A DNA stretch of 39,482 bases from Planctomycetota bacterium (GTDB lineage Bacteria; Planctomycetota; UBA1135), in assembly GCA_028821845.1 (NCBI GenBank), contig JAPKEZ010000002.1, positions 1-39,482 on the forward strand. Reading direction: 5' to 3'. Within the stretch, counting starts at the first letter, position 1. Every line of letters starts with the position of its first letter. The translations under genes and the position numbers were made by a program. Positions 1-39,482 of this stretch are shown here, piece after piece. The notes beneath the pieces were generated by a model. The model made no database searches. It saw nothing but the letters and a program-made list of their open reading frames with translations, and was not told the DNA's origin.

Positions 1-103
1 AGGTGAATCTAAGGCCCTGATTGTATTCTATTTAGGCCATTTAGCATGTATAAATCAGCAAAAAACGTGCCAACATTAGACATTGATGGCCCATATTGCA
101 TGT

Positions 104-109
104 TATAGT
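104..109 (+). promoter_or_regulatory. -10 box of the first gene
   Basis: TATAGT occupies positions -13 to -8 relative to the ATG at 117. This implies a transcript with one leader base or none and favours 117 over the upstream in-frame ATG at 96. A weak -35-like TTGATG (83-88) lies 15 bases upstream. Positions 1-95 show no gene. Confidence 0.45.
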
Positions 110-116
110 CAATAGT

Positions 117-3041
117 ATGATTCTAACACTCATTCTCCTTGCTGCGACACAGCTTACTGGTAACGCGCAATTTGACGTCCAGGCCAACACTTTCACCAAC
201 AACCGCCAAACAGAAGCGAGCATCGCCACCAACTCACAGGGAAATGTTTTGGCCGTCTGGGGTTCAAGGCGCCAAGAACAAGGCTCTTTTGGTGTATTCG
301 CACAATACCTCGACCCACTAGGGCGCCCTATTGGCACTGAAATTCACGTCAATCAGTACCTCCCTCGCGAGCAGGCCAAGCCATCTGTTTTTATTGATGA
401 CAACGACGTTGCTTGGGTTTTTTGGCGCTCAATCGGGCAAGACGGTGCTGGCACTGAAGTTTACGGACGCCGTTTTGATGTGCGGAATCGCACATGTACC
501 GCACAGTCTGACGAATTTCGCGTGAATAGCGACATCGTTGGCAATCAGCGCGATGGCGTTTGTTGCGCCCTGCCTAACGGCAACATTATGGCTGCCTGGG
601 TAAGCGAAAAAAATAACGTAAATACACTTTTTGGGCGTATTTTCGACCATCAAGGGCAACCATTGAGTGAAGATTTTGTTCTACACTCAAACGATGGACG
701 AGGCCTTAATCTTGTTTCCTTAGCCCCCCACCCAAAAGGCGTTCTTGCCGCATGGGCCTGTACTGATCTGAGTGGATCGCCAGAGGGTATTCAGGGCAGT
801 CTAATAAACTTCGATGAGGCCCAAAACATGTCTCAAGAGTTGTTCTCGGCTCACGATGGCGCTTCGTCACTAGCTTTTGAGCCGTCCATTGACTCTGCAA
901 ATGACGGCTCTTTCGTCGTTAGCTGGATGAGCACCATCGATGGCAGCCAATTCGATGTCACCGCGCGTCGCTTTAATAGCGATCTCAGTCCTGCCGCTGA
1001 CGAGTTTATCGTGCCTGGAGCCAACAGTGACATGCGCTCAGGTGGACAAGTTGCAGTTGCTGCCAACGGCGAATTTGTTGTTGCCTACACAGCTCACCAA
1101 AACAAACTCTGGCGCGGCCCTGGACACCGCCCTGACGAGATGGCTTCTGTTTTTGCACAAAAGTACTCCGCCGACGGTGAACTTAATGGCGAAACACTCC
1201 GTCTAAACATTTTTGATGAGGGCGAGCAAAACTTGCAAGTCGGACACAACGGCAAACACCTACTTTGGTCATCGCAAGATCAAATCATCGCGGCATGGCA
1301 CGGTAACACTGGCACCGACCATCGCGCAGTTGGCCTCAGCTTTGTAGTACCAGAATCACTGCAGCCAGAAAAACCAGAAGCAGTAGTTGCCCGCGCCGCC
1401 GGCTCCGACCTAGAGCTAAGCGACGTTTATGGTAATGAAGCTAAACCTGTTTACGACCCATTCTTTGTCGCACCAGCACCGACTACCCCACCGATGGCTC
1501 TCGGCGGCACCGGCGGTTTCCAAGCATTCAGCTCAACAGGCTGGACACCACCTGACCCTGATTTAGCAGTTGGCCCCAACCATATAGTTGCCGTAGTAAA
1601 TGGCGGCATTCGTATTTTTGACAAGAGTGGTAATCAAAGTTATTCCAATAGCCTTGTGAGTTTCTGGAGCTCAGTAGGCGCCGGAGGGTTCGTTTTTGAC
1701 CCGGTCGCTTTATATGATACGCACACTCAACGCTATGTTGTCGCTGCAGCCGATGGTGCCGGAACCAACGACGCTATTTGTATCGCTATATCTGACGACA
1801 ACGATCCGAATGGCACATGGCATAAATACCGCTTCCCTGTAACTTCGACTTGCGTGTTCCTTGATTTCCCGAACATGGGTGTCAACAAAGATGCACTATT
1901 CTTAGCAGGCGATTGTTTTAGCGGCGGCGGCAACAGAATTTTCATGTGGGATATGAGCAAACTAATCAACGGCTCTTCAGTCACCATGAAGCAAAAGCAG
2001 TGCTCAACTAGCACACAATCTCTTGGTGCAACAAAAAATTACGACGCTACAAGCACCGCCGCTTACTTTGGCACAACTTACGCTGGCAGTTCGACTCAAA
2101 TTATGTTGCGCGCAATTACAGACCCAAATGGTAGTCCGGTTTTACACAGCAAATACCTGTCAGTGCCATCATATAGCTTTCCACCAAATGCCAGTCAAAT
2201 GGGAACCTCTAATCAAGCTTCAACCATCGACTACCGCATCAAAAGCGGAGTGGTACGCAATGACACACTGTGGTTGTGTCACAATACTGCTAACAACAAT
2301 GCCTGTCAGGTGCGCTGGTATGAAATCGACTTAAACGGTTGGCCGACATCAGGCTCATACCCGTCATTGGCGCAATCAGGAACCCTCAATTATGGTAGCG
2401 GACAACACACTTGGTTTGGAGACATCAACGTTAGCGCAAGTGGCGCCGCGGCTATTTCATTCTCACGTTCATCGTCATCGCAATACATTAGCATTGAATC
2501 GGCCCTCCGCACTGCTTCTGACCCAACCGGAACTTTTCGTTCACCAGAACTTTTACAGTCTAGTACTTCACCAGAAACTGGCAGTCGCTGGGGAGATTAC
2601 TCGGGACTCGAAGAAGATCCAGCTATCCCGGGAAAATACTGGAGCCACAACGAATTCAGAACATCAGGATGGCGTACCTGGATCGGTGAATTTGAATTAC
2701 CACACGACTTAGATTTAAGTGTTAGCTCAATCGCCGCTGGCGGACTATCTGCATTCACTGCCACCAATGGCACTGTTGGAGAAAACATTTACTTCTTAGT
2801 ATCGCTCAACTCTGGTGCCTATGCCCCGCCGCAACTCGGGGGGCTGGCTCTTGACCTAGCGCAACCGATTTATCATGTTGGCACAACCAGCGTAAACGCT
2901 TTTGGCATAGCTGGAATTAATGTCAGCATCCCGTCTAATGCACCCGTTGGTGCAACAGCTTATGTGCAGGCAGTTGCCAAGCGTGGCGTGGGCGGCAACG
3001 CCTCGGTTAAGTCTAACTTAGTAGCCGAAGTGATTAACTAG
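117..3041 (+). CDS. large secreted beta-propeller-like protein
   Basis: The product is about 974 residues. The N-terminus (MILTLILLAATQLTGNAQ) is a signal peptide, so it is probably exported. Residues 20 to about 430 contain repeated units of the type 'G.VLAVW......VFAQ.LDPLG.PIG', consistent with blades of a beta-propeller. A second domain (about 470-860) begins with a 'WTPPDPDLAVGPNHIVAVVNGG' type stretch typical of secreted proteins of unknown function. The last 100 residues form a beta-rich C-terminal domain that resembles the C-terminus of the secreted protein at 5226-6173. No catalytic motif is recognised. An upstream in-frame ATG at 96 would add seven residues, but a -10-like TATAGT lies just before 117, so 117 is preferred. 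The stop codon overlaps that of the convergent methyltransferase gene. A surface or binding role is inference. Confidence 0.8.
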   Translation: MILTLILLAATQLTGNAQFDVQANTFTNNRQTEASIATNSQGNVLAVWGSRRQEQGSFGVFAQYLDPLGRPIGTEIHVNQYLPREQAKPSVFIDDNDVAWVFWRSIGQDGAGTEVYGRRFDVRNRTCTAQSDEFRVNSDIVGNQRDGVCCALPNGNIMAAWVSEKNNVNTLFGRIFDHQGQPLSEDFVLHSNDGRGLNLVSLAPHPKGVLAAWACTDLSGSPEGIQGSLINFDEAQNMSQELFSAHDGASSLAFEPSIDSANDGSFVVSWMSTIDGSQFDVTARRFNSDLSPAADEFIVPGANSDMRSGGQVAVAANGEFVVAYTAHQNKLWRGPGHRPDEMASVFAQKYSADGELNGETLRLNIFDEGEQNLQVGHNGKHLLWSSQDQIIAAWHGNTGTDHRAVGLSFVVPESLQPEKPEAVVARAAGSDLELSDVYGNEAKPVYDPFFVAPAPTTPPMALGGTGGFQAFSSTGWTPPDPDLAVGPNHIVAVVNGGIRIFDKSGNQSYSNSLVSFWSSVGAGGFVFDPVALYDTHTQRYVVAAADGAGTNDAICIAISDDNDPNGTWHKYRFPVTSTCVFLDFPNMGVNKDALFLAGDCFSGGGNRIFMWDMSKLINGSSVTMKQKQCSTSTQSLGATKNYDATSTAAYFGTTYAGSSTQIMLRAITDPNGSPVLHSKYLSVPSYSFPPNASQMGTSNQASTIDYRIKSGVVRNDTLWLCHNTANNNACQVRWYEIDLNGWPTSGSYPSLAQSGTLNYGSGQHTWFGDINVSASGAAAISFSRSSSSQYISIESALRTASDPTGTFRSPELLQSSTSPETGSRWGDYSGLEEDPAIPGKYWSHNEFRTSGWRTWIGEFELPHDLDLSVSSIAAGGLSAFTATNGTVGENIYFLVSLNSGAYAPPQLGGLALDLAQPIYHVGTTSVNAFGIAGINVSIPSNAPVGATAYVQAVAKRGVGGNASVKSNLVAEVIN

Positions 3042-3697
3042 TATGTCTTTGCTTTAATCTGCAGCGACATATGCCGATCGGAATCTGTAACAATTTTGTA
3101 ATTACGGATTCCGATTTCTTCTGCAAGAGCATCCAGCTCGTCCTGACGTAGTGCGGCACATAACGAGGCGTAAAATAAATCTTTAGCGTGTTGTGATTCT
3201 TCGCCGGCATACATTTCTACCAATTCGCTGGCGCGTTGCTCACTATCGGGGCGAAACAGATCTCGAATCAACAGCATGCCTCCTGGCTTTAACACGCGCC
3301 ATGCTTCGCGCAAAAAATCGATTGGATCAGGAATGTGATGCAAAATAGAATTCGAAAACACACTGTCAAAGCTGTTGTCATCGGAGCCGATACCTTTAGC
3401 ATCAGCATGCACGAACTCGACTTGTTCACCATTGGCGCATTCTTTTTGATGCTCAAGAGCGGCTAATAGCATATTCTTAGAAAGATCAAGCGCCACCACA
3501 TCAACGTGTGGACATTCGGTCACCAATTGCAACGGAATATGACCAGGGCCACAACCTATATCAAGGCACAAGCCATCGACGCCCAGTGTTTTCAAGCGCG
3601 CAATGAACAAATCGTTCACCGCACTGTGGTCCATGGCGTCGTAGGTGGCTGCATCTTCTGCAGTATCCATAACTTCGGGTTCAAGTACGCGTTGCAT
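3038..3697 (-). CDS. class I SAM-dependent methyltransferase
   Basis: A 219-residue protein of the Methyltransf_11/25 type. Motif I is seen as LCLDIGCGPGHIPLQL, followed by an acidic residue closing strand 2 (VVALDLSKNML). A later SILHHIPDPIDFLREAWRVL stretch matches the motif after strand 4 in UbiE-like enzymes. Such proteins transfer a methyl group from S-adenosylmethionine; the acceptor cannot be read from sequence. The frame is open further upstream, but the family-like N-terminus (MQRVLEPEVMDTAEDA) and a TATTCT hexamer exactly at -12 to -7 favour the start at 3697. The gene is divergent from the uracil-DNA glycosylase gene (34 bp gap) and convergent with the secreted-protein gene, overlapping its stop by three bases. 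Confidence 0.82.
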   Translation of the reverse strand: MQRVLEPEVMDTAEDAATYDAMDHSAVNDLFIARLKTLGVDGLCLDIGCGPGHIPLQLVTECPHVDVVALDLSKNMLLAALEHQKECANGEQVEFVHADAKGIGSDDNSFDSVFSNSILHHIPDPIDFLREAWRVLKPGGMLLIRDLFRPDSEQRASELVEMYAGEESQHAKDLFYASLCAALRQDELDALAEEIGIRNYKIVTDSDRHMSLQIKAKTY

Positions 3698-3703
3698 GAG
3701 CAT

Positions 3704-3709
3704 AGAATA
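3704..3709 (-). promoter_or_regulatory. -10 box of the methyltransferase gene
   Basis: On the minus strand TATTCT lies exactly at -12 to -7 from the ATG at 3697, so the A of ATG would be +1. On the plus strand the overlapping TAGAAT (3703-3708) could serve the glycosylase gene starting at 3732, giving a nearly symmetric divergent promoter. Confidence 0.4.
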
Positions 3710-3731
3710 CTGTTCCCCCACACTTAGAACG

Positions 3732-4442
3732 ATGAAACTAGTCACCATCTCTCGCGATTTAGCTACGGCTTGCAATCAACTCGATTTCCCCGAACCCGTT
3801 ACGCATGTATACAACCCACTGCAATACGCGCGCGCGCCACATGAAAAATTCTTGCGTAAATACGGGCGCAAGAAGCCGTCGGCAATTTTATTGGGGATGA
3901 ACCCCGGACCTTGGGGCATGGCGCAAACCGGCGTTCCCTTTGGCGAGATTGCTGCCGCCCGTGATTTCCTTAACGTCGCTGGCCGAGTAAAACAGCCTGA
4001 CTTGATTCACCCCAAACGCCCCATTGAAGGCTTCGGCTGTCAACGCAGTGAAGTTAGTGGACGACGCTTATGGGGGTGGGTCGCCGATCGTTTCGAATCC
4101 GCCGACGCCTTCGCTGATTACTATTATGTATGCAATTACTGCCCACTCGTTTTCATGGAAGGAGGCGGCCGTAATTTTACTCCTGACAAATTAAAAGCCG
4201 CCAAACGCGACGAGCTATTTTCTATTTGTGACGACGCCTTGCGCAAAACCGTCGACTACTTAAAACCTGAATGGGTTATCGGTATTGGTAAGTTCGCAGA
4301 ATCACGCGCGGCAAAAACTTTGGCCGACTACGATGTTAAAATCGGTACCATCTTGCACCCCTCTCCTGCCAGCCCCATGGCCAATCGTGGATGGCAACCG
4401 TACATCGAAAAACAATTAACCGCCCTCGGTTTACCAAATTAA
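3732..4442 (+). CDS. SMUG1-like uracil-DNA glycosylase
   Basis: A 236-residue protein carrying both hallmark motifs of the SMUG1 branch of the uracil-DNA glycosylase superfamily: GMNPGPWGMAQTGVPFG (residues 55-71, with the uracil-contacting Asn57) and HPSPASPMANRGW (from His209), which matches the intercalating loop. Such enzymes remove uracil and oxidised pyrimidines from DNA, leaving an abasic site. The start at 3732 was chosen because the residues before it do not resemble the family, while KLVTISRDL onward does. One base separates its stop from the exonuclease III gene, which would cut the abasic site, so the pair looks like a dedicated base-excision-repair operon. Confidence 0.9.
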   Translation: MKLVTISRDLATACNQLDFPEPVTHVYNPLQYARAPHEKFLRKYGRKKPSAILLGMNPGPWGMAQTGVPFGEIAAARDFLNVAGRVKQPDLIHPKRPIEGFGCQRSEVSGRRLWGWVADRFESADAFADYYYVCNYCPLVFMEGGGRNFTPDKLKAAKRDELFSICDDALRKTVDYLKPEWVIGIGKFAESRAAKTLADYDVKIGTILHPSPASPMANRGWQPYIEKQLTALGLPN

Positions 4443-4443
4443 C

Positions 4444-5217
4444 ATGCGCATTATCAGTTTAAATATGAATGGCATTCGTGCCGCCGAACGCAAAGGTTTT
4501 TACCCGTGGCTAGAGAAACAAAATGCCGATGTGATTTGTTTGCAAGAAACCAGAATTCAGCAACATCAACTCACAGAGCAAATGCTCAAGCCAAAAGGAA
4601 TGCACAGTTTTTTTAACTGCGCCGAACGCCCTGGCTATTCGGGGGTCGCCATCTACAGCAAGGAAAAACCAACTCGGGTGCATGTTGGGATAGGCTGGGC
4701 GCCCTTCGACGCTGAAGGCCGAATGATTCGCCTCGATTTCGGGCAAACATCTGTAATTTCACTATATTTACCGTCTGGTTCGTCAAAAGATTCGCGGCAA
4801 GTCTTCAAATATCAGTGCATGGATAAGATTAAAGAGTACATGGACTCGATTGCCAAAACGCGACGCAGAGTAGTCATGTGCGGCGATTGGAATATCGCGC
4901 ATACTGAAAAAGACCTTAAGAACTGGCGCGGCAACAAGAAAAACTCTGGATTCTTACCCGAGGAGCGCGCGTGGATGACGTCCTTATTTGCTGAGAACAA
5001 GTGGCGTGACAACTTTAGAGACTTGTATCCCGACGTGGAGGGTGATGGATATACATGGTGGTCAAATCGGGGGAACGCTTTCGCCAACAATACTGGGTGG
5101 CGCATCGATTACCAGATATGCACTTCCAACATTGCAAAAAAAGCCGTGAGTTCAGGGGTTTTTAAGGATGAAAGATTTTCTGACCATGCCCCATTAATTG
5201 CAGACTATGCGCTATAG
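4444..5217 (+). CDS. xthA: exodeoxyribonuclease III (AP endonuclease)
   Basis: A 257-residue protein, the normal length for the family. Diagnostic motifs are LNMNGIRAAERKGF (N-terminal Asn), CLQETRI (metal-binding Glu), GDWNIAHTEKDLKN (Asp/Asn of the active site) and a C-terminal FSDHAPL (catalytic Asp-His). It hydrolyses the phosphodiester 5' to abasic sites and also has 3'-5' exonuclease and 3'-phosphatase activity. It is probably cotranscribed with the SMUG1-like glycosylase one base upstream, so the two genes encode consecutive steps of base excision repair. Its stop codon lies within the TATAGT hexamer that may drive the next gene. Confidence 0.93.
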   Translation: MRIISLNMNGIRAAERKGFYPWLEKQNADVICLQETRIQQHQLTEQMLKPKGMHSFFNCAERPGYSGVAIYSKEKPTRVHVGIGWAPFDAEGRMIRLDFGQTSVISLYLPSGSSKDSRQVFKYQCMDKIKEYMDSIAKTRRRVVMCGDWNIAHTEKDLKNWRGNKKNSGFLPEERAWMTSLFAENKWRDNFRDLYPDVEGDGYTWWSNRGNAFANNTGWRIDYQICTSNIAKKAVSSGVFKDERFSDHAPLIADYAL

Positions 5218-5218
5218 T
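5213..5218 (+). promoter_or_regulatory. -10 box of the secreted-protein gene
   Basis: TATAGT sits at -13 to -8 from the ATG at 5226 and contains the TAG stop of xthA. This suggests leaderless transcription from 5226, so the GTG at 5217 is unlikely to be the start. Confidence 0.4.
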
Positions 5219-5225
5219 GAAAGTC

Positions 5226-6173
5226 ATGAAATTTCCCCTTCCGCTCATCTTTGTTCTTGCTGCATCACCTCTTGCCGCGCAGAACGTTCAATTTTCTAGC
5301 CAGTTAGACCAGCCAAACAATGTCATCGGTTGGGACGTAACCTCAAGCCTTGGTACTATTAATGTTTCCCCTAGCACTTTCAAGATGGGAGGAACCTTTG
5401 ATTTTATGCTGGATTCAGTAAATAGCCCATTTCAGTCTGGGTCTTTCAATGGGGGCTTAACTTACACGAACCCAACAACATTGCACGGAGAGATGCCCAA
5501 CCCATTTCCTTTCTTGCCGCCTTTAGCTGAATTTGATATATACAATCTAGAAATGGCCTATTCGGCCCCATCCTTTGCTATTGATCCTAATACAGGTGAC
5601 TTTTCTGCAACCGCTACCTTCGTAGTAACTAAGGGCGACTTTGAAATGTCAGGAATACTCGGGAACTCTAGTAACTCTCTAGCCGGCACTACCGGTATTC
5701 CGACAGTGATATATGGCACAGTAAGTCAAAATGGCAGCATTATTAGCATGTGGTTTGACATGACTCTCTCTATCAGTGTCACTGACCCCGGCTCAGGCAT
5801 CACGGTCGGAGTTGCTTTCACTGGTGATGTTGAATCATTCGTGTCAACTTCCGATGCTAACAGCATGCACATTGATGTGCCTTACGGACTCGCTGCTGGT
5901 GCAACGAATACGATACAGTTCTCAAATGGCACTCCCAACGGTACTATTTACCTTGCAGGCTCTGCTCGAGGTCGTGGAACATTCTCGATACCTTCATTCG
6001 GCGTCGATCTTGGCCTGAGCAATCCACGACACGCTGCAACTGCAAATGCCGACATGAACGGCAATGGAAGCTTTAGCCTTTACGTCCCAGCAAGCTTTCT
6101 TGGTTTATCAGTACTGTTCCAGGCTGTTGAGCCGGGCAGCGTATCAAACGCCGCTGGTACATACATCGAGTAA
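5226..6173 (+). CDS. small secreted protein with shared C-terminal domain
   Basis: A 315-residue protein with signal peptide MKFPLPLIFVLAASPLAAQ. The body is rich in Gly, Ser, Thr and beta-type sequence and has no cysteine or catalytic motif that I can identify. The last 95 residues (from GLAAGATNTIQFSNGTPNG) align by eye with the C-terminus of the 117-3041 product: both have an 'AAG......NGT....IY' opening, a central 'LGL/LDL' and a closing '.P......QAV' strand. This looks like a widespread extracellular domain of planctomycete secretomes. A GTG at 5217 could extend the N-terminus by three residues. A strong terminator follows. Function unknown. Confidence 0.75.
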   Translation: MKFPLPLIFVLAASPLAAQNVQFSSQLDQPNNVIGWDVTSSLGTINVSPSTFKMGGTFDFMLDSVNSPFQSGSFNGGLTYTNPTTLHGEMPNPFPFLPPLAEFDIYNLEMAYSAPSFAIDPNTGDFSATATFVVTKGDFEMSGILGNSSNSLAGTTGIPTVIYGTVSQNGSIISMWFDMTLSISVTDPGSGITVGVAFTGDVESFVSTSDANSMHIDVPYGLAAGATNTIQFSNGTPNGTIYLAGSARGRGTFSIPSFGVDLGLSNPRHAATANADMNGNGSFSLYVPASFLGLSVLFQAVEPGSVSNAAGTYIE

Positions 6174-6189
6174 GAGTGCCCGCCATACG

Positions 6190-6235
6190 ACAAGAAGGCT
6201 CCGTCAACATGTTTGGCGGAGCCTTCTTGTTTTTG
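6190..6235 (+). terminator. Rho-independent terminator
   Basis: A perfect 14-bp inverted repeat (6190-6203 ACAAGAAGGCTCCG with 6217-6230) has a 13-base loop and is followed by a run of Ts to 6234. It ends the transcription unit of the secreted-protein gene and isolates the next operon. Confidence 0.9.
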
Positions 6236-6241
6236 TAAACT

Positions 6242-7225
6242 ATGTCAATGTTGATTTCAATAATCCTTGCTTCGTTTACACAACTGCAATCTCCGGCATA
6301 CGACCACGTAATTCTTATAAGTGTCGACGGACTACGCTCTGATGCACTATTAACAGATCAGGCTAAGTCTTTTCACAACTTCCAGCGCTTACTAACTGGC
6401 GCCTACACGCTAAATGGTCGAACCGACTGCGATTTCACGGTCACTTTGCCTAATCATATTGGCATGCTTACTTCTCGTTTAACAAATGGGGATGGCGGCC
6501 ATCATTACACGGCAAATAGTACACCCCCCGAAGAAGCCCGCTTGATTGACACTGATGGCAAAATAATTGATAGCGTCTTCACTATCACCGCTGCTGCCAA
6601 AGTGCATTCGTCGCTAGTGGCATCAAAGGAAAAGTTTATCTTATTCAAACAAAGCTACGGCGACATGATTGATGACTACTTTATCGACTCAAATGGCGAT
6701 AAGGAAATTGTTCACTTACTCAATGACTTAAAAGACCATGCGCAGCAACGCACATTCAACTTTATCCATTTCTTACACCCTGACGTCGCCGGTCATTCTC
6801 ATGGATGGAACTTGTCTCCTGATTCGAAATATATGCAATCAGTAGCTGATGTCGATGCTTTACTAGGAGATCTTTTTGATTACCTCGATGCCAATCCCGA
6901 ATACGCTAAGCGTACAGCGATTGTATTGACCGCCGACCACGGTGGCGGCGCGCCGCATCACAATCATCATGGCATTGGTCACTTATCGATTAATTACGTC
7001 ATTCCGTTCATAACTTGGACTGGAGACGGTCAAGCTAAGGCTGACCTAATAGACCTCAACTTTGCCACCCACCGTGACCCGGGTATAGACGACCCGCGCC
7101 CGCAAATTGGGCAGCTGCCTGTTATCCGCAACGCCGATGCCGGGAACTTATGCTTATCTCTTTTAGGTATGCCTCCGATTGCAAATTCAACGCGCAACAC
7201 GCAACAGAGCATCGTAATTAAATAA
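6242..7225 (+). CDS. alkaline-phosphatase-superfamily phosphodiesterase
   Basis: A 327-residue protein with an N-terminal hydrophobic segment (MLISIILASFTQLQ) that probably exports it. Superfamily features are LISVDGLRSDAL (metal-binding Asp), VTLPNHIGMLT (the Thr before LPNH is the expected nucleophile of nucleotide pyrophosphatase/phosphodiesterases), a Gly/His stretch DVAGHSHGW, and VLTADHGGGAPHHNHH (the metal-binding Asp-His pair). It should hydrolyse a phosphodiester or phosphomonoester; the substrate is unknown. Its TAA overlaps the glycerol kinase ATG (TAATG), so the two are probably translationally coupled, and a glycerophosphodiester substrate fits the context (inference). A second in-frame ATG at 6248 has TAAACT exactly at -12 to -7 and may be the real start. 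Confidence 0.8.
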   Translation: MSMLISIILASFTQLQSPAYDHVILISVDGLRSDALLTDQAKSFHNFQRLLTGAYTLNGRTDCDFTVTLPNHIGMLTSRLTNGDGGHHYTANSTPPEEARLIDTDGKIIDSVFTITAAAKVHSSLVASKEKFILFKQSYGDMIDDYFIDSNGDKEIVHLLNDLKDHAQQRTFNFIHFLHPDVAGHSHGWNLSPDSKYMQSVADVDALLGDLFDYLDANPEYAKRTAIVLTADHGGGAPHHNHHGIGHLSINYVIPFITWTGDGQAKADLIDLNFATHRDPGIDDPRPQIGQLPVIRNADAGNLCLSLLGMPPIANSTRNTQQSIVIK

Positions 7226-8688
7226 TGCGAGACGCCATCCTCGCTATAGATCAGGGAACGACCTCGTCGCGAGTTGTTCTTTTTGGTCTTGACGGCGAAG
7301 TCCTTCAATTTTTTCAGCACGAGTTTGCGAGTAGTTACCCGCAAAGTGGCTGGGTTGAGCAAGATGCTAATTCGATATGGGAGGATGTCTTTAGATTGTG
7401 TAGCGAAGCTGTTGCATATGCTAGCCTCAATGATTTACGAATCGATTCTATGGGCATCACGAATCAAAGAGAGACTGTTGTTTTCTTTGACAAAACCACT
7501 CAGCTCGCCCTTTCTCCGGCGATTGTTTGGCAAGATCGCCGGACTACAGAAGCCTGCCGCAAGCTCATAGATGCTGGACGCAGCGAGTTTGTAAAGCAGC
7601 GTACTGGGTTGGTAATTGATCCCTATTTTTCAGCGAGCAAAATTGAGTGGGGCCTAAAACACGATAGTAAAGTTCAAGAGGCGTTGGCTAATCAAAATTT
7701 AGGCGTCGCCACTATCGATAGCTGGTTGCTATACAAATTAACCTATGGCAAGCTGCACGCTACCGATTCGTCTAACGCCTCGCGAACAATGTTGTTTGAC
7801 ATAGTCGAACACCGTTGGTGCGAGGAGCTACTCGCGCTGTTCGATGTTCCGCAAGAAATATTACCACGAGTCATGAACTCGATTGACGATTATGGGTCAA
7901 CCGCCGATGGATTATTTGACATAACTATACCTATATGCGCACTGATTGGTGACCAGCAGTCGGCAGCCATTGGCCAAAACTGTCTCACTAAAGGTGATGG
8001 CAAATGCACTCTAGGCACGGGTGCTTTTGCCATGCAAAACATCGGCAACGAATTCTGTATAAACGGTAACGGGTTGTTAACAACAATTTTATTCAGCTAC
8101 AAAGGCACTATTACCTACGCCACCGAGGGCAGTGTTTTTTCAAGTGGCAGCACAATGCAGTGGTTACGCGATTCGCTCGGCATCATCAATCATCCTCGCG
8201 ATAGTGAAAAAATTTCCGCCAGCATCGACGGCACTGGTGGGGTCTACTTAGTACCGGCATTCAACGGACTTGCCGCACCGCATTGGAGTCCCGATGCGCG
8301 CGCAATGATGGTTGGTATCAGCAACAAAACCACACGCAAAGAAATCGTCCGCGCAGCGCTCGAAGCTGTCAGTTATCAATGTCATGACATTTTCTCTGGT
8401 GACCTACCAGAGTCATTGAAAGTCGATGGCGGTATGTCCGCAAACGATTGGCTGTTGCAGCACCTTGCCGATATTTTGCAATGCCGCGTGGTGCGGGCCG
8501 CCAACCTTGAAGCATCCGCCTGGGGAGCTGCACGTTGCGCTGCCATTGGGCACGGCTTATTAGACCTAGCTAGTGACGTTACAATAAGCGGCGACAGCTT
8601 CACTCCAATGATGAAAAAGGACGAGCGGCAACAACTATTAGCAGGCTGGTACGCCGCTGTCGACAGCTGTATCAAACTAAATGCCTAA
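7225..8688 (+). CDS. glpK: glycerol kinase
   Basis: A 487-residue FGGY-family kinase, close to the usual 495-505. Seen are the N-terminal phosphate loop LAIDQGTTSSR, the GITNQRET motif, WQDRRT, the catalytic-Asp region IGDQQSAAIGQ, the phosphate-2 loop KCTLGTGAFA and the adenosine motif VDGGMSANDWLLQ. It phosphorylates glycerol with ATP to sn-glycerol 3-phosphate. It overlaps the upstream phosphodiesterase gene by one base and the downstream LtaS-like gene by eight. No glpF or glpD is adjacent. The placement suggests supply or recycling of glycerol phosphate for an envelope polymer or lipid, rather than a classical glycerol-utilisation operon. Confidence 0.92.
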   Translation: MRDAILAIDQGTTSSRVVLFGLDGEVLQFFQHEFASSYPQSGWVEQDANSIWEDVFRLCSEAVAYASLNDLRIDSMGITNQRETVVFFDKTTQLALSPAIVWQDRRTTEACRKLIDAGRSEFVKQRTGLVIDPYFSASKIEWGLKHDSKVQEALANQNLGVATIDSWLLYKLTYGKLHATDSSNASRTMLFDIVEHRWCEELLALFDVPQEILPRVMNSIDDYGSTADGLFDITIPICALIGDQQSAAIGQNCLTKGDGKCTLGTGAFAMQNIGNEFCINGNGLLTTILFSYKGTITYATEGSVFSSGSTMQWLRDSLGIINHPRDSEKISASIDGTGGVYLVPAFNGLAAPHWSPDARAMMVGISNKTTRKEIVRAALEAVSYQCHDIFSGDLPESLKVDGGMSANDWLLQHLADILQCRVVRAANLEASAWGAARCAAIGHGLLDLASDVTISGDSFTPMMKKDERQQLLAGWYAAVDSCIKLNA

Positions 8689-10744
8689 CTCTATACGTCC
8701 GCGCAATGCTTTGCTTACTGCCATTAAACGCATATGGTGGCTTATGGGAGCACTGCTAATCATTATGAGTGGCTTTCGCCTACTCTTCGTGATTCAGTTT
8801 GCTCACCCTGAGGTATTTACCGATTTTTTCAGCGCCTTGCCATCGGCATTCGCCTTCGGAGTATTGCACGACTTGCGAATCCTGTCATTGATTTCGCTAC
8901 CAACCACTCTTTCACTTTTGTGGATGCGTCAGCGCACGCCAAAACGCTGGAGTCTTTGGTTGGGCCGCACGACACTTTACTGGACCTTCGTTATTTCATT
9001 CATTTTCATCGCACTTGGCGCTGATCAAATCTATTATTCTTACTTTCAGAGCCACTTCAACATTCTCGCCTTTGGCGCAGTTGAAGACGACGTTAGTGCC
9101 GTACTGATTAGTGCCTGGGAAACATACCCATTGGCCCTATACTTCGCAATGATTCTCGGGACCACCTATTTGCTCTACCGGGTAGTCCGCCGCGCATTTC
9201 GAGTTTCAAACTTCTTGCATATCGAAAAGCAGCCCGAGATAAAACAAGTTGAAATTATGTTCAACTGGCATTTCAGTTCTCATTTAGTATGCACTGTTAT
9301 GCTTTGCTCGATATCGCTAACACCAGCCTTTGTCCAGCTTAACAAAAATTTCCCCCAATCAAACTTTGTGCGTTCAGTAAGCGAAAGTGGTGTTGAAGAA
9401 CTGGCCGAAACAGTTTGGAATAGGATTCTGGAGAGAGATCTTTCTACGGCTACAAAGTTTGGGTACGCTACAGCCGACGGTGCTCTTAGCGAACTATTTC
9501 CCAACAGAACCTTTGGCGGCGAAACTCTATTCAGTAAGATACCCACGCAATATTTTAAGCCCGAGATTAAAAGTGACAGCAGACCGCACGTCGTGTTGAT
9601 AGTCATGGAAAGTTTAGCCACTCATCTATTGCGATTCCAAGACAGTAACTTCGATTTGCTTGGCAGCGCCAAGCAACATTTTGAGAACGGTGTTCTCTTT
9701 GAACGCTTCCTGCCAGCTGACAATATTTCTGCAGGAAGTATTCTTGGTCTCTTCACCAATTTGCCTTACCGGCCAAACACCAAACAGCTATCTCAGGGCA
9801 CAAGCCAGGGCGCTACCTTTTTAACCTCATCTGCCTCGCTGTTTGCCAATCAGGGTTATGACACTGCCTTTTATTATGGCGGAGAAACAAACTGGCGAGA
9901 TCTCGACACGTTTTTACCTTTACAAAACTACAAAGAACTCGTCGGGCAAAAAGAGATTGTAGAGCGCTACCAACTAAACTTAGAAAAAGATGCCGCTCCA
10001 TGGGGGATCTGGGATGAGCATTTGTTCCGCGCGGTAGGCGATCGATTAAAGGAAGCACAGAGTCCTACATTTATGATTGTGTTTACCACCACCAATCATC
10101 CACCAAATCAGTTGCCGGCCAACTCTGACCTGCCAAAATTAAACCCAAGTAAATCTTTTTTACAGCTGGCCGCTGGCGACCAAGGTTTAAGTTCAATACA
10201 GCAGCAGCAAATTTTAACGTATCAATATTCAAATCATCAACTAGGTGATTTCCTCGACGACTTAAAGACAAGCGGGCTCGCAAAAGACACGGTAATTGGC
10301 ATCACCGGAGACCACACCGCTGGCATGGGCATCCCTTTTGCCCAGAGCGAGTTGATTCTCAAGCGCGCCGTACCATTTGTATTACTCACGCCAGATTACA
10401 TCAGCGAGCAATACCAGGCGAATTCACTCACGCCAGGCAGCCATAAAGATGTAATCCCCACCCTGTTTCATGCCGCTGGATTGGGGCATAAAGGCTACAA
10501 AGGTCTGGGCACAAGCCTACTCGACAACAGCATCTATCATTTTGGATGCAACGCCGATGGTTTCGTGATTTACGATGGTGGGCTGGCAAATATGCGCCAA
10601 AATGGATTTGATAGCTACAAATGGTCTGATAGCGGATATTTGATTAACGACGAACCTGATGATGAAAACGCTGAAATAGCCGTAAATCGCTATAGAGCGA
10701 TTGTGTCGCTCACCGATTGGTTAATTTTCTCATTTTCGGATTAA
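8681..10744 (+). CDS. LtaS/MdoB-like membrane phosphoglycerol transferase
   Basis: A 687-residue protein. Five hydrophobic segments fill the first ~220 residues (for example WWLMGALLIIMSGF and FVISFIFIALGAD), followed by a periplasmic sulfatase-fold domain from about residue 300: VLIVMESLATHLL (metal site), a candidate nucleophile segment PADNISAGSILGLFTNLP, ITGDHTAGMG (Asp-His metal site) and SHKDVIPTLFHAAG. This is the architecture of lipoteichoic acid synthase and OpgB/MdoB, which transfer phosphoglycerol from phosphatidylglycerol; some relatives transfer phosphoethanolamine. The presumed nucleophile position reads Ser rather than the Thr of LtaS, but I cannot align it exactly. The start overlaps glpK by eight bases. 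Role in envelope glycerophosphate decoration is inferred. Confidence 0.8.
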   Translation: MPNSIRPRNALLTAIKRIWWLMGALLIIMSGFRLLFVIQFAHPEVFTDFFSALPSAFAFGVLHDLRILSLISLPTTLSLLWMRQRTPKRWSLWLGRTTLYWTFVISFIFIALGADQIYYSYFQSHFNILAFGAVEDDVSAVLISAWETYPLALYFAMILGTTYLLYRVVRRAFRVSNFLHIEKQPEIKQVEIMFNWHFSSHLVCTVMLCSISLTPAFVQLNKNFPQSNFVRSVSESGVEELAETVWNRILERDLSTATKFGYATADGALSELFPNRTFGGETLFSKIPTQYFKPEIKSDSRPHVVLIVMESLATHLLRFQDSNFDLLGSAKQHFENGVLFERFLPADNISAGSILGLFTNLPYRPNTKQLSQGTSQGATFLTSSASLFANQGYDTAFYYGGETNWRDLDTFLPLQNYKELVGQKEIVERYQLNLEKDAAPWGIWDEHLFRAVGDRLKEAQSPTFMIVFTTTNHPPNQLPANSDLPKLNPSKSFLQLAAGDQGLSSIQQQQILTYQYSNHQLGDFLDDLKTSGLAKDTVIGITGDHTAGMGIPFAQSELILKRAVPFVLLTPDYISEQYQANSLTPGSHKDVIPTLFHAAGLGHKGYKGLGTSLLDNSIYHFGCNADGFVIYDGGLANMRQNGFDSYKWSDSGYLINDEPDDENAEIAVNRYRAIVSLTDWLIFSFSD

Positions 10745-10793
10745 TTATCAGCGGAAATACGTTATTATTGATATATCCAACATGGGTAACATA

Positions 10794-11828
10794 ATGAAAA
10801 AAACACTTAGCATAATTTTAGCTTTAGCTGGCATAGCTGTTTTCAGCTCTCCGGCATTTGGCGCACCTCAATGATGAGGCGGCGGCGGCCCCCGTGGGGG
10901 TGCTGGTTACTCGGGTCCGGGTGACACATCAAATCCAGGCGGTGCAGGCCCTGCTTCGCCTTCTACACCTACTGGTGGCGGCGTTCCAGGCGCGCCTTCG
11001 ACACCAGGTGGTGGCGCAGGTCCAGCGACCCCAGCAGGCGGTGGCGCAGCAATGCCATTACCGCCGCACGGTCAAACGGCTAAAGATATCATGAAGCTAA
11101 AGTGGGATTTCCCTACTCATAATATCTACAAGCGCGAAGATACCAAAGGTGCCAACGCAACTATTGCAACAAAAATAGAAGCCGCTCTTCCAGAGCAAGA
11201 AGCTTATTTTACGATTGCAGGCGACGACCGTCGTCCGTTGCTAGTGCTTCGCGAGTGTTTGATATGTAACGGCACTGATGACGCATTACTTTCAAGTTAT
11301 GAAAACAATGAAGCCGTCTTGATAGTTACTCGTTGGTTCCATTGCGTTAAGTTGCCTACAGACATTCTTAGCGACGAGCATTCATTCCATACTTTGTTCG
11401 AGGGTGACCACCCACCGCACTTATTCGTGTCGCGCTGGGATGGCAGTAATCCAATTGAATTGCGCGGAGATTTGTCTCGTAGCGAATTGTTGGGCAACAT
11501 GTACGCAACCTTGAAGGCGGAATACAAAAAAGACGCAAAAAAGGCGGCTAAAGAAATAACTAAGCTCATGTATGTTTACGACATGCTTGATGAAAAGATT
11601 CAACGTCTTGAAATCACAATCGACGACGAGCTAGAAAGACGTGGCCCTAAGTCTAAAAAGCTTAAGAAGTACCGCAAGCAGCTCGAAGCCGCACAAAAAG
11701 AAATGGCAGCAGCGAAAGAAAAGGAAGCCGTGCTTTCTAACCTTCAGCTAAAGAACCCTGACGAAGCGCCAAACGCACTCGCAGAACTCCTAGAGTCGCG
11801 TAAAAACGGCCTGCCGGCTGGTCAGTAA
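10794..11828 (+). CDS. candidate di-selenocysteine secreted thioredoxin-like protein
   Basis: One reading frame runs from 10794 to the TAA at 11826-11828 but contains two adjacent TGA codons (10872-10877, codons 27 and 28). Before them is a textbook signal peptide (MKKTLSIILALAGIAVFSSP, then AFGA). After them, in the same frame, comes a Gly/Pro/Ala/Ser/Thr linker to about residue 90, a thioredoxin-like domain with Cys155-Leu-Ile-Cys158 (RECLICNG) and a later PHLFVSRWDGS strand, and a charged coiled coil (about 250-320). Cleavage would leave Pro-Gln-Sec-Sec-Gly-Gly near the mature N-terminus. A hairpin directly downstream could act as a SECIS. An in-frame ATG at 10782 is an alternative start. 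The competing reading is a secreted stub plus a separate 258-residue gene from 11052, but that would leave the linker unexplained and the domain without export. Confidence 0.6.
10883..10905 (+). promoter_or_regulatory. possible bacterial SECIS hairpin
   Basis: Five bases after the second TGA begins a stem: 10883-10886 with 10902-10905, a bulged G at 10887, then 10888-10892 with 10897-10901 (two G-U pairs in all), closing a CGTG loop (10893-10896). The loop starts 16 bases after the TGA and has G as its second base, within the range described for bacterial SECIS elements. It lies in GC-rich low-complexity DNA, so some pairing is expected by chance. Confidence 0.35.
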
Positions 11829-11833
11829 TTTAT

Positions 11834-11870
11834 TACAATTAGGGAGATGCATCGTCACTCCCTAATTGTA
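11834..11870 (+). promoter_or_regulatory. hairpin enclosing ribosome-binding site and start codon
   Basis: A perfect 13-bp inverted repeat (11834-11846 with 11858-11870) places the Shine-Dalgarno-like GGGAG in the 5' arm and the ATG at 11847 in the 11-base loop. No T-run follows, so it is not a standard terminator. It could make translation of the downstream gene conditional. Confidence 0.6.
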
Positions 11871-13088
11871 CGTTTCTCTCTTTTGTGCCTAGCGTTAGTC
11901 ACATGTACTACATTTGCTAGCGCACAAAAGAAGAAAGACGGCGACGATAAAGAAAAGAAATATAAAGAAGATCCATACACCGAGAATATCGAAGATGTAT
12001 GGCGCGTAGCTGGTTATGAAGCTATGGGTGATTTTGGCTGGGCCGACGGTCACGGTACAGTAAACATCGAAGATGCCATTGGCGAAGAAGAGTTAATCTT
12101 CATCGAAACTAAACACTTTAAAATTGGTTGCTGTTTGCCAAACTATAAAATTTCTCGCGAAGATAAAGTCGAAAAAAATAAAATAGAGGGTGAACTAGAT
12201 GAATTACGCAAAATAATTCCTAATATACCTAGACGCGTAAAGGTACTCGACAAATGGTTGCGACTGCACCTTTATGCCATGCGTATCGAAAAGCTATACA
12301 CTAGTATTCAGAGTATACTGCAAGTTAGCGACGATGATTTCCCGACTGGTCCTGGTCAATTAAAGAATGGTAAATACATGGGTGAAGGCCCCTACTTGGG
12401 GATGAAGTCTAAGTTCACTTTATTGCTGTTTGACAAAGAGAGTAGTGTCGGCCGTTACCGCACTGCATTCATGGGGGAAACGGGTGTTATCCCTATTCGC
12501 TTCTTGTTTCCGAACGAAGGCACTCTGCTGTATGCATGTGCTGCTCAAAACGAAGGTCTTGCTTCTGATACCACCATGCACTGCGCAATGGTGTATGCGG
12601 TTACTCAGAATCTTCTAAACGGTTATCGGCACTATGGCCAGGCGATGCCGACTTGGTTACCGCTGGGTGTTGCTCATTCGTTGGCCCGCGACATTGATCA
12701 GAAACGCAACTATTTCACCGATAAGCGGCTCTACGATTCGGAAGACAAGAACATATGGAAGTGGGACACTAAAACCCGCAAACGCGTCGATTACGATATC
12801 GCCATTCCGTATCAAGCGATGACAGCGTGGGGTTCGCCGACTTCCTTGTCTTATAACGACCACGTAATGGCGTGGGCGCGCGTAGATTTTCTGCTGAAGG
12901 AACATAAGGATTGGGTGGCTAAATGGCTGTACCGGATGCAGGACAGCTATGCTCCAACCCTAGTTCCGTCTGCTGAGCAACTTGTAGAGCGCGACAAAGA
13001 GACCGTGGCAGAGATATTTGTCTTTGAAGATGGTGACTTCGAGTCAGTTTGGCAGCAGTGGGTTAAAAAAAATTATAAAAGAAAATAG
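11847..13088 (+). CDS. secreted protein with Cys-Cys motif, degenerate peptidase-MA-like
   Basis: A 413-residue protein with signal peptide ending ASA-QKKK (residue 26) and a highly charged Lys/Asp/Glu segment after it. The phrase FIETKHFKIGCC (Cys95-Cys96) resembles the 'ETEHF' strand that opens peptidase-MA-like domains of planctomycete proteins. WLPLGVAHSLAR (around residue 270) sits where such proteins carry a 'WL.EG.A' helix. No HExxH zinc site is present: the expected region reads TMHCAMVYAV, so peptidase activity is unlikely. The gene follows the candidate selenoprotein gene by 18 bases and is probably in the same operon, with its start codon inside a hairpin. The adjacent Cys pair beside a Sec-Sec/CxxC protein suggests a redox partnership, which is inference. 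Confidence 0.7.
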   Translation: MHRHSLIVRFSLLCLALVTCTTFASAQKKKDGDDKEKKYKEDPYTENIEDVWRVAGYEAMGDFGWADGHGTVNIEDAIGEEELIFIETKHFKIGCCLPNYKISREDKVEKNKIEGELDELRKIIPNIPRRVKVLDKWLRLHLYAMRIEKLYTSIQSILQVSDDDFPTGPGQLKNGKYMGEGPYLGMKSKFTLLLFDKESSVGRYRTAFMGETGVIPIRFLFPNEGTLLYACAAQNEGLASDTTMHCAMVYAVTQNLLNGYRHYGQAMPTWLPLGVAHSLARDIDQKRNYFTDKRLYDSEDKNIWKWDTKTRKRVDYDIAIPYQAMTAWGSPTSLSYNDHVMAWARVDFLLKEHKDWVAKWLYRMQDSYAPTLVPSAEQLVERDKETVAEIFVFEDGDFESVWQQWVKKNYKRK

Positions 13089-13153
13089 CAATTTTATGCT
13101 TTAGTAAAGCGATTTAAAGCCGCAAATGTGTGCGAGGGAGACCTCGTAACGTC

Positions 13154-13525
13154 ATGCGACTTCAAAAACTTTTACTACTAGCACTGCTAATAACTGTACT
13201 TCCGGCCTGTGGGGCTGCTGGTGAAGATTCGCATAATAGTCCGCCAAATAGCGGCCCTGATGGAGATGCGAATGAGCCCATCTATCCACCAGACGTACTG
13301 TCTGGTCCTGCTACTTTTTATGTTGATCACAGTAGTGGAGCGAACGATGTTCCTCCAGGAGATGCTGCAAAGGGTTTTGCGAGTGCTCATACTTCTGAGG
13401 GACTCATGCGCGAACTGAATGACACAGGCACTGCTGGTGGGCTATTACGCCATGATCTGCGGGTCAATATTCCTCGCGGAGGTGTGCCAACCTCACTCTT
13501 GGAAGGCGAGAGAATAGGGCTCTAA
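13154..13525 (+). pseudogene. N-terminal part of broken GH39-like lipoprotein
   Basis: This 123-residue piece starts with a lipoprotein signal (MRLQKLLLLALLITVLPACG, lipobox LPAC) and a Ser/Pro/Gly-rich tether. It continues with the beginning of a glycoside-hydrolase-like barrel (RHDLRVNIPRGGV) and then stops at TAA (13523-13525). The frame stays open after the stop and continues directly into the 13541-15076 piece, so both are one gene interrupted by a single nonsense codon. The stretch between RGGV and MGTP is also shorter than I would expect, so a deletion may accompany the stop. A GTG at 13130 extends the frame but would spoil the signal peptide. A short hairpin (13133-13137 with 13142-13146) holds the GAGGGAG ribosome-binding-like sequence. 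Confidence 0.6.
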
Positions 13526-13540
13526 ACCTGGATAACCGCG

Positions 13541-15076
13541 ATGGGAACTCCTCTCGATCAATCTCCTTCTACGGAGGGCGAGGAATACAACTCTGGCCTA
13601 GCGCCCTACGCACGCTGGACCCCGATGAGCGCTGATATCTGGGCAGATACGGTTGTCACTATGCTCGAGAATTACGAATCGCGTAACGGGTTCGTGCCTA
13701 ACTTTGTAGAAATATGGAATGAGCCAGATCGTCGTGAATTTTACAACGGAGACATCGCGGACTACTTGGAAGTCTACACAGCTACTTCTCAAAAAATTAA
13801 ATTCCGCTGGCCGGAGATACAAGTGGGCGGAATGGGACTGGCCGGGTACAGGTCAGAAATGGGCGGAACTCAATCGGCAATCTTGTCGTTAATAGATCAT
13901 GCCGCTGCCAATAATCTACCTTTAGATTTCGTGTCTTGGCACCATTACACCATTGCCAATGGCCTGCAGTACTCAGGATTTTTAGAAGAGGTACGACAAC
14001 GCTTGAGCAGCTACAACATGTCGGAGGTTAAATTAATAATTTCTGAATGGAATATTTATCCATCGCCGAATGCCGAGTTCGATCGTGGACATAATGCTGC
14101 TAACTACGCAGGGTTTCAAACTACAGCTCGCGAATTAGGGCTGGACGGAAACATTATGTTCGTACTACAAGATATAACGCGAGGTAATGCTAGCATTGGT
14201 GACTTTACTGGAAACGGCATGGGCTCGATAACTGAACACGGCATCAAAAAGCCAGCCTTTCATGTTATTGAAGCGATCCAAGCAATGTCGAGTGAACCTA
14301 TGCTTACAACAATCCGCCCGGAGAATGAACTCAGCGTAAATGTTTATGCAACGAAGATGGGCAACCGCGTACGGTACGTTGTTAGCAATGATTCCGTCCC
14401 AGGCGAATGGGTATGGGCGAATAGATTACGCGACGCCGGCCTGGCCCCTGGTTACTTGTGGACGCTTTACTCTAACGCATCAGAGAATAATGGGAATTCA
14501 CACAGACCGACTAACGTCGAATTACTTGATGAGGGAATGGCAGAATTAGAAATTACTGCCATCCGCGAAATCGAAGACGAATTGAATATGTCATGGATTT
14601 TTAAAGGAAAAGATCGCCCAGTTGAGATTGTCTTTGGCGGAGACCAACTTCCAAGCATATCTAATGTTCGCCGTTTTGATAGCACTCACAACAACTTTGC
14701 TGATCGCGTCGAAGAAATAATGCCTTACCTTGTGCAGACTGAAGAAAACGCGAAATGGTATGCGCAGAATGAGGCGGCAGACTACCTTGGCACTTACGGA
14801 ATTATTGTTAGCCCTGAAGAACTCGCTCTTTACGATGACATACAGCAATGGGCTCTAGAAAATGATGTGCCGCAAGGCATCGTTAGCAGCGCGATAAGTG
14901 TTTACCAAAAATCATTTGCTGAAGGACGTTTATTTGATGTGGATTTATTGAATCACTTACCACAAATGAGTGTCAACTCAATGACGGCCAGAGAGGCTAA
15001 CGTGACGTCTGTCGCCGGTTCAGTGGCCTTTCAAATGGAACCGAATTCGGTTGTCATCTTTGATCTCTACCTTTAA
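13541..15076 (+). CDS. GH39-like glycoside hydrolase, catalytic part (same frame as upstream fragment)
   Basis: A 511-residue segment with the signatures of clan GH-A retaining glycosidases near family 39. FVEIWNEPD holds the acid/base Glu (residue 61 of this segment), and KLIISEWNIYP holds the nucleophile Glu (residue 169). Between them, FVSWHHYT matches the usual strand with His. A C-terminal beta domain follows and ends near SVVIFDLYL. Family members hydrolyse beta-xylosides or related glycans. Translation from the ATG at 13541 would lack the first barrel strands and the lipoprotein signal, so as written the product is probably inactive or not exported. The catalytic residues are intact, which suggests recent inactivation, a sequencing error, or unusual decoding. 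Confidence 0.65.
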   Translation: MGTPLDQSPSTEGEEYNSGLAPYARWTPMSADIWADTVVTMLENYESRNGFVPNFVEIWNEPDRREFYNGDIADYLEVYTATSQKIKFRWPEIQVGGMGLAGYRSEMGGTQSAILSLIDHAAANNLPLDFVSWHHYTIANGLQYSGFLEEVRQRLSSYNMSEVKLIISEWNIYPSPNAEFDRGHNAANYAGFQTTARELGLDGNIMFVLQDITRGNASIGDFTGNGMGSITEHGIKKPAFHVIEAIQAMSSEPMLTTIRPENELSVNVYATKMGNRVRYVVSNDSVPGEWVWANRLRDAGLAPGYLWTLYSNASENNGNSHRPTNVELLDEGMAELEITAIREIEDELNMSWIFKGKDRPVEIVFGGDQLPSISNVRRFDSTHNNFADRVEEIMPYLVQTEENAKWYAQNEAADYLGTYGIIVSPEELALYDDIQQWALENDVPQGIVSSAISVYQKSFAEGRLFDVDLLNHLPQMSVNSMTAREANVTSVAGSVAFQMEPNSVVIFDLYL

Positions 15077-15571
15077 TCAGTCGGCTCTGTAATACCAAAC
15101 ACCAAGCTGTCCCTCGGTTTCTTCAACCGCCATGCGCATCGAATGCACTTCCATATCTGCGAAGTTGTGCTGCAATTTTTTCAGCAACAAACGGCCAACG
15201 TAGGCAGCAAGATTTTCAGCCGAAGTATTGTTCACCGGCAAGATAATGATATCTGCACTGGGCGCAGCGTAGTAGCGTTCGCGATAATTGATTTCGACAA
15301 CTCCATCATCGCGAGTACTGTGAGTAAGCTCGGAATGTTCACCTGGAATCAGCCAACGTTCGTCTAAAGAATCGACAATTTCGCGAATGAGTGGCTTAAC
15401 CTGGGTGAAGTCAATCACTAACCCAAACTGCGACAAGCCGCCAGACACTTCGCAGAACACCCGGTAGTTATGGCCATGTAAGCGTTCGGCGCTGCCATCG
15501 GGGAATATCAAAAAGTGTGCCGCTGAGAACTTCAGGTATTCCTTTTTTATTTCTATTGCCCAGCGTTCCAT
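15077..15571 (-). CDS. 6-pyruvoyl-tetrahydropterin synthase / QueD-like protein
   Basis: A 164-residue protein of the PTPS/QueD fold. Zinc ligands are visible as His19 (FSAAHFL) and His32/His34 (RLHGHNYRV), and the late VEETEGQ matches the conserved Glu region. QueD makes 6-carboxytetrahydropterin for queuosine or deazapurines; PTPS makes pyruvoyl-tetrahydropterin. The residue four positions before the first His of HGH, Cys in E. coli QueD (CRRLHGH), is Ala28 here (SAERLHGH), so the standard catalytic cysteine is absent and a variant activity is likely. The gene lies one base downstream of the PyrK-like gene, is convergent with the GH39-like gene, and is one of few here ending in TGA. Confidence 0.82.
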   Translation of the reverse strand: MERWAIEIKKEYLKFSAAHFLIFPDGSAERLHGHNYRVFCEVSGGLSQFGLVIDFTQVKPLIREIVDSLDERWLIPGEHSELTHSTRDDGVVEINYRERYYAAPSADIIILPVNNTSAENLAAYVGRLLLKKLQHNFADMEVHSMRMAVEETEGQLGVWYYRAD

Positions 15572-15572
15572 T

Positions 15573-16397
15573 TTATATTTTAATATCGGCTAAAGAAAAG
15601 ACCGGGCCTTGGCTGCATGTCGTCGCGTAGGGCCAATCAGAGAATTTTCCCTCGACACTAGTAGGTACCGGGCAAGAATTGCAAACTCCGAAGCCACATC
15701 CCATATAAGTTTCTAGGCTTAAAAAAGAGGTGAGGTTGCGCAAACGAGCGAAATCGGCAAATGCATGCAGCAAGCCCTCTGGGCCACATGCTACAAATAT
15801 GGACTTGCTTGAAATACGTTTCTTATCTAGCTCGACTGCAAGACAAGCAATGACGTTGCCTTTGAAGCCCTGACTACCATCGTCCGTTGAGTAATGAGTA
15901 TTAATACTTAACTCATCGAATGACTTATGGTCAAATAAATGCTGCTGCGTACGTCCGCCAAAAAACATGTGAGTGTTTTCTGGTGCGCCAAGCGCGATGC
16001 GTTGTTGAGCATACATTAGAAACGGTGCGCTACCAACACCTCCGGCAACCATGACTACGTCTTGATCAGCGGCAGCGACATCGAAACCGTTGCCCAGCGG
16101 CAATAAACAGCGTAGCATGGTGCCAATGGGTGCTTCGACTAAGGCTGCTGTGCCCTTTCCCATTTTTTGGACAAGAAAAGTAAATATATTTAGCTCAGGC
16201 CGCTCATAAACTGAAAACGGGCGCGCAATAACTGTTGGCGAATTTTCAGATAGCGACAACATCGCGAATTGCCCAGGACGCAAACCATCAGCGATGCCGT
16301 TGATTTCGACGTCAATAACCCAAGCCTGCTCGCCAACCTCTCGGCTAGCGACGATGGGTGCTAAAACTACTTGGGAGCTATCTAAGGCTGATGCCAT
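15573..16397 (-). CDS. PyrK-like iron-sulfur flavoprotein reductase subunit
   Basis: A 274-residue protein of the ferredoxin-NADP reductase family. The N-terminal FAD domain has RPFSVYERPEL; the NAD domain has VVMVAGGVGSAPFL. A C-terminal 2Fe-2S motif of PyrK type has Cys234-x4-Cys239-x2-Cys242-x18-Cys261 (MGCGFGVCNSCPVPT). PyrK passes electrons from dihydroorotate dehydrogenase B to NAD. No pyrD is adjacent, so the partner is elsewhere or the protein serves another oxidoreductase. It is transcribed with the QueD-like gene and divergent from the Nudix gene (38 bp gap). TACAAT lies exactly at -12 to -7 of its ATG. Confidence 0.8.
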   Translation of the reverse strand: MASALDSSQVVLAPIVASREVGEQAWVIDVEINGIADGLRPGQFAMLSLSENSPTVIARPFSVYERPELNIFTFLVQKMGKGTAALVEAPIGTMLRCLLPLGNGFDVAAADQDVVMVAGGVGSAPFLMYAQQRIALGAPENTHMFFGGRTQQHLFDHKSFDELSINTHYSTDDGSQGFKGNVIACLAVELDKKRISSKSIFVACGPEGLLHAFADFARLRNLTSFLSLETYMGCGFGVCNSCPVPTSVEGKFSDWPYATTCSQGPVFSLADIKI

Positions 16398-16403
16398 AGG
16401 CTA

Positions 16404-16409
16404 ATTGTA
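16404..16409 (-). promoter_or_regulatory. -10 box of the PyrK-like gene
   Basis: On the minus strand TACAAT occupies exactly -12 to -7 of the ATG at 16397, implying a leaderless transcript. A second TACAAT on the other strand (16424-16429) serves the divergent gene. Confidence 0.5.
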
Positions 16410-16423
16410 GCCTCGCGCAGGAT

Positions 16424-16429
16424 TACAAT
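16424..16429 (+). promoter_or_regulatory. -10 box of the Nudix gene
   Basis: TACAAT occupies exactly -12 to -7 of the GTG at 16436. This supports GTG as the start and a leaderless transcript. Confidence 0.5.
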
Positions 16430-16435
16430 GTAGCT

Positions 16436-16873
16436 GTGGTTTATTCCGACAATCCAATAATCGCAAGTGGCGTGGTGCTTTACTCAAGAAACGCTAGTGG
16501 GTGTACTTTTTTGCTCTTGCAAAGTGCTCGCCATCAGACATGGGGCTTCGCCAAGGGGCACGTCGATGGCGACGAAACATTATTGCAGTGTGCCCTACGC
16601 GAGGTGTCCGAAGAGACTGGCTACAAATTGTCGAGCGGAGATGTATTCGATATTTTCAATGATTGCTCTACGTATACTCTACCTAAAAGCGGCGAGCTGA
16701 AGCGTACTGTAATGTTCGTCACGCGTAATCCGGTAGTAGCGAACGATCTGAAAATCTCTGATGAACATCAGCAAGCTAAGTGGTGCAACCTAAGCGAAGC
16801 ACTTGAATTGCTTGAGCACCAGCAATCAAAAAGTTGTCTGCTACGCGCTGCCGATTGGCTGCAACTCAATTAA
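16436..16873 (+). CDS. Nudix hydrolase
   Basis: A 145-residue protein with a complete Nudix box (residues 41-63): Gly41, Glu47, Arg55-Glu56, Glu59-Glu60 and Gly62. The N-terminal 'ASGVVLYSRN' and 'TWGFAKGHVDGDET' resemble diadenosine tetraphosphate (Ap4A) hydrolases, which cleave dinucleoside polyphosphates or similar X-linked nucleoside diphosphates; the exact substrate is inferred. The start is GTG at 16436, since the nearby ATG is out of frame, and a TACAAT hexamer lies exactly at -12 to -7. The stop overlaps the next gene as TAATG. It heads the long plus-strand housekeeping run. Confidence 0.85.
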   Translation: MVYSDNPIIASGVVLYSRNASGCTFLLLQSARHQTWGFAKGHVDGDETLLQCALREVSEETGYKLSSGDVFDIFNDCSTYTLPKSGELKRTVMFVTRNPVVANDLKISDEHQQAKWCNLSEALELLEHQQSKSCLLRAADWLQLN

Positions 16874-17466
16874 TGGATACCTCCGAGGCAAATGACATCC
16901 TTAATGGAGTTGATGAGGATGGCGAGTCTTGGCCTCAACATTGCCGCCAAGTGGCACGTGTATCTCGTTGTTTGGCCGATGCCCTAAACAATTGCGGCAC
17001 CGATATAGATGCCGAATTATGCGAGCGCCAGGGCCTATTACACGACATTGGACGCAGTAAAACTCACGGGCCACTTCATGGCTGGACAGGATTCACCATG
17101 CTACGAGGTCTCGGACATTCTCCAGAAGCGCGTGGATGCCTTGCCCATTGGACTAAAGGTCGTCGCCAGGAAGAACTAGAGGCGGTGCAGATGTGGAAAC
17201 CGTCTTTTGTGGCGCGGGTATTTGAGGTGTTCGAGCAGCGACCATGGGATATTTACGATTCGGTGGTTAGTGCGGCCGATTCTTCGGTGCGTCATACAGA
17301 GATTGTGTCGATTGAAGCACGCCATCAAGATTTATTCGATCGCTACGGCGATTCCATTTGGATGCGCCGTGCTGCCGAACTTGCGCATATTCACGCCACT
17401 GAGTTGGGCGATATATTAAAATCTCCGGTCGCAGAGCTAATAAGCCCTCTCTACGGCACCGAATAA
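16873..17466 (+). CDS. HD-domain hydrolase
   Basis: A 197-residue protein with an HD-type metal site: His23 (WPQHCRQVARVS) and His57-Asp58 (GLLHDIGRSKTHG), with further His residues in the following helices. HD proteins of this size hydrolyse nucleotides or act on tRNA and dinucleotide substrates; no specific activity can be assigned. Its ATG overlaps the TAA of the Nudix gene and its TAA overlaps the ATG of argS (TAATG in both cases), so the three are probably translationally coupled. The upstream part of the open frame overlaps the Nudix gene and does not resemble HD proteins. Confidence 0.8.
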   Translation: MDTSEANDILNGVDEDGESWPQHCRQVARVSRCLADALNNCGTDIDAELCERQGLLHDIGRSKTHGPLHGWTGFTMLRGLGHSPEARGCLAHWTKGRRQEELEAVQMWKPSFVARVFEVFEQRPWDIYDSVVSAADSSVRHTEIVSIEARHQDLFDRYGDSIWMRRAAELAHIHATELGDILKSPVAELISPLYGTE

Positions 17467-19175
17467 TGACTACCACCCAGCCACTTCACGGCCTCGACGC
17501 CTTCGCCTTGCCCATTCGTCAAGCAGTTTGTGCTGCCCTCGATGTTAATCTCGATTTGATTTCACTCGAACGACCACGGCAAGAAGAGTTGGGAGAATTT
17601 GCGTTGCCATGTTTTCGTTTCGCGAAGCAAGCGCAAATGTCGCCACCTGCTTTGACAGCGAAATTGGCAGACGAATTGAGTATCGACAACGTCACCTGCG
17701 AGGCCGTTGGCCCGTTTTTGAATTTCAGAATTGGGGCAAAGGCATTGGCGCAAGCCATTGTCACTTCGGCACAGAGCAGCACTTATGCTGGCGGAGATGA
17801 AGGCTTAACGACTCTAGTTGAATTCTCGTCACCAAATATTGCCAAGCCAATGCACGTCGGGCATATGCGCACCACTGTAATTGGTGCAGCGCTTAGTCGC
17901 ATTTTTTCCCACCTTGGCCACGACGTAAAACGAATAAATCACCTCGGCGACTGGGGGTCACAGTTTGGCAAATTAGTAGCCGCATGGCAACGTTGGGGCA
18001 GCGAAGAAGAACTAAACGCTACACCTATTGAGCACCTACTCGAGTTGTATGTGCGTTACCACAAGGAAGAAAAGGAAGACGAAACTCTAGCGGCTGATTC
18101 AAAGAAGTCTTTCCAAGAGCTAGAATCTGGCGAAGAAAACAAAACGCGCGCTACTTGGAGAAAATTCACTGATATTTCGTTGGCTGAATTCAATAAAGTT
18201 TACGCCCGCTTTGGCATCGAGTTTGACTACTTACGCGGCGAGTCTTGGTACGAGGACCAACTCAACGACATGATTACTTGGTTGGACGAATGCGGCGTAA
18301 CTGAATTATCAGATGGCGCAACTATCGTAAATCTTGAAGAGCAGGGTATTAAAACCCCAAGCTTGGTCAAGACTGCTCATGGTACAACTCTATACGCCAC
18401 TCGCGACTTAGCAGCTGCTAAATCGCGCTGGGAAGAATTCTCTTTCGACCAATCGCTGTATGTCGTTGGCGCCGAACAAACGCTGCATTTCCAGCAATTA
18501 AAGGCGGTACTGTCCCGTTGCGGGGTCGAGTGGGAACAACGCATGGAACACATTCCTTTTGGCTTGATTCGCCTTACCGAGGGTAAACTGTCTACGCGCG
18601 AAGGGCGAGTCATTGCCCTGAGTGACGTGCTCGATCGCTCGGTTGAACTTGCCGCTAAATCAATCGAAGAAAAAAATCCTGAGCTACCAAACAAAGAATT
18701 AGTTGCCGAGCAAATTGGTTTAGGTGCGATTGTGTTTCACGACCTCAAGCACCAGCGCCAAAAAGATGTGGTGTTCGACTGGAAAGAAGTTTTATCTTTC
18801 GAGGGCGACACAGGCCCGTATCTGCAATACACTCACGCCAGGTGTTGCTCGATTTTACGTCGCGCCGACAAAGATGTACCAAGCATCAACGACATTGATT
18901 TTTCAATACTAGAGGGTGGGCGTGAACTTTGGGTTGCCATTGGGCGCCTGCCGCAAGCCACCCGCGAAGCTGCTATTAAACGCGAACCGATGTTGATTGC
19001 TAACGCATTGTTGAAAATAGCTGCAGCGGGGAACGGTTTTTATCGTGACAACCAAGTATTGGGCACGGGCGATGATAATTTAGAAAGCGCGCGTCTAGTT
19101 GCGATTGATACTTTGCGTAAAACATTGGCGCTTGGCATGCGGTTACTTGGTGTGCCTGCTCCGCAAGAAATGTAA
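17466..19175 (+). CDS. argS: arginyl-tRNA synthetase
   Basis: A 569-residue class I aminoacyl-tRNA synthetase of normal length. The HIGH-equivalent is HVGH (130-133 in SSPNIAKPMHVGHMRTT). The KMSKS-loop equivalent reads KLSTREGRV, typical of ArgRS. The N-terminal additional domain and the C-terminal DALR anticodon-binding domain (TGPYLQYTHARCCSI onward) are both present. It charges tRNA-Arg with arginine. The gene overlaps the HD gene by one base and is one base upstream of apt. Confidence 0.96.
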   Translation: MTTTQPLHGLDAFALPIRQAVCAALDVNLDLISLERPRQEELGEFALPCFRFAKQAQMSPPALTAKLADELSIDNVTCEAVGPFLNFRIGAKALAQAIVTSAQSSTYAGGDEGLTTLVEFSSPNIAKPMHVGHMRTTVIGAALSRIFSHLGHDVKRINHLGDWGSQFGKLVAAWQRWGSEEELNATPIEHLLELYVRYHKEEKEDETLAADSKKSFQELESGEENKTRATWRKFTDISLAEFNKVYARFGIEFDYLRGESWYEDQLNDMITWLDECGVTELSDGATIVNLEEQGIKTPSLVKTAHGTTLYATRDLAAAKSRWEEFSFDQSLYVVGAEQTLHFQQLKAVLSRCGVEWEQRMEHIPFGLIRLTEGKLSTREGRVIALSDVLDRSVELAAKSIEEKNPELPNKELVAEQIGLGAIVFHDLKHQRQKDVVFDWKEVLSFEGDTGPYLQYTHARCCSILRRADKDVPSINDIDFSILEGGRELWVAIGRLPQATREAAIKREPMLIANALLKIAAAGNGFYRDNQVLGTGDDNLESARLVAIDTLRKTLALGMRLLGVPAPQEM

Positions 19176-19176
19176 T

Positions 19177-19698
19177 ATGGCTATCGACTTAAAATCTTTT
19201 GTGCGCGACATCCCAGACTATCCTACCCCAGGGATTGTCTTCAAAGACATTACACCATTACTGCAAAACGCCGATGCCTTGCGCCAAGCAATTGCGGAGA
19301 TGGTGGTTATCGCCAAACAATACGATATTACGCATATCGCCGGCATTGAGTCCCGCGGCTTCATTTTTGGCACTGCCCTTGCCGTTGAGTTGGGTTCAGG
19401 ATTTTTACCAATCCGTAAGCCAGGAAAACTGCCTTGGAAGACTTTCGCCGAAGCTTACGATCTAGAATATGGTAGAGATAAGCTCGAAATTCACGTTGAT
19501 GCCGCTGCGGCTGGCGAAAGGGTACTCTTAATCGACGATTTAATAGCAACCGGTGGTACTGCCGGGGCCGCAGTAAAGCTAATACGCCATACTGGTGCAG
19601 AAGTTGTGGCGTGCTGTGTGCTAATCGAGCTCGAATTCCTGAATGGCTTCGAAAAAATGCACGGTGTGCCGCTGCATTCGCTTATTAAAATTAGTTGA
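19177..19698 (+). CDS. apt: adenine phosphoribosyltransferase
   Basis: A 173-residue type I phosphoribosyltransferase. The N-terminal FVRDIPDYPTPGIVFKDITP and HIAGIESRGFIFG stretches are diagnostic for Apt, and VLLIDDLIATGGTAG is the PRPP-binding loop. It salvages adenine to AMP with PRPP. The start at 19177 is one base after the argS stop and gives the canonical N-terminus. It ends in TGA, one of only three clear TGA stops in the window. The 43 bases after it contain a TACAAT before the sigma-factor gene. Confidence 0.95.
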   Translation: MAIDLKSFVRDIPDYPTPGIVFKDITPLLQNADALRQAIAEMVVIAKQYDITHIAGIESRGFIFGTALAVELGSGFLPIRKPGKLPWKTFAEAYDLEYGRDKLEIHVDAAAAGERVLLIDDLIATGGTAGAAVKLIRHTGAEVVACCVLIELEFLNGFEKMHGVPLHSLIKIS

Positions 19699-19741
19699 GC
19701 TAAGTGTAGCGACTGGGCTCTGCCTACAATAAACTTTGACT

Positions 19742-20524
19742 ATGGCTGATGCCACCACCGACCCTGCAGGCGCCCCGCAAGTTTCTACCGAAGAACTTTG
19801 GGTAGAGCTGAAACGTACTAACGATGATGAAATTCGTCATGAGATTGTGCGTCGCCATCAACCCTTGGTGCGCTACCTTGCCGAACACATGGCTCGAAAA
19901 TTGCCGCGCTCGGTTGACGCCGACGATCTGGCGCAGGAGGGTTCATTCGGGTTAATGGATGCCATCAATAAATTTGACCCCGAGCGAGGCATTAAATTCA
20001 AAACCTATTGCTCTACGCGAATTCGTGGAGCGATTCTCGATTCGTTACGTGCGCAAGATTGGGTACCGCGCTTAACTCGACAACGCGCGGTGAAGATACA
20101 AAAATTCACTGCCGATTTTGTAGAAGAAAACGGACGCGAGCCATCACTAGAAGAGATAGCAGAAACTCTTGATATCCCAATGAAGGCGGTTAAAAACGCG
20201 CAACCATTGGCAATGAATCAAGCATCGGATCGCCGTCCACAGCCTAACGAAGATTACGATAACAATCTCGATAGCATTAGCGAATCTAAAGAAGACAACC
20301 CCTTCGATTCAGCGAATAAGAAGGATTTAGTAGCGGTTATTACCAATGAACTTGGCGAAAAAGAGCGTTCAATCCTGCAGATGTATTACATTCAGGGTTT
20401 GACTTTGCGTGAGATTGGCAGCGCGTTATCAATTACTGAATCGCGTGTTTGTCAAATTCACTCTAACGTGATTAAACGCCTGCGCACTAAGCTTAAAGGC
20501 GATGCCGACAAGTTCTCAGCTTAA
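19742..20524 (+). CDS. FliA/WhiG-type sigma factor
   Basis: A 260-residue sigma-70 family protein. Region 2 is seen as 'PLVRYLAEHMARKLPRSVD', then DDLAQEGSFGLMDAINKFDP and a TYCSTRIRGAILD-type stretch. Region 3 is REPSLEEIAETLDIP. Region 4 is a helix-turn-helix (GLTLREIGSALSITESRVCQ). The domain set and length match the FliA/WhiG group, not the housekeeping RpoD. In other bacteria this group controls motility or development; no flagellar gene is nearby. A TTG at 19736 is an alternative start, and TACAAT (19725-19730) lies at -11 to -6 of that TTG or -17 to -12 of the ATG. It overlaps birA by 23 bases. Confidence 0.9.
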   Translation: MADATTDPAGAPQVSTEELWVELKRTNDDEIRHEIVRRHQPLVRYLAEHMARKLPRSVDADDLAQEGSFGLMDAINKFDPERGIKFKTYCSTRIRGAILDSLRAQDWVPRLTRQRAVKIQKFTADFVEENGREPSLEEIAETLDIPMKAVKNAQPLAMNQASDRRPQPNEDYDNNLDSISESKEDNPFDSANKKDLVAVITNELGEKERSILQMYYIQGLTLREIGSALSITESRVCQIHSNVIKRLRTKLKGDADKFSA

Positions 20525-21296
20525 GCGGCTGATCGCTAAATTGCCTGCGCGTCGTTTGTTCGCGCGCGACATCGAAGTTGTTAAGGAATGCGATTCAACC
20601 AACGACGAATTAAAACAGCGCATCGTTGCCGGAGAAAATATGGGCAACACTTTGTTGGTTGCTCACCATCAGCAGTCGGGGCGCGGTCGCTCAGCACGAG
20701 ATTGGTGGTCCGGCGACGCAGGCGACAATTTATGTTTTAGTCTAGGATTGCGCTATAAAAATATGCCGCCGCATGTTGTTGGCCTAATTGGTGCCGTTGC
20801 GTTAGCTGATGTTTGCCAGCAATTGTTGCCCAATGAACAACTGGCTATAAAGTGGCCGAATGACATTCTACTGAACTCTGCGAAGATGGCTGGGTTTTTA
20901 TGTGAGTTGCCCGCGGGTGGCGACACACTCGTGTTGGGATTAGGCGTAAACGTTCGCACTAAACCCTCAGGCGCGGACATCCCCTATTCGGTCGCTTGCT
21001 TGAATGAGTTCGGTGTAAGCTCCGAACCACTCGAATTGCTTGCATTGGTGATTTTTCGTTTCGAGGAGCTAATGATTCGCTATCAGCGTTGCGGCAGTGC
21101 TGATTTCGAATGCCGCTTTTTGAATTATTTGCAGAATTGGGCACCAAATGGTGTGCGAAATCCGTCTAACCAAAAGGTGGGCGCGTTGTTAAAATTCTCG
21201 GTCACAAATGGCTTGTCCCTTGATGTTGATGGTGAGCAGTTCACCCAACCAATGGAAACCATAAATTGCCTCGAAAGGATTGACCATGCCACGTAA
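20502..21296 (+). CDS. birA: biotin--[acetyl-CoA-carboxylase] ligase
   Basis: A 264-residue BPL/LplA-family ligase without the N-terminal DNA-binding domain of bifunctional BirA, hence a pure ligase. Seen are CDSTNDELK, the biotin loop as GRGRSARDWWS (Ala replaces the usual second Gly), IKWPNDILL (catalytic Lys), KMAGFLCEL and LGLGVNV. It activates biotin with ATP and attaches it to the carboxylase carrier protein. The gene starts inside the sigma-factor gene and its end overlaps the RNase PH start by 11 bases. Confidence 0.9.
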   Translation: MPTSSQLKRLIAKLPARRLFARDIEVVKECDSTNDELKQRIVAGENMGNTLLVAHHQQSGRGRSARDWWSGDAGDNLCFSLGLRYKNMPPHVVGLIGAVALADVCQQLLPNEQLAIKWPNDILLNSAKMAGFLCELPAGGDTLVLGLGVNVRTKPSGADIPYSVACLNEFGVSSEPLELLALVIFRFEELMIRYQRCGSADFECRFLNYLQNWAPNGVRNPSNQKVGALLKFSVTNGLSLDVDGEQFTQPMETINCLERIDHAT

Positions 21297-22011
21297 CGAT
21301 TCCCGTACTCCTACTGACTTACGCCCACTGAAGTTCACGCGCAAATTCACCAACCATCCTGCAGGATCTGTTCTGGTTGAAGCCGGGCAAACTCGTGTGT
21401 TGTGCACCGTCACCGTCACCGAAAGCGTACCTCGCTGGCGCCAAGGCTCTGGCAAAGGTTGGCTCACTGCCGAATACGCGATGTTACCCGGTTCGGTGGT
21501 TGGTCGCAAAAAGCGCGAGCACGATCGTCGCGACGGTCGATCCGTTGAGATTCAACGCTTAATCGGACGCGCGCTGCGCGCTGCGATTGATATGCGCTCT
21601 TTCCCCAATGTTACCCTACAGGTCGATTGCGATGTTTTGCAAGCCGATGGTGGTACTAGATGCGCGTCAATATGCGGTGCCATGATGGCGCTCAGCGACG
21701 CAGCGCATCACTTGAACGACAATGGGAAACTAAAGTCATGGCCAATCAAGCATTGGCTTGCAGCTGTGTCCGTTGGCCATGTTGGCGGTCGCGCGTTGCT
21801 TGACTTAGATTACTGCGAAGACTCGACTGCCGATGTTGATATGAATGTTATTGCGACAGAAAGCAACCAAATAGTCGAAGTGCAGGGAGCTGCCGAGGGC
21901 GAACCGTTTTCTTTAGACGTTCACCACGAGTTACTTTCACTGGCCATGAAAGGCACCGCCGCCATCATCGCACAGATGAAAGAATTATCCGCCGATAAAA
22001 CCGAAGTATGA
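21286..22011 (+). CDS. rph: ribonuclease PH
   Basis: A 241-residue phosphorolytic 3' exoribonuclease. Diagnostic stretches are the N-terminal 'RTPTDLRPLKFTRKF', GSVLVEAGQTRVLCTV, GWLTAEYAMLPGSV, RSVEIQRLIGRALRAA, and DCDVLQADGGTRCASI, which carries the phosphate and metal site. It trims tRNA 3' extensions with phosphate. AAAGGA about seven bases before the ATG at 21286 is a good Shine-Dalgarno sequence, and a TTG at 21280 is less likely. The TGA stop overlaps the rdgB start (ATGA). Confidence 0.95.
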   Translation: MPRNDSRTPTDLRPLKFTRKFTNHPAGSVLVEAGQTRVLCTVTVTESVPRWRQGSGKGWLTAEYAMLPGSVVGRKKREHDRRDGRSVEIQRLIGRALRAAIDMRSFPNVTLQVDCDVLQADGGTRCASICGAMMALSDAAHHLNDNGKLKSWPIKHWLAAVSVGHVGGRALLDLDYCEDSTADVDMNVIATESNQIVEVQGAAEGEPFSLDVHHELLSLAMKGTAAIIAQMKELSADKTEV

Positions 22012-22634
22012 GCCAACGCATCCTGCTTGCCTCGAGTAATTCTAAAAAACTGGCTGAGCTGCAATCACTATGTGAAGGTTTAGATATTGATATCCTCTCA
22101 CTGGGAGATATTGACGCCGAGCTGCCAGACGTTATTGAAGACGGCGATGATTTCCTAGCGAACGCTAGCAAGAAAGCTATCGAGTTTAGTGATTTTGCAT
22201 CTAAGCATTTAGGTGACGATGTCTGGACGCTTGCCGACGACTCTGGCTTATGCGCCGATTATTTAGACGGCGCTCCAGGTATTTACTCTGCGCGTTATGC
22301 TGGTGATGATAGCCCGCAGCGAGACCAGTCGAACAATGACAAGCTGTTAAGGGAAATGCGAAATGCGACTGGCGACCAGCGTAAGGCCGCATTTTGGTGT
22401 GTGATTGCTGTGGCTCATCAAGGTCAGGTGTTATTTGCCGTCGAAGGCAGCGTTAACGGCAACATTTTGCACGAAGCTGACGGAGAAGGCGGATTTGGTT
22501 ACGACCCAGTGTTTTATCATGTAGAATCTGCATCTAGCTTCTCCAATCTCACCCCTGAAGCGAAGTCACGAATTAGCCACCGTGGGCAGGCGATTGCGCG
22601 ATTGCGTAACGTATTAGAATCGGTAGCTAAATAA
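22008..22634 (+). CDS. rdgB: dITP/XTP pyrophosphatase (RdgB/HAM1)
   Basis: A 208-residue protein with the family N-terminus ILLASSNSKKLAEL, the central VWTLADDSGLCADYLDGAPGI-type loop (conserved Asp pair, then the SARYAG segment), the VEGSVNGNI strand and GGFGYDPVF. It hydrolyses non-canonical purine triphosphates (dITP, XTP) to monophosphates and so keeps them out of DNA and RNA. It overlaps rph by four bases and is followed three bases later by lepA. Confidence 0.95.
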   Translation: MSQRILLASSNSKKLAELQSLCEGLDIDILSLGDIDAELPDVIEDGDDFLANASKKAIEFSDFASKHLGDDVWTLADDSGLCADYLDGAPGIYSARYAGDDSPQRDQSNNDKLLREMRNATGDQRKAAFWCVIAVAHQGQVLFAVEGSVNGNILHEADGEGGFGYDPVFYHVESASSFSNLTPEAKSRISHRGQAIARLRNVLESVAK

Positions 22635-22637
22635 GTC

Positions 22638-24446
22638 ATGAGCAAATCATTCCCTCCCGAGCGCATTCGCAACTTTTCGATTATCGCGCATATCGACCAT
22701 GGTAAATCTACTTTGGCCGACCGCTTTTTAGAAATGACCGGCGCTGTTGACAGCCGCAATAAACAGGCGCAGCAACTCGATTCAATGGATATCGAGCGTG
22801 AACGTGGTATTACCATTAAAGCTGCTGCTGTGTCATTAACGACAACGGTCGATGGCGAAGAGTATCTGCTAAATCTTATCGATACTCCGGGGCACGTTGA
22901 CTTCGCTTATGAAGTTGAAAAATCTTTGCAAGCATGTGAGGGAGCGGTGTTGTTGATTGACGCAGCGCAGGGAATTCAAGCGCAAACTGTGGCGAATGCC
23001 ATGCTAGCGATGGAGCAAGACATGACCATCATCCCGGTGTTTAACAAAGTCGATTTACCACACGCGCGCCCCGAGGAATTCGCGGGCGAGCTTGAAAATA
23101 CACTATTGCTTGAGCCAGAGCTGGCGCTGCACTGTTCAGCAAAAACGGGGCAAGGCGTTGACACCATCATCGAGAGTATTATCGATCGCATCGAGCATCC
23201 ACAAGGCGACCCTGACGCGCCACTGCAGGCTTTGATCTTTGACGCTAAGTACGACGAATACCGTGGCATTGTGGTTTATCTTAGAATTATCAATGGCACT
23301 TTGCGTAAAGGCGATATCGCGCACACTATTGGTGTTGGCGCCGACTACGAAGCTGTTGATATCGGAAAGTTTATGCCGAAGATGGTGCCACACGATATCT
23401 TGTCAGTAGGAGAAGTTGGTTACTTCATCTCGAACATCAAGAAACTAGAAGACGTCCGCGTTGGTGACACTATAACTGTTGCTAAGGGTGAGCAAGCGGA
23501 TGCGCTTAAAGGTTATCGCGAGCCGCAGCCGATGGTGTGGTGTGGCGTGTTCCCAGTTAGCTCGGGCGATTTCGAAAATCTGCGCTCTGCATTAAATCAA
23601 CTAAAGCTGAACGATTCATCCATTATTTTCGAGCCAGAATCTTCTGAGGCCTTGGGCTTTGGTTTCCGTTGTGGTTTTCTTGGCTTGCTACACATGGAAA
23701 TAGTACAAGAGCGACTAGAACGCGAATCTGGTTTGAGCGTAGTACAAACTGCGCCATCGGTGCCGTACCAAATCGTATTGAAAGACGGTTCCGTAAAAGA
23801 TATTCGCTCGCCTGGAGCGTTGCCCGACCCTAATTTGTTCGAAGATATTCAAGAGCCAATTGTTAGCACCAATATTTTGGTACCTACCGAGTCAATTGGC
23901 GCCATCATGTCACTGTGTGCGGAACGCCGAGGGACATTCCTCCGCCAAGACCATCTATCGGCAAACCGCGTAATGCTCACCTGGGATTTGCCTCTCGCTG
24001 AAATAATTTACGACTTCTACGACAAGCTAAAATCTGGTACTAAAGGTTACGGCACAATGAACTTCGAGCCGCCAAGGTTTGAATCGGCCAACTTGGTCAA
24101 GCTGCGCATTCTTGTTTCCGGCAACGATGCTGACGCGCTGTCCACTATTTGTCACGCCGACAATGCTCAGCGACGCGGACGCGCTGTACTCAAGGTGTTG
24201 CGCAAAGAAATTCCGCGTCATCAGTTTGAGATATCGTTACAAGCTGCCGTTGGCGGGAAGATTTTAGCGCGCGAGAACATCCGTGCCCTGTCAAAAAATG
24301 TTACGGCTAAATGCTATGGTGGTGACATTACTCGCAAGCGTAAACTATTGTCTAAACAAAAAGAAGGCAAGAAGCGGATGAAGAGTATCGGCAATGTTGA
24401 AGTGCCGCAAAAAGCATTTTTGTCTGTGCTTACTACCGATGAATAA
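22638..24446 (+). CDS. lepA: elongation factor 4 (LepA)
   Basis: A 602-residue translational GTPase of the usual length. G1 is AHIDHGKS, switch II is DTPGHVDF, and G4 is NKVDLP. The EF-G-like domains follow, and the C-terminal LepA-specific domain ends with the basic segment GDITRKRKLLSKQKEGKKRM. It acts on ribosomes to correct elongation or aid biogenesis. It lies between rdgB and lepB; the lepA-lepB neighbourhood is common in bacteria. Confidence 0.97.
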   Translation: MSKSFPPERIRNFSIIAHIDHGKSTLADRFLEMTGAVDSRNKQAQQLDSMDIERERGITIKAAAVSLTTTVDGEEYLLNLIDTPGHVDFAYEVEKSLQACEGAVLLIDAAQGIQAQTVANAMLAMEQDMTIIPVFNKVDLPHARPEEFAGELENTLLLEPELALHCSAKTGQGVDTIIESIIDRIEHPQGDPDAPLQALIFDAKYDEYRGIVVYLRIINGTLRKGDIAHTIGVGADYEAVDIGKFMPKMVPHDILSVGEVGYFISNIKKLEDVRVGDTITVAKGEQADALKGYREPQPMVWCGVFPVSSGDFENLRSALNQLKLNDSSIIFEPESSEALGFGFRCGFLGLLHMEIVQERLERESGLSVVQTAPSVPYQIVLKDGSVKDIRSPGALPDPNLFEDIQEPIVSTNILVPTESIGAIMSLCAERRGTFLRQDHLSANRVMLTWDLPLAEIIYDFYDKLKSGTKGYGTMNFEPPRFESANLVKLRILVSGNDADALSTICHADNAQRRGRAVLKVLRKEIPRHQFEISLQAAVGGKILARENIRALSKNVTAKCYGGDITRKRKLLSKQKEGKKRMKSIGNVEVPQKAFLSVLTTDE

Positions 24447-24451
24447 TTTTC

Positions 24452-25864
24452 ATGTCTAAGAAAAAAGAAAAATCGAAGCATCCTTTTCGCGAGAACATCG
24501 AAGTGGTGTTGTTTGCGATTATAATGGCCATGGGTCTAAAGGTGTTTGCGATTGAGGCTTATCAAATACCAACTGGTTCAATGCAGCCGACATTAATGGG
24601 TACCGAACTGCTTGACCCGGCGACCAAGCTCCCTGATGGCCGTTTGAATGACAGAGTATTGGTTGACAAAATTTCTTATTTTTTCAGAGATCCGCAACGC
24701 TGGGAAGTAGTAGTTTTCCGTTACCCTCTACTTACGCATAACAACTACGTTAAGCGAGTAGTTGGCTTGCCCAACGAACAGCTCTGGATTGACGGCGGCA
24801 ATTTATATGTACGCGAGCTGGACAGTGACGACGATTTTGTCGTTTTAACTAAGCCATGGAAAGTCATGCAAAACATTTGGAAGAAAGTTTTGCCCGGTGT
24901 AGGCGACGACCCTACTCAATGGCATGGCTGGAGCACAACTGGCGAGGCAGAGTCGAACGACTACGGGCACATTGTTTTTAGCGGCAATGGTAAAACCGAA
25001 TACGCGTCGAGCATTCGTAACGGTTACCTGCACGGCTACCCCGACGAAATTTATTTTTCGGTGCCGAATACGTCATCCCGCTCACGCGAAGTTGTCGGCG
25101 ACTTGCGCTTACAGTTTCAGTTAAACGGTCAGCAGGCAACTGGTACCATAGATGTCGGATTAGAGCTTGGCAACCATATTCTCAGTGCAATGTTTGATGC
25201 CTCTGGCTCACTTGTCTTGTCACTACCTACTGGCGGGAAACGCACCATAGATATCCCGGCTCACCTTAACGCCGAGGTCGATATCGCATTCTGGGATCAC
25301 CATTTACGTGTAGCGTTGGGTGACGAAGTTGTGTTTGACGAGACTCTTGATATTGAGCCGCACACCACGAAACTTCCCCGCAACCGCATGAATTTTACTG
25401 TTCAAGGAAGCCAATGGATATTAAGTCCCGTAAAGGTGTCGCGCGATATCCACTATTTGCCTCCGCGTCAAAACGCAGCCCCGGTCTTTGGAATAACCAA
25501 GGGTAACTATTTTATGATGGGCGACAACACCCAGAACTCTTTAGACAGTCGCGATTGGCAACGAGAAACTTTTAGTTACGATAACGGCAATGACGCGCCT
25601 TTCAAAGTTGCGGGCGATTATCTGAAACACGGTTCTGACCCGATGTATAACAATCCGCGCTGGAACATTAGCCATGACATCATGACGCTGCGTGACGAAT
25701 TCGGGAACATCCACACCCTTGACGGAGATACCGTCAAGCAATCTGCAGATATTCTGCAACATGCCCCGTTGGTGCCACGTAATTACATGCTAGGCCGCGC
25801 GTTGGCTGTGTTTATGCCGCTAAAACCACTCTCTCCCACTAACCGTTTTAACTGGATCCAATAA
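24452..25864 (+). CDS. lepB: signal peptidase I with large insertion
   Basis: A 470-residue signal peptidase I. A basic N-terminus and one membrane helix (VVLFAIIMAMGLKVFAIEA) precede the catalytic Ser43 (QIPTGSMQPT). Lys101 (NNYVKRVVGLP) is the general base. The late box FMMGDNTQNSLDSR begins near residue 355. Between Lys101 and this box lie about 250 residues, far more than in typical enzymes. The insert contains a beta-rich, LamG-like stretch (about 190-320). It cleaves signal peptides of exported proteins at the outer face of the inner membrane. Enlarged LepB proteins are a feature I associate with planctomycetes. Confidence 0.93.
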   Translation: MSKKKEKSKHPFRENIEVVLFAIIMAMGLKVFAIEAYQIPTGSMQPTLMGTELLDPATKLPDGRLNDRVLVDKISYFFRDPQRWEVVVFRYPLLTHNNYVKRVVGLPNEQLWIDGGNLYVRELDSDDDFVVLTKPWKVMQNIWKKVLPGVGDDPTQWHGWSTTGEAESNDYGHIVFSGNGKTEYASSIRNGYLHGYPDEIYFSVPNTSSRSREVVGDLRLQFQLNGQQATGTIDVGLELGNHILSAMFDASGSLVLSLPTGGKRTIDIPAHLNAEVDIAFWDHHLRVALGDEVVFDETLDIEPHTTKLPRNRMNFTVQGSQWILSPVKVSRDIHYLPPRQNAAPVFGITKGNYFMMGDNTQNSLDSRDWQRETFSYDNGNDAPFKVAGDYLKHGSDPMYNNPRWNISHDIMTLRDEFGNIHTLDGDTVKQSADILQHAPLVPRNYMLGRALAVFMPLKPLSPTNRFNWIQ

Positions 25865-25865
25865 G

Positions 25866-26594
25866 ATGAGCATTATTCTAGAGACTAAAGGAGTCAGTAA
25901 ATCATTCAAAGGTCGCTCTGTTGTTAACGGTATCAATTTAGTCGTTAACGATGGAGAAATAGTTGGCCTGCTTGGGCCTAACGGCGCTGGCAAGACTACT
26001 ACTTTTAATATGTGCATGGGAATGGTTACTCCCGACAGTGGGCAAATTTTGTTGCACAACGAAAACGTTACTGACATGCAAATATACCAGCGTGCACGCC
26101 GCGGCTTAGGTTACTTGGCTCAAGAGGCTTCAGTCTTTCGCAAGCTATCGGTTGCTGATAATATTCTTGCCGTGCTTGAGACTTTGTCACTAAATAAAAT
26201 TGAGCGCCAGCAAAAGTGCGACGCTCTACTCGACGAGTTTGGTCTAACTCATTTACGTGATAGCATGGGAGAAGTTCTATCTGGTGGCGAGCGCAGACGC
26301 GTTGAAATTGCGCGCGCTCTGGCGACTAGCCCTAAATTGATTTTACTAGACGAGCCCTTCAGTGGCGTAGACCCCATTGCCGTTGAAGACATTCAATCTA
26401 TTTTGATGCAGCTACAAGCAAAAGGCATTGCTATCTTGCTAACCGACCATAATGTACGCGAAACGCTCAGCATTACTAACCGCTCATACATTTTGTCATC
26501 CGGTACGGTTCTCGCAGAGGGAACAGCGGAAGAATTAGTGCATAATAGTGCCGTGCGGGAGGCTTATTTAGGCGAGAATTTCGAGTTAAGATAA
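25866..26594 (+). CDS. lptB: LPS export ABC transporter ATPase
   Basis: A 242-residue ABC ATPase. Walker A is GLLGPNGAGKTTTFNM, the Q-loop is LAQEASVFRKLSV, the signature is LSGGERRRVEIARAL, Walker B is LILLDEPFSGVDP, and the switch His is in LLTDHNVRETL. The Q-loop and DHNVRETL sequences are typical of LptB, which with LptF/G drives lipopolysaccharide transport, so an LPS-bearing outer membrane is implied. The gene is one base after lepB. The lptA/lptC genes are not present next to it. Confidence 0.93.
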   Translation: MSIILETKGVSKSFKGRSVVNGINLVVNDGEIVGLLGPNGAGKTTTFNMCMGMVTPDSGQILLHNENVTDMQIYQRARRGLGYLAQEASVFRKLSVADNILAVLETLSLNKIERQQKCDALLDEFGLTHLRDSMGEVLSGGERRRVEIARALATSPKLILLDEPFSGVDPIAVEDIQSILMQLQAKGIAILLTDHNVRETLSITNRSYILSSGTVLAEGTAEELVHNSAVREAYLGENFELR

Positions 26595-26663
26595 AGCACG
26601 TCATCCGCGAAAATGGTGGCGAGGGTAGAATATCGCGCCCCCAGTCACACGATATACCTTGTC

Positions 26664-27401
26664 ATGGAAATTTTTAGCTTCGTTAAACGCGTCCCTTCCA
26701 CAACCGCTAATGTGGAAATAAAAGACCAGCAACTCGACACCTCAGGCTGCGAGTTTGAGATCAATCCTTACGACCGCTTCGCTGTTGAAGAAGGTTTGCG
26801 CCAAAAAGAGGCTGCCGGCGGCGGCAACGTCACCGCTATTAGTTTTGGCGACGATGCGGCGCAAAAAGAATTACGCACAACTTTAGCGATGGGCGCCGAC
26901 GCGGCTTTACTGCTGAAAAATGACGCGGCTGATTCTGCCGACGCGGCCACTACTGCCAAGGTGATTGCTGCTGCAATCGGCGAGCGCAGTTTTGATTTGC
27001 TGTTGTTTGGTAAGCAAGCAGTCGGCCACGATCAACACGGAGTTGGCGCAGGCGTTGCGACTCGCTTGGGTATTCCTTGTATCACCGAAGTAATCTCTTT
27101 AAGTATTTCCGATGGCCAGGTTACTGCGCAGCGCGGTGTCGAAGGGGCACTTGAAACTATTGCTGCAAGCTTACCTTGCGCAATTACTTGTCAAAAGGGT
27201 CTTAACGAACCACGCCTTGCTTCATTGAAGGGTATCATGGCCGCGAAGAAGAAGCCGCTGGAATCTGTCGAAGTCGAAATACCGGCGTTGGCACTCATTG
27301 TCGAATCTACTCAACCACCAGCTTCTCGCCCGGCAGGACGCATCGTTAATAACGCTGCCGAATTGGTCGACGCTCTTCGCAACGAAGCAAAAGTTCTATA
27401 A
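26664..27401 (+). CDS. etfB: electron transfer flavoprotein beta subunit
   Basis: A 245-residue EtfB. The N-terminus EIFSFVKRVPSTTANVEI and NPYDRFAVEEGLR, the AMP-binding-type segment FDLLLFGKQAVGHDQHGVG and the recognition-loop area RGVEGALETI are seen. With EtfA it carries electrons from acyl-CoA and related dehydrogenases to an ETF:quinone oxidoreductase. Residues upstream of 26664 in the open frame do not match the family. TATACC (26653-26658) at -11 to -6 may be its -10 box. etfA follows 12 bases later. Confidence 0.93.
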   Translation: MEIFSFVKRVPSTTANVEIKDQQLDTSGCEFEINPYDRFAVEEGLRQKEAAGGGNVTAISFGDDAAQKELRTTLAMGADAALLLKNDAADSADAATTAKVIAAAIGERSFDLLLFGKQAVGHDQHGVGAGVATRLGIPCITEVISLSISDGQVTAQRGVEGALETIAASLPCAITCQKGLNEPRLASLKGIMAAKKKPLESVEVEIPALALIVESTQPPASRPAGRIVNNAAELVDALRNEAKVL

Positions 27402-27413
27402 GAGGTACATTAA

Positions 27414-28352
27414 ATGTCATCCATACTAGTTATTCTTGAAACTCGCCAAGGTGAGCTGCGTCCTTCGTGCCTAGAGGCTGTTGGTGCAGCTCGCGTTATT
27501 GCCGATGCTAATGGTTGCGCGGTAGTTGCTCTCGCTACAGAATCTGCCAACCTCGATGCTGCTGTCATTGGCGCCGCAGGCGCTGATCAACTAATGATCG
27601 CGGCAGCTGAGTCTCACTCTGCAGATGCCGCTGCTGCAACCGCTGCACGTGTCGCTAAAGAAATTAGCGCCAACACAGTGTTGCTTGCCGCGACTGTTCG
27701 CGGCCGCGACATCACTCCGCGCATCGCTGCCCTACTCGATACTGGCTTTGCTCCCGACTGCACAGCGGTCGACGCAAACACGATGGTCTTTACCCGCCCA
27801 ATTTGTGGCGGCAAAGCTTTCAGCAACGTCAAAGTGAACGGCGACGTTGTAGTTGCAAGCTTGCGCCCTAACTTCTTTGATGCTGCCGGGCGCGAACATA
27901 CTGCCGAGGTAAGCGAAATCACGAGTGAGGTCGCTAAAGCGCAGGTGATTGAAGTCGCAGCACAAAGTGGCGAACGTCCAGATGTCGCTGAAGCATCTAT
28001 TGTTATATCCGGCGGCCGCGGAATGGAAAGCCCCGACAACTGGCATTTGCTTGAAAAAGTTGCCGATGCAATCCCTGGCTCAGGCCTTGGCGCATCCCGT
28101 GCAATAGTCGACTCAGGATGGCGTCCGCATAGTGAGCAGGTTGGTCAAACAGGTAAAACCGTTTCGCCAGAACTATATATTGCCGTTGGCATCTCAGGCG
28201 CAATTCAACACTTGGCCGGCATGAGCTCGTCAAAAGTTATTGTGGCAATCAATAAAGACGCCGACGCGCCTATCTTTAAGCATGCCACTTACGGCATTGT
28301 TGGCAATGCCCTAGAAATTTTGCCAGAGCTAGCGGCCGAGTTAGAGAAGTAA
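27414..28352 (+). CDS. etfA: electron transfer flavoprotein alpha subunit
   Basis: A 312-residue EtfA with the C-terminal FAD-binding domain: LGASRAIVDSGWRPHSEQVG, QTGKTVSPELYIAVGISGA and IQHLAGMSSSKVIVAINKD. The N-terminal domain carries the 'LAATVRGRDITPRIAALLDTG' block. It forms the FAD-binding heterodimer with EtfB. A clear Shine-Dalgarno AGAGGT eight bases before the ATG contrasts with the leaderless-looking starts of first genes in this window. No ETF-QO gene is in the window. Confidence 0.95.
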   Translation: MSSILVILETRQGELRPSCLEAVGAARVIADANGCAVVALATESANLDAAVIGAAGADQLMIAAAESHSADAAAATAARVAKEISANTVLLAATVRGRDITPRIAALLDTGFAPDCTAVDANTMVFTRPICGGKAFSNVKVNGDVVVASLRPNFFDAAGREHTAEVSEITSEVAKAQVIEVAAQSGERPDVAEASIVISGGRGMESPDNWHLLEKVADAIPGSGLGASRAIVDSGWRPHSEQVGQTGKTVSPELYIAVGISGAIQHLAGMSSSKVIVAINKDADAPIFKHATYGIVGNALEILPELAAELEK

Positions 28353-28353
28353 T

Positions 28354-29352
28354 TTATCGACGTTGGTAATCGGCAAGTAAAGCTTCTACCAAATACTGAC
28401 GCCGAATTAAATCTTCATCGATTGCCACCGAAGCGTGTGAACTAGTTATTAAGTTCACACGCTTTAAAAATTGGCGCAGGTTTTGTTCCATCGGGTCACC
28501 TACACTGACAGCGTTTTGCGGTTCATTTGCATGAGCGGCAAACTGCATTTTATAGTTTTCTCCTATGATGCGATGACATAGTTTGTCGTCAATCGAATAT
28601 TCTGCTGGCGGAGGAAGCGTACCTATGTCTTCTAAGATGATCTCGCATTCTAATGCGCGCGAATGCGTGCAATACTCGAAGCGCAATGCCGAATCTAGGG
28701 AGTCACCAGAGTGTTCAGCGTATTCGACCTTTTCAAGATGTGCCGGGCCAGGAGAAATTTTTTGAATGAGGCTTAACGGATGAGACAAAATGTCTTGCCA
28801 ACGATGTTCGCCGCGTAATTTGGGAGACAGTAACATCGAAAACTTGCGGGCCTTGGTAATATCGCTTCGCGGATGCAAAGCCTGCCAAGCATCTAAAGTA
28901 AAGGGCCATTGACAATTTTCGCTAATCAACAATTCGTTGGCGCTAAATGCACGGATCAAATCATCGCAATGTTTCGCGCCAGAGGTGCACAATGGTTTCT
29001 CGCAAAAAACGTGCGCGCCGGAATCAAGACATTGTTGAATCCAGTCAATGTGGGTGTTGGTTGGCGAAGCAATGATTACGACATCAGGGTTAATCTCCAT
29101 TAGCATGTCTTCTTCTTCGGCATACACTTCGGGACGCATACCGTGCGCTAATAGTTCTTCACTTGCGGCACGTGCTGAATCGTAGTTTGAACCGACTATC
29201 GCAACGACTTCAGCGCCTGCCGCATTAGCTTGGCGCGCCAAGAAACCACCTGTGCCCATGACGGTTCGCCGTGCCCCAACGACTGCGACCTGCAAGCCAT
29301 CGGCGATGGTTTGAGACTTATCGGGAGTTGGTTGAGAAGATGGAGACGGCAT
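28354..29352 (-). CDS. Gfo/Idh/MocA-family oxidoreductase
   Basis: A 332-residue protein with an N-terminal Rossmann domain (VAVVGARRTVMGTGGFLARQ) and the family stretch VVIIASPTNTHIDWIQQCLD followed by AHVFCEKPLC, where EKP holds the catalytic Lys. The C-terminal beta-sheet domain is present. Such enzymes are NAD(P)-dependent dehydrogenases of sugars or polyols; the substrate is unknown. The dinucleotide motif departs from the simple GxGxxG spacing (GARRTVMGTGG). It is convergent with etfA (one base apart) and divergent from the glycosyltransferase gene, which fits a role in surface-sugar metabolism (inference). Confidence 0.85.
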   Translation of the reverse strand: MPSPSSQPTPDKSQTIADGLQVAVVGARRTVMGTGGFLARQANAAGAEVVAIVGSNYDSARAASEELLAHGMRPEVYAEEEDMLMEINPDVVIIASPTNTHIDWIQQCLDSGAHVFCEKPLCTSGAKHCDDLIRAFSANELLISENCQWPFTLDAWQALHPRSDITKARKFSMLLSPKLRGEHRWQDILSHPLSLIQKISPGPAHLEKVEYAEHSGDSLDSALRFEYCTHSRALECEIILEDIGTLPPPAEYSIDDKLCHRIIGENYKMQFAAHANEPQNAVSVGDPMEQNLRQFLKRVNLITSSHASVAIDEDLIRRQYLVEALLADYQRR

Positions 29353-29382
29353 GCTTAATTGCGGTTATCCTAGCGTAACGAA

Positions 29383-30369
29383 ATGCCAGCATCACCTCCA
29401 TCCTCTTTAATGGTGCGTTTGCCGAATCCTCTCGGCGACGCGGTAATGGCATGACCGTTATTGTCCCATCTTAAACGCCAATTCCCTGATTGCTCGCTTA
29501 CTTTGGCGGGAAACCCTGCTTATGAATCATTATTCGACGGATTAACTTACGTCGACCATTTTGTTGGTCTCGATAATGACGCCACTATTGCTCAACAAGC
29601 AAAACTTTTAAAGCAGCGACAATGTGACACCATTATCTTGTGTCCAAATTCGTGGTCATCGGCAATAGTGGCCTATCGTGCAGGATTCAAACAGCGCATC
29701 GGGCGCCGTCGGCATGGGCGATCTCTATTCTTGACCCATTCTCTACCGACAATTGGCGAACCGCGTTTAATGACAGAATTATATTCTGAGTTAATCGAAG
29801 CCTTCAACTGCAACGCCGACGTCACCCCAGTTAGCCTTGCCTGCCCCGAACTCGATGTTGAATGGGCACCGAACCAAGAGAATTACTTTATGGTTGCACC
29901 TGGAGCTGCTTTTGGTGACACCAAACAATATCCACTAGCGCTTATGTCTCAAGCGATTGACGGAATTTGCGACAGACACCGCCTGTTGCCGATTCTATTT
30001 GGTGGGCCGCACGAACAGCAATCGCTCACCGAGTTGTCACAATCGCTCAAGTATCCAAGTTTGATAGCGCCGTCCAATGCAACCTTGGGTGAAATCAAAT
30101 GTATGCTTAGTAACGCGCAGTTCATTCTATGCATGGATAGTGGAGCACGTCACATAGCTGCCGCCGTAGACACCCCACAGATAGTTGTTTTCGGCCCAAC
30201 CAACCCAGCATGGACAGCGCACGCAATGGACAAAGCCGCGTTTGTTTCAAACAACACTCTAGATTGTCTTGGTTGTCATAAGAAAATCTGTCCTATTCAA
30301 GGGCATCCGTGCATGAACAATCTCGACCCGCAAATTTTAGTCGATGAGTGCTCAAAGTTTATTGCCTAA
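29383..30369 (+). CDS. family 9 glycosyltransferase (heptosyltransferase-like) with in-frame TGA
   Basis: About 328 codons. The C-terminal two thirds carry GT9 signatures: YFMVAPGAAFGDTKQYPL, PILFGGPHEQQSLT, FILCMDSGARHIAAAV and IVVFGPTNPAWTAH, plus a Cys-rich tail (CLGCHKKICPIQGHPC) seen in WaaF-like enzymes. The N-terminal Rossmann start LMVRLPNPLGDAVMA is present in frame but is followed by TGA (29452-29454, codon 24) exactly where the family has the Thr of 'ATP'. The frame then continues PLLSHLKRQFPDC. Starting after the TGA (TTG at 29461) would lose strand beta-1 and the GD motif. Interpretations are nonsense mutation, sequence error or UGA recoding. TATCCT (29366-29371) lies upstream of the ATG at 29383; an ATG at 29410 is also possible. 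Confidence 0.75.
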
Positions 30370-30399
30370 CGGCGAATAACTAACATTATTGACCCAAGT

Positions 30400-32433
30400 T
30401 TATGATGAGAGCAGCACGCGAATCTGCTGCTCGCTTAATACTTCGACGCCTAAATCTTGCGCCTTACGCAGCTTACTGCCAGCCTTGTCTCCCGCAACTA
30501 AGTAATCGGTTTTCTTCGACAAAGTACCTGTCACTTTACCCCCGGCCGTTTCAATAAGCGCCTTCATCTCTGGTCGTGAACATGACAGCGAACCTGTCAA
30601 CACAAACACCTTGGCCGCTACTGCATCTTTATAATCGTCAGTGCTAAGCTCCGCACTTTGCGGACGTAATCCGAAGCCAATCATTGCCTTAATGGCATCG
30701 CGGTTTTTCGCAGAGCCAACGAACTGCAACAATGAGCCCGCAACCTCTTTGCCTACACCTTCGATTTCACTTAGCTCTGCGACAGCTTGTTCGTTATCAA
30801 TTTCTGACAGCGCCAATAAAGCATCAATACTATTAAATTTTGCGCAAACCACCCGCGAAGTTTCTGGCCCGACATCGGGTATGCCTAGGCTAGACAAAAA
30901 CTTATCTAGCCGAGGTTCCAAGGATGCGGCTATGCCGTCACGCAGCGCGTCGACGGATTTGTCTCCCCAACCCTCTAATTCAGCAATAGCGCTGTAGTCG
31001 AGATTGAACAACTGTTCGGCACTATTCAGTAAACCCTCACCGTGCAATTGCACAACCGCCTTGTCGCCAATGCCGTCTATATTAAGCGCGGTGCGCGACA
31101 CCATATATTGCACACGCCGAATTAACTGCGCTGGGCAATCTATATTTAGGCAGAAACGATGTTCGCCATTTTCTTTTGCCTCTCCGCCACATTCTGGGCA
31201 TCGGGTTGGGAAAAAAAACTCGCGCTCGCTACCATCGCGCACTCCGGCGACAGGACCAACAATTTGCGGGATGACGTCGCCGGCGCGACGCACGATTACT
31301 TGATCTCCCAACTTGATGTCGAGATCAGAGATATAAGCGGCATGATGCAAAGTAGCATGCTGCACTGTTACCCCACCAATATTTACCGGTTCGAGGACTG
31401 CGCGCGGCGTCAAGCGCCCAGTGCGTCCAACTTGAACAAGTATGTCAAGCAACTTAGTGGTTTCTTCATGCGGCGCAAACTTATGTGCACAAACCCAACG
31501 CGGAGTGCGTGCGCGCGAACCGAGTAAATCGCGCAATAACTGCGAATCTACTTTGTAGACTACGCCGTCCATTTCGTACTCGATCCCATTACGCTGACTT
31601 TCGATGTCGTGGTGAAACTTAATCATTCCGGCCGCGTCATCGACAATGGCCGAATATGGCGACACTGCAAAGCCCCAATTTTTGGCGCCCTGCATTGCCT
31701 CGCCATGAGTTGCATACATTTCGCCGCCCACTACGCGCACGACTTCGTAACACATAAACCGCAAAGGGCGCGATGCTACTATCGCAGGATTCAGTCTCTT
31801 AAGAGTGCCTGCAGTCGCATTACGCGGATTGGCAAAAACGGTATCGCCATTTGCGCGCAACTCGTCGTTCATTGCGTTGAAGCCAGCAATTGGCATCATA
31901 ACTTCGCCACGTACTTCTAGCACTGCAGGAGACTTATCACCGAACAAACGCAACGGTACTCCGCCGACAGCGCGAATGTTATTGGTAATGTCTTCACCAA
32001 ACTGGCCATCTCCGCGTGAAACCGCCTGTGTCAGCACGCCATTCTCGTAAATTAAGCTTGCTGAAACACCGTCCCACTTAGGCTCGCAAATGAAAGTAGG
32101 TTGCGTAGCCGTTTCGGAGGCCAAACCTTTGCGCACGCGCGATTCGAAATCAATAATCGATTCGTTGCCGAACAGCGACTCTATGGATATCATCGGCACC
32201 GTATGCTCAACTTTCTTAAAACCACTGTCGCTGGTTACCGCTGCGCCCACGCGCTGGCTTGGGCTTGATGCATCACACCAATCTGGATGCAACTTTTCTA
32301 TTTCAATCAAACGCTGAAACTTACGATCAAATTCGGCATCGCTTGCCGATGGTTGCGCATCGACATAATATGCGTGATTTAATTCATGCAACTCTGTGCA
32401 CAACAAATCGTATTCGCCGCGCAAATCAGTCAT
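30400..32433 (-). CDS. ligA: NAD-dependent DNA ligase
   Basis: A 677-residue LigA of normal length. The adenylation motif is FICEPKWDGVSASL (Lys119). The OB-fold follows, then a four-Cys zinc finger (CPECGGEAKENGEHRFC, then NIDCPAQ), helix-hairpin-helix repeats (IDGIGDKAV, LEGWGDKSV, LSEIEGVGKEV) and a C-terminal BRCT domain (KVFVLTGSLSCSRPEMK). It seals nicks in DNA replication and repair using NAD. Its ATG overlaps the TAA of the upstream cytidine-deaminase-like gene (TAATG on the minus strand), so the two form an operon. Confidence 0.97.
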   Translation of the reverse strand: MTDLRGEYDLLCTELHELNHAYYVDAQPSASDAEFDRKFQRLIEIEKLHPDWCDASSPSQRVGAAVTSDSGFKKVEHTVPMISIESLFGNESIIDFESRVRKGLASETATQPTFICEPKWDGVSASLIYENGVLTQAVSRGDGQFGEDITNNIRAVGGVPLRLFGDKSPAVLEVRGEVMMPIAGFNAMNDELRANGDTVFANPRNATAGTLKRLNPAIVASRPLRFMCYEVVRVVGGEMYATHGEAMQGAKNWGFAVSPYSAIVDDAAGMIKFHHDIESQRNGIEYEMDGVVYKVDSQLLRDLLGSRARTPRWVCAHKFAPHEETTKLLDILVQVGRTGRLTPRAVLEPVNIGGVTVQHATLHHAAYISDLDIKLGDQVIVRRAGDVIPQIVGPVAGVRDGSEREFFFPTRCPECGGEAKENGEHRFCLNIDCPAQLIRRVQYMVSRTALNIDGIGDKAVVQLHGEGLLNSAEQLFNLDYSAIAELEGWGDKSVDALRDGIAASLEPRLDKFLSSLGIPDVGPETSRVVCAKFNSIDALLALSEIDNEQAVAELSEIEGVGKEVAGSLLQFVGSAKNRDAIKAMIGFGLRPQSAELSTDDYKDAVAAKVFVLTGSLSCSRPEMKALIETAGGKVTGTLSKKTDYLVAGDKAGSKLRKAQDLGVEVLSEQQIRVLLSS

Positions 32434-32798
32434 TAAGCAAGCAATTCGCTAAGAGTAATAACTTTTCGCTCGCCGGCTCCCGATGACAAAATAAAAGTGA
32501 CTTCGGTAGTTGCGCACTCAGCGACTTGCGCCAAAGCGATTGCCGATGGCACTGGCCAACCTTCGACAGGTGAATACATGCCGATTCGCAAGGGGCGGTA
32601 TGAGCCGTTCACGCGACCCGCCGCCAAGGCATTTGAGACCGAATTTTGATCGAGTGTTGCATCATCGTATTCAAGACGACAACCCATTGCAACATGCCCG
32701 TCGTCGTACAAAATCGTGCAGCCCTCAATTGAATTGCGTTTCACTTTAGATGTTGCGGCGGCTTGCTCAGCAACGGCGGTTAAATTACGGTCGTCCAT
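32433..32798 (-). CDS. cytidine-deaminase-like protein lacking catalytic residues
   Basis: A 121-residue protein whose length and order of segments recall cytidine deaminase: an N-terminal helix, an 'EGCTILYDDGHVAMGCRLEY' strand pair like the 'GAALL..DG.V..G.NVE' of Cdd, a following helix (SVSNALAAGRV) and a 'CATTEVTFILSS' strand. The zinc- and proton-handling motif (H/C-A-E) falls at Gln51-Asn52-Ser53 or nearby, and the PCxxC zinc motif reads PVPSAI, so neither is present. If the resemblance is real, it is a non-catalytic homologue with a binding or regulatory role. TAGAAT lies exactly at -12 to -7 of the ATG. It is translationally coupled to ligA. Confidence 0.5.
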   Translation of the reverse strand: MDDRNLTAVAEQAAATSKVKRNSIEGCTILYDDGHVAMGCRLEYDDATLDQNSVSNALAAGRVNGSYRPLRIGMYSPVEGWPVPSAIALAQVAECATTEVTFILSSGAGERKVITLSELLA

Positions 32799-32804
32799 TG
32801 CCCT

Positions 32805-32810
32805 ATTCTA
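32805..32810 (-). promoter_or_regulatory. -10 box of the ligA operon
   Basis: On the minus strand TAGAAT occupies exactly -12 to -7 of the ATG at 32798, with a weak TTGCTT -35 some 15 bases upstream. The transcript would be leaderless. Confidence 0.5.
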
Positions 32811-33248
32811 ACGCACCAGACACGAAAGCAAATCGCCTTTAGCCGTCGATAACCAAATCGCCTTTTTGCTTTTTAGCTCTATTACGACACCTGGGCCACT
32901 GCCAGTGAAATAAATAGTTACCCCAGGTGACTTCTTGTAGCCCCACCCGCGTTTGCCAATTGCCCATGGGTATGTCATATGCTCGTGAATGGACATTATC
33001 GACTTAAAGGGCACATACTGCTTAGGGAATGGCGCCATTTGCAGCACTAGCTCGTCTTCGCCAAGCCAAACTTTCATACTCGACTGCAGCATAAACCAAA
33101 AGAACAATACCGTAATTGCAAAAAATGCAATTAGCGCCCCCGGCGGAGCATCCGCTAGCAACCAAACGATTATCGGAATCATCGTTATGATGGTCCCGAT
33201 AACTTTTATCACTTTCTTAGAAGGATTACGTTGTTCTAGCAGCTGCAC
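32808..33248 (-). CDS. small membrane protein with PH-like tail
   Basis: A 146-residue protein with two hydrophobic helices (VIKVIGTIITMIPIIVWLLA and LIAFFAITVLFFWFML), then a short soluble domain with alternating beta pattern (KVWLGEDELVLQMAPFPKQY, VTIYFTGSGPGVVIELKS) that resembles bacterial PH/YdbT-like domains. Function unknown. The start is GTG at 33248, supported by a perfect TATAAT at -14 to -9. That hexamer lies in the last codons of the upstream DUF669-like gene. Confidence 0.6.
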   Translation of the reverse strand: MQLLEQRNPSKKVIKVIGTIITMIPIIVWLLADAPPGALIAFFAITVLFFWFMLQSSMKVWLGEDELVLQMAPFPKQYVPFKSIMSIHEHMTYPWAIGKRGWGYKKSPGVTIYFTGSGPGVVIELKSKKAIWLSTAKGDLLSCLVR

Positions 33249-33256
33249 TAAGCATA

Positions 33257-33262
33257 ATTATA
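33257..33262 (-). promoter_or_regulatory. consensus -10 box of the small membrane protein gene
   Basis: TATAAT on the minus strand lies at -14 to -9 of the GTG at 33248, with TTACCG 18 bases upstream as a weak -35. It overlaps the stop of the preceding gene. Confidence 0.55.
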
Positions 33263-33662
33263 CCGAAACAGCAGCGTAACCGGTAAACGGTACGCGATTT
33301 TGCAGACGGCGCACGCCAGTGATTGGATCTTCGCGCTCTTCTGGGCGAACTTCAACGATAACTTCAGCGTCGGTTAGCTCGTCAGGAGAAATCTGCAATT
33401 CGCCATTGGCAGCGATGCCAAGCGCCTGCAGCACAAATTTTACGCGAGGCAACCCACGTTCTGACCAATGAAGGCTGTCCCAGCAGGCTGTTCGCCCCTG
33501 AAATTCGCCTTTTATCACTTCCCAGCGGATACCCCAGCGTGTGTGACCAGCAGGAGACTGACTTTCGCGAACTTCAGCCACTTTGCAGCGATAATCGCCA
33601 GGTGGAACAGAACGCATGTCTTCGATGTTTTCAATAGTAGAGAGATTTATCTTCATGACCAT
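33258..33662 (-). CDS. DUF669-like protein
   Basis: A 134-residue protein resembling DUF669, a family found next to recombination genes in phages and also on bacterial chromosomes. Features are a short N-terminus, 'VPPGDYRCKVAEVRES', 'RWGIRWEVIKGEFQGR', the 'CWDSLHWSERGLPRVKFVLQ' helix and a 'EVRPEEREDPITG' strand. It may bind single-stranded DNA, but nothing in the window proves this. The neighbouring ligA, glycosylase and helicase genes are suggestive only. A second start (ATG at 33656) is possible. It is divergent from the AGCS symporter gene; no other phage gene is present. Confidence 0.6.
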   Translation of the reverse strand: MVMKINLSTIENIEDMRSVPPGDYRCKVAEVRESQSPAGHTRWGIRWEVIKGEFQGRTACWDSLHWSERGLPRVKFVLQALGIAANGELQISPDELTDAEVIVEVRPEEREDPITGVRRLQNRVPFTGYAAVSV

Positions 33663-33696
33663 GTAGACGAACTCAACATTGAATCGACACTTCTTT

Positions 33697-33702
33697 TATA
33701 CT
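33697..33702 (+). promoter_or_regulatory. -10 box of the AGCS symporter gene
   Basis: TATACT lies at -14 to -9 of the ATG at 33711, implying at most a two-base leader. No good -35 is seen at 16-18 bases. Confidence 0.45.
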
Positions 33703-33710
33703 AGCCACCC

Positions 33711-35228
33711 ATGAATACGCTCCTACAAGCCCAAGAAGCTGCCGCCCAAACAGGCACCTTTGACTTCATCGACGCTGGCGCAGGCCACGTAGTCGAGTTC
33801 CTTGCCGGAATATTCTTCGCTCCGGTTCCTTTGCCGTACACTGACGGCACAGCGCCACTCGTTGTTCTTTGGCTTGTACTAGGTGCCATCTTCTTCACCT
33901 TTCGCATGGGTTTCATTAACCTGCGCGGACTCGGGCACTCAATCAAGGTTGTCAGTGGACGATACACCGATCCCAATTCACATAGCGCTGGCGAAGTAAC
34001 TCACTTCCAAGCACTGGCATCCGCACTTTCGGCAACAGTTGGCTTAGGCAACATCGCCGGCGTGGCAATAGCTGTCTCACTGGGTGGCCCCGGAGCCATT
34101 TTCTGGATGGTGGTGGCCGGATTCCTCGGCATGTCATCCAAATTTGTTGAATGTACTTTAGGACAGAAATATCGCGAAGTACGCCCGGACGGCAAAGTGA
34201 TGGGCGGAGCAATGTTCTACTTATCGAAAGGGCTCAAAGAAATGAACATGCCTACCTTGGGCAAAGTACTGGCAGTCATGTTCGCAGTGCTATGCATCGG
34301 CGGATCATTCGGCGGCGGCAACACTTTCCAAGTTAACCAATCACTAAACGCGCTGCAAGAAATTATTCCTGGACTGGAGAACTACCGCTGGGTTTACGGC
34401 ATATTCATGACGGCTGCTGTAGGCGTAGTGATTATCGGAGGCATTCAGCGTATCGCTTCAACTGCCGAGAAAATCGTACCTGCAATGTGCGGAATTTACG
34501 TTGCTGCCTGTCTGGGCGTGCTATTTGTATCATATGATCAAATACTGCCTGCATTCGAAACCATCTGGCAAAGCGCAATCAACCCAAGCGCGGCCTACGG
34601 CGGATTCATCGGAGTATTGGTAATGGGCTTTAAGCGTGCTGCCTTCTCAAATGAGGCTGGCGTTGGCTCAGCAGCGATAGCGCACTCTGCAGCGAAAACG
34701 GATTACCCTGTCCGCGAAGGCATTGTTGCCTTGCTCGAACCATTTATTGACACCATTGTCGTGTGTACTATGACTGGTTTGGTAATCGTAATCACTGGAG
34801 CTTACGACCCGACAACACTTGTCAACGGAACTGCCGTATACGAACCTTACCTAACAAATGCTAACGGCGCGGGCTTAACCTCCCAAGCTTTTGCCAGCGT
34901 ATTTAGTTGGTTCCCAGTTGTGCTCGGTGTCGCAGTAACATTGTTCGCCTTCTCAACCATGATCTCGTGGTCCTACTACGGTGAACGTTGCTGGGCTTAC
35001 CTTTTCGGCGACAACGCGTCGATGTCTTACAAGGTTGTTTTCCTGACTTTCACTTTCCTAGGTTCAGTGATTACGTCGCAAAACATTTTAGATTTCGGTG
35101 ACTTAATGATTCTCGGCATGGCCTTCCCTAACGTGTTAGGTGTAGTATTGCTCAGCGGAAAAGTTAAGCGCGATCTAAATACTTATTGGAAGCTATTGAA
35201 ATCAGGTGCCTTTAAAGAGTACAAGTAA
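33711..35228 (+). CDS. sodium:alanine/glycine symporter (AGCS family)
   Basis: A 505-residue polytopic membrane protein. The family hallmark block is FQALASALSATVGLGNIAGV followed by AIAVSLGGPGAIFWMVVAGF and FVECTLGQKYR. A later GFKRAAFSNEAGVGSAAIAH and SWSYYGERCWAYLF are also characteristic. It imports alanine, glycine or related amino acids with sodium. It is followed 31 bases later by a 53-residue single-helix protein that may be an accessory subunit. Confidence 0.93.
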   Translation: MNTLLQAQEAAAQTGTFDFIDAGAGHVVEFLAGIFFAPVPLPYTDGTAPLVVLWLVLGAIFFTFRMGFINLRGLGHSIKVVSGRYTDPNSHSAGEVTHFQALASALSATVGLGNIAGVAIAVSLGGPGAIFWMVVAGFLGMSSKFVECTLGQKYREVRPDGKVMGGAMFYLSKGLKEMNMPTLGKVLAVMFAVLCIGGSFGGGNTFQVNQSLNALQEIIPGLENYRWVYGIFMTAAVGVVIIGGIQRIASTAEKIVPAMCGIYVAACLGVLFVSYDQILPAFETIWQSAINPSAAYGGFIGVLVMGFKRAAFSNEAGVGSAAIAHSAAKTDYPVREGIVALLEPFIDTIVVCTMTGLVIVITGAYDPTTLVNGTAVYEPYLTNANGAGLTSQAFASVFSWFPVVLGVAVTLFAFSTMISWSYYGERCWAYLFGDNASMSYKVVFLTFTFLGSVITSQNILDFGDLMILGMAFPNVLGVVLLSGKVKRDLNTYWKLLKSGAFKEYK

Positions 35229-35259
35229 GGGGAGGGTCACACTGGCCCCCCCCTAACTC

Positions 35260-35421
35260 TTGATTAACCTCCTTCTTAGCGTCTCTAAAGAAGTCGCCAG
35301 CGAACTTGTTGGACTCAATTCGCTCGGCATCACAGTAGCGTTATTCTTATGGATAACGCTACTCGCGGTTAACAGTTACTGCTTTTATCGCATTTGCCGT
35401 AAACCTAGTGCAGAAAGATAG
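35260..35421 (+). CDS. 53-residue single-helix membrane protein, possible symporter accessory subunit
   Basis: An open frame from TTG 35260 to TAG 35421 encodes an amphipathic N-terminus (SVSKEVASELVGLNSLG), one strong transmembrane helix (ITVALFLWITLLAV) and a basic tail (YRICRKPSAER). The inside-positive tail and position right after the AGCS symporter match the pattern of small accessory proteins encoded beside bacterial sodium symporters (such as MetS-type subunits). No ATG is available in this frame. The intergenic DNA before it contains a run of eight Cs and a GC-rich hairpin-like stretch. A coding role is inferred from composition and context. Confidence 0.5.
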   Translation: MINLLLSVSKEVASELVGLNSLGITVALFLWITLLAVNSYCFYRICRKPSAER

Positions 35422-35491
35422 TTACTGAGTTAAATATTTACTAAAGAAGGTGCGGATATCATCCGTAAATGGTGTAGCTCAATACTACATC

Positions 35492-35845
35492 ATGAATCAA
35501 CACCCTGCCTTTGACCACCAGCGCATCAGCTCGTTAACCGAGTTGTTTGGCGACTCTGACTCTGTGCGCGACCTGTACATTGAATTTCTAGATTCGTGCC
35601 CCGAGCGTCTTGCTGTCATTAAGCAAGGCATTGTCGACCACCGCGCCGACTTAATAGAATTCGCGGCACATGCGATTCATGGAACTAGCGCCAACATTGG
35701 TGTGCTTAACATTGAAGAAACATCTGCTGCGATTGAATCCGTAGCGCATCAACACCAATTTGCATTGGTTGGAGCCTATGTTAGCGAGCTAGAAGAACAG
35801 ATCGATGGCTTGCGCGAGCACATAGACTTGCGAGCGGTGATTTAA
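35492..35845 (+). CDS. orphan HPt-domain protein
   Basis: A 117-residue protein that is a single histidine phosphotransfer domain. Phospho-acceptor His60 lies in EFAAHAIHGTSANIGV, matching the AHxLKGSSxxxG motif with His in place of the Lys. It would pass phosphate between receiver domains of a phosphorelay. No histidine kinase or response regulator is adjacent, so partners are elsewhere. The start at 35492 is chosen because the preceding residues do not fit the domain. Its TAA shares a TTAA palindrome with the stop of the convergent gene. Confidence 0.85.
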   Translation: MNQHPAFDHQRISSLTELFGDSDSVRDLYIEFLDSCPERLAVIKQGIVDHRADLIEFAAHAIHGTSANIGVLNIEETSAAIESVAHQHQFALVGAYVSELEEQIDGLREHIDLRAVI

Positions 35846-36549
35846 GCGGTAGCGCCGTTTGGAGAATCGAGAGTCCAACTGCACAGCTTAAAAAATTCTA
35901 ACAAGCTGAGCAGTTCTTGTTTTACAGTAGCCGAGAAATCTTCGCCAAGCGCAATCACTTCGTAAGATTTCATGCGGTGCACGATTTCTACAGCGTTCTC
36001 GCCAGGATTAACCGCACCAGCAATATCGCGCCAATCACGATTAGTCATTTCCGATAGTGGACGCGCTCCGCCACCGTTAATTTCGAAATCGAAGTTTTGC
36101 GCGAGCTTGGCAGCTGCCACTATTTCATCGCGTGAAAAATCTTCTTCGGCACGTTTAATGAGTACGTTTAAGTCGTACCACGCCGACTCATCGATGCGAA
36201 TACCCCACCAGCACTGCTTGTCGTCGATGCAGATTTGCATGTGCACATTATTACGCGCCGAGTTTAAGTCTTTGCCAAGATCTTTGCCCAAGAAGGACTG
36301 TAGCTTTTTGCGCGACTTTTTATCGCGAAAAATCATAGTGCGCTGACGACGCACACGCTTGCCATTAGTGTGATGCGGATGATGCAACGACTCGCGGCGA
36401 TCTAACGCTACCCCAACATTTTCATATTCGGCGCATACTTCATTGCCCAAGGTCTGCAAGCGACGACGCACAGCTAGACGGCTACCATTCCACTCTTCGT
36501 CGCCCTGGTAGCGAGAAGTAAACAATTCGAAGTCTGCGGCGAAAAACAT
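35842..36549 (-). CDS. hypothetical protein
   Basis: A 235-residue soluble protein that I do not recognise. It begins MFFAADFELFTSRYQGDEEW. It has a basic mid-section (NGKRVRRQRTMIFRDKKSRK), a KDLGKDLNSARNNVHMQICIDD strand region, and a C-terminal helix with Trp. The pattern vaguely recalls TIGR02453/DUF2461-type proteins, but no motif is diagnostic. The frame continues upstream to 36585, but that part lies in a terminator; TATGAT at -13 to -8 of the ATG at 36549 supports this start. Upstream lies a structured RNA with terminator. Confidence 0.6.
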   Translation of the reverse strand: MFFAADFELFTSRYQGDEEWNGSRLAVRRRLQTLGNEVCAEYENVGVALDRRESLHHPHHTNGKRVRRQRTMIFRDKKSRKKLQSFLGKDLGKDLNSARNNVHMQICIDDKQCWWGIRIDESAWYDLNVLIKRAEEDFSRDEIVAAAKLAQNFDFEINGGGARPLSEMTNRDWRDIAGAVNPGENAVEIVHRMKSYEVIALGEDFSATVKQELLSLLEFFKLCSWTLDSPNGATA

Positions 36550-36556
36550 AGTGTAT

Positions 36557-36562
36557 ATCATA
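36557..36562 (-). promoter_or_regulatory. -10 box of the hypothetical gene
   Basis: On the minus strand TATGAT occupies -13 to -8 of the ATG at 36549, just after the terminator T-run of the structured RNA. Confidence 0.4.
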
Positions 36563-36594
36563 AAAAATGCGGCCCTAGTTTTCACTAAGACCGC
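36561..36594 (-). terminator. Rho-independent terminator of the structured RNA
   Basis: On the minus strand a 10-bp stem with two mismatches (36594-36585 with 36578-36569) closes a six-base loop and is followed by ATTTTTT (36568-36562). It ends either the small RNA or the upstream TrkA-C transcript. Confidence 0.7.
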
Positions 36595-36628
36595 AACTCC
36601 ATCCCCTCAGATGGCACCTTTCGGTGTT
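36561..36628 (-). ncRNA. compact three-hairpin RNA (small RNA or attenuator leader)
   Basis: Reading the minus strand, hairpin A (36626-36615) is CACC-GAAA-GGTG with a GNRA loop. It abuts hairpin B (36614-36599), CCATC-TGAGGG-GATGG. Four bases later comes the intrinsic terminator hairpin. A promoter-like TTGCCT-16-TAAAAT lies just before hairpin A, so the transcript would begin almost at the first stem and be about 65 bases long. The downstream gene has its own -10 box after the terminator, so a free-standing small RNA is possible, as is a riboswitch-type attenuator. I recognise no known RNA family. Confidence 0.5.
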
Positions 36629-36634
36629 ACGTAA

Positions 36635-36662
36635 ATTTTAGGGTAAATTTTAAACAAGGCAA
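36635..36662 (-). promoter_or_regulatory. promoter of the structured RNA
   Basis: On the minus strand, TTGCCT (36662-36657) and TAAAAT (36640-36635) are separated by 16 bases. Start is predicted near 36628, at the foot of the first hairpin. An 8-bp inverted repeat (36666-36673 with 36695-36702) lies upstream. Confidence 0.45.
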
Positions 36663-36730
36663 ATAACATTCTTACAAAAATTACATATATGCAAAAGAAT
36701 GTCTCAAAAGCTACTTCCTACGAAAGCGCG

Positions 36731-37477
36731 CTATTCTCCTTCTTGCTTCCTTTCTACCGCTAATTCGTGGTCGTGGTCGCCCTCAACACCTGCTCGGCGA
36801 CTGTCTAACGTGCGCAATATTGACAATTTACCGTAAATGACAAGCTCATCCCCAGCGTGTATTTTCACGCTGCCTTTCGGGGCGCCGATGTAGTCACCAG
36901 CACTACATTTGATGCCAAGAATCATGACACCTTCGTCGCCAAGGCGTAAATCCATCAGCGTGCGATCGCACATCCAGTCACCCTGGCGGACCATAAACTC
37001 GGCAACCGAATAATCGTGAGCGAGATGCAACATCTCGGAGTAATCCACTGCTTCAAGACGCGTGAAGCGATGTAGCGCCCATGACACTAGCGGCAACAAA
37101 CGTCGGTCAATCCACTTTGAGTAGCCAATCACAACTACCATTGAAATGCCAATAATAATCACCAGCCAGCGAAACCAAATTTGCGAAAGCAAGCCTGCCT
37201 CGGGAACCTGAATAAAGGCCACCGCTAAAGAACCTATCAAGGCAATCGCACCCGCGTTGCCGAGCATCATCAACGTGAGCGTTATTTCGCGCCGCACCGG
37301 GTTGTTGATTACCTTTTCAGATTCGCGAGTTGTGAAGCCAACACCAAAGTAAGTAGAACGTGCCTGGAAACGCGCAATTTGCCGTGACAAGCCTGTTAGC
37401 ACCAATGCCACAGTGCCAATGCGCACTATCAGAAGTTGCATCGACAGCACAAGTAGGACAGTTAGGAGTGAAAGCAT
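36731..37477 (-). CDS. membrane protein with TrkA-C (RCK_C) domain
   Basis: A 248-residue protein. A first helix (MLSLLTVLLVLSMQLLIVRI) and two more (LGNAGAIALIGSLAVAFIQ and WFRWLVIIIGISMVVVIGYS) are followed by a C-terminal domain of the RCK_C type: SVAEFMVRQGDWMCDRTL, GVMILGIKCSAGDYIGAPKG and IHAGDELVIYG. Such domains bind ligands (often cyclic di-AMP or nucleotides) and regulate ion channels and transporters. No pore or transport domain is seen here, so partner and ion are unknown. The gene is divergent from the helicase gene (67 bp) and lies upstream of the structured RNA. Confidence 0.8.
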   Translation of the reverse strand: MLSLLTVLLVLSMQLLIVRIGTVALVLTGLSRQIARFQARSTYFGVGFTTRESEKVINNPVRREITLTLMMLGNAGAIALIGSLAVAFIQVPEAGLLSQIWFRWLVIIIGISMVVVIGYSKWIDRRLLPLVSWALHRFTRLEAVDYSEMLHLAHDYSVAEFMVRQGDWMCDRTLMDLRLGDEGVMILGIKCSAGDYIGAPKGSVKIHAGDELVIYGKLSILRTLDSRRAGVEGDHDHELAVERKQEGE

Positions 37478-37529
37478 GGTGGTCTTTAGGTTCTCTAAAA
37501 AACTAGCTTAATAGTACCGTGCTAGAAGT

Positions 37530-37535
37530 TAAACT
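37530..37535 (+). promoter_or_regulatory. -10 box of the helicase gene
   Basis: TAAACT lies at -15 to -10 of the ATG at 37545, compatible with a very short leader. The -35 is not clear. Confidence 0.35.
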
Positions 37536-37544
37536 CCCCGCTCG

Positions 37545-39482
37545 ATGAAAACCCAATCCCAACTTCTAAAGGGCCTCAACACCGATCAGCACCGTGCTGT
37601 GGTGACGACAGAGGGGCCGCTGTTAGTTTTGGCGGGTGCGGGCACGGGCAAGACCCGGGTTATTACTATTCGCACGGTTCATTTGATGAACGAAGGTATT
37701 GCTCCTGAAAATATCTTGTTGGTGACTTTCACAAATAAAGCGGCCCGAGAAATGCGCGAACGCTTACGCAAGCTGTGTGGTAAAAAAGCCGAAGAAGTTA
37801 CTTGTGGCACATTTCACAGTTTTTGTATTCGTCTCATCCGTGAGCACCATGAGAAGCTCGGATTGCCTAAATCATTTGGTATTTGCGATTCGTCTGACCA
37901 GCTGAATGCTATTAAGGCGCAGTTGCGCGAATTACGCATTTCCGAAACATCCGTGAATCCGCGTACAGCTCAATCGCGTATTTCGTTGTACAAGAATTCA
38001 ATGATATTGCCGGAAGACGCTTTCAAAGAGGCGGAAGACGATTACGACATTATGATTGCGCGGTGTTACGAGAAGTACCAAGAATATTTGCGTCGTTCGC
38101 GGGTAGTCGATTTCGACGATTTTTTGCTCTATACTCACGAATTATTACGCGATAACGAAGACGTCCGTGCGCAGCTCGAGAAGCAGTTTAAGTATGTAAT
38201 GATCGACGAGTATCAAGACACGAATACCCCGCAATACGAAATCATTCGCGCTATCGTAAAAAACCATCGCAACATTTGTGTTGTTGGCGACGACGACCAA
38301 TCAATTTACGGGTGGCGCGGAGCTGACATCCAAAAGATTCTGGGATTCGAAAAAGATTTCCCGGGGGCTGGCAAGGTTTACCTAGGCACCAACTACCGTT
38401 CTACTCAAGAAATTATTGATGCTGCAAATATGGTCATCAAAAACAATAGCTCGCGCCATGAAAAAGAGTTGCGCTCGGCATACGGTTCCGGAGAAAACGT
38501 TTCGATCCTGCGAGTCGAAGATGAGATTCACGAAGCTAGTCACATTTGTGGTGACATTCGCCATCAGGTCGGACGCGAGCAAGCACACTACAGTGATTTT
38601 GCCATCTTGTGTCGTACGGCGCAGCAACCACGGGCATTCGAAACTGAATTGCGCTCGGCTAATATCCCATATAAACTTGTTGGCGGTCAAAGCTTTTTCG
38701 ATCGCAAAGAAGTACGTGATATTTTGGCTTACCTGCGTGTAATAGACAACCCCGCCGATGAAACGTCATTCTTGCGCATTGTTAATACTCCTCCCCGCGG
38801 CATTGGCAAAGGAACAATTGACAAAATACTGGCTAAAGCCACCGAAGAAGGCAAAGGGGCTTACGCAGTGTTCAAGGAGAGTCATGCCGCAAAAGAGCTA
38901 GCTGCTGCTGCTAGTAAAGGGTTCGGCAAATTGAGTGATGCATTGCGTACCGCTTATATTAGTGTGCAAGCCAACGAAGATCTGGTTGCGACTTTGCGCA
39001 AGTTGATTAGCGATATCGACTACCACGAAGAAGTGGCACGCTGTTACCCCGACCCCGACACCGCTCAAGTTCGCTGGGCAGGCGTCGACGAAATTCTTAA
39101 TTTCGCTGAAAATTATCAGCGCAAAAATGGCACCGCCGATTTAAATGGCTTCTTGCAAGAGATGATGCTCGACGAAAGCGACAATGATGATGATTCAAAT
39201 GTCGTCACTTTAATGACTTTGCATGCCGCTAAGGGCCTTGAATTCAGAAACGTTTACTTAGTTGGCCTCGAAGAAGGATTATTGCCGCACAAACGAGCCG
39301 CGATTGAGGGCAGCATAGAAGAAGAACGTCGCTTGATGTATGTAGGAGTCACGCGTGCACAACGTTTATTGCTAATGACATTCTGCACCGCACGCGCTAA
39401 ATTCGGCAAGCTGCAATCTTGTCATCCATCGCGCTTCTTGTTTGAGATGAAGGGTAAAGCTCCGCCCGACGACTGGGTGCCG
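37545..39482 (+). CDS. UvrD/PcrA/Rep-family DNA helicase, 3' end beyond window
   Basis: At least 646 codons, open to the window end. It is an SF1A helicase: Q-motif GLNTDQHRAVV, Walker A LAGAGTGKTRV (30-37), LLVTFTNKAAREMRERL (Ia), MIDEYQDTN (Walker B), VGDDDQSIYGWRGAD (III), TNYRSTQEI (IV), LMTLHAAKGLEFRNVYLVG (V) and EERRLMYVGVTRAQRLL (VI). It unwinds DNA 3' to 5' in repair, replication restart or plasmid replication. Full-length relatives have about 650-780 residues, so only the C-terminal tail is missing. UvrD, PcrA and Rep cannot be told apart from this part. Confidence 0.93.
   Translation, partial: MKTQSQLLKGLNTDQHRAVVTTEGPLLVLAGAGTGKTRVITIRTVHLMNEGIAPENILLVTFTNKAAREMRERLRKLCGKKAEEVTCGTFHSFCIRLIREHHEKLGLPKSFGICDSSDQLNAIKAQLRELRISETSVNPRTAQSRISLYKNSMILPEDAFKEAEDDYDIMIARCYEKYQEYLRRSRVVDFDDFLLYTHELLRDNEDVRAQLEKQFKYVMIDEYQDTNTPQYEIIRAIVKNHRNICVVGDDDQSIYGWRGADIQKILGFEKDFPGAGKVYLGTNYRSTQEIIDAANMVIKNNSSRHEKELRSAYGSGENVSILRVEDEIHEASHICGDIRHQVGREQAHYSDFAILCRTAQQPRAFETELRSANIPYKLVGGQSFFDRKEVRDILAYLRVIDNPADETSFLRIVNTPPRGIGKGTIDKILAKATEEGKGAYAVFKESHAAKELAAAASKGFGKLSDALRTAYISVQANEDLVATLRKLISDIDYHEEVARCYPDPDTAQVRWAGVDEILNFAENYQRKNGTADLNGFLQEMMLDESDNDDDSNVVTLMTLHAAKGLEFRNVYLVGLEEGLLPHKRAAIEGSIEEERRLMYVGVTRAQRLLLMTFCTARAKFGKLQSCHPSRFLFEMKGKAPPDDWVP

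Follow-up and report, generated by a model that had tools for sequence, protein, structure and literature searches.

Evidence for an undescribed selenoprotein family of Planctomycetota with selenocysteine, often as Sec-Sec, near the mature N-terminus of exported proteins

The window, the whole stretch of 39,482 nucleotides of planctomycetotal DNA that we analysed (contig C108 of its genome), carries on its forward strand a gene with two consecutive in-frame TGA codons, and directly downstream of it a gene for a second secreted protein. The features discussed here are as follows:

10794..11828, + strand: secreted selenoprotein gene as inferred here, 344 codons read through plus a TAA stop; one frame with two in-frame TGA codons, the same layout being found in homologues
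10794..10862, + strand: predicted signal peptide MKKTLSIILALAGIAVFSSPAFG, with a basic start, a hydrophobic core and A-F-G before APQUU; likewise in all homologues
10872..10877, + strand: UGA UGA, read as Sec27-Sec28, approximately residues 4-5 of the mature protein; Sec in 50/50 class homologues and Cys in paralogues
10878..11051, + strand: Gly/Pro-rich linker, from the translation; similar linkers in homologues
10883..10905, + strand: proximal SECIS-type hairpin, loop CGU at 10893-10895, 18 nt after the first UGA (UGA1) and 15 nt after the second (UGA2)
10906..10925, + strand: distal hairpin, a possible second SECIS, loop GGUC at 10914-10917, at distances of 39 nt from UGA1 and 36 nt from UGA2
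11052..11483 (approximate borders), + strand: thioredoxin-like domain with C155xxC158, from a match of the family profile to PDB 3fk8 (E=2.4e-5)
11484..11738, + strand: C-terminal helical hairpin (coiled coil); within the fragment folded, the AlphaFold2 model is confident for this part alone (residues 145-229)
11847..13088, + strand: secreted gluzincin-like protein in which no HExxH can be recognised, the directly downstream neighbour, assigned by fold search

The gene runs in a single frame from the ATG at 10794 to the TAA at 11826-11828, and its sole interruption is the TGA pair at codons 27-28. Translation confirms the original prediction that an export signal, the two TGA codons, a Gly/Pro linker and a CxxC domain share one frame: the product reads MKKTLSIILALAGIAVFSSPAFG-APQ-U-U, followed by the linker, the domain with C155-L-I-C158 (Cys codons at 11256 and 11265) and a helical C-terminus. 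Signal peptides and the cleavage site were judged by eye, for the window gene and the homologues alike, and by this judgement the Sec pair does fall, as had been proposed, close to the mature N-terminus. No gene other than the window gene was found in its own genome with PQU[UC] behind a signal peptide. We rejected a lipoprotein for the window gene, since processing by signal peptidase II requires a small residue (G, A or S) immediately before the Cys, and position -1 is Gln here and in most of the class. Members with LPGUU or AGUC are formally nearer to a lipobox, and for those a lipoprotein is not excluded.

A search of whole genomes with the read-through protein detected homologues in 78 of the 101 relatives; across the class, 104 of 154 genomes yielded them, and most of the homologues carry one or two in-frame TGA codons. 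All genomes compared are assemblies, many of them from metagenomes, and the E-values of these searches are per genome. Sec follows straight after the signal peptide, at residue 24-31, in 50 of the 51 homologous frames read; the remaining frame is cut at a contig end. The 50 class homologues with a readable N-terminus comprise 33 Sec-Sec, 15 Sec-Cys, one Sec-Arg and one Sec-Gly site, and the flanks are kept as APQU[UC] or LPGUU. Divergent paralogues have Cys (AQC, PQC), CU or a single U at the same site, and a few have neither; on a quick tree, eight changes between Sec, Cys and neither are needed, an approximate figure given the long branches. The Sec reading had predicted UGA or Cys at codons 27-28 of homologues, and UGA-UGA, UGA-Cys and Cys are what occurs there. 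The layout is conserved far beyond chance, and in no homologue read are signal peptide and domain separate genes, an arrangement that would have refuted the prediction.

The genome itself (1.83 Mb in 196 contigs, 85% complete), whose closest named relatives are Planctomycetota metagenome-assembled genomes, was searched for the Sec machinery on which the prediction depends, and all four components are present, each above its curated cut-off. SelA (E=8e-75, in a gene that runs off the contig start) and SelD (L147, 303 bits) share contig C56, tRNA-Sec (SelC) lies on contig C72 with 74.7 bits, above the gathering score, and SelB lies on contig C157 with 293.9 bits. The SelD gene has one in-frame TGA of its own, in the N-terminal active-site loop (SAGUAAK), which fits UxxK, the Sec motif given for SelD (PMC13188914).

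TGA is indeed a rare stop in the window, where the 36 genes end in TAA (27), TAG (6) or TGA (3), and it is the terminal stop of 20/50 homologues of the window gene; the code is thus not reassigned. A reading without Sec, with TGA TGA either as a real stop between a 26-residue leader and a separate gene starting at ATG 11052 or as codons for another amino acid, is hardly credible. The internal ATG exists, but its position is not Met in three homologues (L063, L064 and L065), TGA is a normal stop in the genome, the Sec machinery is complete, and both the exchange of TGA with Cys and the GU-loop hairpins described below fit Sec. Ordinary stops with separate genes and a general reassignment of TGA are rejected on the conservation of the Sec site, the three homologues without Met and the use of TGA as a stop. 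No experiment bears on the point, and from sequence comparison we regard the decoding of UGA-UGA as Sec as nearly certain.

The bacterial SECIS model asks for a stem of 4-16 bp capped by a small apical loop with a G near its start, at a distance of 16-37 nt from the UGA (PMC13188914). Folding supports the hairpin noticed just behind the second TGA, placing it at 10883-10905, and adds the distal hairpin, which has a perfect 8-bp stem. The folding energy of the window as a single sequence is unremarkable (z = -1.75) and is little proof alone, so that the case rests on comparison with homologues. A GU-loop hairpin at the right downstream spacing is present in 40/50 class genes, against 6.6 +/- 2.4 in a codon-shuffle null with a maximum of 17 in 200 shuffles; the same genes searched at other offsets yield 2-7. 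The loop G of the class hairpins lies 22, 25 or 28 nt past the first base of UGA1, with GU at 25 in 34/50. Among distant matches, the hairpin is found in 24/32 (null 3.0 +/- 1.5). The Sec position in these 32 rows was picked by a script, and L157, L178 and the empty row L172 look mis-picked, which lowers or barely alters the count. Distant stems differ by paired changes (CTCCGCCA-GTC-TGGCGGAG, CTCTGCCA-GTC-TGGCAGAG and CTCGGCCA-GTG-TGGCCGAG). Loop length varies, so that a stem count anchored on the loop could not tell register 0 from register +1, and we rely on the two hairpin counts instead. Searches against Rfam gave chance-level matches only. In position and GU loop, the hairpins of the family agree with this bacterial SECIS model (PMC13188914).

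Measured against the 16-37 nt range, the proximal loop stands 1 nt too near UGA2. The proximal hairpin would suit UGA1 and the distal one UGA2, which we offer as a hypothesis only, as members of the family do not generally have the distal hairpin. It is kept in L012 and L016 of the same genus, whose proximal hairpin lacks the GU loop.

Profile searches of a phylum sample of 392 genomes, confined at this depth to Planctomycetota, reveal members in other families, and in 11/11 of those read, Sec stands right behind the signal peptide. The site motifs are HGQUCPP, RGQUCPS, GGUCGGG, AGUCGRS, GECUGRS, GGUUGRS, GGUUGGG and similar. With L132 as query, matches occur in 63/392 genomes, and most loci read have AGUC..GRS, AGUGGRC, GGCUGRS or AGUGUGRS at the site; in one match (L178) the Sec site is seemingly lost. 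The most distant group lacks CxxC entirely and still keeps Sec, indicating that the core of the family is the Sec site and not CxxC. An alignment of 16 members has no invariant columns beyond those of the start Met, the Sec/Cys pair and one each of Trp, Pro, Met and Tyr.

A further observation concerns L149-L178, from other Planctomycetota families. These lack CxxC, have U-C-x-GRS or U-GG(G)-RC at the site with a hairpin GCCA-GUN-UGGC, and occur in two to five copies in several genomes.

The description of the body as a CxxC thioredoxin-like domain stands as to the fold, through a profile match to the solved disulphide isomerase 3fk8 at profile positions 99-184, over the CxxC region; as to CxxC it does not hold throughout, since distant members have lost the motif. 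The likeness to 3fk8 is one of fold region and CxxC, and nothing in the match implies an N-terminal Sec arm, a linker or a coiled coil. The window protein has no match among Pfam or NCBIfam models, and no Pfam thioredoxin model scores above its cut-off, the only hit being PF13899 (E=0.063) in one distant member. The AlphaFold2 model has a mean pLDDT of 56 and is confident only in the coiled coil, its thioredoxin-like part being too weak to use. A body composed of a thioredoxin-like domain and a coiled coil is accordingly supported by sequence comparison, the structure model of the domain being poor.

In all 24 neighbourhoods of CxxC-type members that were checked (20/20 of the class and 4/4 of family f47), the gluzincin-like gene lies immediately 3' of the selenoprotein gene; near the CxxC-less group, no such partner was found. 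The structure model of the partner resembles gluzincin peptidases (Vibrio and Clostridium collagenases and aminopeptidase N; best E=0.013, probability close to certainty). The product of 11847-13088 has neither an HExxH zinc motif nor a Pfam match, and we take the modelled likeness as a resemblance of fold only. Homologues of the partner are widespread in the class, with extra copies unlinked to a selenoprotein gene, and are also found in genomes without a detected selenoprotein; the two proteins thus need not occur together in every genome.

Beyond the partner gene, a glycoside-hydrolase-39-like gene is split over two frames (13130-13525 and 13541-15076). Its counterpart in the same-genus neighbour L096 (9872-11812) is a single frame of 647 codons. 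The split in the window may reflect a frameshift, decay or an assembly error.

Our best explanation of the locus, which we hold with good confidence, is a genuine, undescribed selenoprotein of phylum-wide occurrence in Planctomycetota with an N-terminal redox arm. Most of this confidence belongs to the identity of the protein, as there are no data on protein or activity. Both consecutive UGAs would be read as Sec with the aid of a SECIS hairpin just 3' of them, a step strongly supported by the comparison though by no experiment. Removal of the export signal would then place the two Sec at roughly positions 4-5 of the mature chain, ahead of a Gly/Pro tether, the thioredoxin-like domain and the coiled coil. 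We infer that the Sec-Sec or Sec-Cys pair may act as a mobile arm that alternates between reduced and oxidised states, the latter a vicinal diselenide or selenenylsulphide, and that its targets could be peroxides or disulphides outside the cytoplasm, the substrate being unknown. Recharging the arm, or holding a client, would fall to the thioredoxin-like body, whether or not it has CxxC; where CxxC is missing, an outside reductant, none of which has been identified, might recharge it instead. The gluzincin-like protein encoded downstream is probably a partner or client.

That the pair is a redox arm at all is inferred without activity data, and we favour it only slightly. In most members a second Sec or Cys lies within 1-5 residues of the invariant Sec, in varying order and spacing (UU, UC, CU, UGU, UGGRC), as expected if a selenenylsulphide or diselenide is to form. 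Sec stands without a second Sec or Cys next to it in a few members (UR, UN, UGGG), and a single Cys is all that many Cys paralogues have; both fit an obligate pair poorly and count against a redox pair. The diselenide or metal site suggested in the original prediction likewise remains an inference. The wider proposal, that encoded Sec-Sec dipeptides form a mobile N-terminal diselenide arm within a phylum-wide extracytoplasmic redox system that includes the gluzincin-like partner, some genes possibly devoting a separate hairpin to each UGA, is tentative, and we stop just short of favouring it.

The arm has a parallel in a well-known enzyme. In animal thioredoxin reductase, the C-terminal Gly-Cys-Sec-Gly sits on a flexible end that serves as a moving redox arm. 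The Planctomycetota family likewise has an adjacent Cys/Sec pair between glycines (GUCG, GUUG), but its arm is N-terminal and belongs to an exported bacterial protein without a flavin domain. The likeness is an analogy of working, not kinship.

Instead of a redox arm, the same selenoprotein might carry its N-terminal Sec pair as a tail that binds metals or metalloids (e.g., Cu, Hg, Ag), which we consider unlikely. Adjacent soft ligands by a free N-terminus would bind soft metals, and a double selenoprotein described as metal-binding, MbdU, is already tabulated (PMC13188914). However, the second Sec/Cys varies in spacing and order, whereas fixed spacing would be commoner in a metal site, the body is thioredoxin-like, and no metal-resistance gene was recognised beside the selenoprotein gene, where neighbours are only partly identified. 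It is also improbable that the invariant N-terminal Sec/Cys is no catalyst and instead a point of covalent attachment or dimerisation, its chalcogen being bonded to a surface or to a partner protein. It is the first position that is conserved, Cys paralogues have one Cys at the mature N-terminus (AQCPP), and the long flexible linker, coiled coil and secreted partner would all suit an anchor; yet Sec is costly and unneeded for a structural disulphide, most members nevertheless keep it, and a vicinal Sec-Sec would be odd in that role.

We compared the family with known selenoproteins. The original prediction knew of no described family with this layout, and we find none either: a 2026 review lists 119 prokaryotic selenoprotein families and subfamilies in its Table 1, none with a UU motif or the layout of the window gene (PMC13188914), and no description of the family was found in open-access papers, preprints not included, an absence that does not prove it unpublished. 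Thioredoxin-fold selenoproteins in the same table share with the family Sec together with a thioredoxin-like fold (often as UxxC/CxxU), a bacterial SECIS and Cys homologues, but their listed motif, e.g. UxxC, is the active-site motif of the fold, whereas Sec in the window family is not part of the fold and instead occupies the mature N-terminus of a protein that is exported, often as Sec-Sec. MbdU (NF045648) is a metal-binding double selenoprotein with a CU motif (PMC13188914); it shares with the family two Sec and an adjacent Cys-Sec motif, but the window protein matches no NCBIfam model. GUxG, the motif of hypothetical protein DG (NF049953) described from Desulfosediminicola (PMC12013277), resembles GUCG/GUUG. 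Membership in DG was rejected, its model giving no match at E<=1 to the window protein or to any of the eight distant members tested.

The family is thus a large one, present in several Planctomycetota lineages and missing from the review list, and it places Sec where no listed family does, a few residues from the mature N-terminus of exported proteins. A gene caller that takes UGA as a stop would truncate these proteins to 26 residues or begin them late, making mis-annotation likely. Two questions become directly testable: how one or two SECIS hairpins enable bacteria to decode UGAs in succession, and what role a genetically encoded vicinal diselenide has outside the cytoplasm.

Tandem duplicates of the gene occur in L054, L082, L083, L084 and L098. 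In L084, one copy has AQUN and the adjacent copy AQC, a possible recent switch between Sec and Cys.
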